Notes under the pieces: generated by a model | Told to the model about the DNA's origin: nothing | Seen by the model: only the letters and a program-made list of their open reading frames with translations | The model's database searches: none | Position numbers and translations under genes: made by a program | Source of the DNA: Haladaptatus salinisoli | GTDB lineage: Archaea > Halobacteriota > Halobacteria > Halobacteriales > Haladaptataceae | Direction of reading: 5' to 3' | DNA: 64,000 nt | Assembly (NCBI RefSeq): GCF_020614375.1 | Contig: NZ_CP085327.1 | Span: forward strand, 1,290,823 to 1,354,822 | In this document: positions 1 to 64,000 of the stretch, piece after piece | Numbering within the stretch: the first letter of the stretch is position 1 | Layout of the letters: the number at the start of each line of letters is the position of its first letter

Positions 1-3000
1 CGTCGGGCATGACCTTTACGAACCGTTCTTTCGCCGCCTCCCAGTTCTCCAGCAGCGCCCGCGCCCTCTCGCTCCCGGTGCCGGCGGCGTGGTTCTCGAC
101 CAAGCGCCGGAGCACCGCCTCGTCGCGGTCGTCCAGTTCGTCCGAGAGCGACACGGTTCCGTCGTTGACGCTCTCCTCGAACGCCCCGTCGTCGAGGACG
201 TAGGCCACCCCGCCGGTCATTCCGGCGGCGAAGTTCTCGCCGGTGTCGCCCAACACGACCACGACGCCGCCGGTCATGTACTCGCAGCCGTGGTCGCCGA
301 CGCCCTCGACGACCGCCTTCGCGCCGCTGTTGCGGACGCCGAATCGCTCGCCCGCGACGCCGTTGACGTAGGCCTCGCCCGCCGTCGCGCCGTAGAGCGC
401 GACGTTACCGACGAGGACGTCGTTGGCGTCGTAGCCCCCGTCGTCGGGCGTCCGCACGACGATTCGACCGCCGGAGAGACCCTTTCCGACGTAGTCGTTC
501 GCGGCCCCGGTTAGGAACAGGTCGACGCCCGACTGGCAGAACGCGCCGAAGCTCTGGCCCGCGGTGCCCTCGAACCGACAGGAGACGGTTCCGTCGGGAA
601 GTCCCGACGCGCCGTGTTTCGCCGAGATGCGCCCCGAGAGCAGCGCGCCGACGGCCCGGTCGCGGTTCGAAATCGACCGTTCGAGTTCGACCGCCCGCCC
701 GTCGTCGAGGGCGGGGCGGGCGTCGGCGAGCAAGTCGCGGTCGAAGTGCTCGTCCAGTTCATGGTCCTGCTCCCGCGTCTTGGTTCGCCCGCCGGAGGCG
801 TCGGGCGCGGCGAGCACCGCCGAGAGGTCGAGGTGTCGGGCCTTCGGGTGGGTCGTCTCGCGCTGGCGGAGCACGTCCGCGCGCCCGACCATCTCCTCGA
901 CCGTCTCGAACCCGAGTTCGGCCATGTACTCGCGGAGTTCCCGCGCGATGAACGTCATGTAGTTCACGACGTGGTCGGGTTCGCCGGGGAAGCGCGCCCT
1001 GAGATCCTCGTCCTGCGTGGCGATGCCGACCGGACAGGTGTTCTCGTGACACTGGCGGGCCATCACGCAGCCGCTGGTGACGAGGCTCGCCGTACCGAAG
1101 ACGTACTCCTCCGCGCCGAGCAGGGCGGCGACGGCCACGTCACGCCCGGTCTTCAGACCGCCGTCGACGCTCACCCGGATGCGCGAGCGAAGCCCGGTCC
1201 GCCGGAGCATCTGGTTCGCCTCGGCGAGGCCGAGTTCCCACGGGAGTCCGGCGTTCTTGATGGACGTGCGGGGACTCGCGCCGGTTCCGCCGGAGTGGCC
1301 CGAGACGTGGACGACGTCCGCGTCGGCCTTGGCGACGCCGGCCGCGATGGTCCCGATGCCCGCCTCCGAGACGAGCTTCACGTTGATATCGACCCCGTCG
1401 CTCGCCGCCTTCAGGTCGTAGACGAGCTGTTTCAGGTCCTCGATGCTGTAGATGTCGTGTTGCGGCGGCGGCGAGATGAGGCCGACGCCGGGCGTGGCGT
1501 GGCGGACGTGGGCGATCGTCTCGTTCACCTTCCCGCCGGGAAGGTGACCGCCTTCGCCGGGTTTCGACCCCTGCGCCATCTTTATCTGGAGTTCGTCCGC
1601 CGCCTGGAGGTACCTGCTCGTGACGCCGAACCGCCCGCTGGCGACCTGCTTCACCGAGCACTCGCGCTCGGTGTCGAACCGCTCGGGCGGCGAACCGCCC
1701 TCGCCGGTGTTGGCCTTGCCGCCGATTCGGTTCATGGCGATGGCGTTGTTCTCGTGGGCCTCGGGCGACAGCGAACCGAGGCTCATCGCCGCCGTCGAGA
1801 ATCGTTTCACGATGTCCTCGACCGGTTCGACCTCCTCGACGGGGATCGACTCGCGCCCCTCGGTGTCGAACTCGAGGAGCCCACGCAGGGTCTGAAGTCG
1901 CTCCTGCTGATCGTTTATCGCGGCGGCGAACTCCCGATACTCCTCGTCGCTCCCCTGTCTGACCGCGCGCTGAAGCGCGCCGACCGTCTTCGGGTTCCAC
2001 TGGTGGTGGATGCCGTTCGAGCGGTGCTCGAACTCGCCCCGTCGGTCGAGGTCCGATTCGTCCTCGAACGCCGCCTCGTGGCGCGCGAGCGCGTCCTCCT
2101 CTATCTCCTCGATGCCGATGCCCTCGGTTCGGTTTTCGGTGCCTTCGAAGTACTCCGCGACGAACTCGCCGTCGAGGCCGACCGCCTCGAACACCTGCGC
2201 GCCGCGGTAGCTCTCGACCGTCGAGATGCCCATCTTCGCCGTCGTCTTCAGCAGACCCGCCTCCAGCGCGGAGACGTAGGCCTCGATGGCCTCCGCTTCG
2301 TCCGCGCCGTCCGGCCCCGCGACGAGGTCGGCGATGGTTCGGTACGCGAGGTAGGGGTTGACCGCGCCCGCGCCGTAGCCGACGAGCGTTGCGAGGTGGT
2401 GGACGGTCCGGGGGTCGCCGGACTCGACCACGAGACCGGTTCTGGTTCGAAGCCCCTCGCGGACGAGGTGGTGGTGCACCGCCCCGGTCGCCAGCAGGGA
2501 CGGAATCGGAACGCGGTCGTCGCTCGTCCGGCGGTCGGAGAGGACGACGATTTCGGCCCCCGCTTCGACCGCGGTTCGAACCTCGCGTCGGACTCGTTCG
2601 ACCGCGTCCCGGAGGTCGGTGTCGGGGTCGAACGTGACGTCCACGACCTCGGTCGGGAGGCCCGCCTCCTTCACCGCGGCCAGTTCCGGGTCGGTCAGCA
2701 CCGGCGAGTCGAGGACGAGTTGTCGGGCGTGGGCCGGCGACTCCGAGAGGAGGTTGCGCTGCCGACCGAGCCGAGTTTCGAGGCTCGTCACCAGTTCCTC
2801 GCGGATGTAATCGAGCGGCGGGTTCGTCACCTGCGCGAACAGCTGTTTGAAGTAGGAAAACAGCGGGCGGTCGAACTCCGAGAGCACGGAGAGGGGCGTG
2901 TCGTCGCCCATCGACCCGACCGGGTCCTTGCCGTCGTTCGCCATCGGTTCGAGGAGTTCGGTCAGTTCGTCGTGGGTGTACCCCCAGACCGCCTGCCGGG

Positions 3001-4351
3001 CGCGGAGCGACCCCGGTCGCTCGTCGGGGGTCGGGTCGGCGACATCGGGCAGGTGTAGCTGCTCTCGCTCCACCCACTCGGCGTACCGCTCGTCGGTCAG
3101 GTCGTCGAACACCTCCTCGTCGGAGACGACCCCTCCCGCTTCGGGGTCGGCGAGAAAGAGCTGTCCGGGCCGGAGACGGCCCCGCTCGACTATCTCCTCG
3201 TCGGGCGTGTCGAGCGCCCCGGCCTCGCTCGCCATCACCAGTCGGTCGTCTTCCGTCAGGTCGTACCGGCAGGGCCGGAGACCGTTTCTGTCGAGCACCG
3301 CACCGACGCGCTCGCCGTCGGTCGCGGCGACGAGCGCGGGACCGTCCCACGGTTCGACCAGCGAGGCGTGGAAGTCGTACCACGCCCGTCGGTCGCCGTC
3401 GGTGCGCTCGCGCCACGCCTCCGGCACGAGCATCCGAAGGGCGTGGGGCAGGTCGCGGCCGTCCTGCAGGAGGAGTTCGAGGACGTTGTCGACGACGGCG
3501 GTGTCGCTCTGGTCGGCGTGCGTGACGGGCGTGATACGGTCGATGTCCTCGCCGAGGCGCTCGCTTTCGAGGTCGGTCTGGCGCGCCGCCATCCAGTTGA
3601 CGTTCCCTCGGATGGTGTTTATCTCGCCGTTGTGGACGACGCGCCGGTAGGGGTGCGCGAGGTGCCACGCGCCGAGCGTGTTCGTCGAGAAGCGGGCGTG
3701 AACCATGGCGAGCGAGGACTCGAACCGCTCGTCCGCGAGGTCGGGGTAGTACCGCGGGAGTTGCTCGCCCGTTAGCAGTCCCTTGTAGACCAGCGTCTTC
3801 CGGTCGAGCGAACAGACGTAGAGTTCCTCGTCGCGCGCCTCGACTTCCTTCTCCAGGACGCGCCGCGCGACGTACAGGCTTCGGTCGAACGCGTCGGTCG
3901 ACTGTCCCGCCGACGGCCGGACGAAACACTGGACGACCGCGGGTTCCGAATCGAGCGCCGTCTCGCCGAGGTCGTCGTTGTCGGTCGGAACCGCGCGCCA
4001 GTGGAACACCGTCAGCCCCTCGGCTTCGAGGACTTCCTCGACGGTTCGTCGCAGTCGGCGGCGAGCGTCGTCGGCGCGGGGGAGGAACAGCTGACCGACG
4101 GCGTACGTCTCCGGAAGTTCGCGGTCGAGTTCCGCCGCGAAAAAGGAGTCCGGTCGTTGGACGAGGATGCCGGCACCGTCCCCGGTATTCGGTTCCGCGC
4201 CCGTGGTTCCGCGGTGTTCGAGGTTGGCGAGCAGCGAGACGCCGTCCGATACTATCCCGTGGCTGGCGTCGGCATCGAGGTCCATGACGATGCCGACGCC
4301 GCAGTTCGACCGCTGGTCGGTCGGGTCGGCGAGTCCGTGAGTCATTGTCAT
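1..4351 (-). CDS. gltB: Glutamate synthase large subunit (C-terminus outside window)
   Basis: Catalyses the glutamine- and 2-oxoglutarate-dependent formation of two glutamates in ammonia assimilation. The protein starts MTMTHGLADPTDQRSNCGVG, and the Cys in NCGVG is the expected N-terminal nucleophile of the class II amidotransferase domain, exposed after propeptide removal. Next come the central and FMN-binding synthase domains. A Cys cluster read near 1020-1075 (QCHENTCPVG) fits the 3Fe-4S site. The C-terminal GXGXG domain reaches the window edge, where ENWEAAKERFVKV is read in frame. About 1450 residues are present against roughly 1500 for the family, so only a short tail is missing. Two in-frame ATGs (4351 and 4345) are possible starts. 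A TATA-like box lies at 4421-4430. The gene behind it encodes an Lrp/AsnC regulator on the same strand, a plausible controller (inference). Confidence 0.95.
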   Translation of the reverse strand, partial: MTMTHGLADPTDQRSNCGVGIVMDLDADASHGIVSDGVSLLANLEHRGTTGAEPNTGDGAGILVQRPDSFFAAELDRELPETYAVGQLFLPRADDARRRLRRTVEEVLEAEGLTVFHWRAVPTDNDDLGETALDSEPAVVQCFVRPSAGQSTDAFDRSLYVARRVLEKEVEARDEELYVCSLDRKTLVYKGLLTGEQLPRYYPDLADERFESSLAMVHARFSTNTLGAWHLAHPYRRVVHNGEINTIRGNVNWMAARQTDLESERLGEDIDRITPVTHADQSDTAVVDNVLELLLQDGRDLPHALRMLVPEAWRERTDGDRRAWYDFHASLVEPWDGPALVAATDGERVGAVLDRNGLRPCRYDLTEDDRLVMASEAGALDTPDEEIVERGRLRPGQLFLADPEAGGVVSDEEVFDDLTDERYAEWVEREQLHLPDVADPTPDERPGSLRARQAVWGYTHDELTELLEPMANDGKDPVGSMGDDTPLSVLSEFDRPLFSYFKQLFAQVTNPPLDYIREELVTSLETRLGRQRNLLSESPAHARQLVLDSPVLTDPELAAVKEAGLPTEVVDVTFDPDTDLRDAVERVRREVRTAVEAGAEIVVLSDRRTSDDRVPIPSLLATGAVHHHLVREGLRTRTGLVVESGDPRTVHHLATLVGYGAGAVNPYLAYRTIADLVAGPDGADEAEAIEAYVSALEAGLLKTTAKMGISTVESYRGAQVFEAVGLDGEFVAEYFEGTENRTEGIGIEEIEEDALARHEAAFEDESDLDRRGEFEHRSNGIHHQWNPKTVGALQRAVRQGSDEEYREFAAAINDQQERLQTLRGLLEFDTEGRESIPVEEVEPVEDIVKRFSTAAMSLGSLSPEAHENNAIAMNRIGGKANTGEGGSPPERFDTERECSVKQVASGRFGVTSRYLQAADELQIKMAQGSKPGEGGHLPGGKVNETIAHVRHATPGVGLISPPPQHDIYSIEDLKQLVYDLKAASDGVDINVKLVSEAGIGTIAAGVAKADADVVHVSGHSGGTGASPRTSIKNAGLPWELGLAEANQMLRRTGLRSRIRVSVDGGLKTGRDVAVAALLGAEEYVFGTASLVTSGCVMARQCHENTCPVGIATQDEDLRARFPGEPDHVVNYMTFIARELREYMAELGFETVEEMVGRADVLRQRETTHPKARHLDLSAVLAAPDASGGRTKTREQDHELDEHFDRDLLADARPALDDGRAVELERSISNRDRAVGALLSGRISAKHGASGLPDGTVSCRFEGTAGQSFGAFCQSGVDLFLTGAANDYVGKGLSGGRIVVRTPDDGGYDANDVLVGNVALYGATAGEAYVNGVAGERFGVRNSGAKAVVEGVGDHGCEYMTGGVVVVLGDTGENFAAGMTGGVAYVLDDGAFEESVNDGTVSLSDELDDRDEAVLRRLVENHAAGTGSERARALLENWEAAKERFVKVMPD

Positions 4352-4417
4352 CCTGCATGGCCAGACGGTATAAGAGACTACTCCTGAAGGACTAAATGAA
4401 TGCTATTGTCAATACTA

Positions 4418-4444
4418 TCACCTTATATAGTGGTCAAACGGTGA
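4418..4444 (-). promoter_or_regulatory. gltB promoter with flanking inverted repeat
   Basis: On the minus strand the sequence CTATATAAGG (4421-4430) is a good haloarchaeal TATA box about 70 bp before the gltB start. It sits between an inverted repeat, TCACC (4418-4422) and GGTGA (4440-4444). A factor bound to both half-sites would cover the TFB/TBP site. The adjacent Lrp-type gene is the obvious candidate, but that link is inference. Confidence 0.5.
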
Positions 4445-4546
4445 AATATCCCGGAAATAAACGACAAGACCGAGAACTAGTCGATTGGTTCGTGCCTAAC
4501 TGACCGATAAGCTCCGCAATTAGCGGTCGATCGTCAAATCTCTCCA

Positions 4547-5047
4547 TTACTCCCGTTCGATGAGCGCCTGCAGGTCGTCTTCGTCGTAGTTGACGAGAAG
4601 CCGCGATTCATCCTTGAACGTTCGCAACACGATCTGCGTCGAGGAGTGTTCGATGCCGTCGGTGTGGATGATGTTGTCGATGTACTCCTGCAGGTGGTCG
4701 TGGTCGCGTAGGTGGGCGATGACGGTGAACGACTTATCGCCGAGCATGAAGTAGACGGTCTGCACCCCCGAGATGCCGCACAGATTCTCGCCGATATCCT
4801 CGTAGTCCGGGCCGTACTCGCTCCGAATCTCCGTGATGGCGGTGAGTTCGAGTCCGAGTTCGCGAGCGTCGAGTTTCGAGACGGTGCCCGACAGGATACC
4901 CTGTTTGCGGTACTTGTCGAGTCGATAATACACCGTCGAAGTGCTGATTCCGAGTTCGTCGCTCACTTCGTCCACGTCGATGTCACCTTCTCTGTCGAGC
5001 CATCGAAGGATTTTGAAGTCCTTTTCGTCTAGATTAACGTCTGCCAT
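4547..5047 (-). CDS. Lrp/AsnC family transcriptional regulator
   Basis: A 166-residue DNA-binding protein of the Lrp/AsnC class, which usually senses amino acids and forms dimers or octamers. Residues 5-60 hold a winged helix-turn-helix (DVDEVSDELGISTSTVYYRL is the HTH core). The C-terminal half is the alpha/beta RAM (AsnC ligand) domain, with the GVQTVYFMLGDKSFTVIAHL strands. Length and domain order are normal for the family. It lies upstream of gltB on the same strand with a 195 bp gap that holds a separate gltB promoter, so it probably forms its own transcript. Regulation of gltB and nitrogen metabolism is likely by analogy but is not shown by the sequence. Confidence 0.93.
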   Translation of the reverse strand: MADVNLDEKDFKILRWLDREGDIDVDEVSDELGISTSTVYYRLDKYRKQGILSGTVSKLDARELGLELTAITEIRSEYGPDYEDIGENLCGISGVQTVYFMLGDKSFTVIAHLRDHDHLQEYIDNIIHTDGIEHSSTQIVLRTFKDESRLLVNYDEDDLQALIERE

Positions 5048-5380
5048 GTCTAAGCGGTCGTAGTCGGGTTTCTAAAACTTTGCTAAGAATTACCGGGTTG
5101 TATGAATCGTGTTCCTACGGATTACAATACGTGTCGGCCGGGACGATTGTCCCAACTTCCCTCAAGATATCGTGCGAAAAATCCACTCAAACCGCTATAT
5201 AATTTTCTTTTCCAACCTTCCCCGGAAACCACCCATCGATTATCCTTCCCGAACTGGTGAGAATCGTGGTTCGTCCTTCAACACCGATCGCAGAAACGCG
5301 CGGCGTCGCACGACCCGTCGAAGGACTTTCGAAACCGCGCGGGCGTTCAACCGCGGTGCGGGACGAAGAACGACGGAGGC
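5048..5380. other. Intergenic region upstream of the Lrp-type gene
   Basis: This 333 bp gap between the ends of the lrp-type and proS genes has a relatively A/T-rich part (about 5090-5260). It contains a TATA-like CTATATAATT near 5195-5204 that could read on either strand. No acidic, halophile-like reading frame is present and I found no RNA gene. It probably carries the promoter of the Lrp-type gene and the proS 3' end. Confidence 0.4.
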
Positions 5381-6838
5381 TCAGTAGGTCTTGGCGAAGT
5401 ACGCCGTCTCCTCGCTCTCGTCGCCGCAGACGGCGCACTCGTCGCCGACGGGTTCTTCGTCCCTGTCGAGGGGCACCATGACTATCTCCGCCGCGATCTG
5501 GTCCTTGATCTCGGCTTCGCACGCTTCGTCGCCGCACCACGCCGTCTTCACGTAGCCGCCGTGCTGACCGATGGTGCCGAGGATGTCGGCGCGGGAGTCG
5601 GCTTCGCGGATGTTCGCTTCGAGGTTCTCCTCGGCCGATTCGTACAGTTTGTCGTACACCGCGTCGAGGTGGTCTTCCACCGCTTCGGCGATACCGACGC
5701 GACTCTCTGCGACCGATTCGCCGTCGGGTCGGTGGACGACCGTCACCTCGTCGTCTTGGACCTCGTTCGGGCCGATTTCGAAGCGGACGGGGACGCCTTT
5801 GAGCTCCCACTCGTTGAACTTGAAACCGGGGTTGCGCTCGTCGCGGTCGTCCAGTTCGACGCGAACGCCGGCGTCTTCGAGGTCGTCCGCGACGTTGGCC
5901 GCGTAGGAGAGCACCTCCTCGCGGTTCTCCTCCTGCCAGATGGGGACGATGACGACCTGCTCGGGCGCGAGGGCTGGCGGGCAGACGAATCCCTGTTCGT
6001 CGCTGTGGGTCATGATGAGCGCCCCGAGCGCGCGCCACGACAGCCCCCACGAGGTCGTGTGGGCCACGCGCTCGTCCTCGTTCTCGTCGGTGAACAGGAG
6101 GTCGTAGGCCTCCGCGAAGCCCTGTCCTAGGTAGTGGCTCGTCGCGCTCTGGACGGATTTGCCGTCCGGCATCATCGCTTCCACCGTCGTCGTGGTGTCC
6201 GCGCCGGGGAACTTGTCGTGTTCGGGCTTGCGGCCGCGCATGACCGGGATGGCGAGCACCTCCTCGAAGAGGCGCGCGTACTGCTCGAGGCGGGTCATCG
6301 TCTCGTCCCACGCCTCCTCCTCGGTCGCGTGGGCGGTGTGGCCCTCCTGCCAGAGGAACTCCTTGGTGCGGAAGAAGGGTTTCGTGTCGGTGGCCTCCCA
6401 GCGGATGACGCTACACCACTGGTTGAGTCGGAGCGGGAGGTCGCGGTGGCTTCGCACCCACTGACTCATGAACGGCGTGATGATGCTCTCGCTGGTGGGA
6501 CGGAACGCGAGGCGCTCTTCGAGTTCTTCGTGGCCGCCGTGGGTGACCCACGCCACCTCGGGGTCGAACCCCTCGACGATGTCGCTCTCGCGTTCGAGGT
6601 AGCTCTCGGGGATGAGCGCGGGGAAGTAGGCGTTTCGCGACCCCGTCTCCTTGAACCACGAATCGAGGTGGTCCTGCACGCCCTCCCAGAGGGCGTACCC
6701 CCGGGGCCGGGTGACGATGAACCCGCCCATGGGGGCGTAGTCCGCGAGACCCGCCTTCAGTACCACTTCGGCGTACCAGTCCCCGGTTTCGTACTGTTTG
6801 CTTTTGGTTATCCCGAGTTCCTGTTCGTTGTCGCTCAT
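5381..6838 (-). CDS. proS: Prolyl-tRNA synthetase
   Basis: Charges tRNA-Pro with proline and is essential for translation. This 485-residue class II synthetase is of the archaeal/eukaryotic type, without the bacterial editing insertion. Motif 2 is seen as [20 protein letters not shown] and motif 3 as [17 protein letters not shown]. An anticodon-binding domain follows. The C-terminal zinc-binding extension keeps Cys pairs (CGDEACE and CAVCGDE), as in archaeal enzymes. The start at 6838 is supported by an A/T box (6862-6870 on the minus strand, ATTTAAGAG) about 28 bp upstream, which suggests a leaderless mRNA. It is divergent from the methylmalonyl-CoA mutase gene, with 136 bp between them. Confidence 0.97.
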
Positions 6839-6974
6839 TACATCTATCCAGTCCGGATGCGCTCTTAAATCCCCTGAAGTGACCGACCCGGAGGGACGGT
6901 GCGAATCGAGGAGTCGGTCGGCGGGGGCGGCCGTCTCTCAACTCTTAAGACTCAGCCCCGCAACAGTCCAAACA

Positions 6975-8657
6975 ATGTTCGACGCGGACGACCTCGAAGA
7001 GATCCGCCGGGGGAAAGACGACTGGGAGGACGAGACGCTCGGACCCACGTTGGAGCGCTTCGGCGAACGAAAGGAGGAGTTCACGACCGACACGGACGGA
7101 CAGACGGTCGAGCGACTCTACACGCCGAACGACGTGGCCGAGACGGACTACGAGGACGACCTCGGCTTCCCCGGCGAGGAACCCTACACCCGCGGCGTCT
7201 ACCCGACGATGTACCGCGGGCGACTGTGGACGATGCGACAGTACGCCGGCTTCGGCACGGCCGAGGAGACGAACGAACGCTACCACTACCTCATCGACAA
7301 CGGGCAGACCGGGCTCTCGGTCGCGTTCGACCTGCCGACGCAGATGGGGTACACCTCCGACGACGAGATGTCGGCCGGCGAAGTCGGCAAGTCGGGGGTC
7401 GCCATCGACTCTCTGGCGGACATGGAGACGCTCTTCGACGGCATCCCGCTGGACGAGGTGAGCACGTCGATGACCATCAACGCGCCGGCCTCGGTGCTGC
7501 TGGCGATGTACATCGCGGTCGGCGACGAGCAGGGAGTCCCCCGAGAACAGCTCCGGGGCACCATCCAGAACGACCTGTTGAAGGAGTACATCGCCCGAAA
7601 CACGTACATCTACCCGCCGGAACCGTCGATGCGTATCATCACCGACATCTTCGAGTTCTGCGCCGAGGAGACGCCGAAGTTCAACACCATCTCCATCTCG
7701 GGCTACCACGTCCGCGAGGCGGGCGCGACCGCTGCGCAGGAACTCGCCTTCACGCTCGGCAACGGAATCGAGTACGTCGAAGCCGCCCTCGACGCGGGAC
7801 TGGACGTGGACGAGTTCGCCCCGCAGCTCTCTTTCTTCTTCAACGCGCACAACGACATCCTCGAAGAGGTCGCCAAGTTCCGCGCCGCCCGGCGGATGTG
7901 GGCGACCATCATGGAGGAGCGGTTCGGCGCGGAGAGCCCGAAATCGAAGCAGCTCAAGTTCCACACGCAGACCGCGGGTTCCACCCTGACCGCCCAGCAG
8001 ATAGAGAACAACGTCGTCCGCGTCGCGTATCAGGCGCTCGCCGCCGTCCTCGGCGGCACGCAGAGCCTCCACACGAACGGGAAAGACGAGGCGCTGGCGC
8101 TCCCGACCGAACAGAGCGTGCGAACCGCGCTCCGAACTCAACAGATTCTCGCCCACGAGAGCGGTGCCGCCGACACCATCGACCCCCTCGCCGGAAGCTA
8201 CTACGTCGAAGCCCTCACGGACGACCTCGAAGAAGAAGCGTTCGACATCATCGACACCGTGGACGAGAAGGGCGGGATGCTCTCGGCCATCGAGAGCCAG
8301 TGGGTGCAGCGCCGGATTCAGGACGTCGCGTTCGACCGCCAGCAGGAGGTCGAGGCGGGCGAGCGCATCATCGTCGGCGTCAACGAGTTCGAGGTAGACG
8401 AGGAGCCGGAGATGGACATCCAGGAGGTCACCGAGGAGGACGAACGCCGACAGATAGACCGCCTGAACGAGGTCCGGGAGGAGCGCGACGAGGAAGCGGT
8501 CGAGGCGACGCTGGCCGCACTCAGCGAGGCGGCGGAGGGCGACGACAACCTCATGCCGTACATCGTCGACGCGGTGAAAGCCTACGCCACGGTCGGCGAA
8601 GTCTGCGACGTGCTCCGCGACGCGTTCGGGGAGTACCAGCCCGGGACGGCGGTGTGA
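6975..8657 (+). CDS. mcmA: Methylmalonyl-CoA mutase, catalytic (large) subunit
   Basis: Interconverts methylmalonyl-CoA and succinyl-CoA with adenosylcobalamin, used in propionyl-CoA or branched-chain catabolism. The 560-residue protein carries the substrate-binding TIM-barrel domain, with the family sequences [19 protein letters not shown] and [16 protein letters not shown], plus [11 protein letters not shown] and [14 protein letters not shown]. It ends without the C-terminal cobalamin-binding DxHxxG domain, which must come from a separate small subunit not encoded here. I chose ATG 6975, although the frame is open further upstream. It begins [13 protein letters not shown] and has an A/T box, CTCTTAAGA, near 6942-6950, which fits leaderless initiation. 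The epimerase gene follows 59 bp downstream. Confidence 0.95.
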
Positions 8658-8716
8658 CGCTCGAACCGACGAGGGCGTTTCACCGACGTTATATCGACCG
8701 ACGACGAGTTGCAAAC

Positions 8717-9100
8717 ATGCGAATCGACCACATGGGCGTCGCCACCGAGAACGCCGACGAACTGGCCGAGCGGTACGGCGCGCTCTTCGGCGCACCCGTC
8801 GCCCACGAGGAGGAGTTCGACGGCCTGAAGGTCGTCTTCCTCGACTTCGAGGGGAGCTACTTCGAACTGCTCGAACCGACCGAGGAGGGAACCGTCTCGC
8901 GCTATCTCGACCGTCGCGGGCCGGGCATCCACCACGTCGCGCTTCGAACCGAGGATATCGAGAGCGCGCTGAAGACGGCCCGCGAGCACGGCGTCGAACT
9001 CATCGACGAGGAGCCGCGACCCGGCGCGTGGGGTCACGACGTCGCGTTTCTCCACCCGAAATCGACGGGCGGCGTGCTCGTGGAGTACGTCGAGCACTGA
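8717..9100 (+). CDS. mce: Methylmalonyl-CoA epimerase (VOC fold)
   Basis: Interconverts the 2S and 2R epimers of methylmalonyl-CoA, so it feeds the mutase just upstream. The protein has 127 residues in two VOC modules. Likely metal ligands are His5 (MRIDHMGVA), Glu50 (SYFELLEP), His72/73 (GIHHVAL) and Glu123 (VLVEYVEH), the expected pattern for the family. The start at 8717 is supported by a TATAT-containing box at 8689-8694, about 25 bp upstream, so it may have its own leaderless transcript besides read-through from the mutase gene. It is convergent with the aCPSF1 gene, with 24 bp between the stops. Confidence 0.93.
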   Translation: MRIDHMGVATENADELAERYGALFGAPVAHEEEFDGLKVVFLDFEGSYFELLEPTEEGTVSRYLDRRGPGIHHVALRTEDIESALKTAREHGVELIDEEPRPGAWGHDVAFLHPKSTGGVLVEYVEH

Positions 9101-9124
9101 CGAAAACGACCGCGGACGAGCGGA

Positions 9125-11041
9125 TTATTTGAACCGGAACGTCTCCAGGTTCTTCGGCGCGAACGTGCGGATGTTGTACTCGTGGTAGAGCGACGAGGAG
9201 AGGTCCTGCGTCGAACTCTCGTCGCCGTGGACGCAGAGCACCTTCTCGGGGCGGGGGTTCATCGTCTTCACGAAGTTCATCAGCCCCTGTCTGTCGGCGT
9301 GGCCGGAGAAGCCGTCCACCGTCTCGACGTCCATCTTCAGGCTGAGGGTATTGCTTCGGCTGCCGCGTCCGTTGAGCGGAATCTCGTCCCAACCGCTCTG
9401 GATGCGACGCCCGAGCGTCCCCTGCGCCTGGTAGCCGACGAACACCATCGTGTTGTCGGGGTCGCCGCCGAGGTGTTCGAGCCACGACATGATCGGACCG
9501 CCGGTGACCATCCCGGAGGTCGAGAGGATGATACACTGGTCGCCGTCGGCGACGTCCTGTCGTTCGTCCTCGCCGCCGTCGATGTGGTTGAACTGCGGGG
9601 CGAGGAACGGGTTCTCGTCCTCGTGGAAGATGCGGTCGCGGAGGTCGTCGCGCAGGTACTCGGGGTAGGTCGTGTGGATGGCCGTCGCCTCCCATATCAT
9701 CCCGTCCAGGTGGACGGGCATGGTCGGGATGTCGCCCTTCCGCATCGCCTCCTCGATGACGAGCATCATCTCCTGGGAGCGCCCCACCGCGAACGCGGGG
9801 ATGACGACCTTGCCGCCCTTCTCGTACGTCTCGTTGATTATCCGCTTGAGATTGCGTTCGGAGTCCTCCTGGTCGGTCTGGTAGTCGTTGCGACCGCCGT
9901 AGGTCGATTCGAGCACCAGCGTCTCGACGCGGGGGAAGTCGTTGACCGCGCCGTTGAACAGGCGCGTGTCGGTGTAGTGGATGTCGCCCGAGAACGCCAC
10001 GTTGTACAGGCCGTCGCCGATGTGGAAGTGCGTCACCGCGGAGCCGAGGATGTGACCCGCGTTGTGGAACGTGAGCTTCACGTCCGGCGCGACGTCGGTC
10101 ACGTCGCCGTACTCCAGCGGGATGGTGTGTTTGATGGCTTCCCGAACCATCTCGCTCTCGTACGGCGGGACGCGGCCCTCCTTCGCGGCCACGTCGAGGT
10201 AGTCGAGTTGGAGGAGTCCCATCAGGTCGCGGGTGGGCTCGGTCGTGTATATCGGGCCGTCGTAACCGTACTTGAACAGGAGCGGGATGAGCGCGCTGTG
10301 GTCCAGGTGAGCGTGCGTGAGCACCACCGCGTCGATGGTGCTCGCGCCAGCCCCCAGCGCCTCCTCGACCTGCAGGTACGGCACGTCGTCGGACCCCGGT
10401 TTGTCGCCGCAGTCGATGAGGATGCGGGTCTCCGGCGTCGAGAGGATGAAGCTCGCCCGCCCGACCTCCCGACAGCAGCCGAGGGTCGTGATGCGAACCC
10501 ACTCCTCGTTGCTCATCTCCTCGCGGTGTATCTGTCTGCCGACCTTCTCCAGGACGTCCCGGCGGTCTTCGCGCTCCTGTTTCAGGAAGTTCCTGACGTT
10601 CGACACCGTGGAGGACTCGATGGGCGGCGTGCGAACGACCTCCGGCGTCCAGCCTACTTCCTGCGTTATCTGTCGGAGCGTGCTTCCGTGCTTGCCGATG
10701 ACCATTCCCGGCTTCTCGGCTTCGATGACGACTTCCCCGGTGTCCACGTGGAAGTCGAGGTCGGTCACGCCCGCTTCGTCGGGGATGACCTCGAGGATGT
10801 CCTCCCGGGCGCTCTCGGGTCGGGAGAGCACGTCCGGGTCGGGACGAACCGTGATTCGCTTCCGAAGCTGGCTCGCCAGCTTTCGGATGAGGTCGCCGTT
10901 GCGCGCGAACTTCTTGGGGTCGCGCGTGTAGACGACGAGTTCGGGTCCTTCGTACTTCACGTCCGACACCGAAATGTCGCTCGGCAGTTCGCTCGTGATC
11001 GTTGCTTTGAGGTCTTCGAGTTGTTGCTCTACTTTACTCAT
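9125..11041 (-). CDS. aCPSF1/FttA: KH-domain beta-CASP ribonuclease
   Basis: The archaeal relative of the CPSF73 cleavage factor. Members of this family end transcription by cutting nascent RNA and act as endo/exoribonucleases. The 638-residue protein has two N-terminal KH-type domains (about 1-150, with PGMVIGKHGSTLRQIT). A metallo-beta-lactamase domain follows with the motif HAHLDHS and the later elements GHILGSAVTHFH and AFSGDIHYTD. The beta-CASP part contains STYGGRNDYQ, ILSTSGMVTGGP and FSGHADRQGL. Length and order match the family. The start at 11041 (MSKVEQQLEDLKATI) is the usual one. No TATA box sits at the leaderless distance. The nearest candidate on the minus strand is around 11155-11165, so a leader of 50-100 nt is possible. 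Confidence 0.96.
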   Translation of the reverse strand: MSKVEQQLEDLKATITSELPSDISVSDVKYEGPELVVYTRDPKKFARNGDLIRKLASQLRKRITVRPDPDVLSRPESAREDILEVIPDEAGVTDLDFHVDTGEVVIEAEKPGMVIGKHGSTLRQITQEVGWTPEVVRTPPIESSTVSNVRNFLKQEREDRRDVLEKVGRQIHREEMSNEEWVRITTLGCCREVGRASFILSTPETRILIDCGDKPGSDDVPYLQVEEALGAGASTIDAVVLTHAHLDHSALIPLLFKYGYDGPIYTTEPTRDLMGLLQLDYLDVAAKEGRVPPYESEMVREAIKHTIPLEYGDVTDVAPDVKLTFHNAGHILGSAVTHFHIGDGLYNVAFSGDIHYTDTRLFNGAVNDFPRVETLVLESTYGGRNDYQTDQEDSERNLKRIINETYEKGGKVVIPAFAVGRSQEMMLVIEEAMRKGDIPTMPVHLDGMIWEATAIHTTYPEYLRDDLRDRIFHEDENPFLAPQFNHIDGGEDERQDVADGDQCIILSTSGMVTGGPIMSWLEHLGGDPDNTMVFVGYQAQGTLGRRIQSGWDEIPLNGRGSRSNTLSLKMDVETVDGFSGHADRQGLMNFVKTMNPRPEKVLCVHGDESSTQDLSSSLYHEYNIRTFAPKNLETFRFK

Positions 11042-11340
11042 GGTGAAAACAGTCTGCTTCGTCCGTTGCGAGACGGGGTGCTGTCGTTCCGACGTGTCGG
11101 GCGGCGCCGTAGACGGTGAGTTCGACCACCGTGACCACTACGACTCGTCCAGCACAACATAGATTGTCTCGATTTTTCTGCGGGATTGTGTGATTGCGCG
11201 GTCGCGCGTACTGTAGTCCTGGTCTCCGAAAGCCAACCGTTCAAGGTAGACGCAGGAAAACCCGCTTATCACCCAGTAAACGGTGCGATTATAAAAGCCT
11301 TCTCAAAAATGCTAAATCCCCGCTCGTCGACGCCTTCCCC
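11042..11340. promoter_or_regulatory. Divergent promoter region
   Basis: This 299 bp spacer separates the aCPSF1 gene (minus) from the gene at 11341 (plus). On the plus strand ATTATAAAAG at about 11288-11297 is a strong TATA-like box about 45 bp before the 11341 start. On the minus strand no box is seen close to the aCPSF1 start. No convincing small gene is present. Confidence 0.5.
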
Positions 11341-11817
11341 ATGCAGCTATCCCCGTCCGCGGTGGCCGACGAACGCGAATGGGTCCGGAACCGAACCGAG
11401 GCGGTGACGCTCATCAACCGCGTCCGAGCGGACCTCGGCGAGGCGTTCGGTACGGACGTGGCAAGCGTCTCCGAATCGGCGTACCGCGACGAGGTCGACG
11501 CCGTCTTCGCGGACGGCGACCTCGCGGTGAACGTCGCGGCGCTGGTCGCCGTCCTCCGCGACCTGGACGTGGACGACGACTACCCGGGCTTCGTCGTGGA
11601 CGAACTGCTCGGCCGGGAACTCGCCGGGATGATCGCCGGCACCCAACCCCTGCGCTTGCTCGGCGAGGCGACCTTCCACTACGCGGACGTGATGCACCAC
11701 GCCGACGACGAGGCGGCGGGACTGGACGACCTCGACGCCGCGCTCGCCGCCGGGTTTCAGACGCGACTACCGGGGTGGTCGTGGACGGAGAGCGAGAGTC
11801 CGTTTTCGGTGGAGTGA
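11341..11817 (+). CDS. Conserved-looking haloarchaeal protein of unknown function
   Basis: I do not recognise this 158-residue protein. It is strongly acidic and predicted mostly helical, with no signal peptide and no clear membrane span. It starts MQLSPSAVADEREWVRNRTE and ends with a Trp-rich tail, LPGWSWTESESPFSVE. The middle (VAVLRDLDVDDDYPGFVVDE) and AGMIAGTQPLRLLGEATFHY look like globular helices. Codon use fits its neighbours, and a TATA-like box is present upstream. The stop lies 2 bp from the convergent membrane-protein gene. It is probably a real cytosolic protein; its role is unknown. Confidence 0.8.
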   Translation: MQLSPSAVADEREWVRNRTEAVTLINRVRADLGEAFGTDVASVSESAYRDEVDAVFADGDLAVNVAALVAVLRDLDVDDDYPGFVVDELLGRELAGMIAGTQPLRLLGEATFHYADVMHHADDEAAGLDDLDAALAAGFQTRLPGWSWTESESPFSVE

Positions 11818-11819
11818 GA

Positions 11820-12161
11820 CTACGGATCGACGCCGAAGCCGAAATAGCGTCCTCCGCACACGATGTCGAATCCGATAACCCCGAGCGAGAGCGTGCCGAC
11901 GACCGCGAGAGCGACTTGCCAGAGTTCGTTCGAACCGACGAGAGTGGCTGCCAAGACCGACCACGCGAGACAGACGAAACCGATTTCGGACGGTCGGTGC
12001 CCCTCGACGTTCCACGGAAGGTCGATGGTCGAGAACACGAGGAGCAGGCCGCCGAGAACGCCGAGCGATAGCCGGACCAGCGCGGCCGCCTCTCTCGGTG
12101 CGCCGCCCGTCAAAAGGAGGCCGAGGTTGAGGAACAGAACCAGAACTCCGAGCCAACGCAC
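11820..12161 (-). CDS. Small four-helix membrane protein, tandem copy A (damaged start?)
   Basis: A 113-residue hydrophobic protein with about four membrane spans, beginning at GTG 12161 (MRWLGVLVLFLNLGLLLTGG). It is clearly paralogous to the next gene upstream (12316-12732). Shared stretches include LVFSTIDLPW against FVLSTVDLPW, and GFDIVCGGRYF against GFDIARGGRHF. Relative to that copy, the upstream ATG at 12211 is out of frame by one missing A (ATGAAG for ATGAAA), while the following codons still align (APTISAPTGG). The TATA-like box (12235-12241) sits at leaderless distance from the old ATG, not from the GTG. The protein may therefore be made from the internal GTG or hardly at all. Function is unknown. 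Confidence 0.7.
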   Translation of the reverse strand: MRWLGVLVLFLNLGLLLTGGAPREAAALVRLSLGVLGGLLLVFSTIDLPWNVEGHRPSEIGFVCLAWSVLAATLVGSNELWQVALAVVGTLSLGVIGFDIVCGGRYFGFGVDP

Positions 12162-12208
12162 TCCTCGCGGCCCTATCCCTCCGGTGGGCGCGCTGATGGT
12201 CGGCGCTT

Positions 12209-12241
12209 CATGCGATCTTGTCGATGGTCTGCGGTAAAAAC
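12209..12241 (-). promoter_or_regulatory. Promoter and frameshifted ancestral start of membrane copy A
   Basis: On the minus strand a GTTTTTACC box (centre about 12237) lies 26 bp before ATG 12211. That ATG opens a 12-codon dead-end frame ending in TAG. Insertion of one A after ATGAA would restore a frame encoding MKAPTISAPTGG, matching the paralog's MKAPNVRAPSVRAPTGG. This is either a recent one-base deletion or a sequencing error. Confidence 0.55.
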
Positions 12242-12315
12242 TCTCGCGTTTTACACGTCTTCGTCCGCACCGACGACGAGAAAGTCGGAGTAGAGGTACC
12301 GACGTCGACCGGAGT

Positions 12316-12732
12316 TCAGGCGTCGGCGTCGTCGATGTCGAAGTGACGCCCGCCGCGGGCGATGTCGAATCCCATGAAGCCGAACAAAGCGGCCGTGGCG
12401 AGCGATACGGCCAGCCACCAGAGTTCGTCTTCGGCGGCGAGGTTGGTGAGCAGGTACGACGCCGCGAAACAGAGGTAGCCCAGTCCGGCCAGTCTGTACC
12501 ACTCGATTCGCCACGGGAGGTCGACGGTCGAGAGGACGAAGAGGAGACCGCTGAGCGCGCCCAGGGCGAACCGGACGAACGCCAATTCGTGCGCCAGCGC
12601 GTCGCCCCCGGAGCCGACGAGAAATTCCAGATACAAGAGGAGGAGAAACAGCCCGAGCCACCGGAACCAGCGCCGTTTCACGCCTCCCGTGGGGGCTCTA
12701 ACGCTCGGCGCTCTGACGTTCGGCGCTTTCAT
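12316..12732 (-). CDS. Small four-helix membrane protein, tandem copy B
   Basis: A 138-residue protein with a short cytosolic N-terminus (MKAPNVRAPSVRAPTGGVKR) and about four hydrophobic segments: WLGLFLLLLYLEFLVGSG, VRFALGALSGLLFVLSTVDL, YRLAGLGYLCFAASYLLTNL and WLAVSLATAALFGFMGFDI. The tail is acidic. It is the intact member of a tandem pair with 11820-12161. I chose ATG 12732, although an earlier in-frame Met exists, because the copy-A alignment begins there and an A/T-rich stretch is properly spaced upstream. I do not recognise the family. Topology suggests an inner-membrane protein. The duplicated pair is flanked by unrelated housekeeping genes. Confidence 0.8.
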   Translation of the reverse strand: MKAPNVRAPSVRAPTGGVKRRWFRWLGLFLLLLYLEFLVGSGGDALAHELAFVRFALGALSGLLFVLSTVDLPWRIEWYRLAGLGYLCFAASYLLTNLAAEDELWWLAVSLATAALFGFMGFDIARGGRHFDIDDADA

Positions 12733-12842
12733 GTCGTTCCGTTGGCGAACCGAGCGTAAATGTCTTGTCTCGCGAGGGATCGAACGAGGGTTTTCCTCCA
12801 ACTTCCGGAACACTGATAGAAGCGCGGCGACTGTCGACGGAC

Positions 12843-13355
12843 GTGCAACCCGCGACGCTCTGCTATCCCGTTCGGAACGAGCGCGTCCTGCTCATCCGCA
12901 AGAAGCGCGGCCTCGGCGCGGGGAAGTTCGTCGGCCCCGGCGGGAAAGTCGAGGACGGCGAGACGCCGCGCGAGGCGGCGGTTCGGGAGGTCGAAGAGGA
13001 GATCCGCGTGTCGGTGACCGACCCGACCAAGGTCGGCGAGTTCGAGTTCGTCTTCGGTGTTCGCGAGAGTGCCGCTCTCGGAAACTCGTTAGAACTCCGT
13101 TCTGACGGTGACGACACGCGGATGTTCGTCCACGTCTTCCGCGCCGAGGAGTTCGCCGGAACGCCCGAGGAAACGGCGGAGGCCGTCCCTCGATGGTTCG
13201 ACTTCGAGGACGTGCCCTACGACGAGATGTGGGAGGACGACCGCCTCTGGATGCCCCACCTCTTCTCGGGCGAGACGTTCGCCGGACGGTTTCGGTTCGA
13301 CGCCGAGGGAGAGACGCTGGTGGAACACGACCTGACCGTCGGCGTGGAGTTCTGA
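12843..13355 (+). CDS. MTH1-like Nudix hydrolase (8-oxo-dGTP diphosphatase type)
   Basis: A 170-residue Nudix protein that probably sanitises oxidised purine nucleotides. The Nudix box reads GKVEDGETPREAAV followed by REVEEEIRV. All metal-binding Glu are present, but the usual Gly near its end is replaced by Arg. The C-terminal part, LWMPHLFSGETFAGRFRFD, resembles the W-P-L-L segment of human MTH1, which points to 8-oxo-dGTP or similar. The start is GTG 12843 (MQPATLCYPVRNERVLLIRK), because residues encoded further upstream are not family-like. A short extra segment, about GVRESAALGNSLELRSDGDD, lies after the core strands and may be a lineage-specific insertion. Confidence 0.88.
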   Translation: MQPATLCYPVRNERVLLIRKKRGLGAGKFVGPGGKVEDGETPREAAVREVEEEIRVSVTDPTKVGEFEFVFGVRESAALGNSLELRSDGDDTRMFVHVFRAEEFAGTPEETAEAVPRWFDFEDVPYDEMWEDDRLWMPHLFSGETFAGRFRFDAEGETLVEHDLTVGVEF

Positions 13356-13380
13356 GGCGAGCGTTCGACGCCGCGCCCGC

Positions 13381-13980
13381 CTACCGCCGCCCGGTGTCGT
13401 ACTTGTAGGTCGCGCTCTCGGGGTCGATGCCGAACTCCTCCGCCATCGAGTCGGTGTCCGTCTCCTCCGAACCGCCGGTCTCCCGGGGTCGGGCGTTCTT
13501 GAATCGCTCGCGCAGGCGGTCGGGCATCTCGAACGCCTCGACCGCGAGCACCATCGGCACCGCGTCGGGTTCGATGCGTTCTCGCTTGGTCTCGAGGCGG
13601 TCGCGCAGTTTGTCGGGCAACTCGTCGACGTCGATGACCTCGAAGCCGAACTGTCCGAGGAAGTCGGGCACGCCGACGAGGGCGTACACCTCCTCGAAGC
13701 CCTCGTCGCTCGCCTTGTCGATGAGGCGCTCGACGACGTGCGCGCCGACGCCCTGCCCGCGCCACGCTTCCACGACGCCGATGCTCGTCAGTTCGCAGAT
13801 GTCGGGCGCGTCCTCCGGTTTGTGGATGCGGATTCGACCGAATCCGGCCTTCTCGTTCGACGTTTCGTCGATGGCGACGACGTAGTCCCGGGAACGGAAG
13901 GCGGTCTCGTCGAGCCCCATCGCCTCGATGTTGTCGAGTAGCCAGACCTCCTCTCTGTTTTTCGCGTCCCGGACGTACAT
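13381..13980 (-). CDS. GNAT family N-acetyltransferase
   Basis: A 199-residue acetyl-CoA-dependent transferase. The acetyl-CoA binding loop is EAWRGQGVGAHVVERLI, preceded by the strand CELTSIGVV, and followed by GFEEVYALVGVPDFLGQFGF, as in amino-acid N-acetyltransferase relatives. A C-terminal extension of about 70 residues rich in Arg and Glu is less typical. ATG 13980 has an A/T box (14003-14012 in plus coordinates) at leaderless distance. The substrate cannot be told from the sequence. It is convergent with the Nudix gene, with a 25 bp gap. Confidence 0.9.
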   Translation of the reverse strand: MYVRDAKNREEVWLLDNIEAMGLDETAFRSRDYVVAIDETSNEKAGFGRIRIHKPEDAPDICELTSIGVVEAWRGQGVGAHVVERLIDKASDEGFEEVYALVGVPDFLGQFGFEVIDVDELPDKLRDRLETKRERIEPDAVPMVLAVEAFEMPDRLRERFKNARPRETGGSEETDTDSMAEEFGIDPESATYKYDTGRR

Positions 13981-14072
13981 GGTGAGAGATTCGCTGGCAG
14001 GGCGTAAAAAGGTGTGGCGATTCGGGACTCCGAGGGGACGACGCCGACCGTGGTGGGGTGATTGGACGCCGA

Positions 14073-14534
14073 CTACAACTGCTCAAGCGACCGCAACTTC
14101 TGCTCCACGTCCGGCGGCGCGGCGCTCGGTCCGTCGCGCACCCGGTGGTCGGGAATCAGAATCGGCGCGGGGTTCTCGTCCAGCGCGGTTCGCACGAGTT
14201 GCAGGTCAGCCTCCTCCGTGTGGTCCAAACCGGACGTCATCCGGGTCAGCGTCTCCACGTTCACCTGCTCGCCGTAAGGCACCGCCCTGACCGCTTCGAG
14301 GACGCGCCGTCGGTCGGTCGGGAGCGTCAGCGCGACCTGCACGTCCTCGAAGTTGTCCTCCACGCCCTCCAGGTACGCGGCGATTCGGTCGAGAACGGGG
14401 TGGTCCGCTTCGGCGTCCTCGTCGGCCTCGCGGGGGAAGGTCACGCGCAGAACGCGCCCGCTCGCCACCCCAATCTGTACGGACCGCTCCAGATACGGCG
14501 ACTCCCGCGCGTAGATTCCGGCGTTCTCGTCCAT
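14073..14534 (-). CDS. MGMT-like (alkyltransferase fold) protein lacking the catalytic Cys
   Basis: A 153-residue protein whose C-terminal half matches the winged-helix domain of O6-alkylguanine-DNA alkyltransferases: RAVPYGEQVNVETLTRM, then LVRTALDENPAPILIPDHRV. In true MGMT the last element is PCHR with the acceptor Cys; here it is PDHR. It therefore cannot accept an alkyl group by the known mechanism and may act as an alkyltransferase-like damage-recognition protein, or otherwise (inference). I used ATG 14534 (MDENAGIYARESPYLERSVQ). It is divergent from trpC, with about 85 bp between the starts. Confidence 0.82.
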   Translation of the reverse strand: MDENAGIYARESPYLERSVQIGVASGRVLRVTFPREADEDAEADHPVLDRIAAYLEGVEDNFEDVQVALTLPTDRRRVLEAVRAVPYGEQVNVETLTRMTSGLDHTEEADLQLVRTALDENPAPILIPDHRVRDGPSAAPPDVEQKLRSLEQL

Positions 14535-14590
14535 GGCGGGGGAAACGCCCCTCGGAAACTTCAAGATTCGTCCCCCGGACGCAAGTCTTA

Positions 14591-14599
14591 TGTATAAAC
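14591..14599 (+). promoter_or_regulatory. TATA box of the trpCBA operon
   Basis: TGTATAAAC lies about 25 bp before the trpC ATG at 14620, so the trp transcript is predicted to be leaderless. A CTAG site (14599-14602) abuts the box directly and would be a target of the CTAG methylase encoded at 20787-21815. Confidence 0.75.
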
Positions 14600-14619
14600 T
14601 AGTCCATTGATGTACGATA

Positions 14620-15390
14620 ATGAACGCAGAAGGTGAACTCGCGCCCGCGGTCGAATCCATCCTTCGCGCCGCGCGGTCGCGCGGGACGCCCGACGCGCGG
14701 GACGGACGCGTCTCCATGGACGAGCGTTCGGTGCGCTCGTTCGCGGACGCGCTCGCTCGCGCGGAGGCGGACGGACGGGTTCCGCTCGTCGCGGAGGTGA
14801 AACCGACCAGTCCGACGACGGACGGAAGCAGGACCGACGACCCGGTCGAACTGGCCCGGAAGATGGTCGACGGCGGCGCGGCGGCGCTGTCGGTGCTCAC
14901 CGAACCGGAGCACTTCGGCGGGTCGCCCGAGAGCCTGCGTCGAGTTCGGGAGGCGGTGGACGTGCCGGTCCTCCGGAAGGATTTCGTCCTACGGGAGGAG
15001 CAACTGGACGCGGTGGAAGCGGACGTCGTCCTCCTCATCGTGCGGTTCGTGGACGACCTCGGCGGACTGCTCGCCGCCGCCCGCGAGCGCGGCTTTCAGG
15101 TGCTCGTGGAGGTGCACACCCGCGACGAACTGGCCGAGGCCCTCGACGCGGGGGCGGAGATCGTCGGCGTGAACAACCGCGACCTCGCCAATCTCGACGT
15201 GGACCTCGACACCTTCGAGTCGGTCGCGCCCGCCGCGCCCGACGACGTGACGCTCGTCGCGGAGAGCGGAATCTCGACCCCCGAGGACGCCCGCCGGATG
15301 CGAGCGGCGGGGGCGGACGGCCTCCTCGTCGGGAGCGCCGTCATGGACGGGGACGTGACCGAGAACGCGCGGAGGTTGGTCGAGGCATGA
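14620..15390 (+). CDS. trpC: Indole-3-glycerol-phosphate synthase
   Basis: Closes the ring of CdRP to give indole-3-glycerol phosphate, the step before tryptophan synthase. The protein has 256 residues in a TIM barrel. Typical strands are seen: [15 protein letters not shown] (substrate Lys), [32 protein letters not shown] and [15 protein letters not shown], plus GLLVGSAVM at the phosphate site. It is the first gene of trpCBA and overlaps trpB by 4 bp (ATGA), indicating translational coupling. The start at 14620 is fixed by the TATA box 25 bp upstream. Confidence 0.97.
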
Positions 15391-16628
15391 GCGAGACGGA
15401 GCGGAAAACCGAGACCAAGTTCGGCGAGTACGGCGGCCAGTACGTCCCCGAGGTGCTGATGCCCGCCATCGAGGAGCTGCAGTCGGCCTACGAGCGCTAC
15501 GTCCGGGAGAACGAGGACGGGTTCGTGGACGAGTTCCGCCGCCACCTCCGCGACTTCGGCGGGCGACCGACCCCGCTCCAGCGCGCCGACGCGCTGAGCG
15601 AGCGGTACGACCGCGACGTCTACCTGAAACGGGAGGACCTGCTCCACGGCGGGGCGCACAAGCTGAACAACGCGCTCGGGCAGGTGCTGCTGGCGAAGTA
15701 CATGGGCAAAGACCGAATCGTCGCCGAGACGGGCGCGGGTCAGCACGGCACCGCGACGGCGATGGCCGCCGCCTACCTCGACGTCGACTGCGAGGTGTAC
15801 ATGGGCCGCACCGACATCAACCGCCAGCGCCCGAACGTCTTCCGGATGCGAACCCACGACGCCGAGGTGAACCCCGTCGACGCGGGTTCGGGAACGCTGA
15901 AGGAGGCCATCAACGAGACGATGCGCGACTGGGCGGCGAACGTCGAGGACACCCACTACGTCATCGGGAGCGTCGTCGGCCCGCACCCCTTCCCGCGGAT
16001 GGTGCGCGACTTCCAGTCGGTCATCGGCGAGGAAGCCCGCGAGCAGATTCGAGAACGGGCGGGCAGACTGCCGGACGCCGTCCTCGCCTGCGCGGGCGGC
16101 GGGTCGAACACGATGGGCGCGTTCCACCGCTTCGTCGGCGACGAGGACGTGGCCCTCTACGCCGTCGAAGCGGGCGGTTCCGGCCTGACGGTGGACGAAG
16201 CCGAGGGCGTCGCTCCCCACTCCGCGTCGCTCGCCGCGGGCGAGGACGGCGTCCTCCACGGGGCCCGGACGAAGCTGCTCCAGAGCCGCGACGGCCAGAT
16301 TCTCGAATCCCACAGCGTGAGCGCCGGACTCGACTACTCCGGCGTCGGCCCGGAGCTCGCCCACCTCGTCGAGACGGGGCGCGTGACGCCCGCGAGCGTC
16401 GGCGACGACGCGGCGCTCGAAGCGTTCCACCGCCTCTCGAAACTGGAGGGAATCATCCCCGCGCTGGAGTCGAGCCACGCGGTCGCGTACCTCGAAGAGG
16501 CCGAGGAGTTGGGCGACCTCGTCGTCGTCACCGTCTCCGGCCGGGGCGACAAGGACCTCGACACGGTCATCGAGGAGAGCGAGAAGCGCGGCATCGAGAG
16601 CGCGCCGGAGATGGGGGTCTTCGAGTGA
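15387..16628 (+). CDS. trpB: Tryptophan synthase beta chain
   Basis: Condenses indole with serine to tryptophan using PLP. The 413-residue protein is of the TrpB1 type that partners TrpA. The PLP Lys is in [15 protein letters not shown], and the phosphate-binding glycine loop is [11 protein letters not shown]. It opens with [14 protein letters not shown], the usual N-terminus. The gene overlaps trpC by 4 bp and trpA by 4 bp, a compact operon that would give matched subunit amounts for the alpha2beta2 complex. Confidence 0.98.
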
Positions 16629-17434
16629 ACCTCGAATCGGCCTTTTCGGACGACCCGGCCCTGATTCCGTACGTCGTGGCGGGCGACCCCGACCCGGAGG
16701 CGACGAAGGAGTACGTTCGGGCGCTGGCGCGGGGCGGGGCGGACGTTATCGAACTCGGCCTCCCGTTCTCGGAACCCATCGCCGACGGGCCGACGATCCA
16801 GAACGCCATCCGGCGCGCGCTCGACGCCGGGATGACGCCCGACCGCTACCTCGAACTCGTCGCCGACCTCGACGTGGACGTACCCCTCGTCTGCATGACC
16901 TACTACAATCTCCTCTACCGGTTCGGAGACGGGGCCGGGGTCGAGTCGTTCGTCGAGGCGGGCGCGGACGCCGGACTGTCGGGTCTCATCGTCCCGGACC
17001 TCCCGGTCGAGGAGAGCGGGCCGCTCCGGGCGGCCTGCGACGAGCACGGACTCGACCTCGTGTTCATCGTCGCGCCGACGACCACGGACGAGCGCAGGGA
17101 GCGCATCCTGTCGCGCGCGTCGGGGTTCGTCTACGTGCAGGCGCGACTGGGAACGACGGGCGCGCAGGCGGACGTGAGCGGTGCGACCCACGAGAGCCTC
17201 TCGCGCCTCGCGGACGACGACCTGCCGAAGGCGGTCGGCTTCGGCGTGAGCGAGGGCGAACACGCCCGCGAAATCGTGGCGGCGGGCGCGGACGGCGTCG
17301 TCGTCGGGAGCGCCCTCGTGGATATCGTCGCGTCGGGCGAGAACGTCGCTGACCGCCTCGAAGCGAAAGCCGCGGAACTCAAATCCGGGGCGCGAGAAGG
17401 GAGGCACGAAGTACCGGAACCGGAACGCACTTGA
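16625..17434 (+). CDS. trpA: Tryptophan synthase alpha chain
   Basis: Cleaves indole-3-glycerol phosphate to indole, which is channelled to TrpB. The 269-residue TIM barrel has the catalytic Glu in [16 protein letters not shown], with the catalytic Asp following, and [13 protein letters not shown] and [11 protein letters not shown] as further family marks. Translation begins at GTG 16625, which overlaps the trpB stop (GTGA), so no alternative start is needed. It is the last gene of trpCBA. The ADH synthase gene starts 27 bp downstream. Confidence 0.97.
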
Positions 17435-17461
17435 AAACCGCTTGCCACACTTTCACATACT

Positions 17462-18256
17462 ATGAACACAGGAACTGCGGCACGACTCGACCGCATCGGG
17501 CGCGACGGACGCTACGTCGTCGTCCCGATGGACCACGGAATCACGCTCGGAGCGGTACGCGGACTGAAGAACATCGAAACGACCATCGACGCGGTCACCC
17601 GGGGGGGTGCCGACGCCGTTCTCACGCAGAAGGGCGTCGCGCCGCGCGTCCACCCGAACAAGAACGGCGCGGGCTACGTCGTCCACCTGAACGCGTCGAC
17701 GACCATCGGTCCGGACTCGAACGACAAACGAACGACCGGCACCGTCGAGGACGCCATCCGCGCCGGCGCGGACGCCGTCTCGTTTCACATCAACGTCGGG
17801 AGCAACCACGAACCGGAGCAGATGAGCGAACTCGCGCGGGTCTGTTCCGAGGCCGACCGATTCGGTCTCCCGGTGCTCGCCATGTCCTACGCGCGGGGGC
17901 CGGGCGTCGACGAGCACGACGCCGAGAGCCTCGGCCACGCGGTTCGACTCGCAGAGGAGGTCGGCGCGGACGTGGTGAAGACGGCGTACAGCGGCGACGC
18001 CGAGAGCTTCGAACGCGTCGTGGAATCGACGCGCCTCCCCGTCATCATCGCCGGCGGCACGCCCGAGAGCGACCGGACGACGCTCGCCGCGGTTCGCGGC
18101 GCGATGGACGCGGGCGCGGCGGGCGTCTCCATCGGGCGGTCGGTCTTCCAGCACGACGACCCGGCGGCCATCGCGCGGGCAGTGGCGGGCGTGGTGCACG
18201 ACGACCTCTCCGCGGATGACGCGCTCGACGGGGCCGGACTCGCGGTGGAGGTTTGA
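17462..18256 (+). CDS. 2-amino-3,7-dideoxy-D-threo-hept-6-ulosonate (ADH) synthase
   Basis: First enzyme of the archaeal shikimate route that replaces DAHP synthase. It joins L-aspartate semialdehyde to a deoxyketohexose phosphate. The 264-residue protein belongs to the DeoC/FbaB class I aldolase family. The catalytic Lys is expected in GADVVKTAYSGD, with the active-site DHG in VVPMDHGITLGAVRG and the phosphate loop in GVSIGRSVFQ. It lies 27 bp behind trpA on the same strand and upstream of 3-dehydroquinate synthase II, the next pathway enzyme. This context separates it from fructose-bisphosphate aldolase, its close relative. Confidence 0.92.
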   Translation: MNTGTAARLDRIGRDGRYVVVPMDHGITLGAVRGLKNIETTIDAVTRGGADAVLTQKGVAPRVHPNKNGAGYVVHLNASTTIGPDSNDKRTTGTVEDAIRAGADAVSFHINVGSNHEPEQMSELARVCSEADRFGLPVLAMSYARGPGVDEHDAESLGHAVRLAEEVGADVVKTAYSGDAESFERVVESTRLPVIIAGGTPESDRTTLAAVRGAMDAGAAGVSIGRSVFQHDDPAAIARAVAGVVHDDLSADDALDGAGLAVEV

Positions 18257-18343
18257 GGTCGGCGCGGGGCGAAGCGACCGACGGCGCTCGAAGGAGTCGC
18301 CGTATCCGCCACGTTGAAGCCACCCCGATTCGACCGTGGAACT

Positions 18344-19513
18344 ATGACACGCTCCGTGTGGTTGAAAGCCGACTCGGCGGTCGGCGACTGGGACGACCGA
18401 CGCAGACGAATCACGACCGGACTGGAAGCAGGCGTCGACTGGGTGCTCGTGGACGAACACGACGTAGAGCGCGTCCGCGAACTCGGCGAGGTGAACGTCG
18501 CGGCGTTCCGCTCCGACGGCGACGTTCACGTGATGGACGTCGAGGCGGACGACGGCCCCGAGGTCGACGCGCGCATCGTCGGCAAGGACGGCGAGGGCGA
18601 CGGGACGGTCGACCTCCCGTCCGACCTCTCCGGTTCCGCCGACCTCTCGACGCTCCGGCGGGACGGCGAAGCCGAGGGAGCCTACGTCCGAATACTGAGC
18701 GAGAAGTACGAAGCGTTCGCCGAGGCGGCGGCCGAGGAGGCGGCCTACACCGTCATCGTCGGTGAGGACTGGACCATCATCCCGCTCGAGAACCTCATCG
18801 CGCGAATCGGCGAGGAGACGGAACTGGTCGCGGGCGTCTCGAACGCCGAGGAGGCCCGAGCCGCGTTCGAGACGCTGGAACTCGGCGCCGACGCGGTGTT
18901 GCTGGACAGCGACGACCCCGACGAAATTCGCGCGACGATCGACGTTCGAGACGCCGCCGAGCGCGAGAAACTCGACCTCGAGTGGGCCGAGGTGCGAACC
19001 ATCGAACGGACGGGGAGCGCCGACCGCGTCTGCGTCGACTCCGGGTCGCTGCTGGAACACGACGAGGGCATGCTCGTCGGGTCGATGTCGCGGGGGCTCT
19101 TTTTCGTCCACGCGGAGACCGCCGAATCGCCCTACGTCGCATCCCGGCCGTTTCGCGTGAACGCCGGGGCGGTTCACGCCTACGTCCGGACGCCCGACGG
19201 CGGGACGAAGTACCTCGCGGAACTGCAGAGCGGCGACGAGGTGCAGGTCGCCGATCTCGACGGGAACACGCGCGAGGCGGTGGTCGGACGGGTGAAGATA
19301 GAGAAGCGCCCGATGTTCCGACTCGAGGTCGAGACGGCGGACGGAGACCGCGTGGAGACGCTCCTCCAGAACGCGGAGACCATCAAGGTCGCGACGCGAG
19401 ACGGGCGAAAAGCGGTGACCGACCTCGCGGAGGGCGACGAGGTGAAACTCCTCCTCGAAGGCGGCGCTCGGCACTTCGGCGAGCGCGTCGAGGAGAGCAT
19501 CATCGAACAGTAG
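18344..19513 (+). CDS. 3-dehydroquinate synthase II (archaeal AroB')
   Basis: Converts ADH to 3-dehydroquinate by NAD-dependent oxidative deamination and cyclisation. The 389-residue protein has the family start MTRSVWLKADSAVGDWDDRR and the conserved VIVGEDWTIIPLENLIA, GMLVGSMSRGLFFVHAE and RPFRVNAGAVHAYV. It is unrelated to the bacterial AroB fold. The length is normal. ATG 18344 was chosen over an upstream in-frame start because the family begins at MTRSVW. Together with the upstream ADH synthase and the nearby aroD, it makes a complete entry into the shikimate pathway. Confidence 0.95.
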   Translation: MTRSVWLKADSAVGDWDDRRRRITTGLEAGVDWVLVDEHDVERVRELGEVNVAAFRSDGDVHVMDVEADDGPEVDARIVGKDGEGDGTVDLPSDLSGSADLSTLRRDGEAEGAYVRILSEKYEAFAEAAAEEAAYTVIVGEDWTIIPLENLIARIGEETELVAGVSNAEEARAAFETLELGADAVLLDSDDPDEIRATIDVRDAAEREKLDLEWAEVRTIERTGSADRVCVDSGSLLEHDEGMLVGSMSRGLFFVHAETAESPYVASRPFRVNAGAVHAYVRTPDGGTKYLAELQSGDEVQVADLDGNTREAVVGRVKIEKRPMFRLEVETADGDRVETLLQNAETIKVATRDGRKAVTDLAEGDEVKLLLEGGARHFGERVEESIIEQ

Positions 19514-19538
19514 TTCGCCGGCGGTCGGTCTCTATTTC

Positions 19539-19955
19539 TCACTGTGCGGTCGCGTCGCGTTCGAGCGGGGCGGTACACCACTGGCAGAAATCGAGGTCTT
19601 CGTCCACTTCTCGGCCGCAGTTCGGACACTGCGTGCCGCGTCCGCCCGTGACGGCGGCGGCCCGGTTGCCGCGGAGGGCGGCCCAGTACGCGTCGAGGAT
19701 GTTGCACAGTTGGACGACGAGAATCGGGAGGACGATGCTCGTCTTGAGGCCTTGCACGGCCTGTACGTAGGCCGACCAGCCCCCGGTTTCGACGCTCTGG
19801 AACGTTTGCTCCGGGATGAACACCATCGCCGTCGTCAGGGCGAAGCCGAACCAGAGAAGCGCGCGAAGCCACTGGCGCAGGTAGGCGTGGCCGAGTCCGG
19901 GGTAGACCAGCGCGAGCAGGGCCGCGAGCCACGGGCGCTTTCGGTTCCGCGTCAC
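19539..19955 (-). CDS. Membrane protein with C-terminal zinc ribbon
   Basis: A 138-residue protein with a basic start (MTRNRKRPWL), then hydrophobic segments AALLALVYPGLGHAYL, ALLWFGFALTTAMVFI and SIVLPILVVQLCNILDAYWA. The cytosolic C-terminus carries a rubredoxin-like knuckle pair, CPNCG and CQWC. I chose GTG 19955 because the TTTTAAAC box at 19980-19987 is 28 bp upstream and fits leaderless initiation. The frame could extend further, but then the promoter would lie inside the gene. The VYPGLGHAYL segment resembles TM2-like small membrane proteins. Function is unknown. Confidence 0.8.
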   Translation of the reverse strand: MTRNRKRPWLAALLALVYPGLGHAYLRQWLRALLWFGFALTTAMVFIPEQTFQSVETGGWSAYVQAVQGLKTSIVLPILVVQLCNILDAYWAALRGNRAAAVTGGRGTQCPNCGREVDEDLDFCQWCTAPLERDATAQ

Positions 19956-20067
19956 TAGCCGGGGATTGACGTTGAGTCGTTTTAAACCCTTCCGATACGT
20001 TTTCGACGAAACGACGACCCCAGTCCGCACGAAAACCGTACGCCGTGCCGGTTTCGCCCGCCGTTCG

Positions 20068-20739
20068 TCACCCGCCTAAATCGCGGACGAGGCGCGAGAG
20101 GGTCGTCAAATCGTACTGCCCCGGCGCGGTCGCGTCGGCCGAATCGAGGGGCGCGTAGCCGATTTTCGAGCCGTAGAGCGGCGCGACCGCCCGCGAGTGT
20201 TTGCCGACTTCGCCCATCGCCACGGTCGCCACGCGTCGCCCGCGCTCCGTCAGGTCGTCCGTGACCGCAAGCAGGTCGAGCACGTCGGAGCGGGTTCGGG
20301 CGGTGACCGCGAGCTTTCCCACGTCGGCGCGGTCGGTGGCGTCTTCCAGCAGTTCGCGCAGTTTCTCACGAGGGGGCGTCGTATCGAAGTCGTGCACCGA
20401 GGCGACGACCGCGGCGTCGTTCGCGCGGGCGCGCTCCGCGACCGCCGCGCCGCGCTCCCTGAACAGGCTCTCCAGTTCGACGTCGATTGCGACGACGGCG
20501 TCGCGCTCCGCCGCGGCGGCGAGGGCGTCCAGTCGCTCGTCGCCGGTCGCTTCGCCGCCCTCCCACGCCGCCCGGTTCGTGGCGAGAACCGGCAGGTCGC
20601 CGTCGTAAGCCGAGAGCGAGTCGAGCGGGTCGTCCGCCAGGTCCATCCGAAACTCAACGAGGTCGGCGTGGTCGCGGGCGCGGGGTTCCGCCCCGAGGTC
20701 GGCGGTGCTGGCCGCGAGGGCGAACGTGTCGAACTCCAT
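20068..20739 (-). CDS. aroD: 3-dehydroquinate dehydratase, type I
   Basis: Dehydrates 3-dehydroquinate to 3-dehydroshikimate through a Schiff base. The protein has 223 residues in a TIM barrel. The catalytic His is in AVVASVHDFDTTP and the Schiff-base Lys in ADVGKLAVTARTRSD. The C-terminal KIGYAPLDSADATAPGQYDL is the substrate lid. Start 20739 has an A/T box (about 20763-20771) at leaderless distance. It lies on the opposite strand from trpCBA and the two earlier shikimate enzymes but completes the local aromatic gene set. Confidence 0.95.
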   Translation of the reverse strand: MEFDTFALAASTADLGAEPRARDHADLVEFRMDLADDPLDSLSAYDGDLPVLATNRAAWEGGEATGDERLDALAAAAERDAVVAIDVELESLFRERGAAVAERARANDAAVVASVHDFDTTPPREKLRELLEDATDRADVGKLAVTARTRSDVLDLLAVTDDLTERGRRVATVAMGEVGKHSRAVAPLYGSKIGYAPLDSADATAPGQYDLTTLSRLVRDLGG

Positions 20740-20786
20740 GGCGGACGGTCGGCCCGCCCGAACAAAAGGTTACTCGAACGAACCGA

Positions 20787-21815
20787 CTACTCGCGGTACG
20801 GTTCGTGGGTGGCGACGAACCGAGTGCCGTCGCGGGTCACGTCGGTCACCTCGTAGAATCGGATGTCGCGCTCCTGCGCCGTCTTGACCGGGAAGTCGTA
20901 GTGGCGGGAGTCGTACTTCAGCGTCCCGTCGTGCTCGCGGACGAACTCGCGGTGTTCGTCGAGTCGCGTACCGACGACGTCGCGCGAGAGTTCGGGCACC
21001 GACTCGACGCGCTCCTCGAAGACGCTCGTGAACTCTTCTTCCAGTTCGTAGCCCACCGAGTGGCGGCCGGCGACCATCGCCGCGAGCGAGGTGGTTCCGG
21101 TCCCCCAGAACGGGTCGAGGACGGTGTCGCCGTAGACCGAGAACATCGAGACGAGCCGGTAGGGAAGTTCGAACGGGAACGCCGCCGAACGCTCGCGCAG
21201 GTCGCCGTGGTCGAGTTCCTGTATCTCGCCGCGAACCTCGACCCAGAGGTCGGAGAACCACTCGTTGCGCTCCTCCCAGAAGTACGCCGACTCGTAGCGC
21301 CGGTCCGACCCCGGTTCGAGGTCGCGCGGGTCGCCGTTCCGGAAGACGAGCAGGTACTCGTGTTCGAGCGCGGTGTATGCGTTCGGCGGGAGCATCCCCG
21401 ACCCCATGAACTTCGTCAGGCGGTTCGAGGGCTTGCGCCAGAGGATGTCCGGGAGGGGACGCAGGCCGCAGTCCCGCAGTCGGCCGAGCACCCGCGAGTG
21501 GTTCGGGAACAGCTGAAAGGTTCCGTCCACCTTCCGGGTCGCGTCGCCGACGTTTATCACCGCGATGCCGCCGGGCTTCAGCACGCGGACGAGCTCGGCC
21601 CAGACGGAAGCGAGTTCGTCGTGCATCAGCTCGAAGGCGGCGTCGCCGTCCTCGCGTTCCAGCGCCGATTCGATCTCGGGGTTCGACGCGGCGAACAGGT
21701 CGTCCCACATCTCTATCATGGGGTACGGCGGCGATGTGACGACGAGGTCTATCGAATCGTCCGGAAGCGAACTCCGACTCGCGTCGCCGACGTGAATCTC
21801 GTGCTCGGTTTCCAT
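20787..21815 (-). CDS. zim: Orphan DNA methyltransferase, CTAG-specific (Zim type)
   Basis: A 342-residue AdoMet-dependent amino-methyltransferase of the beta class. The catalytic motif TSPPYPMIEMWDDLF comes first and the AdoMet motif DPFWGTGTTSLAAMVAGR comes later. TSPPY is typical of N4-cytosine enzymes. From memory this is the conserved haloarchaeal orphan methylase that modifies CTAG and has no partner nuclease. No restriction gene is next to it here. I set the start at ATG 21815 (METEHEIHVGDASR), because the A/T box at about 21847-21854 would place an earlier start inside the promoter. CTAG is very rare in this window, which agrees with the proposed target. Confidence 0.85.
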   Translation of the reverse strand: METEHEIHVGDASRSSLPDDSIDLVVTSPPYPMIEMWDDLFAASNPEIESALEREDGDAAFELMHDELASVWAELVRVLKPGGIAVINVGDATRKVDGTFQLFPNHSRVLGRLRDCGLRPLPDILWRKPSNRLTKFMGSGMLPPNAYTALEHEYLLVFRNGDPRDLEPGSDRRYESAYFWEERNEWFSDLWVEVRGEIQELDHGDLRERSAAFPFELPYRLVSMFSVYGDTVLDPFWGTGTTSLAAMVAGRHSVGYELEEEFTSVFEERVESVPELSRDVVGTRLDEHREFVREHDGTLKYDSRHYDFPVKTAQERDIRFYEVTDVTRDGTRFVATHEPYRE

Positions 21816-21879
21816 TGCGGTTGCTATCTGAACGTATCTGCGCACCGCAAAAACCTCTTTTCAAACCGGTCCGAGAAGA

Positions 21880-22842
21880 TTACAGCGCGATCGTTCCTTC
21901 CTCGGCTTCGAGCAGTTCGTGGTAGCGGTTGCGGATGGTGACCTCGCTGATGTCGGCGACGTCGCTCACCTCGGCCTGCGTCGTCTTCTCGTTGGTGAGG
22001 AGGGCGGCGGCGTAGACGGCGGCGGCGGCGAGGCCGACCGGCGACTTCCCGCTGTGGACGCCCTGCTCTTTCGCGTTCCGCAGGAGTTCGCGGGCGCGGT
22101 GCTCGGACTCGTCCGAGAGGTCGAGACCGGACGCGAACCGCGGGACGTAGCTTTCGGGGTCGGCGGGTTTCACTTCGAGGCTGAGTTCGCGCACGACGTA
22201 GCGGTAGGTGCGCGCCACTTCGCTCTTATCGACGCGGCTCACGTCCGTTATCTCGTCCAGGCTGCGCGGGACGCCTGCCTGTCGGGCGGCGGCGTAGACG
22301 CAGGAAGTCGAGACGCCCTCGATGGAGCGTCCCGGCAGCAGGTCTTCGTTCAGCGCCCGGCGGTAGATGACGCTGGCCATCTCGCGGACGTTGTCCGGTA
22401 GCCCGAGGGCCGAGGCCATCCGGTCGATCTCGCCCAGCGCCTGCTTGAGGTTGCGCTCCTTCGAATCGCGCGTGCGGAACCGCTCGTTCCACTTTCGGAG
22501 TCGCTGCATCTTCTCGCGCTGGCGCGACCCCAACGAGTTCCCGTAGGCGTCCTTGTTCCGCCAGTCGATGTTGGTCGAGAGCCCCTTGTCGTGCATCGTG
22601 TTCGTCGTCGGCGCGCCGACGCGGGACTTCTCGTTCTTCTCCTTCGCGTCGAAGGCGCGCCACTCCGGCCCGCGGTCGACGTTGTCCTCTTCGACGACCA
22701 GTCCGCAGTCCTGACAGACGGTCTCGCCGTGGCCCGAGTCCGCGATGAGCTTACCGCTACACTCGGGACAGCTCTGTCCTCCGGTTCGTTCTTCCTCTAC
22801 TTCCGTTTCCTCGGTTCTCGTTCGGATTGACGTATTTGGCAT
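21880..22842 (-). CDS. tfb: Transcription initiation factor IIB (TFB)
   Basis: Archaeal TFIIB homologue that binds the BRE and TBP-TATA complex and recruits RNA polymerase. The protein has 320 residues. The N-terminal zinc ribbon is seen as SCPECSGKLI and VCQDCGLVVEED. The B-finger region follows, with GPEWRAF and SLGSRQREKMQRLRKW. Two cyclin repeats follow, including AARQAGVPRSLDEIT and VYAAALLTNEKTTQAEVS. Haloarchaea usually have several TFB paralogs, so this may be one of many. It is on the same strand as the methylase gene, 64 bp upstream of it. Confidence 0.97.
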   Translation of the reverse strand: MPNTSIRTRTEETEVEEERTGGQSCPECSGKLIADSGHGETVCQDCGLVVEEDNVDRGPEWRAFDAKEKNEKSRVGAPTTNTMHDKGLSTNIDWRNKDAYGNSLGSRQREKMQRLRKWNERFRTRDSKERNLKQALGEIDRMASALGLPDNVREMASVIYRRALNEDLLPGRSIEGVSTSCVYAAARQAGVPRSLDEITDVSRVDKSEVARTYRYVVRELSLEVKPADPESYVPRFASGLDLSDESEHRARELLRNAKEQGVHSGKSPVGLAAAAVYAAALLTNEKTTQAEVSDVADISEVTIRNRYHELLEAEEGTIAL

Positions 22843-23118
22843 GGTGAGTACCCCCAGTGTGGGAGAGCGTCGGCTACCGGGCAGGGAAAACCTGTAAAAC
22901 CCGGATTCCGCGTAGTCTTAACGTGCCGTTATGACGAAAAGTACTTAAAGGCTTCGTTTTTGGCTCCGTTTGGGTTCGTGAAACAGTCTCACGGGCCGTG
23001 AAATCGCCGTCCCGCGTCGAGCGAACGAAATGTTTAAGCACCCATTTCCGGCCGGTAAGGAGGCGTTTACCCCGCCCAGAACGAATCGTTTACTCCTCCT
23101 CGGACGAACGTGGTACCG
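22843..23118. promoter_or_regulatory. Divergent promoter region between tfb and the BtuF-like gene
   Basis: This 276 bp spacer has several A/T boxes. GTACTTAAAGG near 22940-22950 is preceded by CGAAAA, a good BRE-like stretch on the plus strand. TGTTTAAGC lies near 23030, and CGTTTACTCC near 23088 sits at leaderless distance from the ATG at 23119. On the minus strand CCTTTAAGTAC overlaps the first box, so it can be read both ways. No small gene is evident. Confidence 0.5.
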
Positions 23119-23868
23119 ATGGCTCCGAATCGCGTCGTCTCGCTCGCCCCGAGCGCGACCGAAATCCTCCGTGCGCTCGGGGCGAGCGACCGGCTGGCGG
23201 GCGTCACGCACCACTGCCCGGCCGACGCGCCGGCCGTCGGCGGCTGGCTGAACCCCGACTTCGAGGCTGTGGAGGCGCGCGACCCGGATCTCGTGCTCAC
23301 CGTCGACCCGCTACAGGCGGACGTGCGCGACGAACTTCGAGAGCGCGGACACCGCGTCGTCCACGTCGAACCGGGAACGCTCGACGAGGTGGTCGAGTCG
23401 TTCGGCGCGCTCGGACGCGCGGTCGGGAAGCCGCGGGCGGGTCGCGACCTCGTGCGGCGAGCGCGGAACCGAATCCGACGCGTCCGCCGACTGGTCGCGG
23501 GACGCGACCGGCCCGTCGTCTACTGCGAGGAGTGGTCCGACCCGCCGACCGCCGCCGGAAACTGGGTTCCCGACGCGGTCGAAGTCGCCGGCGGTCGGTA
23601 CCCGTTCCGCGCGCCGGGCGAGCGGTCGCGGGAGGTCGGACGGGGGACGGTCGAGGACGCCGAACCGGAACACGTCTTCCTCCACGTCTGCGGCCGCGGC
23701 GAACGAAGCGACCCCCGGGCCGTGACCGAACGCGACTGGGAGATACCCGCGCTCGAACGCGACGCGGTTCACGTGTTGGACGACTCCGCGCTGAACCAGC
23801 CGAGTCCGCGATTGTTGGACGGAATCGAGACGATGGCCGCGACGCTCCACCCCGACGCGACGGAGTAG
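23119..23868 (+). CDS. BtuF-like cobalamin-binding protein, cytosolic form
   Basis: A 249-residue protein with the fold of periplasmic B12-binding proteins, starting RVVSLAPSATEILRALGASD, then LNPDFEAVEARDPDLVLTVD and VVYCEEWSDPPTAAGNWVPD. No signal peptide or lipobox is present and no BtuCD genes are near, so it is probably not an ABC uptake component. Such cytosolic homologues are common in haloarchaea and of uncertain role. I chose ATG 23119 over GTG 23110 because of the A/T box spacing. The 176-residue NTPase gene follows on the same strand. Confidence 0.82.
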   Translation: MAPNRVVSLAPSATEILRALGASDRLAGVTHHCPADAPAVGGWLNPDFEAVEARDPDLVLTVDPLQADVRDELRERGHRVVHVEPGTLDEVVESFGALGRAVGKPRAGRDLVRRARNRIRRVRRLVAGRDRPVVYCEEWSDPPTAAGNWVPDAVEVAGGRYPFRAPGERSREVGRGTVEDAEPEHVFLHVCGRGERSDPRAVTERDWEIPALERDAVHVLDDSALNQPSPRLLDGIETMAATLHPDATE

Positions 23869-23903
23869 CAACAGCCAAGTCCGGTCGGAAACTGGAGGCG
23901 GAC

Positions 23904-24434
23904 ATGCGAGTCGGCGTAGGCAGTCGAAATCCCGTGAAGGTCGCCGCCGTCGAAGCCGTCTTCGACGCCCGCGAGGCGCGGGTCGAACCGGTCGTCATCG
24001 AGTCGGTCGCGGTCGAGTCGGGCGTCGCCGAACAACCGGTGGGCGAGCGCGAGACGCTCGCGGGCGCGGAGAACCGCGCCCGCCGCGCCGCCGTCGGACG
24101 CGACCTCGGCGTCGGACTCGAAGGCGGCGTGAGCGACGTTCCCGACGCGGACGGCCTCTACCTCACCATGTGGGCCGCCGTGACGGACGGGGAGACGACG
24201 GGGCGCGGGAGCGGCCCGCGCCTGCAACTCCCCGAATCGGTCGCCCGCCGGATCCGAGACGGGGAGGAACTCGGTCCCGTCATGGACGACGCGCTCGGCG
24301 AGTCGGACGTGGCGAAAAAGCAGGGTGCGGCGGGGGCGCTCACCGACGGCATCATCGACCGGCAGGAAGCGCTGGAACACGCGGTCGCCGGTGCGCTCGC
24401 CCCGTTCGTCACCGACTTCTACGACCGAGGGTGA
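23904..24434 (+). CDS. Inosine/xanthosine triphosphatase (YjjX family)
   Basis: House-cleaning NTPase that hydrolyses ITP and XTP, so deaminated purines are not built into nucleic acids. The 176-residue protein starts with the signature MRVGVGSRNPVKVAAVEAVF. It keeps VGLEGGVSDVPDADGLYLTM and the C-terminal AKKQGAAGALTDGIIDR. The length is normal for the YjjX/non-canonical NTPase group. It starts 36 bp behind the BtuF-like gene on the same strand and probably shares its transcript. Confidence 0.9.
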   Translation: MRVGVGSRNPVKVAAVEAVFDAREARVEPVVIESVAVESGVAEQPVGERETLAGAENRARRAAVGRDLGVGLEGGVSDVPDADGLYLTMWAAVTDGETTGRGSGPRLQLPESVARRIRDGEELGPVMDDALGESDVAKKQGAAGALTDGIIDRQEALEHAVAGALAPFVTDFYDRG

Positions 24435-24451
24435 TTCGCGGAGCGACACGC

Positions 24452-24604
24452 TGATACGTTCCGTTGGTGCGTCGGCGGATGCGCGTCGCCGAACGGGAGG
24501 GCTGCGACCTCGTCGTCGGAGCGACTCGGTTCGCCAGCACTAGCCAAAACAACGTGGAACGACAGGGTCTGAAACTCGCGTACACGAAATCGGTATGGAT
24601 GTGA
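24452..24604 (+). pseudogene. C-terminal remnant of a GNAT acetyltransferase
   Basis: An open stretch of about 50 codons, with an internal ATG at 24479, encodes EGCDLVVGATRFASTSQNNV followed by ERQGLKLAYTKSVWM and a stop. This is the acetyl-CoA-site tail of GNAT proteins (SQxNxxRxGF-like, then AYT). The N-terminal core of such an enzyme is absent and an in-frame TGA lies just upstream. It is most likely the residue of a deleted gene. Expression as a tiny peptide is not supported. Confidence 0.6.
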
Positions 24605-24640
24605 GCCCGTTCGGGCCGCCGCGAGACGGAGAGAGCCGGG

Positions 24641-26464
24641 TTAGTCGTCCAGCGACGCCGGGTCGGACTCCACCGACACTTCCCTCCCTTCCTCGACCGC
24701 CTGCGTGAGCGAGACGTTGAGCGAGAACATCGAACCGACGCCGCCGACGAGGGTGACGATGTTCTTCACCGCGTGGTCCAAGATGGCCGCGCCGAACGCC
24801 ACCGGCCACGAAACGGGCGTCAGGCCGGCGACGAAGACGGTGAACGCCGCCTCGTACAGGCCGACGCCGCCGGGGGAGAGCGGGAGCACCTTGGCGAGGT
24901 TCCCGACGCTCACCGCGAAGAAGCCGACGGCGACCAGCGTCACGGGATCGAGCGCGACGCCCTCGAAGGCCATCAGCACGAGGATGGCCGTCAGCACGTC
25001 GAGCGTCCAGATGGCGAGGCTGCTCGCTCCGACGCGGGCGAACGCGCTTCGGTCGCTCGCCACGGTCTGCACGTCGCCCGTGAACCGTTCGATGACGCCG
25101 GCCACGTGGTCGGCGTAGGAGTCGGAACTCACCTTCGTCACGGCCGCGCGGACGAGGTTCCGGTCGGAGCGCGCGCTGGCGACGATGACCGCGACCGCCG
25201 CGAACGCAGCGCCGCCGACGCCCGCCGCGACGTACACCGCCGTGCGCGCCGCTTGCTTGTTCTCCGCGCCCGTAATCGCCGGCACGATTTCGGCGGCCTG
25301 CCCCGTCACGGTCAACCCGAGCAGGACGGTTCCGGCCATGACCGTGATTGTGAGCAGGTCGAAGACGCGCTCCACGGCGAGCGACGCGAATCCCGAGGGG
25401 TACGGTATCCCGCGACGCGCCTTCACGACGTACGCGCGCACCGCGTCACCGGCGCGAGCGGGGAACACGAGGTTCCCCGTCTGGCTGATGAATATCGCCC
25501 CGGTGAGGAAGCCGACCTGCTCCGTGAAGCCGAGTTCTTCGAGGATATCCCGGTAGCGGACGCCGCGAAGGGGCCACGAGACGATGTAGATGAGCGCCGC
25601 GACGCCGACGAGCGCGGGGTTCGCCCGCGCCATCTGGTTGAGCACTTCCGCCATGGGAAGGTATCGACCCATCAGCAGGACGGCGATGACGGTCATCAGA
25701 ACGCCCACCGCGATGGACACCCGGCGGGTGATGCGCGGCTGGACGGAGAACTCCCACCAGCACCGGCCTATCTGACTACCCATGCCGAACACGTCGCGCA
25801 CGAGGTCGACTTTCGTGTCGCCTTTCGGCGTCCAATCGACCGCGAACTCCTTGATGCGGTACCCCTTGCGCTGTGCGCGCACGAGCACCTCCGTGTCCCA
25901 GAACCAGTGGTTGTCCTCGACTCCGTCCAACACGGCGAACAGCGCATCGCGGTCGAACGCCTTGAACCCGCACTGGTGGTCGCGCAGGTCGGAACGGAGG
26001 AAAAAGCGCGTCAGACCGTTGAAGCCGCGACTGGCGAAGTCGCGCTTCGCCGGTCGGTCGGCCACGTTTTCGGGCATCCACCGCGAACCGGTGGCGAAGT
26101 CGTACTCGCCGGAGCGAACGCTCTCGACGAGTTCTTCCAGATGCCGCATGTCCGTCGCCAGATCGGTATCGAAGTAGACCAGCGTCCCACCGTTCGCGGC
26201 TTCGAACGCGTGATTCAGCGCTCCCCCGCGCCCCAGTCGTTCGTCGCTGTGGAAGTGGCGGACTCGGTCGTCCCTTTCGGCCATCTGATCCGCGATTTCC
26301 GGCGTTCGGTCGTCACAGCCGTCCTCGGCGACGATCACCTCGAAGCTATCGGACGGCAGGAATGATTCTAACGTGTCGAGGGTCGTCTCGACGGTGTTCT
26401 CGATGGTCGCCTCCTCGTTGTACGCGGGGAGGACGACGCTCACCTCTACGGAACCACCGCTCAT
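24641..26464 (-). CDS. aglD: Dolichol-phosphate glycosyltransferase with LPG-synthase-like membrane domain (AglD)
   Basis: Involved in N-glycosylation of the S-layer; in Haloferax, AglD puts the last mannose on dolichol phosphate. The 607-residue protein has a GT2 domain at residues about 5-235: EVSVVLPAYNEEATIENTV, VAEDGCDDRT, then VYFDTDLATD with its DxD. A seven- to eight-span domain follows at about 255-590 (SWPLRGVRYRDILEELGF, SQTGNLVFPARAGDAVRAY, VLPLSPGGVGLYEAAF). I chose ATG 26464 (MSGGSVEVSVV) over a Met 15 codons earlier because TATA spacing and the GT2 start favour it. It is followed downstream only by the GNAT remnant. Confidence 0.93.
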   Translation of the reverse strand: MSGGSVEVSVVLPAYNEEATIENTVETTLDTLESFLPSDSFEVIVAEDGCDDRTPEIADQMAERDDRVRHFHSDERLGRGGALNHAFEAANGGTLVYFDTDLATDMRHLEELVESVRSGEYDFATGSRWMPENVADRPAKRDFASRGFNGLTRFFLRSDLRDHQCGFKAFDRDALFAVLDGVEDNHWFWDTEVLVRAQRKGYRIKEFAVDWTPKGDTKVDLVRDVFGMGSQIGRCWWEFSVQPRITRRVSIAVGVLMTVIAVLLMGRYLPMAEVLNQMARANPALVGVAALIYIVSWPLRGVRYRDILEELGFTEQVGFLTGAIFISQTGNLVFPARAGDAVRAYVVKARRGIPYPSGFASLAVERVFDLLTITVMAGTVLLGLTVTGQAAEIVPAITGAENKQAARTAVYVAAGVGGAAFAAVAVIVASARSDRNLVRAAVTKVSSDSYADHVAGVIERFTGDVQTVASDRSAFARVGASSLAIWTLDVLTAILVLMAFEGVALDPVTLVAVGFFAVSVGNLAKVLPLSPGGVGLYEAAFTVFVAGLTPVSWPVAFGAAILDHAVKNIVTLVGGVGSMFSLNVSLTQAVEEGREVSVESDPASLDD

Positions 26465-26528
26465 TAGTAAAATCCCACTTCGCCACGCCGTAAGTAGCTT
26501 CTGGGCCAATCGGTGTCACGAGGCGGAC

Positions 26529-26546
26529 GTTAACCAACCGTACCAA
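26529..26546 (+). repeat. Direct repeat, copy 1 (18 bp)
   Basis: GTTAACCAACCGTACCAA. It matches copy 2 at 26609-26626 in 16 of 18 positions, with starts 80 bp apart. Both copies lie in the spacer between aglD and the small HTH gene at 26661. Copy 2 lies at the BRE position of the downstream promoter. Confidence 0.7.
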
Positions 26547-26608
26547 CCCGCCCCGCGGAGCAGGTTAATTTCACCCTCATTGACGAGGAAATCACGAGAC
26601 GGAGAGGT

Positions 26609-26626
26609 GTTAACCACTCGTACCAA
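26609..26626 (+). repeat. Direct repeat, copy 2 (18 bp)
   Basis: GTTAACCACTCGTACCAA. It ends just before the A/T stretch TTCACTAAGAG (about 26628-26638) that is 25-30 bp upstream of the ATG at 26661. A protein bound here would affect that promoter. It is a candidate operator, possibly for autoregulation. Confidence 0.7.
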
Positions 26627-26660
26627 ATTCACTAAGAGAGTATCCGTTCTCTGTAGAGAC

Positions 26661-26900
26661 ATGAGCACGACGACTGCTGGCACGGCCGCACTCACCGACA
26701 AGCAACAGCGCATCCTCCGCTACCTCCGCGAGAACGGCGAGACGAAGACGTACTTCAAATCCCGACTCATCGGAAGCGACCTCGGACTCACGGCGAAGGA
26801 GGTCGGGACGAACATGACCGCCATCGCCGACGGCGATTTCGACGTGGACGTCGAGAAGTGGGGCTACTCCTCGTCGACCACGTGGAAGGTCGAAGCTTAA
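26661..26900 (+). CDS. Small winged-helix-like protein (DUF7123-like)
   Basis: A 79-residue protein, MSTTTAGTAALTDKQQRILR..., with an HTH-like centre (ETKTYFKSRLIGSDLGLTAK then EVGTNMTAI) and an ending of YSSSTTWKVEA. It looks like a short winged helix and resembles the haloarchaeal family I recall as DUF7123 (name from memory). It may regulate transcription. Leaderless initiation is likely. Its stop TAA shares the palindrome TTAA with the stop of the convergent diiron-protein gene, giving a 4 bp overlap. The two 18 bp repeats upstream may be its own operators. Confidence 0.85.
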   Translation: MSTTTAGTAALTDKQQRILRYLRENGETKTYFKSRLIGSDLGLTAKEVGTNMTAIADGDFDVDVEKWGYSSSTTWKVEA

Positions 26901-27760
26901 TCGATACTCGTCAACTCCTCGACCGCGGGAATTTCCTCGCTCTCGGTCGTTATCTGGTTCATCCGCTGGCCGTGTTTTTCGGTCGCGTAACCGACCAGTT
27001 CGGTCGGAGACGGCCCCGGCCCGTCCTCGTCGCGGTCCGGAATGGTCGCCTGCACGAGCGGGAGGAGTTCGTCGATGGTCGCCCGCAGGTCGTCGACATC
27101 GATCGCGCCCGACGCGACCAGTTCCTTCAGTTTCGACATTCCGAAGCCGACGTGGCGACCCTCGTCGCCGCGAATCTTCGTCAACCCCTCGATCAGTCCG
27201 GGTAACGCGGGAATCTCGGGGTGGCTCTCGTCGTCGTAAGAGCGAGTTAAACCGTAGTACCCCGTCTGGGCGAGGATGCCCTCGATGGTGAGGTGGTAGT
27301 GACAGTACGCCACCGCCCGGTTCTCGGGCGTGTCGTCGTCCAGCAATCGGTTCATCGCGGCTTCGTTGCGTTCGAACAGTTCGACGTACTCCTCGTTGAA
27401 CCACCGGTCTTCCGTCGGCGAGGACCGTTCCTGTCCCCGACGCTCCTCCTCGGCGTTGACGACCTCGTTCCAGTAGCGGTCGAAGAAGTCCGCGTGCTTC
27501 GCCTCCTCGTACAACTGCGTCGTAACGAACAACTGATCTTCCACGTCGTCCAGCGCGACGGCGAGCGGCGCGAGATCCTCCGTGACGGCCCGTTCGCCCG
27601 CGCCGAAGCGGGCGAGCGTCCGCTTGAGGCCGAAGAAGACGTCGTCTAGGTCGGCGACGGCGGCGAGGTCGGCGGCGAGGTCGATGTCGTGAGGGTCCCA
27701 ATGTCGTTCGACGGCGTTTCGATAGTACCGAAACGAGCGGGCGGCGTGGTCTAGTTGCAT
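26897..27760 (-). CDS. R2-like ferritin-fold diiron protein (R2lox/ribonucleotide reductase beta family)
   Basis: A 287-residue helical protein with a complete di-metal site: Glu56, Glu86 with His89 (YEEAKHADFF), Glu160 (TIEGILAQTGYY) and Glu200 with His203 (GDEGRHVGFG). This is the pattern of ribonucleotide reductase R2 and R2-like ligand-binding oxidases. No large RNR subunit gene is near, so it could be an oxidase instead of an RNR subunit. That cannot be settled from the sequence alone. The start is ATG 27760 (MQLDHAARSFRYYRNAVERH); a GTG-like upstream extension is less likely. It overlaps the convergent small HTH gene by 4 bp. Confidence 0.85.
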   Translation of the reverse strand: MQLDHAARSFRYYRNAVERHWDPHDIDLAADLAAVADLDDVFFGLKRTLARFGAGERAVTEDLAPLAVALDDVEDQLFVTTQLYEEAKHADFFDRYWNEVVNAEEERRGQERSSPTEDRWFNEEYVELFERNEAAMNRLLDDDTPENRAVAYCHYHLTIEGILAQTGYYGLTRSYDDESHPEIPALPGLIEGLTKIRGDEGRHVGFGMSKLKELVASGAIDVDDLRATIDELLPLVQATIPDRDEDGPGPSPTELVGYATEKHGQRMNQITTESEEIPAVEELTSID

Positions 27761-27815
27761 CGGTTCGACGTTGGAACTCAAAGAAAATCAGTTTACGCCC
27801 CGTATGGACGGCGGT

Positions 27816-28430
27816 TTACGGGTCGAACGAGATGAGACCCGCCGCCTCGCCGGCGAACGTCTCGGCGTTCGCGTCGAACGAGTCGGCGTACCGAACGAGC
27901 AGGGTGATGAGCGTCTCCGGGCGACGGACGGCGTAGCCGTCCTCCCGCGAGAGCAGCCCCTTCTCCTCCAGGTCGGCGGCGTACTTGCTCACCGTCGGAC
28001 GGGAGACGTCGAGCGCGGCCGCGAGGTCGCCGCCGGTCGCCGCCGGGTTGCGGAGCAGTTCGATGAGCATCCCGCGGGCGGTGTCGCGGCGGAGGTAGCC
28101 GAGCGCAACCTGTTCGAACGCGGAGAACTTCCCGGCGGGGAAGAATCGTCGGTAGTCGCCGTCCCGGTGGCTCTCGACGACGCCCAGCTCGACGAGTTGG
28201 CGGAGGTGGTGTTGCGTCTCGCCGGTCCCGAGTTGGAGGTCGTCGCGCACCTTCGAGAAGTGAGCACCCGGCGTAGTGGAGACGTAGCCCGCGATAGCGT
28301 CGCGGGCCTCGCTACGCTCACCCGAGGGGTTCGCGTCGGCGAGTTTCGTCAGCGGCGTCGCCGCCCCGAGAACCGCGAAACGGCGGAGGGTGGCGCGCTT
28401 ATTTTCATCCACGTTACCGCGTTCAACCAT
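27816..28430 (-). CDS. Transcriptional regulator with two winged-helix domains
   Basis: A 204-residue regulator. Residues about 40-100 form one winged helix (STTPGAHFSKVRDDLQLGTG) and about 110-175 another (NPAATGGDLAAALDVSRPTV with SKYAADLEEKGL). This double wHTH layout is common in haloarchaea. No ligand domain is seen. An A/T box (TTTTACG near 28455-28461) is 27 bp upstream, so the mRNA is probably leaderless. A dyad TGTA-N6-TACA sits between the box and the start codon, which suggests that the protein represses itself (inference). Confidence 0.87.
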   Translation of the reverse strand: MVERGNVDENKRATLRRFAVLGAATPLTKLADANPSGERSEARDAIAGYVSTTPGAHFSKVRDDLQLGTGETQHHLRQLVELGVVESHRDGDYRRFFPAGKFSAFEQVALGYLRRDTARGMLIELLRNPAATGGDLAAALDVSRPTVSKYAADLEEKGLLSREDGYAVRRPETLITLLVRYADSFDANAETFAGEAAGLISFDP

Positions 28431-28431
28431 C

Positions 28432-28445
28432 TGTACAGGTATACA
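28432..28445 (-). promoter_or_regulatory. Palindromic operator candidate
   Basis: TGTACAGGTATACA has dyad symmetry (TGTA-N6-TACA) and covers the predicted transcription start of the wHTH regulator, ending one base before its ATG (28430). It is placed to block initiation. The regulator itself is the most economical candidate ligand. Confidence 0.45.
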
Positions 28446-28482
28446 ACTGGGGGACGTAAAATAGCTTCGTTTGGGCGGACAA

Positions 28483-28980
28483 TTACAACCGAGTGGTGAC
28501 GAGCAACGCCAGAAGCACGACCGGAATCACCACGTCGGTCAGCAGAATCGCGCCCGCGTTTCCCGGCGCTCGGTTATCGGTGGTTCGTATCTCTCGGAGG
28601 TGAACGGCCGCGGCTCCGAGCATGAACACCGAAATCCCCACGACGGTCGCCGTCCAAAATCCGTCGCGAAGCCAAAAACAGAGCACCCCGAGCGTACCGA
28701 ACGCGAGGTTGGCGAACGCGACCTCCTCCTGGAACGGATTGCCCACGGGCCAACCGATGTAGGCCGCGATGTCGTCCGACCGAAAGTAGTGGCCGAGAAA
28801 CGCCCAGATACCCTGTACCCCCACGGTCACCACCAGAAACCAGCGGAGGAACGTCTCCGCGAACGGGTATCCCCACGCGCCGACCTGAATCGCCCCGGCG
28901 ATGAGAGCGACGAGAGGGAAGACGAGGGGTTGTAACCGCCCGACGGTAGTCGTTTCCGCGTCGACGCGTGCGTTCGCCAT
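28483..28980 (-). CDS. DUF6790-like integral membrane protein
   Basis: A 165-residue protein with four or five hydrophobic segments, including LQPLVFPLVALIAGAIQVGA, LRWFLVVTVGVQGIWAFLGH, WTATVVGISVFMLGAAAVHL and LLTDVVIPVVLLALLVTTRL. The motif YIGWPVGNPFQEEVAFANLA is characteristic of the DUF6790 group I recall. No catalytic residues are known. The start at 28980 fits an A/T box about 30 bp upstream. It is not tightly linked to its neighbours. Confidence 0.8.
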   Translation of the reverse strand: MANARVDAETTTVGRLQPLVFPLVALIAGAIQVGAWGYPFAETFLRWFLVVTVGVQGIWAFLGHYFRSDDIAAYIGWPVGNPFQEEVAFANLAFGTLGVLCFWLRDGFWTATVVGISVFMLGAAAVHLREIRTTDNRAPGNAGAILLTDVVIPVVLLALLVTTRL

Positions 28981-29056
28981 AGACCGACCGTACGACGAGG
29001 GAGGACGTAACTGTAGCCGCTGAGGACGTGGCGTCCGAAAAGGGGAAACGGCTCGC

Positions 29057-30208
29057 TTACTCGACTTCCGTCTCCATCTCCGATTCGTCCATCTCGGCGT
29101 CCATCTCCTCGATGACCTCGTCGGCGCTCTTGATGTTCGCGGGGTCTTCGCCCTCCTTTATCGCCTGCGCTTCCTTCTCCATCGCCTCGACGTCCATCTC
29201 GGCGTCCTGGTCTATCTGGCCGAGGATCTCGTCGATGTCGTCGAGTCCGAGCAGTTCGCGGGTCTCCTCGTCGAACTCGAGGCTCTCTAAGTCCTGCTTG
29301 CCGTCGACGGCCACGTCGCTTCCGGTCAGGTGCTTGCCGTACCGACCGACCAGCGAGGAGAGCTCCTGCGGCAGGACGAAGGTGGTGGACTCGCCCTGTC
29401 CGATGGTTTCGAGCGTCTCCATCCCCTTCTCGATGATGGCGCGTTCGCCCATCGATTCGGCGGACTTCGCGCGGAGGACGGTCGAGACCGCGTCACCCTG
29501 CGCCTCCAGAATCTGGCTCTGCTTTTCACCCTGCGCGCGGATGATGTTGGACTGCTTGTCACCTTCCGCCGTCTCGATGGCGCTCCGGCGTTCACCCTGC
29601 GCTTCGAGGATCATGGCGCGGCGCTTGCGCTCCGCGCTGGTCTGCTGTTCCATCGCCTGTTGGACGTCCTTCGAGGGGTTGACCTCGCGGACTTCGACGC
29701 TCTCGACGCGGATTCCCCACTCGTCCGTGGGTTCGTCCAGTTCGCGTCGGATCTTGGCGTTTATCTCTTGGCGCTTGTTCAGCGTGTCGTCCAGTTCCAT
29801 GTCGCCGAGCACGGCGCGGAGGGTCGTCTGGGCGAGGTTCGAGACGGCGCGCTTGTAGTCTTCGACCTCGAGGAACGCCTTCTTCGCGTCCATCACCTTG
29901 ATGTAGACGACGGCGTCGGCGGTCACGGGCGAGTTGTCGCGCGTGATGGCTTCCTGCCGCGGCACGTCGAGCGTCTGGGTTCGCATGTCGAAGCGATGGG
30001 TGTTGCTCACGAACGGCGGGACGAAGTTGATACCCGGTTCGAGCAGTTTGCGGTACTCGCCGAACACGGTCAGCGCCCGCTTTTCGGTCGCGTCCACGAT
30101 TTCGACCGCCGACCAGACGGTGACGATAGCGAGGACGAGGAACAACAGCGCGATTATCATCAGCCCGCCGCCGAGGGGGGCCGTTTGGAGAGGTACTGGG
30201 GGCAGCAT
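29057..30208 (-). CDS. SPFH/Band 7 (stomatin-prohibitin) membrane protein
   Basis: A 383-residue protein. It has an N-terminal membrane segment, MIIALLFLVLAIVTVWSAVE (residues about 17-36), and a Band 7 domain (ALTVFGEYRKLLEPGINFVP, DVPRQEAITRDNSPVTADAV). A long coiled coil made of AQGE/AEGD repeats follows (about 190-270), and the C-terminus is very acidic. Such proteins form oligomeric membrane microdomain scaffolds. The NfeD partner lies just upstream on the same strand, the classic stomatin operon partner pair. The A/T box near 30234-30242 fits the start at 30208. The acidic tail after residue 300 is longer than in bacterial homologues and is probably a halophile feature. Confidence 0.94.
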   Translation of the reverse strand: MLPPVPLQTAPLGGGLMIIALLFLVLAIVTVWSAVEIVDATEKRALTVFGEYRKLLEPGINFVPPFVSNTHRFDMRTQTLDVPRQEAITRDNSPVTADAVVYIKVMDAKKAFLEVEDYKRAVSNLAQTTLRAVLGDMELDDTLNKRQEINAKIRRELDEPTDEWGIRVESVEVREVNPSKDVQQAMEQQTSAERKRRAMILEAQGERRSAIETAEGDKQSNIIRAQGEKQSQILEAQGDAVSTVLRAKSAESMGERAIIEKGMETLETIGQGESTTFVLPQELSSLVGRYGKHLTGSDVAVDGKQDLESLEFDEETRELLGLDDIDEILGQIDQDAEMDVEAMEKEAQAIKEGEDPANIKSADEVIEEMDAEMDESEMETEVE

Positions 30209-30288
30209 ACGTCCGGTTGTTGGGAGAGATACTTGTTAAGTATTCTGCTAATGTTCGTCGTACATGTCGGTACAAAACGAGGTTCGCG

Positions 30289-30822
30289 TCAGAACTCTTC
30301 CGTCTCGCGCTCGTTCTTGGCTCGCTCGCGCGCGAGTTCGCGGTCGATGCTGTCCTCGATGTGGCCGAGCGGTTCGACGGTGACGACGTTTCCGCCGCCG
30401 GGGTCGATGACCATCACCTCGGTACCCTCCGGAATCTCGCCGTCCATCGAGCGCGCGGCGAAGTACGGGTTGAAGCCGCCGTCGTCCAGTTTCACCTGTC
30501 CTTCCGACGGGGTGACGCGTTCGGTCACCCGACCGGTCGTCCCCTTCAGCGAGTCGGAGTCCTTGGTCCGACCCGTCCCCTTTCCGCCGTAGAGGTCGAG
30601 TTCGCGGTACGCGTACAGCGAGACGGCCCCGAAGCCTAGCACGAGCGCCGCGAGCACGAACGGCTGTGCGAGCGGCGGAAACGCGACGGCTATCAGGCCC
30701 GCGAGCAAGAGCGCGACGCCGAGGACGATGAAGTGAGCGCCGGGGATGAGCGCCTCGGCGAGCGTGAGCCCCGCACCCGCGAGGACGAGCAAGAGCGGGA
30801 GCGAATCGAGGGGCGATGCCAT
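30289..30822 (-). CDS. NfeD-like membrane protein
   Basis: A 177-residue protein with two or three N-terminal spans (PLLLVLAGAGLTLAEALIPG, HFIVLGVALLLAGLIAVAF) and a C-terminal OB-fold: LKGTTGRVTERVTPSEGQVK, then GEIPEGTEVMVIDPGGGNVV. NfeD proteins pair with the SPFH proteins encoded next to them, here 80 bp downstream. This is a short-form NfeD without the ClpP-like protease domain. Leaderless initiation at 30822 is supported by CTTAAT about 25 bp upstream. Confidence 0.9.
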   Translation of the reverse strand: MASPLDSLPLLLVLAGAGLTLAEALIPGAHFIVLGVALLLAGLIAVAFPPLAQPFVLAALVLGFGAVSLYAYRELDLYGGKGTGRTKDSDSLKGTTGRVTERVTPSEGQVKLDDGGFNPYFAARSMDGEIPEGTEVMVIDPGGGNVVTVEPLGHIEDSIDRELARERAKNERETEEF

Positions 30823-30860
30823 GTCGTGGTCTTGGTGTCGAACGATTAAGGGTTTGTGGG

Positions 30861-31040
30861 TTACGCCAAGCCGAGCAGACGGAGGAAGATGAAGACGGTC
30901 GTGAAGACGCCGAGCAGGACGAAGAGCACGTTTTCGGCCGACGGCGACCCCGGTTCGAGGGTCTCGTCCTCCGGCGAAAGTTCCCCGTTTGGAGCGTCGT
31001 CGTCACCGACTTCGTCCGTGTCGAACTTCCAATCGGACAT
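30861..31040 (-). CDS. Small acidic protein with C-terminal membrane anchor
   Basis: A 59-residue protein, MSDWKFDTDEVGDDDAPNGE..., with an acidic soluble half and a single C-terminal span (NVLFVLLGVFTTVFIFLRLL). It resembles haloarchaeal tail-anchored proteins of unknown role. It sits between pyk and nfeD on the same strand and may be co-transcribed with nfeD. It could interact with the SPFH/NfeD pair, but that is only suggested by position. Confidence 0.75.
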   Translation of the reverse strand: MSDWKFDTDEVGDDDAPNGELSPEDETLEPGSPSAENVLFVLLGVFTTVFIFLRLLGLA

Positions 31041-31072
31041 ACGACGTGGTACGGCGCGCGGCGACAAAAGGT

Positions 31073-32821
31073 CTACGAGCGGTCGCGCGAACGAACGTCG
31101 CCCTCGTAGACGACGCCGCGCTCGGCGTCCAGCGTCACGGTATCGCCGTCGTCCACTTCCGGGCCGAGCGGCGCGCCGCTGACCATCGGAATGTCGAGTT
31201 CGCGGGCGATCAGCGCCGGATATCCGGTCATCCCGGGACGGGCGTCGACGATGCCCGCGAGGCGCGACGTGTCGCCGGTGAACTCCCCGTCGAACTCCGG
31301 TTCGAGCACGAGAACGGTTCCCTCCGGAACGTCGGAGAGATCGCCCGTCGTACTGCGCGTAACTGGTCCGGCGGTCTGACCTCGCACGACGCTCCGCCCA
31401 GTGGCGATGGTCTGGGCGGCGACGTGGACTTTGAGCATGTTCGCCGTGTCGGAGCCCTCGAGTTCGCTCATCATCCCCGTGAGCACGACCACGGTGTCCC
31501 CGCTCTCCGCGACGTCCGCGTCGAGGGCGGCCTGCACGCCGTCCTCGATGATGGTCTCGACGCTCCGACCGAGGTCGGTGTACTGGGCGTTGACGCCCCA
31601 CGAGAGCGTGAGTTTGCGTCGGACGCGGTCGTTCGGCGTCGTCGCCACGACCGGGACGCCGGGGCGGAACTTCGCCACCTTCAACGCGGTGTAGCCGGAC
31701 TCGCTGGCCGCGACGACCGCGCTCGCGCCGATGTCGCGGGCGAGGTAGCGGGCCGACCGCGCCAGCGCGTCGGTTCGGGTGTCGTCGCCCGCCGGGACGC
31801 GCTGTTCTAGCGTCTCGGCGTACTCCTCGCTCTCCTCGACCTCGCGGACGATGCGGTCCATCGTCTCGACGACGCGGACGGGGTGGTCGCCGATCGCGGT
31901 CTCGCCGGAGAGCATCACGGCGTCGGTTCCGTCGAGCACCGCGTTCGCCACGTCGGAGGCTTCCGCGCGGGTCGGCCTGCGCGAGTGAACCATCGAATCG
32001 AGCATCTCCGTCGCGGTGATGACGGGGACGCCCTCCCGCTGGCAGGTGCGGATGATGCGTTTTTGAATCATCGGCACGTCCTCCATCGGGCACTCGACGC
32101 CGAGATCGCCGCGCGCGACCATCACGCCGTAGGCCGCGTCGATTATGGCGGGGAGGTTCTCGACAGCGCCGCGACGCTCTATCTTGGCGATGATGGGGAT
32201 GTCCGCGCCGGCCTCTTCGAGCACCTTGCTCACCTCGTACACGTCGTCCGCGTCGCGGACGAAGCTCGCGGCGACGAAATCGACCCCCTTCTCGGCCGCG
32301 AGTTCGAGGTCGCCGCGGTCTTTCTCGGTGACGGTGTCCAGACCGAGTTCGACGCCGGGGACGTTGACGCCCTTCCGACCGCCGAGTTGGCCGCCGCTGA
32401 CGACGCGGGCGACGACGGCGTCGTCCTCTTCTCGCTCGACCCTCGTCTCGATTCGGCCGTCGTCCAAGAGGACGGCGTCGCCCGATTCGGCGGCGGTGAT
32501 GCCGAACGACAGGCCGACCTCCTCCGGCGTCGCCTCGTCGCCCTCCACGAACCGGACGGTCGAACCGGTTTCGAGCGCGATGGGCTCGTCGACCGCCGCG
32601 GTTCGAACCTCGGGGCCTTGGAGGTCGAGCATCGCGGCCAGCGGATTCTCGGTCGCTTCGTCCGCTCGGCGAATCGTCTCGACGAGTTCGGCTCTATCGT
32701 CGCGCGACCCGTGGCTGGCGTTGACCCGGGCGACCGTCATCCCGGCGTCCGCCAACTCTCGAACCCGACTCTGCGAGGCGGACGCGGGTCCGAGGGTGCA
32801 GACGATCTTCGCGTTTCTCAT
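31073..32821 (-). CDS. pyk: Pyruvate kinase with C-terminal PEP-utiliser-like domain
   Basis: Transfers phosphate from PEP to ADP, the last step of glycolysis. The first 465 residues are canonical: KIVCTLGPASASQSRVRELA, LDLQGPEVRTAAV, ITATEMLDSMVHSRRPTRAE and AVMLSGETAIGDHP. An additional C-terminal region of about 110 residues resembles the swivelling phospho-His domain of PEP synthase (GIVDARPGMTGYPALIAREL). The catalytic His is missing, with GYP in place of SHA. Length is 582 against about 470-480 for a basic pyruvate kinase. ppsA, which catalyses the reverse direction and has the intact His domain, lies about 5 kb further along the window. The start at 32821 fits an A/T box at leaderless distance. 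Confidence 0.95.
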   Translation of the reverse strand: MRNAKIVCTLGPASASQSRVRELADAGMTVARVNASHGSRDDRAELVETIRRADEATENPLAAMLDLQGPEVRTAAVDEPIALETGSTVRFVEGDEATPEEVGLSFGITAAESGDAVLLDDGRIETRVEREEDDAVVARVVSGGQLGGRKGVNVPGVELGLDTVTEKDRGDLELAAEKGVDFVAASFVRDADDVYEVSKVLEEAGADIPIIAKIERRGAVENLPAIIDAAYGVMVARGDLGVECPMEDVPMIQKRIIRTCQREGVPVITATEMLDSMVHSRRPTRAEASDVANAVLDGTDAVMLSGETAIGDHPVRVVETMDRIVREVEESEEYAETLEQRVPAGDDTRTDALARSARYLARDIGASAVVAASESGYTALKVAKFRPGVPVVATTPNDRVRRKLTLSWGVNAQYTDLGRSVETIIEDGVQAALDADVAESGDTVVVLTGMMSELEGSDTANMLKVHVAAQTIATGRSVVRGQTAGPVTRSTTGDLSDVPEGTVLVLEPEFDGEFTGDTSRLAGIVDARPGMTGYPALIARELDIPMVSGAPLGPEVDDGDTVTLDAERGVVYEGDVRSRDRS

Positions 32822-32960
32822 GGCCGTAGATTGGGACGGTCGTGCAAAAAAACCTCGCAGTTAACTCGCGGACGAGTTCACAGCCGGCGAAAGCGGAAGG
32901 GGGAGGAGGTGTGCAAACTAGCCACAACCGATATTTATGTCCCCTCCAAAACCGGAAAAT

Positions 32961-33245
32961 ATGTCCAAGTACGCGTCGCTCGTCAACGTCGAACAGAACT
33001 ATCAGAACGTCCAGGAGCTCGCGTCTATCTGGGGCGACGTTCGGACGGAACTGGAACAGCACGACGCGACGTTGGAAGAGACGTACGCGATTTTAGGGGA
33101 GTACGATTTCCTCCTCATCATCGACGCCGAGAGCCGCGACACGGCCTATCAGGCGTCGCTGTGCATCGAGCGCTACGGGCTCGACATGCAGACGATGGAG
33201 ATTATCCCGATGGCGGAGTTCGCGAGCCTCGTCGAGGACCTCTGA
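32961..33245 (+). CDS. GYD-domain protein
   Basis: A 94-residue protein of the ferredoxin-like GYD type: ETYAILGEYDFLLIIDAESR contains GEYD, and GLDMQTMEIIPMAEFASLVE ends it. Function is unknown; such proteins are small cytosolic oligomers. The TATTTATG box (32933-32940) is about 25 bp before the ATG at 32961, so initiation is leaderless. Its stop is directly adjacent to the stop of convergent metG with no gap. Confidence 0.87.
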   Translation: MSKYASLVNVEQNYQNVQELASIWGDVRTELEQHDATLEETYAILGEYDFLLIIDAESRDTAYQASLCIERYGLDMQTMEIIPMAEFASLVEDL

Positions 33246-35303
33246 TTACTGTATCTTCGTCCCCGGCTCGGCGTCGCCGTAGGTCGTCAGCAGGTCGGCC
33301 TGCTCGCCCGCCGCCAGCAACATCCCGTTGCTCTCGACGCCGAACAGTTCGGCTTTTTCGAGGTTCGCCACCACGACGATCTTCGTTCCCGGAAGGTCGT
33401 CCACGTCGTGAAGCTGTTTCAGCCCCGCGACGATCTGGCGCGTTTCGACGCCGATGTCGACTTCGAGGCGGACGAGGGCGTCGGCGCCCTCTATCGGCTC
33501 CGCGGTCTCGATGCGCCCGACCCGGAGGTCGAGGTCCTGGAACTCGTCGAAGCTGATTCGATCGTCGGAGACGGGTTGGAAGTCGTCGGTCGCGCTCTCG
33601 TCTTCCGCTTCCTCGTCGTCCGACGCAGCCGCTTCGGTGCGCTCCCGAAGCTTCTCGTTCAGTTCCTCGACGCGCTCGTCTTCTATCTTCCCGAACAGTT
33701 CGTCCGGTTCGCCGAAATCCTCCGGCGGTTCGGCCAGCGCGACGTCGATGCCGGCGTCGTGAACGGAACCGTCCTCGCCGAGTTGCGACCAGAGGTCGTC
33801 GGCCTTTCCGGACAGGATCGGGGACGATAGCACCGCGATGGCCTTCGCGATCTGCACGCAGTCGCGGATGACCTGCGCCGCCCGCTCGGGGTCTTCGTCG
33901 GTCAGCTTCCACGGTTCGTTGCGTTGGATGTACTCGTTACCGTACCGGGCGAGTTCGACCGCGGCGTTCCCGACGTTCCTGATGGAGTAGTCGTTGACCG
34001 CCTCGCCGAAGTCGTCTATCGCGCTCTCGATTCGATGCTCGACCTCCTCCGAGAGGGGGGTATCGGGCGTCCCCTCGTAGTTCCGGTAGGCGAACAGCAA
34101 CGAACGGTAGAGGAAGTTGCCGACCGTTCCGACGAGTTCGCCGTTGACGCGCTCCTGGAACTTCTCCCACGAGAAATCGACGTCCTGCTGAAAGCCGCCG
34201 TTGGTGGCGAGGTAGTACCGCAGGAGGTCGGGGTGGAGTCCCTCGTCGAGATACTCCTCGGCCCAAACCGCGCGATTTCGACTTTTCGAGAACCCCTTCC
34301 CGTTGAGCGTCATGAATCCGCTGGCCATGACGGCGCGCGGTTCGTTGTAGCCGACGCCGCGGAGCATGGCCGGCCAGAAGACGGTGTGGTGCTGGATGAT
34401 GTCGCGTCCGATGATGTGGACGATATCGCCCGATTCCTTCCACGCTTCTTCCCAGTCGTACGTCTCCTCGCCGACGCGCTCGGTGTACTGCTTGGTCGAG
34501 GAGACGTACTCGATGGGTGCGTCCACCCAGACGTAGAGCACGAGGTCTTCCGCTCCCTCTCCGGGGTACTCGATACCCCAATCCATATCGCGGGTGATAC
34601 ACCAGTCTCGAAGTTCGCCCTCGATCCACTCCCGGGGCTGGTTCCGCGCGTTGTCGGTTCCTTCGAGGCGGTCGATGAACCCCTGCAGGTACTCCTGGAA
34701 GTCCGACACGCGGAAGAACTTGTGCGTCTGTTCGCGGTACTCCGCCGGGTTCCCGGTGATGGTGCTCCGCGGGTCTTCGATCTCGCCGGGTTCGAGGTGG
34801 CGACCGCAGCCCTCGTCGCACTCGTCGCCGCGGGCTTTCGCGCCGCAGTAGGGACAGGTTCCCTCGACGTATCGGTCGGGAAGCGACTGCTCCTCGGCCG
34901 GGTCGTAGGCGACCATGATGTCTTTCTCGTAGATGTGGCCCTCCTCGTCGAGGGTGCGCACGAACTCCTTCGTCAGCGCGACGTTCGTCTCGTCGTCGGT
35001 GTGGCCGTAGTTGTCGAACTCGACGTCGAACCTCGGAAACAGCTCCCTGTGCTCTTCGTAGTACCGGAGGGCGACCTCGTCGGGGGAGACGCCCTCCCGT
35101 TCGGCGAGCACCGTCACGGGAGTCCCGTGCATGTCCGACCCGGAGACGAACGCGGTCTGCTGTCCGAGCGTTTCGAGGGCGCGCGCGAACACGTCGCCGC
35201 TGACGTACGTTCGCAGGTGACCGATGTGCAAGTCCCCGTTCGCGTAGGGGAGTCCGCAGGTCACCACCGCGGGATTGTCCGTGGGGTAGTCGTCGTGGCT
35301 CAT
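33246..35303 (-). CDS. metG: Methionyl-tRNA synthetase
   Basis: Charges initiator and elongator tRNA-Met. The 685-residue class I enzyme has the HIGH signature in GDLHIGHLRTY and the KMSKS counterpart in GKGFSKSRNR. The zinc knuckle is seen as CPYCG and CDEGCG. After an acidic linker (about 540-570) comes a C-terminal EMAP-II-like tRNA-binding domain (LDLRVGRIETAEPIEGADAL). Unusually for this window, the start at 35303 has a Shine-Dalgarno-like AAGGAGAT about 10 bp upstream and the candidate TATA (GGTTTTACA near 35335) is further away, so the mRNA has a short leader. Confidence 0.97.
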   Translation of the reverse strand: MSHDDYPTDNPAVVTCGLPYANGDLHIGHLRTYVSGDVFARALETLGQQTAFVSGSDMHGTPVTVLAEREGVSPDEVALRYYEEHRELFPRFDVEFDNYGHTDDETNVALTKEFVRTLDEEGHIYEKDIMVAYDPAEEQSLPDRYVEGTCPYCGAKARGDECDEGCGRHLEPGEIEDPRSTITGNPAEYREQTHKFFRVSDFQEYLQGFIDRLEGTDNARNQPREWIEGELRDWCITRDMDWGIEYPGEGAEDLVLYVWVDAPIEYVSSTKQYTERVGEETYDWEEAWKESGDIVHIIGRDIIQHHTVFWPAMLRGVGYNEPRAVMASGFMTLNGKGFSKSRNRAVWAEEYLDEGLHPDLLRYYLATNGGFQQDVDFSWEKFQERVNGELVGTVGNFLYRSLLFAYRNYEGTPDTPLSEEVEHRIESAIDDFGEAVNDYSIRNVGNAAVELARYGNEYIQRNEPWKLTDEDPERAAQVIRDCVQIAKAIAVLSSPILSGKADDLWSQLGEDGSVHDAGIDVALAEPPEDFGEPDELFGKIEDERVEELNEKLRERTEAAASDDEEAEDESATDDFQPVSDDRISFDEFQDLDLRVGRIETAEPIEGADALVRLEVDIGVETRQIVAGLKQLHDVDDLPGTKIVVVANLEKAELFGVESNGMLLAAGEQADLLTTYGDAEPGTKIQ

Positions 35304-35615
35304 ACTAGCATCTCCTTCGGTGCGGGTGTAAAACCCGCCGGTTTCGCTGTCTCGTCATGTGGGTTTCGCGTGATCGGTCGGTGGGTACAGCGGTTGCTCG
35401 CGAGCGATACTCGAACCGCCGGGTTTCACCCCCGGAGAACCGACCGCCGTTCGGCCCAGAAGGATTCACCCGGCGCTATCGCTGGCTACGCATAGGCGAG
35501 GCGACGGGGTGGGCCGTCCGACGCATGGTGTCGGATAGGTTCGTGACAGTATATAAACTCTTGGCCGCGAACGGGGACTCTTCGAATCGCCCCGGCGACG
35601 CTCCGAACGTCGGCG
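35304..35615. other. Intergenic region with structured segment upstream of metG
   Basis: This 312 bp gap holds the metG promoter and SD (about 35305-35345). It also holds a hairpin-rich part at 35391-35435: CGGTT...AACCG around GCTCGCGAGC, then CCGGG with a 7 nt loop and CCCGG. A TATA-like GTATATAAAC lies near 35553-35562 with no gene following it at the proper distance. No acidic reading frame is present. A small RNA is possible but not shown. Confidence 0.45.
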
Positions 35616-36230
35616 TCACGGAACGGACAGCGCGATGACGCCGGCGCTGATCCCCAAGGTCAGCAGCAGTCGGCCGACGCTCCCCGCGAAGGTGGCCGCC
35701 GCGAACTTCAGGTAATCCTCCTCCAGAATCGAGAACGCGTATATCGAAATCGTGTCCGGAAAAAACGGAACGCAGAGCGCCAGCGCCAGTCCGACGTACC
35801 CCCACTTTCGGGCGAGTTCGACCGTCTTCCGCTCCGACCGCTCGACCACGTCGAACCGCGAGCGCCGGAGCGCTCTGATGACCGGACCGGACTGTTTCGC
35901 TTCCTGTCCGATGTGAAACGCGAACACGCTTCCGGCGGCCTTGCCGAGTCCGCTGACGACGACGATGAGGGTGTACTGCGCCACGTCGCCGACGCCGAGG
36001 TTGAGCGGCGCGAGCAACACGACCTCGCTGGGAAGCGGGAGGATGAAGGAGATGAGAAACGAGTAGACGGCGATGAGTATCAGGCCGGCCCACCCCGTCG
36101 CACCCTTGACCGCTTCCTCCAACCAACCGAACGACCCGAACGAGACCGCGTTCACGACGGAATCGACGAGCAAGGCGAGAATCCCTGACACGAGAGTCCT
36201 TCGGTGGCCGACCGATGTAAACTTTAACAT
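35616..36230 (-). CDS. VTT/DedA-like (SNARE-associated) membrane protein
   Basis: A 204-residue protein with five or six hydrophobic segments. The VTT signature region is FLISFILPLPSEVVLLAPLN, and GLGKAAGSVFAFHIGQEAKQ matches the glycine-rich G-K-xxG-xxxxY-like element. DedA/VTT proteins move lipids or act in membrane homeostasis. The C-terminal FAAATFAGSVGRLLLTLGIS is typical. An A/T-rich box at about 36250 is near leaderless distance. It is not in an evident operon. Confidence 0.85.
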   Translation of the reverse strand: MLKFTSVGHRRTLVSGILALLVDSVVNAVSFGSFGWLEEAVKGATGWAGLILIAVYSFLISFILPLPSEVVLLAPLNLGVGDVAQYTLIVVVSGLGKAAGSVFAFHIGQEAKQSGPVIRALRRSRFDVVERSERKTVELARKWGYVGLALALCVPFFPDTISIYAFSILEEDYLKFAAATFAGSVGRLLLTLGISAGVIALSVP

Positions 36231-36299
36231 CGGTGAAACTGTCTGCGGAAATTAGCGTTGGCGAACAGACTCATACGGAGTCGGTACGAACGAACCGGC

Positions 36300-36830
36300 G
36301 TGAACTCGGACAGCGAATATCGCGTCGCCATTCACCCGAACCTCCGGGCGAAGGTGACCTACGACGCCGACGACGGAGCGCTCCGTCTCACCGTCGACTA
36401 CCGACGGGACGGCGAGTGGGACGAACCCGCCGGCGGTCTCGAACTCCGAGGACGGCGCATCAGCATGACCTCCGACGGCGAATCGCTCTTCGATCGAGAC
36501 GTTTCGATTGAGTCGCTCGAACGCTACGGGTCGACGCTGGCCCGATTCGCCCGTAGACTCACCGACGCGACCGGGGCCGCGGAGCCCGAGTCGTGGCCCG
36601 TCTCGGTGACGCAGAACGACGGGAGCGTCGTCGAAGCGCTGCGCCCGCCCGCGCAGGCGTCCTTCGAGGTGTACGAGGACAAGAGCGGCGATTGGCGCTG
36701 GCGGCTGGTCCACCGGAACGGGAACGTCATCGCCGACGGCGGCGGCGGATACTCATCGAAGCAGGCGGCGAAAAAGGGCGTCAGAAGCGTCAAACGCAAC
36801 GCGCTCGGGGCACCCGTCGAGGAGCTATAG
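36300..36830 (+). CDS. Protein with C-terminal DUF1508 (YegP-like) domain
   Basis: A 176-residue protein. The last 55 residues form a YegP/DUF1508 beta-beta-beta-alpha unit: [20 protein letters not shown] then [20 protein letters not shown]. The N-terminal part ([35 protein letters not shown]) looks like an extra beta-rich region that I do not recognise. GTG 36300 was chosen because CTCATACGG is 28 bp upstream; an alternative TTG lies at 36258. The tail overlaps the convergent mfnA gene by 6 bp. Function is unknown; DUF1508 proteins are linked to stress or DNA in some bacteria. Confidence 0.75.
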
Positions 36831-37877
36831 CGCGTCGAGGTCGGCGGCGAACTCCTCCAGCATCGAACGGGTGACGTGGGGCATGCAGACGATTCTGAGT
36901 TCGCCCGACCCCGTCGGCGAGACGCGCCACCCTCTCGCCTGCAGTTCCTCGACCGTCTCCCGCGGCACGTCGGCCGCGACCAGCGGCAACACGGGGTCGA
37001 CCACGTCGTAGCCGCTCGATTCGAACGCCTCGGCGATCCACTCGGCGTTGGCTTGGGAGCGCTCGTACTGCTCGCGGTAGCCGTCAGGCCAGAGCGCGTC
37101 CATCGCGGCGCGGGCGCTGGCGACGCCCGCGCCGCTCCGCGTTCCCGTGAGGGTCGCCTGCGAGGTCGATTCGAGGTACGGCGTCTCGACCGCGAGCGCG
37201 TCCAGCACCCGTTTCTCCCGAGCCAGAAACCCGCCCGCCGGAACCGCCGCCTGCCCCATCTTGTGCGGGTCGATGGTCATCGTGTCCACCGGCGCGTGCC
37301 CGAAGTGCCACTCGCGGTCGGTGAACGGGAGCACGAACCCGCCCCACGCCGCGTCGACGTGGAACAGCGCCCCGGCGTCGCGGGCGATTTCGCCGAGCGC
37401 CGGTATCGGGTCGACGCGCCCGTACTCGGTCGTCCCCGCGATACCGACGACGACGACGGTGTCGTCGTCGACCAGTTCCGCCACCGCCTCCGGGTCGGCG
37501 CGGCGGTCGGCGTCGACCGCCGCGAGTCGCAGTTCGACGCCGAGCACTTCGGCGGCCTTCTGGAAGCTGAAGTGGGCGCTCTCGGGCGCGACGACGTTCG
37601 GTTCGTCCGTCTCCGCGAGGTTGCGCGCCGCACGAACCGCCTGAACGTTCGCCTCCGTTCCGCCGCTGGCGACGTAGCCGTGGGGGCTCTCCAGACCGGT
37701 TATCTCGCCCAACAACTCGACCGCGTCGTCTTCGAGCGCGGAGACCGTGGGGTACGTCGTCGGGTCGCCCGGGTTCGACGCCAAAAATCGCTCGGCGGCG
37801 TCGCGGGCCGCCGGGTGGGGTTCGGTACACATCGACGAGAGCACCCGGCGGAACGACTGCGGCGCGGCCACCTGCAT
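36825..37877 (-). CDS. mfnA: PLP-dependent aspartate/tyrosine decarboxylase (MfnA family)
   Basis: A 350-residue group II decarboxylase. The PLP Lys is in [17 protein letters not shown]. Substrate contacts include the start region ([31 protein letters not shown]) and [13 protein letters not shown]. In methanogens MfnA makes tyramine for methanofuran. Haloarchaea lack that cofactor, so aspartate decarboxylation to beta-alanine for coenzyme A is the more likely role (established for other archaeal members, inferred here). The start at 37877 fits an A/T box 26 bp upstream. Confidence 0.9.
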
Positions 37878-37915
37878 ACCCTCAGATTCGACGCGTCGGG
37901 TTTATTCGTTCCGTT

Positions 37916-38188
37916 CTACGACGAATCGCCGGAGCTCTCGGCGTGACCGACGCTGAAACCCATCGAGAGGACGGCGTTCCCGTTCGGGTCGAGAACGGTT
38001 ATCGAGCACTCGCCGTCGATGCGTTCCGCGGGCGCGTCGGTCGGTTCGACGGTCGTTCGCGTCGTGACGGTGGTTGCGGGAATCCTTCCGTCCGTCGTGG
38101 TCGATGCGGTGCCCGTCGAGAGGAACCCGATGCAATCGGCGAGGAGGAGCATCGCTACGAGGAGGGCGGCACGAAGTCGGGGGTGCAT
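37916..38188 (-). CDS. Small putative lipoprotein
   Basis: A 90-residue protein with a basic start and hydrophobic core (MHPRLRAALLVAMLLLADC) ending in a lipobox-like LADC. A Thr-rich stretch and a small beta-rich region (CSITVLDPNGNAVLSMGFSV) follow. It is probably exported and lipid-anchored at Cys19. ATG 38188 was chosen because the strong TATA ATTATATATA (about 38212-38221) lies 25-30 bp upstream. An earlier Met at 38227 would put the promoter inside the gene. Unknown function. Confidence 0.7.
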   Translation of the reverse strand: MHPRLRAALLVAMLLLADCIGFLSTGTASTTTDGRIPATTVTTRTTVEPTDAPAERIDGECSITVLDPNGNAVLSMGFSVGHAESSGDSS

Positions 38189-38210
38189 TTCTACCCGAAT
38201 TGGGTCCGTT

Positions 38211-38225
38211 ACTATATATAATATC
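38211..38225 (-). promoter_or_regulatory. Strong TATA region of the lipoprotein gene
   Basis: The minus strand reads GATATTATATATAGT, one of the most A/T-rich boxes in the window, about 28 bp before the ATG at 38188. It predicts a leaderless transcript. Confidence 0.65.
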
Positions 38226-38262
38226 ACTGACCGTCGGGAACCGGTCGGTAAAAAAACCTAGC

Positions 38263-40569
38263 TCAGCGCACCGAATCGAGCATCAGTTTCTGCTCGACGC
38301 GCTTCACCTCGTGTTGCACGTCGCGCACCGCGTCGATGTTCGCCGAGATGGACGAGACGCCGCGGTTGACGAGGAAGCGAACCATCTCCGGTTTCGACCC
38401 CGCCTGTCCGCAGATGCTCGTGTTGATGTCGTGCTCGCGACAGCAGTCGATGGTCTGGCCGATGAGTTCGAGCACGGCGGGGTGGAGTTCGTCGAACCGT
38501 CCGGCGACGTTCTCGTTGTTGCGGTCGACCGCGAGCGTGTACTGGGTGAGGTCGTTCGTCCCGAAACTGGCGAACTTGATGCCCGCCTCGGCCATCTCCT
38601 CTATCTGGAGCGCGCTCGCCGGCGTCTCTATCATCACGCCCCACGAGCGCTTGTCGGGGTCGATGCCCGTCTCGGAGAGCAGGCGACGAGCGCGGTACAC
38701 GTCCTCCGCGTCGTTGACGAGCGGGAACATTATCTCGACGTTGTCGTAGCCCATCCCGTACAGTTCGCTGAAGGCGTCGAGTTCGTGCTGGAACACGTCC
38801 TGCTTGTCGAGGCTGCGGCGGATGCCGCGCCAGCCGAGCATCGGATTGTGCTCGTCCGGTTCGTTCTCGCCGCCCTGTAGTTGCCGGAACTCGTCGGTCG
38901 GCGCGTCGAGCGTGCGCACGCGCACGGACCGGGGGTAGAACTCCTCCGCGACGCCGCGAATCCCCTCCACGATTTCGTCCACGTAGGCGTCCACCCCGTG
39001 GTCCTCGATGTACCGCTCGGGCGTCTTGTTGGTCGAGAGAATCATGTGCTCCATCCGGAGCAGGCCGACGCCGTCGGCACCCGTGGCGGCGGCGCGCTCG
39101 GCCGCCTCCGGGATGGAGACGTTCACTTTGACCTCCGTCGCCGTCATCGGTTTGACGGGGGTCTTCGGGCGGGCCTCCTCGATGGGTTCGCGCTCCCGTT
39201 CGCGCTCGGTTTTACCCTCCCGGATGGTACCCTTATCGCCGTCCAGCGTGATGATCTGGTCGTCTTCCAGCGAGTCGGTCGCGTTGCCACAGCCGACGAC
39301 CGCCGGGACGCCGAGTTCGCGCGAGACGATGGCGGCGTGGCTGGTCATCCCGCCCTCGTCCGTGACGATGCCCGCGGCGCGCTTCATCGCGGGAACCATG
39401 TCGGGAGTCGTCATCTCGGTGACGATAACGTCTCCTTCCTCGACCTTGTCGAGTTGGTCGAGTTTCGTCACTATCCGCACCGCGCCGCTGGCGATGCCCG
39501 GACTCGCACCCAGACCGCTCACGACGACCTCCTGTTTTTCGGCGCTCGTCGCCTCGACCGCACCGCTCCCGTCGGCGACGCCCTCGGCCGTGCTGGCCTC
39601 GGAGTCGGACTCGATGTCGCCGCCATCGTCGATGGTCGTGATGGGGCGCGACTGGAGCATGAAAACCTCGCCGTCGAGGATGGCCCACTCCACGTCCTGC
39701 GGGGTTCCGTAGTGGTCTTCGACCTCCTCGCCGAGTTCCACGAGTCGGTCGATGTCGTCCTCGGTGAGGACCCGGGCGTTTCGTTTCTCCTCGGGGACGT
39801 CCCTCTCGACGGTCTCTCCCGTCTCGGAGTCTTTCTCGTGCATCACCTTCTTGTCGGCGATGGTGACGTCCACCGTCTCCCCGGAGGCCCGGTCGACGAC
39901 GTAGTTGTCCGGGGAAACGGACCCCGATACGACCGCCTCGCCGAGTCCCCACGCGGACTCGATGATGATCTTCTTCTCCCCGGTCGACGGGTGGCTGGTG
40001 AACATGACGCCGCTCTTCTCCGCGTCGACCATGCGCTGAACGACGACCGCGATGTCCACCTTCTCGTGGTCGAAGTTCTTCTCCTGCCGGTAGTAGATAG
40101 CTCGCTGCGTGAAGAGCGACGCCCAGCACTGTTTCACGCGCTCGACGAGGTCGTCGCGGGTGATGTTGAGAAAGGTCTCCTGTTGGCCCGCGAACGAGGC
40201 GTCGGGGAGGTCCTCCGCCGTCGCGGACGAGCGAACCGCGACGAACGCCTTCCCGTCGTCCAGGTCGTCGTAAGCGCCGAGGATTCCGTCTCGAATATCG
40301 TCGGGAATCTCGGTTCCGAGGATGAGTTCCTCCGCCCGCGACTCGGCTTCTGCCAGTGCCGCAGAATCCTCGGTATCGACGTCGACGGCCTCGAACAGTT
40401 CGTCGGCGATGCCGGTATCCTCGATGAACCGCCGATAGCTCTCGGCGGTCACGACGAATCCCGGCGGGACGGGGAGGTCCGCGCCCGTGAGTTCACCGAG
40501 CGACGCACCCTTGCCACCGACCAGTTCGAGGTCGTCTGCACTGATATCTTCCAGCCAGAGTACAACCAT
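38263..40569 (-). CDS. ppsA: Phosphoenolpyruvate synthase
   Basis: Converts pyruvate and ATP to PEP, AMP and phosphate for gluconeogenesis. The 768-residue protein has the order ATP-grasp (VGGKGASLGELTGADLPVPP, FVAVRSSATAEDLPDASFAG), phospho-His swivelling domain (DEGGMTSHAAIVSRELGVPA with catalytic His) and a PEP-binding TIM barrel (EIMFPLVNDAEDVYRARRLL, NDLTQYTLAVDRNNE). I chose ATG 40569 (MVVLWLEDISADD) instead of an earlier Met because the TTCTTTATG box at about 40600 is 25-30 bp upstream. An acidic linker rich in Ser and Glu lies before the His domain. Confidence 0.96.
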   Translation of the reverse strand: MVVLWLEDISADDLELVGGKGASLGELTGADLPVPPGFVVTAESYRRFIEDTGIADELFEAVDVDTEDSAALAEAESRAEELILGTEIPDDIRDGILGAYDDLDDGKAFVAVRSSATAEDLPDASFAGQQETFLNITRDDLVERVKQCWASLFTQRAIYYRQEKNFDHEKVDIAVVVQRMVDAEKSGVMFTSHPSTGEKKIIIESAWGLGEAVVSGSVSPDNYVVDRASGETVDVTIADKKVMHEKDSETGETVERDVPEEKRNARVLTEDDIDRLVELGEEVEDHYGTPQDVEWAILDGEVFMLQSRPITTIDDGGDIESDSEASTAEGVADGSGAVEATSAEKQEVVVSGLGASPGIASGAVRIVTKLDQLDKVEEGDVIVTEMTTPDMVPAMKRAAGIVTDEGGMTSHAAIVSRELGVPAVVGCGNATDSLEDDQIITLDGDKGTIREGKTEREREREPIEEARPKTPVKPMTATEVKVNVSIPEAAERAAATGADGVGLLRMEHMILSTNKTPERYIEDHGVDAYVDEIVEGIRGVAEEFYPRSVRVRTLDAPTDEFRQLQGGENEPDEHNPMLGWRGIRRSLDKQDVFQHELDAFSELYGMGYDNVEIMFPLVNDAEDVYRARRLLSETGIDPDKRSWGVMIETPASALQIEEMAEAGIKFASFGTNDLTQYTLAVDRNNENVAGRFDELHPAVLELIGQTIDCCREHDINTSICGQAGSKPEMVRFLVNRGVSSISANIDAVRDVQHEVKRVEQKLMLDSVR

Positions 40570-40755
40570 GTGCGTATGGGTGGGAACAAGCAGACACATA
40601 AAGAATGTTCCGACCAAAACTACCGGGATAATTAACTCGCGGGCGAGTACAACCGTAAATCGTTAGCCGGCGACTTCGCGGAACCGACGCGCGGAGTCGG
40701 ACAAACCGCTCGGAGGGCCGATGCTTTGAGGCGGGACGCCGCCGTTCATCCGACG

Positions 40756-41103
40756 ATGAAAGCGCACATCGAAGGGGGCGAACCGGTCGAATGCGACGAG
40801 TTCGAGGAGGCGCAGCGGGGAATCGTGCTCAGAGACCGGGAGCAGGGCGTGGTGGGGTACGTGCCGTACGAGAAGTTGGAGTACGTGACGCGGACGCGAA
40901 CGCCGGTGACCTCGTCCAACCTGGCGAGCGTCGGCTACGACCCGAGCGAGGAGGCGCTGGAAATCGAGTTCCACAGCGGCGGCGTCTATCGGTACCGGAA
41001 CGTCCCGCAGTCGGTGTACCAGGAACTGCTCAGCGCCGGGTCGCACGGCTCGTATTTCCACGAGAACGTCAGGGACGAGTACGACTACCGGCGGATACGC
41101 TAG
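40756..41103 (+). CDS. KTSC-domain protein
   Basis: A 115-residue protein with an N-terminal beta-rich half (GGEPVECDEFEEAQRGIVLR, VGYVPYEKLEYVTR) and a C-terminal KTSC domain (SSNLASVGYDPSEEALEIEF, SGGVYRYRNVPQSVYQELLS, GSYFHENVRDEY). KTSC domains are often fused to nucleic-acid enzymes, and this stand-alone form is of unknown function. Its TAG stop and the stop of the convergent phzF gene share the palindrome CTAG at 41100-41103. Confidence 0.85.
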   Translation: MKAHIEGGEPVECDEFEEAQRGIVLRDREQGVVGYVPYEKLEYVTRTRTPVTSSNLASVGYDPSEEALEIEFHSGGVYRYRNVPQSVYQELLSAGSHGSYFHENVRDEYDYRRIR

Positions 41104-41999
41104 AGTTCGACGATGCCGTCGTCCTCCGCCTCGGGGACGACCAACCGACCGTCCAACACGGTGGTCGCCCGTCCGCCGACCCGCACCTCGTCGTCCACGC
41201 GCACGCGAACGCTACCGGGTCTGTCCACGAAGTGACCCTGCTCGAAGCGCATCTCGTCCGGGGGCTCGTCGAAGGCGTCCGACTCCCGAAGGTACGCGCC
41301 GACCGCCCCGCTGGCGGTTCCGGTTACGGGGTCCTCGGGGACGCCCGCGAGCGGCGCGAACATCCGCCCGTGGAGCGTCGAGTCGGCGTCGACGGCGTCG
41401 AAGGTGAAGGCGTAGACGCCGACCGCGTCGACCTCCCCGCAGAGGGCCTCGACGGCCGCCGCGTCCGGTTCCGCGCCGCCGACGTGTTCGAGGAAGTTGA
41501 CGGGCACGACGAGGAAGGGGAGGCCCGTGGAGGCCACCGCGAGCGGGAGGTCGGCCCCCACGTCGCGGAGCGCCGCCGGGTCGACGCCGAGCGCCTCCCC
41601 AACCCGGTCGTAGTCCAGTTCGACGCGCTCGATATCGGGGTCGTCCTGCGTCATCCAGACCGTTCCGTCGTCCGCCACGTCGATGTCGAGCACGCCGACG
41701 TTCGTTTCGAGGGTGTGCGCGCCCGGTTCGACCGCGCCGTCTTCGAGCAGGTGGACGTGCGACGCGACGGTGGCGTGGCCGCAGAGGTCCACCTCCGTCG
41801 TCGGCGTGAAGTAGCGCACGCGGCGGTCGGCCTCCTCGCTCGCCCGGAGGAAGGCCGTCTCGCTCGCGGCGAGTTCGCGGGCGATGGCCTGCATCTGGTC
41901 GTCGGTCAACTCGTCGGCCTCCGGCACGACGCCCGCCGCGTTTCCGGTCAGCGGCTCGTCGGTGAAGGCGTCCACCAGGAGGGTACGGACGGTTTGCAT
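41100..41999 (-). CDS. PhzF-like isomerase/epimerase
   Basis: A 299-residue protein of the diaminopimelate epimerase-like PhzF superfamily. The N-terminal TLLVDAFTDEPLTGNAAGVV and the catalytic Glu47 in ELAASETAFLR are present, as is DLCGHATVASHVHLLEDG. The second half has EDPVTGTASGAVGAYLRESD. Members isomerise small metabolites, but the substrate is unknown. The TTAAACCCC-type box near 42026-42033 is at leaderless distance. It overlaps the KTSC gene by 4 bp at the stops. Confidence 0.9.
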   Translation of the reverse strand: MQTVRTLLVDAFTDEPLTGNAAGVVPEADELTDDQMQAIARELAASETAFLRASEEADRRVRYFTPTTEVDLCGHATVASHVHLLEDGAVEPGAHTLETNVGVLDIDVADDGTVWMTQDDPDIERVELDYDRVGEALGVDPAALRDVGADLPLAVASTGLPFLVVPVNFLEHVGGAEPDAAAVEALCGEVDAVGVYAFTFDAVDADSTLHGRMFAPLAGVPEDPVTGTASGAVGAYLRESDAFDEPPDEMRFEQGHFVDRPGSVRVRVDDEVRVGGRATTVLDGRLVVPEAEDDGIVEL

Positions 42000-42188
42000 G
42001 CTCGGGATTTCGTTCGGGGAGGGGTTTAATTCTCGGTTCCACGTCGGGGGTAGACGAAGATTCGGTCTATCGTTTTCGTCGCGTCGAACGATCGGACGCA
42101 GTAAAACGCACCGAGAGGAGCTATCCGAACGTCTCCCGAACGGGACTCGGCTATCACCCGCGAGACGAAATATCCGCCCGAACGCCGC

Positions 42189-43526
42189 CTACGCCGAGTC
42201 GACGTACCCGCCTTCGACGCGAACCTCGAACGAGTCGCCGGGCGACTCCGGCACGGTGAGCGTCACCGCCACGTCTCGGCGGTACTTCCCGCCGCGGGCG
42301 TGCTTCTCGGTCAGCTCGAAGGTGGTGCGCGTCCCCTGCACTTCCAACCATCCGGTTCCCGGCGCGGTGCCGGACACCGCCGCGGTGGCGTCGACCGCCG
42401 CGCCGGGGGAGGGCGACCCCCGAACCGAGAACGACTCCAGCGAGAGCTCCGGGCTGTTCATCGAGACGGTGACGGTCGTGTCGAACGTCTCGCGGTAGGT
42501 CGGCGACGTGTCGCCGCCCTTCCCCCCGCCGTCTCCGCCACCACCGACTCCCCCTCCACCGCCTCCGGGTTCCTCGGTCAGCAGTTCGACCCCCAACTCC
42601 GATTCGACGTTGCCTATCTTGTTGAAGATGGTCTGTCGCTTCGACCCGGCGAAGAGCAGGCCGACGAGTTCGCCGGACGAATCGTGAAAGACGGGCGACC
42701 CGCTGTCGCCGCCCTTCGACATCGCGCCCGCGATGATTTGGTCGCGGAGCGTCAGGGTTCCGGCCTCGCCGAAGTTCACGCGAACGCTCGCACCGACGGC
42801 CCTCACTTGGCTCTGCGTGACGCCGGTCGTTCGCCCCGTCTTCGTGACTGTCTCCCCCTTGAGCGAGCGGTACCCCTCGCGTCGGACGCCCGTGGGCCAC
42901 GAGTCGTCCAGTTCGTGGTACTCCGGCGACTCCCGTTCGGGGTCGGCGGACCGCGCCGCCACGTCCACCAGCGAGCCGTCCTCGACGGTGACGTACCCCC
43001 GAAGTTCGCCGGTCTTGTCGTCGGGAAGGCCGCCGCCGTCGCGGGGAGAGGGCTGGACGATGGGTTCGCCGAGTTGAGCTTTATTGACGCGAGCGTAGAC
43101 GTGGTTGTTCGAGAGGCGCACGAGGTCGCCGTTCGAGACGGCGTCGCTCCAGTTCGCCTTCGACGCGTCGGTCACGCGAGCGGGGTACGGACCCGCGGTC
43201 GCGGCGGTCGACTTCGCGTTTATCTCGCTGACGCCCCCGACGACCGGTCGGTGGCGGTCTTTTCGGTCCTTATCGGCCTCCGGGATCGGTTCCACGAGCG
43301 AGAGGGCGTCGAACCCCTCGCGCTCGTCGCCGTACCCCGCGTCTTCGACCTTGAGTTCGACGTCGGCGTCGGCGACGCGCTTTTCCACGTTGTCCTCGTC
43401 GGCGAGTTCGCTCTCGGGGAGTTTCTGGGAGACGAACACCGTGAGCGTGTTCGTCTCCTCCTCGTACTCGACGCCGAGCACGTTCTTGCAGTCGAGGAGG
43501 TCTTCGAAGTCTTGGGTGTGAGTCAT
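42189..43526 (-). CDS. Chymotrypsin-fold serine protease-like protein with Gly linker and C-terminal beta domain
   Basis: A 445-residue protein. An N-terminal helical/beta part (NVLGVEYEEETNTLTVFVSQ) precedes the protease core: RLSNNHVYARVN has the likely catalytic His, and GAMSKGGDSGSPVFHDSSGE the nucleophile Ser (GDSGSP). A glycine tract (about residues 340-365, PGGGGGGVGGGGDGGGKGGD) leads to a C-terminal beta domain (FEVRVEGGYVDSA ending). No signal peptide or Tat motif is seen, so it should stay in the cytosol unless exported by other means. ATG 43526 was used; a longer in-frame extension exists. It resembles bacterial and phage trypsin-like proteins of unknown targets. Confidence 0.8.
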   Translation of the reverse strand: MTHTQDFEDLLDCKNVLGVEYEEETNTLTVFVSQKLPESELADEDNVEKRVADADVELKVEDAGYGDEREGFDALSLVEPIPEADKDRKDRHRPVVGGVSEINAKSTAATAGPYPARVTDASKANWSDAVSNGDLVRLSNNHVYARVNKAQLGEPIVQPSPRDGGGLPDDKTGELRGYVTVEDGSLVDVAARSADPERESPEYHELDDSWPTGVRREGYRSLKGETVTKTGRTTGVTQSQVRAVGASVRVNFGEAGTLTLRDQIIAGAMSKGGDSGSPVFHDSSGELVGLLFAGSKRQTIFNKIGNVESELGVELLTEEPGGGGGGVGGGGDGGGKGGDTSPTYRETFDTTVTVSMNSPELSLESFSVRGSPSPGAAVDATAAVSGTAPGTGWLEVQGTRTTFELTEKHARGGKYRRDVAVTLTVPESPGDSFEVRVEGGYVDSA

Positions 43527-43715
43527 GGCTCTTTGGGGGGTCGTTTCACGACCTTGTACTATGATATTAACTCTCGACGGTAATAGTGCTATGGGTTCGC
43601 ACGCGAGAACGACCCGCGGCGACGGCACCCGCGACGGCGGTGATAGCGAACCGTCTCAAGCGCGACGCCCACCTGTAAACCGTTAAGTGGCACGGCGCGC
43701 GACTCTCGATTTGGT

Positions 43716-44438
43716 ATGAGCGACCTCCCGGACGATTTCAAATGCACGATAACCAACTGGGACTACATCTACGGCCTCTGTCGGGACGTGAGCGACCAGG
43801 TGAAAGACTCGGAGTACGAGCCGGACGTCGTCGTCGCGCTGGCACGAGGGGGCTGGTTCGCCGGGCGCTGCATCTGCGATTTCCTCGGACTGGACGACCT
43901 CACGAGCCTCAAGATGGAACACTACGTCGGCACGGCCCAGAAGTCGGGCGAACCCGAGATTCGTTACCCGATGCCCGAAGGGAGCGTCGAGGACAAGGAC
44001 GTGCTCATCATCGACGACATCGCTGACACCGGCGGTTCCATCGAGCGCGCCTACGAGTACGTGACCGACCGCGAGGCCGGGGAGGTCAGGACGGGGACGC
44101 TCCAACTGCTCCAGACCAGCGAGTTCGAACCCGATTACATCGGCGAGCGCCTCGAGGAGTGGGCGTGGATCGTCTACCCGTGGAACTTCATCGAGGACAT
44201 GATAGACATCACCGGCAGCACGATGGACAGGGCCGACGTCGAGGTGTTCTCGAAGGACGACATCCGCCACTACCTGAACGAGTACCACGACATAGAGCGC
44301 ATCCAAATGGAAATCGCACAACCCGACCGACTGGACGAAGTGCTCGCCGAGATGGAGCGCCGGGGCGAGCTCGCGCGCGAGGAGTCGGGCGAAGACGGGG
44401 GCTGGCGGCTGCTCGAAGACGCGAGCGGCGCGCAGTAA
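43716..44438 (+). CDS. Phosphoribosyltransferase family protein (purine salvage)
   Basis: A 240-residue protein with the PRPP-binding motif VLIIDDIADTGGSIERAYEY and an acidic, Arg-rich C-terminus. The strand VVVALARGGWFAGRCICDFL is typical of hypoxanthine/xanthine-guanine type enzymes. It probably salvages a purine base, but the exact base is not clear. GTTAAGTGG near 43682-43690 supports initiation at 43716. It stands first in a short row followed by an HD-domain gene (11 bp after the stop), a MATE exporter and MTA phosphorylase. Confidence 0.85.
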   Translation: MSDLPDDFKCTITNWDYIYGLCRDVSDQVKDSEYEPDVVVALARGGWFAGRCICDFLGLDDLTSLKMEHYVGTAQKSGEPEIRYPMPEGSVEDKDVLIIDDIADTGGSIERAYEYVTDREAGEVRTGTLQLLQTSEFEPDYIGERLEEWAWIVYPWNFIEDMIDITGSTMDRADVEVFSKDDIRHYLNEYHDIERIQMEIAQPDRLDEVLAEMERRGELAREESGEDGGWRLLEDASGAQ

Positions 44439-44449
44439 CGGACCGAGAG

Positions 44450-45049
44450 ATGGAGACCATCGACGCTCTCGCCGAGGCGTTCGCGCTGAAAGACGAGCGC
44501 AGAACCGGCTGGCAACTTCGGAACGTCTCCGACCCGGAATCGGTCGCCGACCACGCGTGGGGCGTCGCACTGCTCTGCTTGCAGTACGGCGACGAGGCGG
44601 GCGTCGACGTCGACAGGGCGCTCGGGATGGCGGTCGTCCACGATCTCGCGGAGGCGAAGACCGGCGACATCGCCACGCGGGCGGCCGAGGCCGACCAGCG
44701 CGTTTCCGCCGACGAGAAGCGTCGAAACGAACTGGAGGCGATGGACGAACTCGCCGAACCGCTCGACGGCCACGTGCGCGAACTCTGGGAGGAGTACGAG
44801 GCCCGCGAAACCCCGGAGGCGAAGTTCGTCAAGGATATGGACCTGGTGGAGATGTGCTTGCAGGCGCTCGTTTACGAGCGCGAGCGACGATACGACGGGG
44901 AGAGCGAGCACTTCGAGGAGTACGAAAATTTGGACGAGTTCTTCGCGACGGCGGAGCCGCGTCTCCGAACCGACGTCGGACGACGACTGTTCGAAGCGAT
45001 CGAAACGCGGTACGAAGCCGCCCGCGACGGAACCGATTCCCCCGGGTGA
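44450..45049 (+). CDS. HD-domain phosphohydrolase (YfbR-like)
   Basis: A 199-residue HD protein. The metal-binding signature is SVADHAWGVALL, then MAVVHDLAEAKTGDI with the HD pair; the C-terminal KFVKDMDLVEMCLQA keeps a further Asp. HDs of this size act as 5'-deoxynucleotidases or similar nucleotide phosphohydrolases, which would fit the purine PRTase gene 11 bp upstream. The two probably share a transcript. Its stop is immediately followed by the stop of the convergent MATE gene. Confidence 0.87.
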   Translation: METIDALAEAFALKDERRTGWQLRNVSDPESVADHAWGVALLCLQYGDEAGVDVDRALGMAVVHDLAEAKTGDIATRAAEADQRVSADEKRRNELEAMDELAEPLDGHVRELWEEYEARETPEAKFVKDMDLVEMCLQALVYERERRYDGESEHFEEYENLDEFFATAEPRLRTDVGRRLFEAIETRYEAARDGTDSPG

Positions 45050-46462
45050 TCAGTCCGCGAGCGTCGGGTCGCTCTCCGAAACCACCGTCCGCTTCCACGT
45101 GCCCCGGAGGAACCACGCGACCGCGGCGATAGCGCCCACGATGTCGCCGAGCGCGACGGCCACCCAGATTCCGGTCGGTCCCCAGCCCTCGACGAAGACG
45201 AGGTAGTAGGTCGCGGGGACGCGGGCGACCCACAGCGTCACCATCGAGAACGCCATCGCCGTCTTCGTGTTGCCCGCGCCGCGGAACGCGCCGAGGACGA
45301 CCTGCAGGACGCCCATGAAGACGAACATTACGGCCATGATTCTGAGATAGTCGCTCCCGTGCTCGATTGTTTCGGCGACCCGCGGCGTGTCGGCGCTGAG
45401 GAAGACCGACACGAGCGGTTCGGGGAACAGCGCGGCGACGAGCGACACCGCGAGCATCACGCCCGCGACCAGCGCGACGGCCAGCCGAACCGCGCGCTCC
45501 GCCCTGTCCGGTCGCTCGGCCCCGAGGTTCTGTCCGACCATCGTGTTCGTCGCCTGTCCGAGTCCCATCGCGGGCAGGAAGACCAGCGACGAGAGGCGGT
45601 TGCCGAGACCGTAGGCCGTGACGACCGCGGGCGGGAACGTCGCCACCATCCCGGTGAGCACGACCATCGCCAGCGAACTCGTGGACTGCTCGGCGGCGGT
45701 CGGCACGCCGAGCCGGACGATTTCGCGGATTCGAGCGAAGTCGGGCTTGAGGTGGCGCACTCGCACTTCCGGGCCGGCGTCGGTGCCGAAGATGATGTAC
45801 AGTCCCAGGGCCGTGGCGACCGCCCGCGAGAGCACCGTGGCTATCGCGGCACCCTCGATACCCATTCCCTCCATCGGCCCCCAGCCGAAGATGAACAGGG
45901 GGTCGAGTACGACGTTCACGACGACGCTGACGGCCATGATGCGCATCGGCGTCCGGGTATTGCCGTAGCCGCGCATCAGGGAGACGAAGACGAAGAAGCC
46001 GAAGAGGAACGGCGAGCCGAGGAAGAACACCCGCATGTAATCGGCGGCCATCGGAACGACGAGCAGGGCGGTCCGCTCGTCGGCGGGGAGGAGACCGAGC
46101 ATCGGGTCGACGAGCAGAAAGCCGACGAGACCGATGCCGACCGCGACGACCGAGACGAACGAGAGCGTCTGCCCGGCCACCGCGCTCGCCTCGTCCTCGC
46201 TCCCCGCGCCGACGTGCTGCGCGACGAGGATGCTCCCGGCGGCGGTGAATCCCCCGCCGACGGAGATGAGAAAGAAGATGAGCGGGAACGCCAGCGAGAG
46301 CGCGCCGACCGCGTCCGAGGAGAGCGCGCCGAGCCAGAACGTGTCGGCGACGTTGTACGCGACCTGAAGGAGTTGGATGACGACGATGGGCCACGCGAGC
46401 CGCACCATCGGGCCGACCAGCGACCCGTCGGTGAGTTCGCTGCCGTGACGGGGAGAGGACAT
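45050..46462 (-). CDS. MATE family efflux transporter (1)
   Basis: A 470-residue membrane protein with twelve predicted spans in the two-fold MATE pattern: LTDGSLVGPMVRLAWPIVVI at the N-terminus, TPMRIMAVSVVVNVVLDPLF, and GMVATFPPAVVTAYGLGNRL in the second half. MATE proteins export organic cations or drugs with H+ or Na+. It lies between the HD gene (stop-to-stop contact) and mtnP. A second MATE at 56126-57553 is a paralog with similar signature segments. Confidence 0.93.
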   Translation of the reverse strand: MSSPRHGSELTDGSLVGPMVRLAWPIVVIQLLQVAYNVADTFWLGALSSDAVGALSLAFPLIFFLISVGGGFTAAGSILVAQHVGAGSEDEASAVAGQTLSFVSVVAVGIGLVGFLLVDPMLGLLPADERTALLVVPMAADYMRVFFLGSPFLFGFFVFVSLMRGYGNTRTPMRIMAVSVVVNVVLDPLFIFGWGPMEGMGIEGAAIATVLSRAVATALGLYIIFGTDAGPEVRVRHLKPDFARIREIVRLGVPTAAEQSTSSLAMVVLTGMVATFPPAVVTAYGLGNRLSSLVFLPAMGLGQATNTMVGQNLGAERPDRAERAVRLAVALVAGVMLAVSLVAALFPEPLVSVFLSADTPRVAETIEHGSDYLRIMAVMFVFMGVLQVVLGAFRGAGNTKTAMAFSMVTLWVARVPATYYLVFVEGWGPTGIWVAVALGDIVGAIAAVAWFLRGTWKRTVVSESDPTLAD

Positions 46463-46569
46463 GGAGCGTTACGACCCGTCGCCGGTACTTCAACTCTCGT
46501 ATGATGTGATATCACTCGGCACGAATCGAACCCGAGTCGTTTAGGTGACCGCCGGACGCAGTGCCCGCC

Positions 46570-47418
46570 ATGATCGGCTTCATCGGCGGAAGCGGAATCT
46601 ACGACGCACTGCCGCTCGAGAACACCCGCAAAGAGCGCGTGACGACCCCGTTCGGCGACCCGAGCGCGCCCGTCACCGTCGGCGAACTGGCCGGAAAGGA
46701 AGTGGCGTTCATGCCGCGTCACGGGCCGAACCACCGACACACGCCCACCGAGGCACCGTACCGGGCGAACATCCACGCGCTGAAACAGCTCGGCGTGGAT
46801 CGGATTCTCGCCAGCAACGCGGTCGGCAGCCTCCGCGATGAGCTACCGCCGCAGACGCTCGTGATTCCCGACCAGATATTCGACCGGACGAAACACCGGA
46901 CGCCGACGTTCTTCGGCGACGGGATGGTCGTCCACATGCCCTTCGCGGAACCCTACTGCCCGCACATGGTCTCGCACCTCTCGGACGCAGGAGAGGCGGC
47001 GACCGACGCGAACCGCGAGTCGGGCGGCACCTACGTCTGCATCGAGGGACCTCAGTACTCGACGCGCGCCGAGAGCGAGTTCTACCGCGCGCAGGGGTTC
47101 GAGATAATCGGGATGACCGCGATTCCGGAGGCGAAACTCGCCCGCGAAGCCGAGATGTGTTACGCCACGGTGGCGGGCGTCACCGACTACGACGTGTGGA
47201 AGGAAGACAACGAGGTTACCCTGCAAGAAGTGCTCGAAAACGCCGCGGAGAACGAGGACGCGATCAAGGACGTGGTCGAGCACGCCATCCGGACGATGCC
47301 CGACGAACGCGACTGCGACTGCGGGCGCGCGCTGGAAGGCACCATCAACACGCCGACCGAGGCGATTTCGGACGAGACGCGGGAGCGCGTCGAACTGCTG
47401 GTCGGCGAGTACCTCTAA
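46570..47418 (+). CDS. mtnP: S-methyl-5'-thioadenosine phosphorylase
   Basis: Phosphorolyses MTA (or a related purine nucleoside) to adenine and a methylthioribose phosphate. The 282-residue protein has GFIGGSGIYDALPLENT, FMPRHGPNHRHTPTEAPYRA and TYVCIEGPQYSTRAESEFYR, the classical MTAP/PNP type II motifs. Cys pairs (DCDCGR) near the C-terminus resemble the redox Cys of archaeal thermostable MTAPs. ATG 46570 was preferred over GTG 46561 because CGTTTAGGTG is 28 bp upstream. It fits a purine-salvage theme with the PRTase and HD genes. Confidence 0.93.
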   Translation: MIGFIGGSGIYDALPLENTRKERVTTPFGDPSAPVTVGELAGKEVAFMPRHGPNHRHTPTEAPYRANIHALKQLGVDRILASNAVGSLRDELPPQTLVIPDQIFDRTKHRTPTFFGDGMVVHMPFAEPYCPHMVSHLSDAGEAATDANRESGGTYVCIEGPQYSTRAESEFYRAQGFEIIGMTAIPEAKLAREAEMCYATVAGVTDYDVWKEDNEVTLQEVLENAAENEDAIKDVVEHAIRTMPDERDCDCGRALEGTINTPTEAISDETRERVELLVGEYL

Positions 47419-47531
47419 CTCGGTTCCGGTTCCCGCTCCCGTTCGGGGGACGTTTCGGGGGTCGTCGGCGTCGACGACTCGGAAGCGGTCGGCGGGACAC
47501 GATTTAACTTGGGCCGCGAGAGCTACCTACC

Positions 47532-48599
47532 ATGGACGAAACGCTCACGATGACGCCGGGCCCGACCGCGGTTCCCGACGACGTGCGGGAGGCGATGGCC
47601 CGCCCCGCCGTGAACCCGGACGTCGACCCGGAGTTCGCGTCGTACTACGAAACCCTGTTGGACAAACTGGCGACCGTCTACGACACCGACGACGACGTGG
47701 TCGTCCTCGGCGGCGAAGGAATCCTCGGCCTCGAAGCCGCCGTCGATTCGCTCGTCGCGCCGGGCGAGCGCGTGCTCTGCCTCGCCAACGGAGTGTACGG
47801 CGACGGCTTCTCGGACTTCGTGGAGATGGCCGGCGGCGAAGCGGTCACCCACGGCGTCGAGTACACCGAGGGATTCGACGCGGACGAAATCGCGTCGCTG
47901 GTCGAGGAAGAGGAGTTCGCCGCCGCGACGATGGTGCACTGCGAGACGCCGACCGGCCTGCTTAACGACTTCGGCGAGGTCCTGGCGACCCTGCGGGACG
48001 CGGGCGTCCTGACCGTCGTCGACGCCGTCTCGTCGCTCGGCGGGACGCCGGTTCCCGTCGAGCGCATCGACGTCTGTCTCGGAGCCTCCCAGAAGTGTTT
48101 CAGCTCCCCGCCCGGCCTGACGACGCTGTCGGTGAGCGACGCGGCGTGGGAGAAGGTCGAGGCGACCGAGCAGGACTCCTTTTACACCAGCCTCGAACCG
48201 TGGCGGGAACCGGACTTCTCCTTTCTCCCCTACACCCACCTCGTCTCGAACCTCTACGCGCTGGAGGCGTCGCTCGACCGGATTCTGGACGAGGGGCTTG
48301 AGTCGGTCTTCGACCGCCACCGGCGCGCGGCGGAGCGTTGCCGCGAGCGGGGCCGCGAACTAGGACTGGAACCGTTCCCGGGTTCCGAGTCGCTCTGCTC
48401 GCCGACCGTCACGGCGCTCGAACTCGATGGGCGGGCGACGGAGGTCCAGCGGCGACTCCACGACGAACAGGACGTTCTCGTCGCCACCGGACTCGGCGAG
48501 ATGGCCGACGATATCCTGCGCGTCGGTCACATGGGGTACAACGCGCGGGAATCGCGCGTCGAGAAGACGATGGACGCGCTGGAGCGGGTGCTGGAGTAG
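47532..48599 (+). CDS. Class V PLP-dependent aminotransferase
   Basis: A 355-residue enzyme of the alanine-glyoxylate/serine-pyruvate aminotransferase type. PLP Lys lies in VCLGASQKCFSSPPGLTTLS and TVVDAVSSLGGTPV holds the PLP-contacting Asp. Conserved TMTPGPTAVPDDVREAMARP opens the protein. The substrate pair is uncertain. ATTTAACTT at about 47501-47509 sits 25-30 bp before the ATG, so leaderless. It is convergent with scpA, with a 5 bp gap. Confidence 0.88.
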   Translation: MDETLTMTPGPTAVPDDVREAMARPAVNPDVDPEFASYYETLLDKLATVYDTDDDVVVLGGEGILGLEAAVDSLVAPGERVLCLANGVYGDGFSDFVEMAGGEAVTHGVEYTEGFDADEIASLVEEEEFAAATMVHCETPTGLLNDFGEVLATLRDAGVLTVVDAVSSLGGTPVPVERIDVCLGASQKCFSSPPGLTTLSVSDAAWEKVEATEQDSFYTSLEPWREPDFSFLPYTHLVSNLYALEASLDRILDEGLESVFDRHRRAAERCRERGRELGLEPFPGSESLCSPTVTALELDGRATEVQRRLHDEQDVLVATGLGEMADDILRVGHMGYNARESRVEKTMDALERVLE

Positions 48600-48604
48600 C
48601 CGGA

Positions 48605-49438
48605 CTAGTCCGCGAGCAGTTCCGCCGGTTCCTCCTCTTTCTCCGCGCCGCGGGCGTCCTGTACCCAGAGGTCGCCGAACAGATCGTCTTGTTCGAGCGT
48701 GATGGCGCTGCGGTGCGCGAGAAACAGCAGCGCGAGGTAGGTTTCGACCCGCGTCGGGCCGACGCCGTCGATCTCGGCGTACAGCACTTCCGTTCGCCCC
48801 GCCTCGTACTGGGCGACGAGCGCGGCCTGCACGTCGTCGATGACCGCCTCGATGTCCTCGTCGTGGGTCGTGCCGGTCACCTCCGACTCGGTCGGTTCGT
48901 CGTCGAACCGCATGTCGTCGCCCGCGTGGTAATCCAAGGTCTGCGTCCCCCGGCGGAACCCCTTCGGCGAGTCGCTGGTGTCGTAGGTGCGGGACTCCTT
49001 CCACCACGACCCGCGCTCTCGCTCGCGCAGGTCGCGGACGAGTTCGTCCAGCGTCTCCGGGTTGCCGCGGGCGTGCTTTCGGTCCAGTCGGCGCTCCATC
49101 TCGTCCTCCAGCGACGCCACGGGGTCGAAACCGCCCGCGTCGTCCATCGCCATCGGGGCTTCCCACGGTTCGAGTTCCTCTTCCTCGGGCTCGTCGTCCG
49201 CGAGGAGCGCGTCGCTCTTCATCCGCAGGAGGACGCTGGCGTAGAAGAGCGCCCGCCCCGACGTTCGGAGGTCGGCCTCGTCCAGTCGCGCGAGGAACTT
49301 GTCCGTCACCTCCACGATGTCGATGTCCCACGGTTCTATCTCGCCCTCCTCCGCGAGTTGGACGAGCAGTTCGACCGGTTCGACCTCGTCGTCGTCGGTC
49401 TCGTCGGGTCGATTCTCGGGGGCGAGTCCGTCAATCAT
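48605..49438 (-). CDS. scpA: Segregation and condensation protein A
   Basis: Kleisin subunit that bridges the SMC heads in chromosome condensation and segregation. The 277-residue protein begins with the kleisin start VEPVELLVQLAEEGEIEPWD then IDIVEVTDKFLARLDEADL, and ends in a winged helix (VQAALVAQYEAGRTEVLYAE...). The central part is acidic and loop-like. It overlaps smc by 8 bp (49431-49438), so the two are co-translated. The stop sits in a CTAG site (48605-48608). Confidence 0.93.
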   Translation of the reverse strand: MIDGLAPENRPDETDDDEVEPVELLVQLAEEGEIEPWDIDIVEVTDKFLARLDEADLRTSGRALFYASVLLRMKSDALLADDEPEEEELEPWEAPMAMDDAGGFDPVASLEDEMERRLDRKHARGNPETLDELVRDLRERERGSWWKESRTYDTSDSPKGFRRGTQTLDYHAGDDMRFDDEPTESEVTGTTHDEDIEAVIDDVQAALVAQYEAGRTEVLYAEIDGVGPTRVETYLALLFLAHRSAITLEQDDLFGDLWVQDARGAEKEEEPAELLAD

Positions 49439-52400
49439 CGGCGGGCACCTCCTGTTCGCCGTCCAGTCGAATGCCCGTCACGCTGCTCACGTTGTCGCCC
49501 TGCATCGTCACGCCGATGGCGCGCTCCGAGCGGTCGAGCATGGCCGAGCGGTGCGAGACGACGACGAACTGCGCGTCGCCCGCGAGTTCGTCCACCATCT
49601 CCCCGACCCGTTCGGCGTTCACCGCGTCGAGGAAGGCGTCCACCTCGTCGAGCGCGTAGAACGGCGCGGGGTTGTACCGCTGGATGGCGAAGATGAACGC
49701 GAGCGCGGTCAGCGACTTTTCGCCGCCGCTCATCGCGTCGAGGCGCTGCACCGGCTTGTCGCCGGGTTGGGCTTTCATCGTCAGGCCGCCGTCGAAGGGG
49801 TCGTCCTCGTTTTCGAGGAACAGTTCGCCCGACCCCGCGGAGAGGCGCGTGAAGATGTCCTGGAAGTGGTCGTCGATGGCGTCGAAGGCGTCCATGAACG
49901 TCGCTTTCTTCTGGGATTCGTAGGAGTCGATGCGCTCTCGGATACCGTCGCGTTCCTCCACCAGCGTCGTCTTGCGCTCTTTCAGGTCGGCGAGGTCGCT
50001 CTCGACGTCGTCGTACTCGTCGATGGCGAGCATGTTGACGGGTTCGAGCGCCTCCATCCGGCGTTCGAGGCGGTCGATGTTCTCTCGCACCTCGTCGTGG
50101 TCGGGCACCTCCTCTGGGTCGTAGTCGCCGACCTCCTCGCGGAGTTCGGCCACGTCGGCTTCGAGGCGATTCGCGCTCCGTCGGAGGCTCTCGAGCCGAT
50201 TCTCGACCGCTTCGACCTGCTGTTGCTGGTCGTCGCGCTTCGACTTCGCGTCCTGCAGTTCCTCTTTGAGGTCGCTCCGCTCCGCTTTGAGTTCCGCGAG
50301 TTCGTCTTCGAGTTCCTCGACCGCCTCGCGCTTTTCTTCGAGGGTCTCCTCGCGGTTCTCGATGTCCGCTTCCAGCTCCTCGATGAGTTCTTCCTGCTCC
50401 GCCTTGCGGTTCTGCGCGGATTCGATGTCGTCGTGGAGGTCGTCGATGGCGTCCTCCGCGTACTGCTTTTCGAGTTGCAGTTCGTTCAGCCGACCGTCCA
50501 ACTCGTCCATCCGGTCTTCGAGGGCGTCTATCTCCTCGTTCACGTCGTCCGCCCTGCTCGACAGTTCCGGGATCTTCGAATCGGCGAGTTCGGCTTCGAG
50601 TTCCGCGACGGCGTCCTCGATGTCCGCGATGGTCTCCTCGTGCGCCGCGATGTCGGATTCGAGTGCCTGCATCTCGTCGTCGACCGACTCGCGCTCGGCC
50701 TGTAGCTCCTCGATGTCCTCCTTGAGCGAGTCGATCTCGCTCTCGACGGATTCGAGTTCGTCCTCCTTGCGCTCGATGTCGTTCTCGATGGAGCGCACCT
50801 GGTCCGCCGCGTCGCTCTGGCGGTCGCGGGCGTCGTCCAGTCGCCCTTCGACGTCGCGGATGGATTCGCGAACCGACCGGCGTTCGTCCTCCAACTCGTT
50901 GATCTGTCGGGCGACGCGTTCCAGTTGACCCTTGCCGGACGCCGAGAAGGAGTAGCGCGACCCGCTGGTCGAACCGCCGGTCATCGCGCCGCTCTTCTCG
51001 ACCAGTTCGCCCGACAGCGTCACGAGGCGGAAATCGCCCATCAGTTCGCGGGCCGTCTCCATGTCCTCGACGACGAGGGTGTCGCCGACGATGTAGGAGA
51101 ACACCGCCGAGTACCGCGAATCGAAGTCGATGAGGTTGTACGCGAAGTCGACCACGCCCGGCAGGTTCGGCGCGGACGGGAGGCCGCGGTCGCGCATCTT
51201 CGTGATGGGCAGGAAGGTAGCGCGTCCGGCGTTTCGGCGCTTCAGGTACTCGATACACCGCTGGCCGACGTTGTCGTCGTCGACCACGACGTGCGCCATC
51301 CGCCCGCCCGCCGCCGTCTCGCAGGCGGTCGCGTACTGCTGGCCGACGCTGCCTATCTGCGCGACGGTGCCGTGGACGCCGTCCATCTCCGCGTTCAGGA
51401 CGGTCGAAACCGCGCGCCCGTAGGAGGAATCGCCGCTCTCCTGCGCCCGAGCGTCGAGTTCCGCGTACTCCTGCTGTTTCGCCTGCAGGCGGTCTTCGAC
51501 CGAATCGAGGTCGGACTGGAGTTCGCGCTTCTCCGATTTCAGGTCGGCGACCACGTCCTCTATCTGCTCGGCGTTCCGCTCCGCTTTGAGCAGTTCGTCC
51601 GCGAGGTCCTGCAGTTCGGTTTCCAGTTCGGGGATCCGCTCGCGGGCCGAATCGAGTTCCGCCTGCTTCTCGTTCACCGAGTTCGAGCGCCGCCGGGCCT
51701 CGTCGAGCAGGCGGTCTTTCTCCCGCTGGCGCTCGTTCTTCGCGCTCTTTTCCTCCTCCAGCGCCGCCTTCTTCTCGGCGAGGTCGGCTTTCACCTCGTC
51801 GTACTCGGTGTCGACGCTCTCTATCTCCTCCTCTATCTCCGCGAGTTCGGCCTCCTTCGTGCCGATGTCACCCTTGACCGAGGCCTTCTCGATTTTGATG
51901 TCGCGGATGTCGCCGTCCAACTCGTCGACCGTCTCCTGCTTGCGGTCGATTTCGACGAACGCCTGTCGCCTGCGGTTTTCGGCGTCCTGAATCTTCTCTT
52001 TCGCCGTCCCGATGCGATCTTCGAGGCGGGCGATTTCGCCTTTCACCTCCTCGATATCGCTCTTGATGGCGAGCTGTTCGTCCTCGCCCTTGCGCTCGAT
52101 TTCGGTGTTGAGCTCCTCCAACTGGTCTTCGAGGCGGACGACGCGACCCTGGCGCTCGTCCAACTCGCGCTGGAGGGAGACGAGTTCCTCCTTGCGGGAG
52201 TCGATGTCGTCCCGGGTCGCCGTCAAGTCCGCCCGCTTCTCCTCGAGTTCGGCCGCCTTCAGGTAGCCCTCGTACTCCTCTTTCTCGTCTCGGAGCCCCT
52301 GATATTCGAGCGCCGTCTCGCGCTCGTCCCGGAGTTGGTCGAGTCGGTCCTCTTTCTCCTCGATGCGGAGTTCGGCCTCCTCGACGCGGTCTTTGACGAC

Positions 52401-53009
52401 TTCCAGTTCTTCCAGCGCGTCCTCTTTCTTCGCGTCGAACTCAGCGACGCCCGCGATTTCGTCGATTATCTCGCGTCGCTCGTAGGGCGTCATGTTGATG
52501 ATGCCGGTCACGTCGCCCTGCATGACGACGTTGTAGCCCTCCGGCGTCACGCCCGCCTGCGCGAGCAGGTCCTGGATGTCGGAGAGGTTGACCGAGCGAC
52601 CGTTCAGGTAGTAGTAGGAGTAGTAGTTGTCCTCGGTCTCCTTCACCCGGCGCTTGATGGTTATCTCGTCCGCGTCGCCGACGTTGTCCGTCCCGGCGGC
52701 GTTGACGATCTGCGACCGGTCTAACGTGCCGTCGGAGTTGTCGAGCACGACTTCGACGGAGGCTTCGAGCGGGCCGTTTCGCTCGGGTTCGCCCTCGTCG
52801 TAGCCGGGGTTGTAGATGAGGTCGGTCAACTTCTCGGCGCGGATGCCCCGCGTTCGAGCGAGGCCGAGCGCGAAGAGGACGCTGTCGATGATGTTGCTCT
52901 TTCCGGAGCCGTTCGGACCGGTGACGACGGTGAAATCCTCGTAGAAGGGGATTTCGGTCTTTCTACCGAAGCTCTTGAACTTGTCGAGGACGAGCGATTT
53001 GATGTGCAT
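49431..53009 (-). CDS. smc: Chromosome segregation ATPase SMC
   Basis: ATP-driven condensin core. The 1192-residue protein has an N-terminal Walker A (VVTGPNGSGKSNIIDSVLFA), coiled coils (about 170-500 and 680-1010) separated by a hinge domain (about 525-660: DGVHGTVAQIGSVGQQYATA, MTGGSTSGSR). The C-terminal head carries the signature LDAMSGGEKSLTALAFIFA and Walker B APFYALDEVDAFLDAVNA. Length is normal for SMC. It is followed by scpA with an 8 bp overlap. A small coiled-coil gene lies 25 bp upstream on the same strand and may share the transcript. Confidence 0.98.
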   Translation of the reverse strand: MHIKSLVLDKFKSFGRKTEIPFYEDFTVVTGPNGSGKSNIIDSVLFALGLARTRGIRAEKLTDLIYNPGYDEGEPERNGPLEASVEVVLDNSDGTLDRSQIVNAAGTDNVGDADEITIKRRVKETEDNYYSYYYLNGRSVNLSDIQDLLAQAGVTPEGYNVVMQGDVTGIINMTPYERREIIDEIAGVAEFDAKKEDALEELEVVKDRVEEAELRIEEKEDRLDQLRDERETALEYQGLRDEKEEYEGYLKAAELEEKRADLTATRDDIDSRKEELVSLQRELDERQGRVVRLEDQLEELNTEIERKGEDEQLAIKSDIEEVKGEIARLEDRIGTAKEKIQDAENRRRQAFVEIDRKQETVDELDGDIRDIKIEKASVKGDIGTKEAELAEIEEEIESVDTEYDEVKADLAEKKAALEEEKSAKNERQREKDRLLDEARRRSNSVNEKQAELDSARERIPELETELQDLADELLKAERNAEQIEDVVADLKSEKRELQSDLDSVEDRLQAKQQEYAELDARAQESGDSSYGRAVSTVLNAEMDGVHGTVAQIGSVGQQYATACETAAGGRMAHVVVDDDNVGQRCIEYLKRRNAGRATFLPITKMRDRGLPSAPNLPGVVDFAYNLIDFDSRYSAVFSYIVGDTLVVEDMETARELMGDFRLVTLSGELVEKSGAMTGGSTSGSRYSFSASGKGQLERVARQINELEDERRSVRESIRDVEGRLDDARDRQSDAADQVRSIENDIERKEDELESVESEIDSLKEDIEELQAERESVDDEMQALESDIAAHEETIADIEDAVAELEAELADSKIPELSSRADDVNEEIDALEDRMDELDGRLNELQLEKQYAEDAIDDLHDDIESAQNRKAEQEELIEELEADIENREETLEEKREAVEELEDELAELKAERSDLKEELQDAKSKRDDQQQQVEAVENRLESLRRSANRLEADVAELREEVGDYDPEEVPDHDEVRENIDRLERRMEALEPVNMLAIDEYDDVESDLADLKERKTTLVEERDGIRERIDSYESQKKATFMDAFDAIDDHFQDIFTRLSAGSGELFLENEDDPFDGGLTMKAQPGDKPVQRLDAMSGGEKSLTALAFIFAIQRYNPAPFYALDEVDAFLDAVNAERVGEMVDELAGDAQFVVVSHRSAMLDRSERAIGVTMQGDNVSSVTGIRLDGEQEVPADD

Positions 53010-53033
53010 GAGTTGCTCGTGGGGAGGGCGGAC

Positions 53034-53264
53034 CTACGCCACGATGATGTCGTCGCTGAGGTCGGATTCACCCTCGTCGTCTTCTATTTCTTCCTTGGAC
53101 TCGTCGGTTTTAGCCTCTTCGGCCTGAGTCGATTCCCGCTCGGCCTCCAACTCTCGCAGTCGCTGATTCGCGTCCACGAGTTCCTCCGTCAGGCCGCGAA
53201 TCGTCGCCTCTAATTCTTCCACCCGCGATTCGAGCGACTCGATTCGGTCGCGCTGGCTCGTCAT
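53034..53264 (-). CDS. Small acidic coiled-coil protein (DUF7518-like)
   Basis: A 76-residue protein, MTSQRDRIESLESRVEELEA..., predicted to be one long coiled coil over residues 5-45, followed by a disordered acidic tail (ESDLSDDIIVA end). Similar proteins stand directly upstream of smc in haloarchaea, as I recall (DUF7518 name from memory). The 25 bp gap to smc on the same strand suggests one operon and a possible link with condensin. Box CCTTTATGAG near 53289-53297 supports leaderless initiation at 53264. Confidence 0.83.
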   Translation of the reverse strand: MTSQRDRIESLESRVEELEATIRGLTEELVDANQRLRELEAERESTQAEEAKTDESKEEIEDDEGESDLSDDIIVA

Positions 53265-53308
53265 ATCACGTATGCGTCACGGTTTCCTCATAAAGGTGCG
53301 TCAGACGC

Positions 53309-53625
53309 TCGGCAGACGCGCGCCGAAACGACGCCGCCCGCGTCGCCGATCTGCTCGCCGAATCGGGCACCGACGCCGTCGTCTCCCGTACGCTCGCGCG
53401 GTCGAGACGGTTCGCCCGGTCGCCGACCGTCACGGACTGGGAGTGACCGTCGAGGGTGACTTCCGCGAGCGTCGGTTGACCGACGGCCCGGTCGAGACCG
53501 TCGGCGAGACGTTCGAGAGCGCCATCGCCGGCGTCTGGGAGGACTGGACGTTCGCGTGGGCGAACGGCGAGTCGAGCCTCGCGGCGCAGGAGCGCGGCGT
53601 TCGGGCCGTCTCCGTAGGCTTTTAA
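53309..53625 (+). pseudogene. Remnant of a histidine-phosphatase family gene
   Basis: In one frame 53309-53386 encodes RNDAARVADLLAESGTDAVV. After a shift at about 53386 the next frame continues with YARAVETVRPVADRHGLGVT, then ERRLTDGPVETVGETFE and WEDWTFAWANGESSLAAQER before a stop. These pieces line up in order with histidine phosphatases (phosphoglycerate mutase-like). The N-terminal RHG catalytic motif and the C-terminal second His segment are gone, and about 4 nt seem missing at the shift. It is a decayed gene. The gatB promoter (CTTTTAACG) uses its last bases. Confidence 0.75.
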
Positions 53626-53650
53626 CGCGTACCGCCCCAATCGACGAACA

Positions 53651-55162
53651 ATGACCGCTCAGGCTGTCCAGGAGGACGAACTCGTTACCGTCATCGGCCT
53701 CGAGATTCACGTCCAACTGGAGACGGACACGAAGATATTCTGCGGCTGTTCGACGAAGCAAGACGACGCGGAGCCGAACACCTACACCTGCCCGGTCTGC
53801 CTCGGGCTTCCGGGGTCGCTCCCGGTGCTGAACGAGGCCGCCGTCGAGTACGCCGTCAAGGTCGGGAAGGCCATCGACGCCGACATCCCCGAGGAGACGC
53901 GCTTCCACCGGAAGAACTACTTCTACCCCGACCTGCCGAAGGGGTTCCAGATAACGCAGTACGACGCCCCCATCTGCCAGGACGGGAAGTTGGAGTTCCG
54001 CCACGAGGGCGAGACGCGAACCGTCGGCATCCACCGCGCTCACCTCGAAGAGGACCCCGGCAGCCTCCGCCACGTCCGCGACGGGAGCGGCGACATCGAA
54101 ACCCGCACCGTCGGCATCGACCGCGCGGATTACACGCTCGTCAACTACAACCGCGCCGGGACGCCCCTGATGGAGATCGTCACGGAACCCGACTTCCGCG
54201 AACCCGGCGAGGCGGTCTCCTTCCTCGAAAAACTCGAGGAGGTGCTGGAGTACCTCGGCGTCTTCGACTCGACGCGGGACGGCAGTCTGCGCGTGGACGC
54301 GAACCTCTCCATCGTCCCCGCCGAGGACATCGCCGACGACGGCACCATCTCCGAGGACGCGGACGCGAACCGAACCGAGGTGAAGAACATCTCCAGTCAC
54401 AAGGGCGCGGAGAGCGCGCTCGCCTACGAGGAGAGCCGCCAGCGCAACCTCATCAGGCGGGGGAAGGCGGTCGAACAGGAGACCCGTCACTTCAACGAGA
54501 CGCACGGTTCGACCGTCTCGATGCGCTCGAAGGAGGCGGAGAAGGACTACCGCTACTTCGCCGAGGCGGACATCCCGCCGCTGCGGGTGAGCGACTGGAA
54601 GGAGAAGCTGGCGATTCCGGAACTGCCGGACGCCCGCCGCGAACGCTTCCGCGAGGAGTACGGACTGAGCGCGGAGGCCGCGAGCAAACTCACGTCGAGC
54701 AAGCAGGTCGCGGACTTCTACGAGGACGTGGCCGAGAAGTTCGACCCCGACCTCGCCGCGACGTGGGTCGCCGACAACCTGCTCGGCGAACTCAACTACC
54801 GCGACATGGAGATCACCGACGTGGAGGGCCGACTGGACGAGTTCACGGCCCTCATCCGCCTCGTCGCCGAGGACGAGATTACGGTCAAGAACGCCGAAGA
54901 AATCGTCCTCCGCGAGATGCTGGACGAGGGCGACGACCCCGAAACCGTCATCGAGCGAGAGGGACTCGGCAAGGCCGACGCGGGCGAAGTCGAGCGGGCG
55001 GTCGAGGAGGCCATCGACGAGAACCCGGACACGGTCGAGGACTATCACGCAGGGGAGGGCGGCGCCATCAACTTCCTCGTCGGGCAGGTCATGCAGAAGA
55101 CCGGCGGGAGCGCGGACCCCGGTTCGGTGAACGGGATGCTCCGAGAGCGACTGGACGAGTAG
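53651..55162 (+). CDS. gatB: Glu-tRNA(Gln)/Asp-tRNA(Asn) amidotransferase subunit B
   Basis: Subunit of the GatCAB complex that amidates mischarged tRNAs. The 503-residue protein opens LVTVIGLEIHVQLETDTKIF and has the Cys pairs CGC and CPVC (zinc site), then PDLPKGFQITQYDAPICQ and NRAGTPLMEIVTEPDFREPG. The C-terminal GatB/Yqey tail domain ends in MLRERLDE. gatA and gatC are not adjacent. The start at 53651 is supported by an A/T box at about 53618-53628. A structured segment of three hairpins follows the stop. Confidence 0.96.
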   Translation: MTAQAVQEDELVTVIGLEIHVQLETDTKIFCGCSTKQDDAEPNTYTCPVCLGLPGSLPVLNEAAVEYAVKVGKAIDADIPEETRFHRKNYFYPDLPKGFQITQYDAPICQDGKLEFRHEGETRTVGIHRAHLEEDPGSLRHVRDGSGDIETRTVGIDRADYTLVNYNRAGTPLMEIVTEPDFREPGEAVSFLEKLEEVLEYLGVFDSTRDGSLRVDANLSIVPAEDIADDGTISEDADANRTEVKNISSHKGAESALAYEESRQRNLIRRGKAVEQETRHFNETHGSTVSMRSKEAEKDYRYFAEADIPPLRVSDWKEKLAIPELPDARRERFREEYGLSAEAASKLTSSKQVADFYEDVAEKFDPDLAATWVADNLLGELNYRDMEITDVEGRLDEFTALIRLVAEDEITVKNAEEIVLREMLDEGDDPETVIEREGLGKADAGEVERAVEEAIDENPDTVEDYHAGEGGAINFLVGQVMQKTGGSADPGSVNGMLRERLDE

Positions 55163-55173
55163 TCGGAATCGAT

Positions 55174-55277
55174 GGAGCGGGCGGGTACCCGACCCGCGCG
55201 AAGCGGTGCTCCGTTTTCGGCCTCGCACTCGGAAGCGAGTTCTCGTCCGTCCGACGGGCAACCAGCTTGCCCGCTCC
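55174..55277 (+). other. Triple-hairpin structured segment behind gatB
   Basis: Three stem-loops lie in a row: GCGGGT/ACCCGC (55181-55197, 5 nt loop), CTCGC/GCGAG (55222-55239) and GGGCAA/TTGCCC (55256-55272, loop CCAGC). The ends can pair instead, as GGAGCGGGC (55174-55182) is the reverse complement of GCCCGCTCC (55269-55277) and G-U pairs extend this to 12 bp. It may be a 3' UTR element, terminator or small RNA. It is not a tRNA: the T-loop and anticodon parts are missing. Confidence 0.5.
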
Positions 55278-55371
55278 GCGACATATTCTACCCACGTATA
55301 TAGTCGATTAATTTATTAATTATTCCATCAGCAAATTATATCGCGTCGTGGATGATCGTAACAAACGCATC

Positions 55372-56082
55372 ATGCCATCACGACGCGATATGCTCAAGAA
55401 GCTCGGCGCGGCGGGAACGGCGGCGGTCGCGGTCTCGGGGCTGTCGGGCTCCGCCGCCGCCGAACCCGGTTCCATCCCGTCGCACTACCTCGCGGAGTAC
55501 CGCGACACGGGTGCCAACTGGGGAATCGACTGGACGTACCTCGCGGGAATCGGCTGGATAGAGACCCACCACGGCCAGTACGAGGCCGGCTGCGATACGT
55601 CGTCCGCGGGGGCGAGAGGACCGATGCAGTTCATGCCCTCGACGTGGGACTACTACGGTCTCGACGGCGACGGCGACGGGTACGCGAACATCTGCGACTA
55701 TCAGGACGCGATTCCGTCCGCCGCCTACTACCTGACCGACAACGGCGCGCCCGAGGACTGGGACGGCGCGCTGTACGCCTACAACCACAGTTGGTCCTAC
55801 GTCAGCGACGTGAAGAACGCCGCGGCGTACTACCGCGACGTTTACGGAAGCGGCGGCGGTGGCGGGTTCGTCGACGGCGACCGGGTGACGCCGACCGTCA
55901 ACCTGAACACGCGGGAGCAGCCGGGGACGGAGTCGCCCGTCGTCGCCACGGTCTCGCCGGGCGAGGTCGGCGAGATCATGAACGGGCCGACGACCGAGGA
56001 CGGCTACACCTGGTGGGGCGTCCACTGGCTCGACCGCAACGTCTGGGGCTGGTCCGTCGAACGCTACCTCACCTACGCGTAA
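55372..56082 (+). CDS. Tat-exported lytic transglycosylase-like protein with SH3 domain
   Basis: A 236-residue protein. It begins MPSRRDMLKKLG, a twin-arginine motif, with cleavage likely after SGSAAA (about residue 30). A lysozyme-fold lytic transglycosylase domain follows (31-155). Glu64 in LAGIGWIETHHG is the probable catalytic acid, and AGARGPMQFMPSTW (79-92) and LYAYNHSWSYVSDV (134-147) are the family motifs. After a Gly stretch comes a bacterial SH3 domain (about 165-236). The known substrate is bacterial murein, which haloarchaea do not make. GTG 55348 is an alternative start, but AATTATATC about 30 bp upstream fits ATG 55372. The upstream region is unusually A/T-rich, a sign of possible transfer. 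Confidence 0.88.
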   Translation: MPSRRDMLKKLGAAGTAAVAVSGLSGSAAAEPGSIPSHYLAEYRDTGANWGIDWTYLAGIGWIETHHGQYEAGCDTSSAGARGPMQFMPSTWDYYGLDGDGDGYANICDYQDAIPSAAYYLTDNGAPEDWDGALYAYNHSWSYVSDVKNAAAYYRDVYGSGGGGGFVDGDRVTPTVNLNTREQPGTESPVVATVSPGEVGEIMNGPTTEDGYTWWGVHWLDRNVWGWSVERYLTYA

Positions 56083-56125
56083 GCGCCCGACGGACTCCAC
56101 GACCGACGAATCGCTTATCGTCGAA

Positions 56126-57553
56126 TCAGTCCGCCGTCGCCGGTTTACGCTCGTCTTCCAGCACGCCTCGTCGCCAGCGACCGAGGCTGAACCAGAGCGC
56201 GCCCACGACGAACGACCCGACGGCCGAGAGCGACCACGACCACCAGAGGCCGCCGACGCCCCACGCCAGTCCCGAGACGACGACCGGCCCGAGCGACAGG
56301 GTCCACTGGTAGGCGAGCAGGAGCGCGACGGGGATGCGGAGCACCCAGCGCGAGAGGAACGAGAGCGACATCGCGACGCCGGTGTCGCCCGCGCCGCGGA
56401 AGCCGCCCTGAATCACCATCAGCCCGCCGAAGAAGGCCAGAAACGGGCCGATGACGTAGAGGAAGTCGACGCCTTCTTCGACCACCGCCGGGTCGTTCGT
56501 GAACACCCGCATCCCCACGGCGGGGAACGCGACCATCAACCCGCCGGCGGCGAAGAGCACGCCCAGCGTGCCGGCGGTCGCCTTCCACGTCACTTCGGCG
56601 GCCCTGTCGGGCGTCTCCGCGCCGAGGTTCTGGCCGACGCCCGTCGCGGCGGCCTGACCGACCGCGCCCGAGACGGTCCACGAGACGGACATCAGCCTGA
56701 CGCCGATACCGTATGCGGCGGTGGGGACCGGCCCGAATCGGGCGACCAGCGCGGCCATCGCCACGGCGGCGAAACTCCGGGCCGCGCCGTCGACGGTCGC
56801 CGGGGAACCGACGGTGACGAGTTTCTTCAACACCGGCCAGTCCGGGCGCAGGTCGTCGAGCCGAAGTCGGATGCCCCAGTCACCGCGAAGGAGCACGTAG
56901 ACGCCGACGATGGCCGCGAACACGCGAGCGACGAGCGTGGCGACCGCCGCGCCGCGAGTGCCCATCTCGGGGAACGGACCGTAACCGAGGATGAGAAACG
57001 GGTCGAGAACGACGTTCATCCCCGCCGAGAGCACCATCAGCCACATCGCGGTTTTGGTGTCGCCCGCGCCGCGGAGGACGGCGCGGAAGACGAAGAAGAG
57101 GAACGTGAACGGGATGGAAAAGAAGAGCACCTCGATGTACCGGAGCGCCTCGCGGAACACCGCACCCTCCGCGCCGACGAGCGAGAGCAGGGGGTATCGA
57201 AAGGCGTAACCGAGCGACGCGAGGACGACGCCGACGAGGACGGTGAGCAGCGTCGTCTGCGCGACGACGTTGTCCGCGGCCCGGTCGTCGCCGGCGCCGA
57301 CGTGCTGCGAGACGAGCGCGACCGACGACGCGGTGAGCCCCATCGCCAGCGAGACGAACAGCCACGACGTCGGGAACATGAGCGAGACCGCGGCGACCGC
57401 GGCGGTGCTGACCTGCCCGACCCAGAACATATCCGCGAGGTTGTAGAACGTCTGGAGGAGGTTGCCGACGACCAGCGGCCACGCGAGGCTCATCAGCTTC
57501 GGCGTGATGGCTCCGTCGGTCATATCGACGCGACTCTCGGCTCGTCGGGACAC
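56126..57553 (-). CDS. MATE family efflux transporter (2)
   Basis: A 475-residue protein with twelve predicted spans. MATE features include TDGAITPKLMSLAWPLVVGN at the start, FYNLADMFWVGQVSTAAVAA, KTAMWLMVLSAGMNVVLDPF and GRFGPVPTAAYGIG-like elements in the second half. It is a paralog of the 45050-46462 MATE. GTG 57553 was chosen because CGTTTAAGA (about 57576-57585) is 28 bp upstream; an ATG ten codons inside is possible. It is convergent with the transglycosylase gene. A role in export of toxic compounds is likely, but the substrate is unknown. Confidence 0.93.
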   Translation of the reverse strand: MSRRAESRVDMTDGAITPKLMSLAWPLVVGNLLQTFYNLADMFWVGQVSTAAVAAVSLMFPTSWLFVSLAMGLTASSVALVSQHVGAGDDRAADNVVAQTTLLTVLVGVVLASLGYAFRYPLLSLVGAEGAVFREALRYIEVLFFSIPFTFLFFVFRAVLRGAGDTKTAMWLMVLSAGMNVVLDPFLILGYGPFPEMGTRGAAVATLVARVFAAIVGVYVLLRGDWGIRLRLDDLRPDWPVLKKLVTVGSPATVDGAARSFAAVAMAALVARFGPVPTAAYGIGVRLMSVSWTVSGAVGQAAATGVGQNLGAETPDRAAEVTWKATAGTLGVLFAAGGLMVAFPAVGMRVFTNDPAVVEEGVDFLYVIGPFLAFFGGLMVIQGGFRGAGDTGVAMSLSFLSRWVLRIPVALLLAYQWTLSLGPVVVSGLAWGVGGLWWSWSLSAVGSFVVGALWFSLGRWRRGVLEDERKPATAD

Positions 57554-57663
57554 GTATCTATCGCCACATTGGTCGACCGATTCTTAAACGCACGTGTTCC
57601 GTCCCCTCCCTGCCGGATTTCCGACCGAGGCGGACGCTCGGCGGTGGGCGGCGAAGCGTCGGT

Positions 57664-58239
57664 TCACTGCCGAAACTCGCGGAGAACGTGCTGAAACTCG
57701 CGGTGGTCGCCGAGGTCGACGGACTCGTCGAGGGTTCGGCGGACGGTCTCGATTTCGGATTCGAGCGCGACGAACTCCTCGCTCTCACGGAGTTCGTCGT
57801 GAGGACGTTCGGCCACCAGGTTCGCGTGAGTCGCGACGAGGGAGTAGTAGCGCGTCAGCCGGTCCGCGTACTCCGCCCGAGCGTGGAGCGCCGTCACCGT
57901 CTCTCGAAGCGTCTCGCCGTCCACGGGTTTCGTGACGTACTCGTCGAACTCCATGTCGATGATGTCGTAGTCGGGTGCCACCGCCGTCGTCATGGCGACC
58001 CGACAGTCGTGTCCGCGGTCGCGAATCGTTTCGAGAACGGTTTCGCCGCCCGCGCCCGGCATCTTTCGGTCGAGCAGCACCACGTCGATGCGCTCCGAAA
58101 GCCGGTCGAGCGTCGTGACCGCTTCGCGTCCGTCGTTGGCTGTGTACGTCCGGAACTCGGAGAGCCACGCTTCGTACAAATCGGTGACTTCGGACTCGTC
58201 GTCCACTATCAGTACGCCAACGTCTCCTGATTCGGTCAT
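57664..58239 (-). CDS. HalX-type response regulator
   Basis: A 191-residue regulator. Its receiver domain (about 6-120) has the acidic pair in VLIVDDESEVTDLYEAWLSE, phosphoacceptor Asp57 in DVVLLDRKMPG and Lys in EYVTKPVDGETLRETV. A C-terminal HalX helical domain (about 125-190: RLTRYYSLVATHANLVAERP) is typical of haloarchaea. There is no classical DNA-binding domain, so the output is probably via protein contacts. ATG 58239 was chosen because the receiver core starts there. It is directly downstream of a histidine kinase on the same strand, 80 bp away, which is a likely cognate pair. Confidence 0.92.
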   Translation of the reverse strand: MTESGDVGVLIVDDESEVTDLYEAWLSEFRTYTANDGREAVTTLDRLSERIDVVLLDRKMPGAGGETVLETIRDRGHDCRVAMTTAVAPDYDIIDMEFDEYVTKPVDGETLRETVTALHARAEYADRLTRYYSLVATHANLVAERPHDELRESEEFVALESEIETVRRTLDESVDLGDHREFQHVLREFRQ

Positions 58240-58319
58240 CGTGCCAGTACCTCGGTGCGGAGATGGGTAACAGCGCCAGTAATATCTTTCCCTCCACACA
58301 TACGACATCTAGAATTTCT

Positions 58320-60536
58320 CTACGCGCGTTCGATACCGGGAGAAACCGCCGGGAACGTGAGCACCGCGACGGTGCCTCGGGGGTCCGCGTCTTCGAACCG
58401 GACGGTTCCGCCGAACTGCTCCATCATCACGTGAACGAAGTAGAGACCGAATCCGACGGACCCCGACGTTTCGGACGTGACGTTACGGTCGAACACCTGC
58501 GACTTCATCTCGTCGGGGATGCCGGGACCGTCGTCCTCGATTTCGACGCGTACGTCGCCGCCCGAGCGACGCGCCCGTATCGCGAGCGAGGGGAAGTCCG
58601 CGTCGTTGTGCTCGATGGCGTTCAGTAGGACGTTCTCCAACACTTCGCCGAGCAGTTCGTTCGCGGAGACGCGCAGGCCGTCCTCGATGTCCGTTCGGAC
58701 GCTGACGTCCGGGTACGTGTTTCGAATCTTCGTCGCCTTCTTCGACAGCGTCTCGGACAGGGAGCGGGTCGTCAGCGACACCGACTCGGAGTTCGTCACG
58801 GTCTCGCTGACGGTCCGCACCTTCTGCGTCAACTGTCCGATATCCTCGCTCCAATCGCGGACGGTTTCGAGGAGCGGTTCCCCCGATTCGTCCACGTGTT
58901 CGTCGAGGAGTCCGAGATTCCCGTTGATGACGGTTATCCCGTTCAGGATGTCGTGGCGGAGGACGCCGTTGAAGAACTCTATCTGCTCGGTTCGCTCCTC
59001 GACCATCGCCTGACTCTCGCGCAGTTCGGCCTCTCGCCGCGCCCGGTCGAGCGCCGTCTCGGTCGTGGTCGCCAGAACGGTGGCGAATCGCCGGTCGTCG
59101 TCGGTGAACGCGCGCTTCTCCACGTCGCTTCCGACGCCGAGAACGCCGTGTTCGCCCAGCGGGAGCAACAGCACGCATCCGACCGGGAAGTCGGCGTACC
59201 GGAGTTCCGAAAGCTCCGCCGAGGTTTCGTGGACGGCGGGAGCGCCGGTCTCGAACGCCTCCCAGACGGGACCGTCGTCGCGGGGCAGAACCATCGAACC
59301 GTCGGTTCTGCGCGCGATGGTCCCCGTCAAGGCGACCGACCGGAGCGCGGTTCCGTCGTCGTTCGGAAAGAGGACGCCGGAATGGGGATGGTCGAGCACG
59401 TCGTCCGCGGTTTCGACGGCGATTTCGGCGATCTCTTCGCGGCGTTCCGCGTCCATGAACCGGCGACTCGCGGATTGAAGCGCGCGGAGCGTCCTTTCTC
59501 GGCGCTTCTGAACGGTTATCTCCCGAAGGACGAGAATTTCGGCGCGGTGGATGCCGTGGTGGTCGCGTATCGCGGTTCGCTGCGGGTCGTACACCGGATT
59601 CTCCGGCACGGCACCGCCGTCCGCTCGAACGGGAGCGGGCGAAAACGGTTCGTCCGCGGACACCGCGTCGAGCAGCCCCGGAACGACGGCTTCGAGGTCG
59701 CGGCCGACGACGTCCGACGACTCGAACAGCGCCTCCGCCGCCGCGTTGTACTCGAGGATTCGACGGTCGTCGACGACGATGACCGGGTCGTCCATCTCGT
59801 CCAGCACGACCTCCGCGGCGAGGGGAGCGACGTCGAGAAAATCGTACCGGAAGAGCGCGAGACCGACGAGGACGCCGCCCCCGGCGAAGGAGACCGGCGT
59901 CAGGGTGAGCACGTAGCGCGGGACGACGAAGGTGAAAAAGACGGCACCGGCGAGCGGGAACAGTCCCGCGAAGACGATGGCCGCCGTCTGTTTTCGATAG
60001 AGGCGGTCGACGCGCATGAGGAACGCGAGGAGGAACGCGAACCCGGTCGCGACGACCACGAACAGGTAGGCGAGGTGGAAGTAGAACGACGGCGGGTGGG
60101 CCACTGACACGACGGTCAGACCGCCCATCGACGCCACGCGGGCGCTCTCGTTCGTGAATCCGTATCCGGGGGTGGCGAGTTCGAAGAGGCTGTAGACGAC
60201 GGGCTCGGCCCAGATGAGCGGAACCGTCCTCGCGGTCAACCAGTCGTCCCGGCCGACGTACTCGAGCGCGAAGGTGAGCCAGAGGAACGGGACGACGGTC
60301 ACGCACACGCCGACGAGCGTCACCCAGAGGACGGCGCGAGGGCGCGTCGAACTCGTAAAGAGGAGAAGCGAGAAGAGACACCAGCCCGCGATGGCGACCG
60401 TCAGCGACGAGAACGACTTCGCACCGGGCACGTCCCGGTTCGACCACGCGTACCGTGCGAGCGCGAACCCGACGCCGCACCCGACCGCGGTTCCCGCGAG
60501 CACGACACCGGCGGGGAACGTGATGGTTTCGAACAT
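58320..60536 (-). CDS. Sensor histidine kinase: 7TM, PAS, GAF, kinase
   Basis: A 738-residue kinase. About 225 N-terminal residues contain seven membrane spans (the 7TM histidine-kinase sensor type, FETITFPAGVVLAGTAVGCG...). Then a PAS domain (VVLDEMDDPVIVVDDRRILE), a GAF-like domain (about 375-520), a dimerisation/phosphoacceptor helix with His in FFNGVLRHDILNGITVING, and an ATPase domain (ENVLLNAIEHNDADF, EDDGPGIP, GSVGFGLYFVHVMMEQF). ATG 60536 was used because CTATATCG at about 60565-60573 is 30 bp upstream. Signals reaching the membrane would be passed to the HalX regulator encoded behind it. Confidence 0.93.
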   Translation of the reverse strand: MFETITFPAGVVLAGTAVGCGVGFALARYAWSNRDVPGAKSFSSLTVAIAGWCLFSLLLFTSSTRPRAVLWVTLVGVCVTVVPFLWLTFALEYVGRDDWLTARTVPLIWAEPVVYSLFELATPGYGFTNESARVASMGGLTVVSVAHPPSFYFHLAYLFVVVATGFAFLLAFLMRVDRLYRKQTAAIVFAGLFPLAGAVFFTFVVPRYVLTLTPVSFAGGGVLVGLALFRYDFLDVAPLAAEVVLDEMDDPVIVVDDRRILEYNAAAEALFESSDVVGRDLEAVVPGLLDAVSADEPFSPAPVRADGGAVPENPVYDPQRTAIRDHHGIHRAEILVLREITVQKRRERTLRALQSASRRFMDAERREEIAEIAVETADDVLDHPHSGVLFPNDDGTALRSVALTGTIARRTDGSMVLPRDDGPVWEAFETGAPAVHETSAELSELRYADFPVGCVLLLPLGEHGVLGVGSDVEKRAFTDDDRRFATVLATTTETALDRARREAELRESQAMVEERTEQIEFFNGVLRHDILNGITVINGNLGLLDEHVDESGEPLLETVRDWSEDIGQLTQKVRTVSETVTNSESVSLTTRSLSETLSKKATKIRNTYPDVSVRTDIEDGLRVSANELLGEVLENVLLNAIEHNDADFPSLAIRARRSGGDVRVEIEDDGPGIPDEMKSQVFDRNVTSETSGSVGFGLYFVHVMMEQFGGTVRFEDADPRGTVAVLTFPAVSPGIERA

Positions 60537-60703
60537 GTCAGAATAGTTCTCGGTACGACGAGATGCGATATAGCCGTTTCTTCCATTATCAGGCCAGATA
60601 ATCGGAAGACGGCGGGGGCGAACGGCGGGAGCCGAACCCCGTCGTTCGCACGCGATTTTCGCTGGCGAAACGTTTACCAGCACGATGACCGTAGCCGAGG
60701 GCG

Positions 60704-60733
60704 ATGACCGACACGAACCGGGGTGATGGGTGA
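60704..60733 (+). other. Nine-codon in-frame leader ORF of topA
   Basis: ATG at 60704 (MTDTNRGDG) is in frame with topA but ends in TGA at 60731-60733, directly before the GTG start. A box CGTTTACCA (60671-60679) is 26-30 bp before the ATG, the expected leaderless position. Either the ribosome reinitiates at GTG, or the ancestral start has been lost by a nonsense mutation. Confidence 0.5.
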
Positions 60734-63217
60734 GTGGAACTCATCATCACCGAGAAGGACAACGCTGCGCGCCGGATCGCCGACATTCTCTCCGGCGGCA
60801 GCGCCGACGCCGACCGACGGAACGGCGTCAACGTCTACAAGTGGGGCGGCAAGCGATGCATCGGCCTGTCGGGTCACGTCGTCGGAGTGGACTTCCCCCC
60901 CGAGTACAACGACTGGCGCGACGTGGAACCGGTCGAACTCATCGACGCCGACATCGAGAAACAACCGACCAAGGAGAACATCGTCCGCACGCTGCGGTTG
61001 CTCGCCCGCGACGCGAACCGCGTGACGATAGCGACGGACTACGACCGCGAGGGCGAACTCATCGGAAAGGAGGCGTGGGAACTCGTCCGCGAGGTGAACG
61101 AGGACGTGCCGGTTCACCGGGTGCGGTTCTCCTCGATCACCGAGAACGAGGTCGCCTCCGCCTTCGAGAACCCCGACGAACTCGACTTCGACCTCGCGGC
61201 GGCGGGCGAGGCGCGCCAGATAATCGACCTCATCTGGGGCGCGGCGCTGACTCGCTTCCTCTCGCTCTCGGCGAGACAGCTCGGTAACGACTTCATCAGC
61301 GTCGGGCGGGTGCAGAGCCCGACGCTCAAGCTCATCGTCGACCGCGAGCGCGAGATTCAGGCGTTCGACCCCGAGGACTACTGGGAGCTGTTCGCCGACC
61401 TCCGGAAGGCCGGCGAGGAGTTCGAAGCCCAGTACTTCTACCGCGACGAGGACGGCAACGAGGCCGAGCGCGTCTGGGACGAAGAAACGGCGAAGAAGGC
61501 GTACGAGACGCTCGAAGAGGCGACGCGGGCGACCGTCGAGCGCGTCTCGCGGCGCACGCGAACCGACGACCCGCCCGCGCCGTTCAACACGACGCAGTTC
61601 ATCCGCGCGGCGGGCAGCCTCGGCTACTCCGCCCAGCGCGCGATGAGCATCGCGGAGGACCTCTACACCGCCGGCTACATCACCTATCCGCGCACCGACA
61701 ACACGGTGTATCCGGACGACCTGGACCCCGAGGAGCTGCTCGACACCTTCGTCGGGAACTACCACTTCGGCGAGGACGCCGAGCACCTGCTGGAGCGGGA
61801 CGACATCGAGCCGACGGAGGGCGACGAGGAGACGACCGACCACCCCCCGATTCACCCGACGGAGGATATCCCGACGAAGGGCGAGTTGGGCGACGACGAG
61901 TGGGATGTGTACGAACTCGTCGTCCGGCGCTTCTTCGCCACGGTCGCCGATAGCGCGAAGTGGGAGCACCTGAAGGTGGTCGCCGCGGTGTCCGACCTCT
62001 CGCTCAAGGCGAACGGGAAGCGACTGCTCGAATCGGGCTACCACGCGGTCTACCCGTACTTCAACACCAGCGAGAACTACGTGCCGAACGTCGAGGAGGG
62101 CGAGACGCTCGACGTGACCGACACGCGGATCGAGGAGAAACAGACCCAACCGCCCCGTCGGTACGGCCAGTCGCGGCTCATCGAGACCATGGAGAAGATG
62201 GGCATCGGAACGAAGAGCACGCGCCACAACACCATCCAGAAGCTCTACGACCGGGGGTACCTCGAAAGCGACCCGCCGCGACCGACGCGGCTCGCGCAGG
62301 CGGTCGTGGAGGCCGCGGAGGACTACGCCGACCTCGTGGTGAGCGAGACGATGACCCGCCGACTCGAGGAGGACATGACCGCAATCGCCGAGGGCGACGC
62401 CGAGTTGGACGACGTGGCCGACTCCTCGCGCGAGATTCTGGCCGAGGTGTTCGACGACCTGGAGGAGTCGCGCGAGGAAATCGGCAAACACCTCCAGCAG
62501 TCGCTGAAGGAGGACAAGACGCTCGGTCCGTGTCCCGACTGCGGCGAGAGTCTGCTCGTCCGCCAGAGCAGGCGGGGGTCGTACTTCGTCGGCTGCGACG
62601 GCTACCCCGACTGCACGTACACCCTCCCCCTGCCGAACAAGGGGAAGCCGCTCCTGCTGGACGAGACGTGCGAGGAACACGGCCTGCGCGAGGTGAAGAT
62701 GCTCGCCGGACGGAGCACCTTCGTCCACGGCTGCCCCCTGTGCAAGGCGGAAGAGGCAGAGGAAGAAGAGGACCGCGTCATCGGCGACTGTCCGGAGTGC
62801 GGCGAGGAACACGGCGGGGAGTTGGCGATAAAGCGCCTCCAGACCGGTTCGCGGCTGGTCGGCTGCACGCGCTACCCCGACTGCGACTACTCGCTTCCCC
62901 TCCCGCGCCGGGGCGACATCGAAGTGACGGACGAGCGCTGCGAGGAGCACGGCCTGCCGGAACTCGTCGTCCACGGCGGCGACGAACCGTGGGAACTCGG
63001 CTGTCCCATCTGCAACTACCGGGAGTTCAAGGAGCGCGAGTCCAAGAGCGGCCTCGAAGCCATCGAGGGAATCGGCTCGAAGACGGCCGAGAAACTCGCC
63101 GAGGCCGGCATCCAGAACGTAGACGACCTGAAGAGCGCGGAGGTCGAGACCGTCGCGGAGCGGGTCAGCGGCGTGAGCGAAGACCGGTTGCGGAGTTGGC
63201 AGGCGAAAGCGGACTGA
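60734..63217 (+). CDS. topA: DNA topoisomerase I (type IA)
   Basis: Relaxes negative supercoils by transient single-strand cleavage. The 827-residue protein has a Toprim domain (LIITEKDNAARRIADILSGG, IATDYDREGELIG with its metal-binding acidic residues). The type IA core has its active-site Tyr in GYITYPRTDNTVYPDDL. C-terminal zinc fingers follow, such as CPDCGESLLV, VGCDGYPDCTYTLPLP, GDCPECGEE and VGCTRYPDCDYSLPLP, and then a helix-hairpin-helix end, IEGIGSKTAEKLAEAGIQNV. The start is GTG 60734; the family normally begins just before LIITEK. A short in-frame ORF immediately upstream is discussed separately. Confidence 0.96.
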   Translation: MELIITEKDNAARRIADILSGGSADADRRNGVNVYKWGGKRCIGLSGHVVGVDFPPEYNDWRDVEPVELIDADIEKQPTKENIVRTLRLLARDANRVTIATDYDREGELIGKEAWELVREVNEDVPVHRVRFSSITENEVASAFENPDELDFDLAAAGEARQIIDLIWGAALTRFLSLSARQLGNDFISVGRVQSPTLKLIVDREREIQAFDPEDYWELFADLRKAGEEFEAQYFYRDEDGNEAERVWDEETAKKAYETLEEATRATVERVSRRTRTDDPPAPFNTTQFIRAAGSLGYSAQRAMSIAEDLYTAGYITYPRTDNTVYPDDLDPEELLDTFVGNYHFGEDAEHLLERDDIEPTEGDEETTDHPPIHPTEDIPTKGELGDDEWDVYELVVRRFFATVADSAKWEHLKVVAAVSDLSLKANGKRLLESGYHAVYPYFNTSENYVPNVEEGETLDVTDTRIEEKQTQPPRRYGQSRLIETMEKMGIGTKSTRHNTIQKLYDRGYLESDPPRPTRLAQAVVEAAEDYADLVVSETMTRRLEEDMTAIAEGDAELDDVADSSREILAEVFDDLEESREEIGKHLQQSLKEDKTLGPCPDCGESLLVRQSRRGSYFVGCDGYPDCTYTLPLPNKGKPLLLDETCEEHGLREVKMLAGRSTFVHGCPLCKAEEAEEEEDRVIGDCPECGEEHGGELAIKRLQTGSRLVGCTRYPDCDYSLPLPRRGDIEVTDERCEEHGLPELVVHGGDEPWELGCPICNYREFKERESKSGLEAIEGIGSKTAEKLAEAGIQNVDDLKSAEVETVAERVSGVSEDRLRSWQAKAD

Positions 63218-63498
63218 GCCACTCGTCCCGTCCGATTCTCGTCGTTCGTTTCTGAAATCGGCTGTCCGACCTGCCGCCGCGCTGGAGCAGGCGATGCGAC
63301 CGCCGGAGGCCAGCAGTTCGCCGCGAACGAGGAGGAAAGCGACGAGGGCCGACGACCGTGCGGAACGCGGTGAGGTGAGGGAGGAGTGCCTTTGGTCGAG
63401 CGTTTACGACGTCGCGCGGGCGCTGCCCCCCGACCGTCGTAAAAGGTCGTGGTGGTCGTTTCGAAGCTGTTTTAGCCCGCAATTCTGAAAAGGGGCCT
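63218..63498. other. Intergenic region upstream of the GGGP synthase gene
   Basis: This 281 bp spacer holds GTTTTAGCCC (63467-63476), the promoter box of the next gene, 25-30 bp before its ATG. One frame reads GAGDATAGGQQFAANEEESD near 63280-63340, which looks halophile-like, but it is short, without a start and is broken by stops. It may be a gene fragment. I see no RNA gene. Confidence 0.35.
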
Positions 63499-64000
63499 AT
63501 GACTGCGCCGTGGGACGACTGGAGCCACATCACCAAAATCGACCCGGACAAGACCCTCGCGGGCGACGACACCTTCGCCGACGTGTGTTCGACGGGGACG
63601 GACGCCCTCGAGATCGGGGGGACGCTGGGGATGACCGAGGAGAAGATGACGCGAGTCATCGATGCGTGCGCCGAGTACGACGTGCCGCTGTATCAGGAAC
63701 CGAGCAATCCCGCGGTCGTCGTGGAGAACGAGGCGCTCGACGGCTACCTCGTCCCGACCGTGCTGAACACGCGCGACGTCGCGTGGATCGCCGGCCTCCA
63801 CAAGGAGTGGGTGCGCATCACGGATATCGACTGGTCGAAGACGTTCACCGAGGGGTATATCATCCTCAATCCGGATTCCAGCGTCGCCCAGTACACCGAG
63901 GCCAACTGCGACCAGACCGCCGACGACGTCGCGGCCTACGCCGAACTGGCGGAGCGCGCGCTCGGCCAGCGGATAATCTACGTCGAGTACTCCGGCATGT
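63499..64000 (+). CDS. Geranylgeranylglyceryl phosphate synthase (C-terminus outside window)
   Basis: Makes the first ether bond of archaeal membrane lipids from geranylgeranyl-PP and glycerol-1-phosphate. The 167 residues present start [20 protein letters not shown] and contain [40 protein letters not shown] and, at the window edge, [10 protein letters not shown], the phosphate-binding loop of the PcrB/GGGPS barrel. Roughly 60-70 residues of the family length remain beyond 64000. The box GTTTTAGCCC lies at leaderless distance from the ATG at 63499. Confidence 0.95.

Follow-up and report, generated by a model that had tools for sequence, protein, structure and literature searches.

Archaeal peptidoglycan hydrolases that kill bacteria, with a binding domain common to different warheads, were described by Strock et al. 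2025 (PMC12352652). That paper notes an Opp-MppA enrichment, leaves open whether the bacteria are rivals or food, and describes a screen that demanded a Pfam wall-binding domain (PMC12352652). That screen may have missed members such as the SLT-SH3 protein analysed below, whose binding domain lies under the Pfam cut-off. As presented there, Woldo and Danwoldo resemble the Haladaptatus set in being Tat-exported haloarchaeal murein hydrolases with one binding-domain type on different catalytic domains per genome and a patchy spread. They differ in that theirs is PG_binding_1 with M23 and glucosaminidase, whereas here an SH3 domain is combined with SLT, M23, Amidase_2 or glucosaminidase, and in that the Haladaptatus set goes with a putative locus for muropeptide catabolism. 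AnmK, NagZ, anhydro and muropeptide are terms that the main text of PMC12352652 does not use.

The catalytic part of the SLT protein has two closer points of reference. With the E. coli Slt35/MltB family it shares the core fold, the catalytic Glu and the QFMPS motif, but it matches the core only, falls far under the NCBIfam MltB cut-offs, and adds an SH3 domain and predicted archaeal Tat export. The Slt35-like transglycosylases of Rubrobacteraceae form its sister group in our tree and are about 50% identical (among the best 80 of 117 confirmed loci), but a long branch separates them from the archaeal clade, and these bacterial enzymes presumably act on their own wall.

Bacillus subtilis rescues murein sugars with a gene cluster comprising NamZ/YbbC, NagZ, AmiE/YbbE and MurQRP. 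Similarly, the Haladaptatus locus has genes for NamZ, NagZ and an AmiE-like hydrolase close together. Unlike the Bacillus cluster, it has AnmK and no identifiable MurQ, an Opp-type transporter instead of the phosphotransferase system MurP, an IclR-type regulator nearby and an archaeal host without murein. Among the titles listed from the open-licence literature, none concerned archaeal AnmK/NamZ/NagZ pathways or haloarchaeal murein use. As far as those titles go, what appears to be new is a family of enzymes in which the SH3 module is joined to four warheads, the gene conversion of this module, and the haloarchaeal NamZ-NagZ-AnmK-Opp locus linked to the family.

A predicted Tat-exported lytic transglycosylase fused to an SH3 domain

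The gene lies in the window, the whole stretch of 64,000 nucleotides of Haladaptatus salinisoli DNA that was analysed. Its features and surroundings are as follows.

53651..55162, + strand: gatB, the upstream neighbour conserved by synteny, given for context and not part of the system; we take the name from knowledge of the sequence, not from a family scan
55333..55341, + strand: TATA-like AAATTATAT in an A/T-rich promoter region; an A/T-rich, TATA-like stretch recurs in 6/6 usable upstreams
55372..56082, + strand: predicted Tat-exported lytic transglycosylase with a C-terminal SH3 domain; 236 aa, starting at ATG, with GTG 55348 in the same open frame
55372..55461, + strand: Tat signal peptide MPSRRDMLKKLG...SAAA, residues 1–30; TIGR01409 over cut-off, cleavage site inferred
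55474..55851, + strand: Slt35-like core transglycosylase domain, residues 35–160; Pfam SLT_2 and SLT, PDB profile, Foldseek
55561..55563, + strand: codon of catalytic Glu64, invariant in 27/27 and aligned with the Slt35 Glu
55867..56079, + strand: SH3 (SH3b-type) putative wall-binding module, residues 166–236; profile scans, AlphaFold model
55903..56070, + strand: 168-nt SH3 core, homogenised with its counterpart in an M23 gene some 120 kb away, from which it differs at 3 positions
56126..57553, − strand: MATE-type transporter, a convergent neighbour conserved by synteny, given for context; the name comes from the original prediction

The protein is ordered as a Tat signal, a compact Slt35-like core, a Gly-rich linker and the SH3 domain, with the motifs E64, GPMQFMPSTW (83–92) and AYNHSWSY (136–143). 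The core matches Pfam SLT_2 (E 1e-12; 48.4 bits, cut-off 24.3), over the partial profile 149–200 of 292, and Pfam SLT (E 2e-6; 27.8 bits, cut-off 21.3). Against MltB as NCBIfam defines it (TIGR02282/TIGR02283), the protein scores 37–38 bits versus cut-offs of 281 and 248; by these profiles it is predicted to have a related core and is not MltB. In the AlphaFold model (mean pLDDT 82), residues 37–158 form a helical domain and residues 171–235 a beta domain; the model's top Foldseek matches are SltB2, Slt35 and SltB3 with a probability of 1.00, the TM by query being only 0.34–0.44. E64, Q86 and N138 are invariant in 27/27 aligned relatives (18 haloarchaeal and 9 bacterial), and a profile alignment pairs Glu64 with the Slt35 Glu in 'VETRWG', which by count we take to be Glu162. 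The twin-arginine signal scores 18.2 bits with TIGR01409 (cut-off 16.7), RR stands in the N-terminus of all 18 haloarchaeal rows of the alignment, and the mature protein is acidic (pI 4.1).

The gene is not a chance reading, since clear orthologues occur in 18/392 genomes of the order. The original prediction had called this protein a Tat-exported lytic transglycosylase with an intact catalytic Glu, had staked itself on conservation of that Glu and had proposed a search for homologues in other haloarchaea. The family scores, the Slt35-type fold match, the invariant E64 and the intact haloarchaeal orthologues bear it out, and the product is confirmed, at the level of sequence and model, as a predicted Tat-exported lytic transglycosylase fused to what is probably a bacterial-type SH3 domain.

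The SH3 part needs separate consideration. With Pfam SH3_3 the window's SLT copy scores 15.3 bits, under the cut-off of 27, and a PDB search with this part alone returned no significant chain (best E 0.64, a spectrin). The same module in the relative L024 reaches 61 bits, over the Pfam cut-off, and a profile of 12 module members finds cell-wall SH3b domains in the PDB, including that of an autolytic lysozyme (E 9e-4 for the best two chains). SH3_3 is detected in 11/12 members at a lenient E of up to 1; among seven close-module proteins scanned, the Pfam SH3 match is under cut-off or absent in six (P0001, L002, L122, L153, L101 and L011) and over it only in L024. Because L024 passes the cut-off and the 12-member profile retrieves SH3b chains, the originally claimed SH3 fusion is probably right, though the window copy is sub-threshold: the module is predicted to be an SH3b-type domain that binds murein.

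The SLT gene as an old resident of its locus

The SLT gene sits between gatB and the MATE gene in 6/6 Haladaptataceae loci checked (the window and L005–L009). The gatB–SLT gap ranges from about 0.2 to 2.2 kb across the six and holds a response-regulator-like gene in Halorussus aquaticus. A match to SLT is present in 19/392 genomes of the order, intact in 18, and in 8/9 genomes of the host genus. Among the best 80 of 117 confirmed loci, the closest named ones are from H. halobius (93%) and from H. litoreus and H. pallidirubidus (83–84%), followed by Halorussus aquaticus (79%) and Halocatena (68–70%). The nearest bacterial relatives in the same set are the Rubrobacteraceae enzymes. In an 81-row tree, which has few columns and only top matches on its bacterial side, the 18 archaeal rows form one clade (100/99) beside four Rubrobacteraceae (96/79), on a long stem. 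The bacterial origin first proposed finds support in the phylogeny, which points to actinobacteria, with Rubrobacteraceae a lead as to the putative donor. Judged by synteny and tree, the gene is an old resident of the Haladaptataceae locus.

The original prediction had also read the A/T-rich upstream stretch as a hint of acquisition from bacteria. Of the 32 intergenic upstreams in the window this one is the richest in A/T. A TATA-like core within A/T-rich sequence is, however, seen again in 6/6 usable orthologous upstreams, a seventh row (L090) having been set aside as mainly coding sequence. The gene's GC3 is 0.90, host-like against a median of 0.87 for 48 called window genes. Because of this recurrence and the ordinary GC3, the stretch reads as the archaeal promoter of a long-resident gene, and the acquisition scar is rejected. 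A partnership with the MATE pump, also suggested at first, gains no support from what is conserved synteny only.

One further genome, G066, carries an SLT relic downstream of gatB (L198, about 5894–6034), in which the Tat signal and a QFMPATW piece are left and most of the catalytic domain is lost. The same locus holds a topoisomerase I-like ORF with, as judged by eye, an apparent intein insertion (L198:1479-5654).

One SH3 module joined to several warheads

The SH3 part alone, used as a query, is found in 49/392 genomes and 15/95 genera at E 1e-15. From the fetched loci we assembled 83 distinct ORFs with a strong module (at least 120 residues, BLASTP at least 56 bits). A murein-cutting domain (SLT, M23, Amidase_2 or glucosaminidase) is present in 80/83, distributed as Amidase_2 36, M23 22, SLT 17, glucosaminidase 4 and SLT plus M23 1, with none in 3. 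A loose RR regular expression is passed by 82/83, all but a fragment. Representative proteins give Pfam matches that confirm their warhead families; together these warheads are predicted to cover the glycan, amide and peptide bonds of murein.

Simple checks of active-site motifs are passed by 23/23 M23, 18/18 SLT and 4/4 glucosaminidase domains. A strict zinc-site expression for the amidases is passed by 10/36, the same number after one relaxation; the failures viewed mostly end in CPGP or CPYPDW, which we read, as an unscored judgement, as a Cys variant of the zinc site.

The combinations vary. Halocatena marina (L011) has SLT-SH3, SH3-M23 and SH3-amidase genes in tandem, G061 (L189) has a trio of glucosaminidase-SH3, SH3-M23 and SH3-amidase, and G352 encodes SLT-SH3-M23 as a single chain of 412 residues. 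In Halocatena salina the SLT–M23 pair sits on a plasmid record. Besides SLT-SH3, the window's genome encodes other murein-type proteins that bear RR signals: an SH3-M23 protein that carries the same module, a second M23 protein whose similarity to SH3 is weak (39% over 49 residues) and gives no Pfam SH3 match, and two amidases in which SH3 is not matched; a search for the glucosaminidase family PF01832 found none in this genome. G152 is the only member of the host genus that lacks the SLT gene; its SH3-amidase match (L117/L133) is interrupted by TGA.

Below the 56-bit threshold, weaker relatives of the module occur on proteins with a GH18, S15 peptidase or SleB-like part, and the wider SH3 group is therefore not confined to murein enzymes. 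GH18 proteins that bear an RR signal and a pair of SH3 domains occur in two Halorussus-type loci (L121, L155), in one case within the AnmK locus of G124; two others (L147, L154) encode an S15-type peptidase with two SH3 domains, the RR signal being seen in L147. RR-signal proteins at L120, L156, L184 and L186 combine SH3 with a C-terminal domain that by eye we take to be SleB-like; a Pfam scan of this part, for L120 only, gave no match at E 0.1. Actinarchaeum halophilum and a relative (L024 and L025) have an ORF of 871 residues from about 3877, with an RR signal, a DUF900 alpha/beta hydrolase, two SH3 domains, Amidase_2 and two more SH3 domains.

Gene conversion as the probable explanation of SH3 homogenisation

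The 168-nt SH3 cores of the SLT and M23 genes differ at 3 positions in the window's genome and at 2 in H. halobius (G186). Between these two species the orthologous cores differ more, at 11 positions for the SLT copies and 12 for the M23 copies. Nine informative sites of the core group by genome, 1 groups by warhead and 0 otherwise, and all 9 are third codon positions. Just 5' of the core, the SLT–M23 differences are the same in both species. Since the cores are near-identical within a genome while those of sister-species orthologues differ at 11–12 positions, homogenisation is best explained by gene conversion that was limited to the SH3 module and took place in each of the two species.

In a four-sequence site test, whose genome pairs are not independent, genome was favoured over warhead in 65/78 SLT/M23, 14/21 SLT/AMI and 12/21 AMI/M23 pairs. 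The warhead signal was the stronger in 13/78 SLT/M23 pairs, and homogenisation is not upheld as a universal rule. The warhead was favoured in 10/15 pairs among six other Haladaptatus (G108, G166, G190, G031, G090 and G161) and in 3/3 among Halorussus-type genomes (G097, G118 and G176). Because some groups favour warhead over genome, conversion would be episodic.

A putative muropeptide catabolic locus in the same genome

The window's genome carries the SLT gene on contig C1 and a catabolic locus on contig C3. AnmK of this locus matches PF03702 (E 1e-101) and NF007148 (443 bits, cut-off 387), NagZ matches NF003740 (236.7 bits, cut-off 207), and NamZ matches PF07075 (E 3e-80) and PF20732. The locus (L230, L203 and L231) comprises an IclR-type regulator, an RR-signal GH18, a creatininase-like gene, NagZ, NamZ and the protein U397, together with a beta-lactamase-family hydrolase, HAD, AnmK, GNAT, SDR, an Opp-type ABC transporter (OppABCDF) and an enolase-superfamily gene. 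The IclR-type name is taken from H. halobius and H. aquaticus records, and the permease, ATPase subunits and minor genes are named by similarity to the annotated H. aquaticus locus. The AnmK locus lies on an 816-kb plasmid record in H. halobius and a 404-kb plasmid record in H. aquaticus; the window's genome is listed with 5.4% contamination, and the locus nevertheless recurs in named records.

AnmK is present in 26/392 genomes and NamZ in 26/392 (E 1e-20), exactly the same 26. The 18 AnmK loci fetched, of 25 beyond the window's own, contain NamZ in 17, NagZ in 14, U397 in 16 and an OppB-like permease in 17, three of these at only 25–28% identity. An exported murein- or chitin-type enzyme is encoded inside six of the 18: glucosaminidase-SH3 (L232), GH18 with two SH3 domains (L233) and RR-signal amidases (L235, L244, L247 and L248). 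AnmK matches are incomplete in G152 (contig C3) and G190, and G152 also has split NamZ matches; partial matches of this kind and the interrupted amidase of G152 may reflect decay or assembly error.

MurNAc-6-phosphate etherase (MurQ), sought in the window's genome, gave three matches, none above 33 bits (cut-off 302); this leaves a gap in the murein-sugar pathway. U397 (L203:4553-5746, − strand, contig C3) has no match in Pfam or NCBIfam at E 1e-5. Its model is TIM-barrel-like (pTM 0.83), with C. difficile Cwp19, a lytic transglycosylase, and the E. coli PgaB C-terminal domain as best structural matches (TM by query 0.54–0.58). These point to a glycosidase, and U397 is rejected as the missing etherase.

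Exoenzymes and putative catabolic locus tend to occur together

By counts that are not phylogenetically independent, the SH3 module is found in 18/26 genomes with AnmK and 31/366 without (p 2e-12), in 5/11 versus 29/353 outside the host family (p 0.002) and, with genera counted by hand, in 7/11 versus 8/84 genera (p 1.4e-4). The SLT gene is present in 12/26 AnmK genomes versus 6/366 others, and in 2/11 versus 4/353 outside the host family (p 0.01). A strong SH3 module is missing from 8/26 AnmK genomes, and because AnmK is absent from 6/18 SLT genomes (G097, G118, G326, G338, G352 and G389) and from 31/49 SH3-module genomes, the exoenzymes are also kept without the pathway.

Discussion

From the observed domains, catalytic residues, signals, family membership, co-occurrence, locus structure and SH3 homogenisation, we propose that the exoenzymes probably digest bacterial murein and feed the catabolic pathway, possibly with killing. 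The steps at which we infer enzyme activity, substrate, uptake and nutritional benefit would run as follows. The SLT protein would leave the cell folded, via Tat, dock on bacterial murein through its SH3 domain and, as a lytic transglycosylase, cleave the MurNAc–GlcNAc backbone so that 1,6-anhydroMurNAc ends remain. Its putative partners, exported separately, would be the two M23 endopeptidases, of which one carries the same SH3 and the other a stretch weakly similar to it, and the two amidases with Tat-type signals, these peptidases and amidases cutting the stems outside. Freed muropeptides would enter, probably via the OppABCDF-type transporter encoded beside AnmK, and be taken apart inside the cell by NamZ, NagZ, an AmiE-like serine hydrolase and AnmK. 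Lytic transglycosylases characteristically yield anhydroMurNAc, which makes AnmK a close fit to the SLT enzyme. The primary use would be nutrition from bacterial walls, dead or alive, with killing a possible consequence or first step.

The original prediction had named bacterial walls as the likely target and left weapon and feeding side by side. Feeding now has more direct support than weaponry, because murein-type exported enzymes are accompanied by an intracellular set with murein-specific family names; the catabolic locus tilts the choice that way, and killing may still occur, the two uses being compatible. Against feeding stand the separate contigs of the SLT gene and the catabolic locus, the SLT and SH3-module genomes without AnmK, the AnmK genomes without a strong SH3 module, the pathway gap and the distant SH3 relatives on non-murein enzymes; other amino sugars may also have been the reason for acquiring AnmK, NamZ and NagZ. 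That the enzymes are antibacterial effectors first, lysing competitors while nutrition is incidental, we regard as unlikely though worth serious consideration. There is a precedent in Woldo and Danwoldo of Halogranum salarium, two Tat-exported haloarchaeal hydrolases that have a common binding-domain type and kill Halalkalibacterium halodurans (PMC12352652). A modular binding domain with interchangeable warheads, the patchy distribution of SLT in the order (18 intact in 392), retention in genomes without AnmK and the plasmid-borne pair of Halocatena salina all agree with such a role. However, the enzymes are strongly associated with the catabolic locus, some are encoded inside it, and in the host genus SLT is not patchy (8/9) and keeps a conserved housekeeping neighbourhood.

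Two other explanations fare worse. To our knowledge haloarchaea have no murein, and GH18 and S15 proteins carry distant relatives of the SH3 module, as would suit an archaeal or environmental non-murein polymer (an S-layer glycan or a chitin-like one) attacked for surface remodelling or feeding. We consider this very improbable: four murein-type catalytic families share the one SH3 module, in keeping with the target first proposed, the SLT protein matches lytic transglycosylases, and the family names of AnmK and NamZ imply murein-specific substrates. Least credible of all, and close to dismissed, is a prophage endolysin or recent stray bacterial import. The closest non-archaeal relatives of SLT are indeed bacterial, at about 50% identity among the best 80 of 117 confirmed loci, but no SLT relative was found in the viral contigs and phage records searched, the neighbourhood is not viral, and the Tat signal, the acidic mature protein (pI 4.1) and the host-like GC3 speak for a resident gene. 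A phage origin is rejected on these grounds, and a recent import by the conserved gatB–MATE position and the single deep archaeal clade.

Returning to murein as food, the broader proposal is a complete murein-eating life style in Haladaptatus and some other haloarchaea, with a modular exoenzyme kit, an SH3 module copied between warheads by gene conversion and a dedicated uptake and catabolic locus (NamZ, NagZ, AnmK, Opp and the Cwp19-like U397); we give this an even chance of being correct. The kit shows that murein-enzyme genes can cluster in archaea, and its SH3 module offers a sequence handle for finding more such enzymes. Moreover, the conserved archaeal AnmK-NamZ-NagZ-transporter locus makes the question of rivals or food testable. 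If the proposal is true, these organisms may bridge the missing etherase step in a new way, and the system would be an archaeal counterpart of bacterial wall recycling in organisms that have no wall of their own to recycle.
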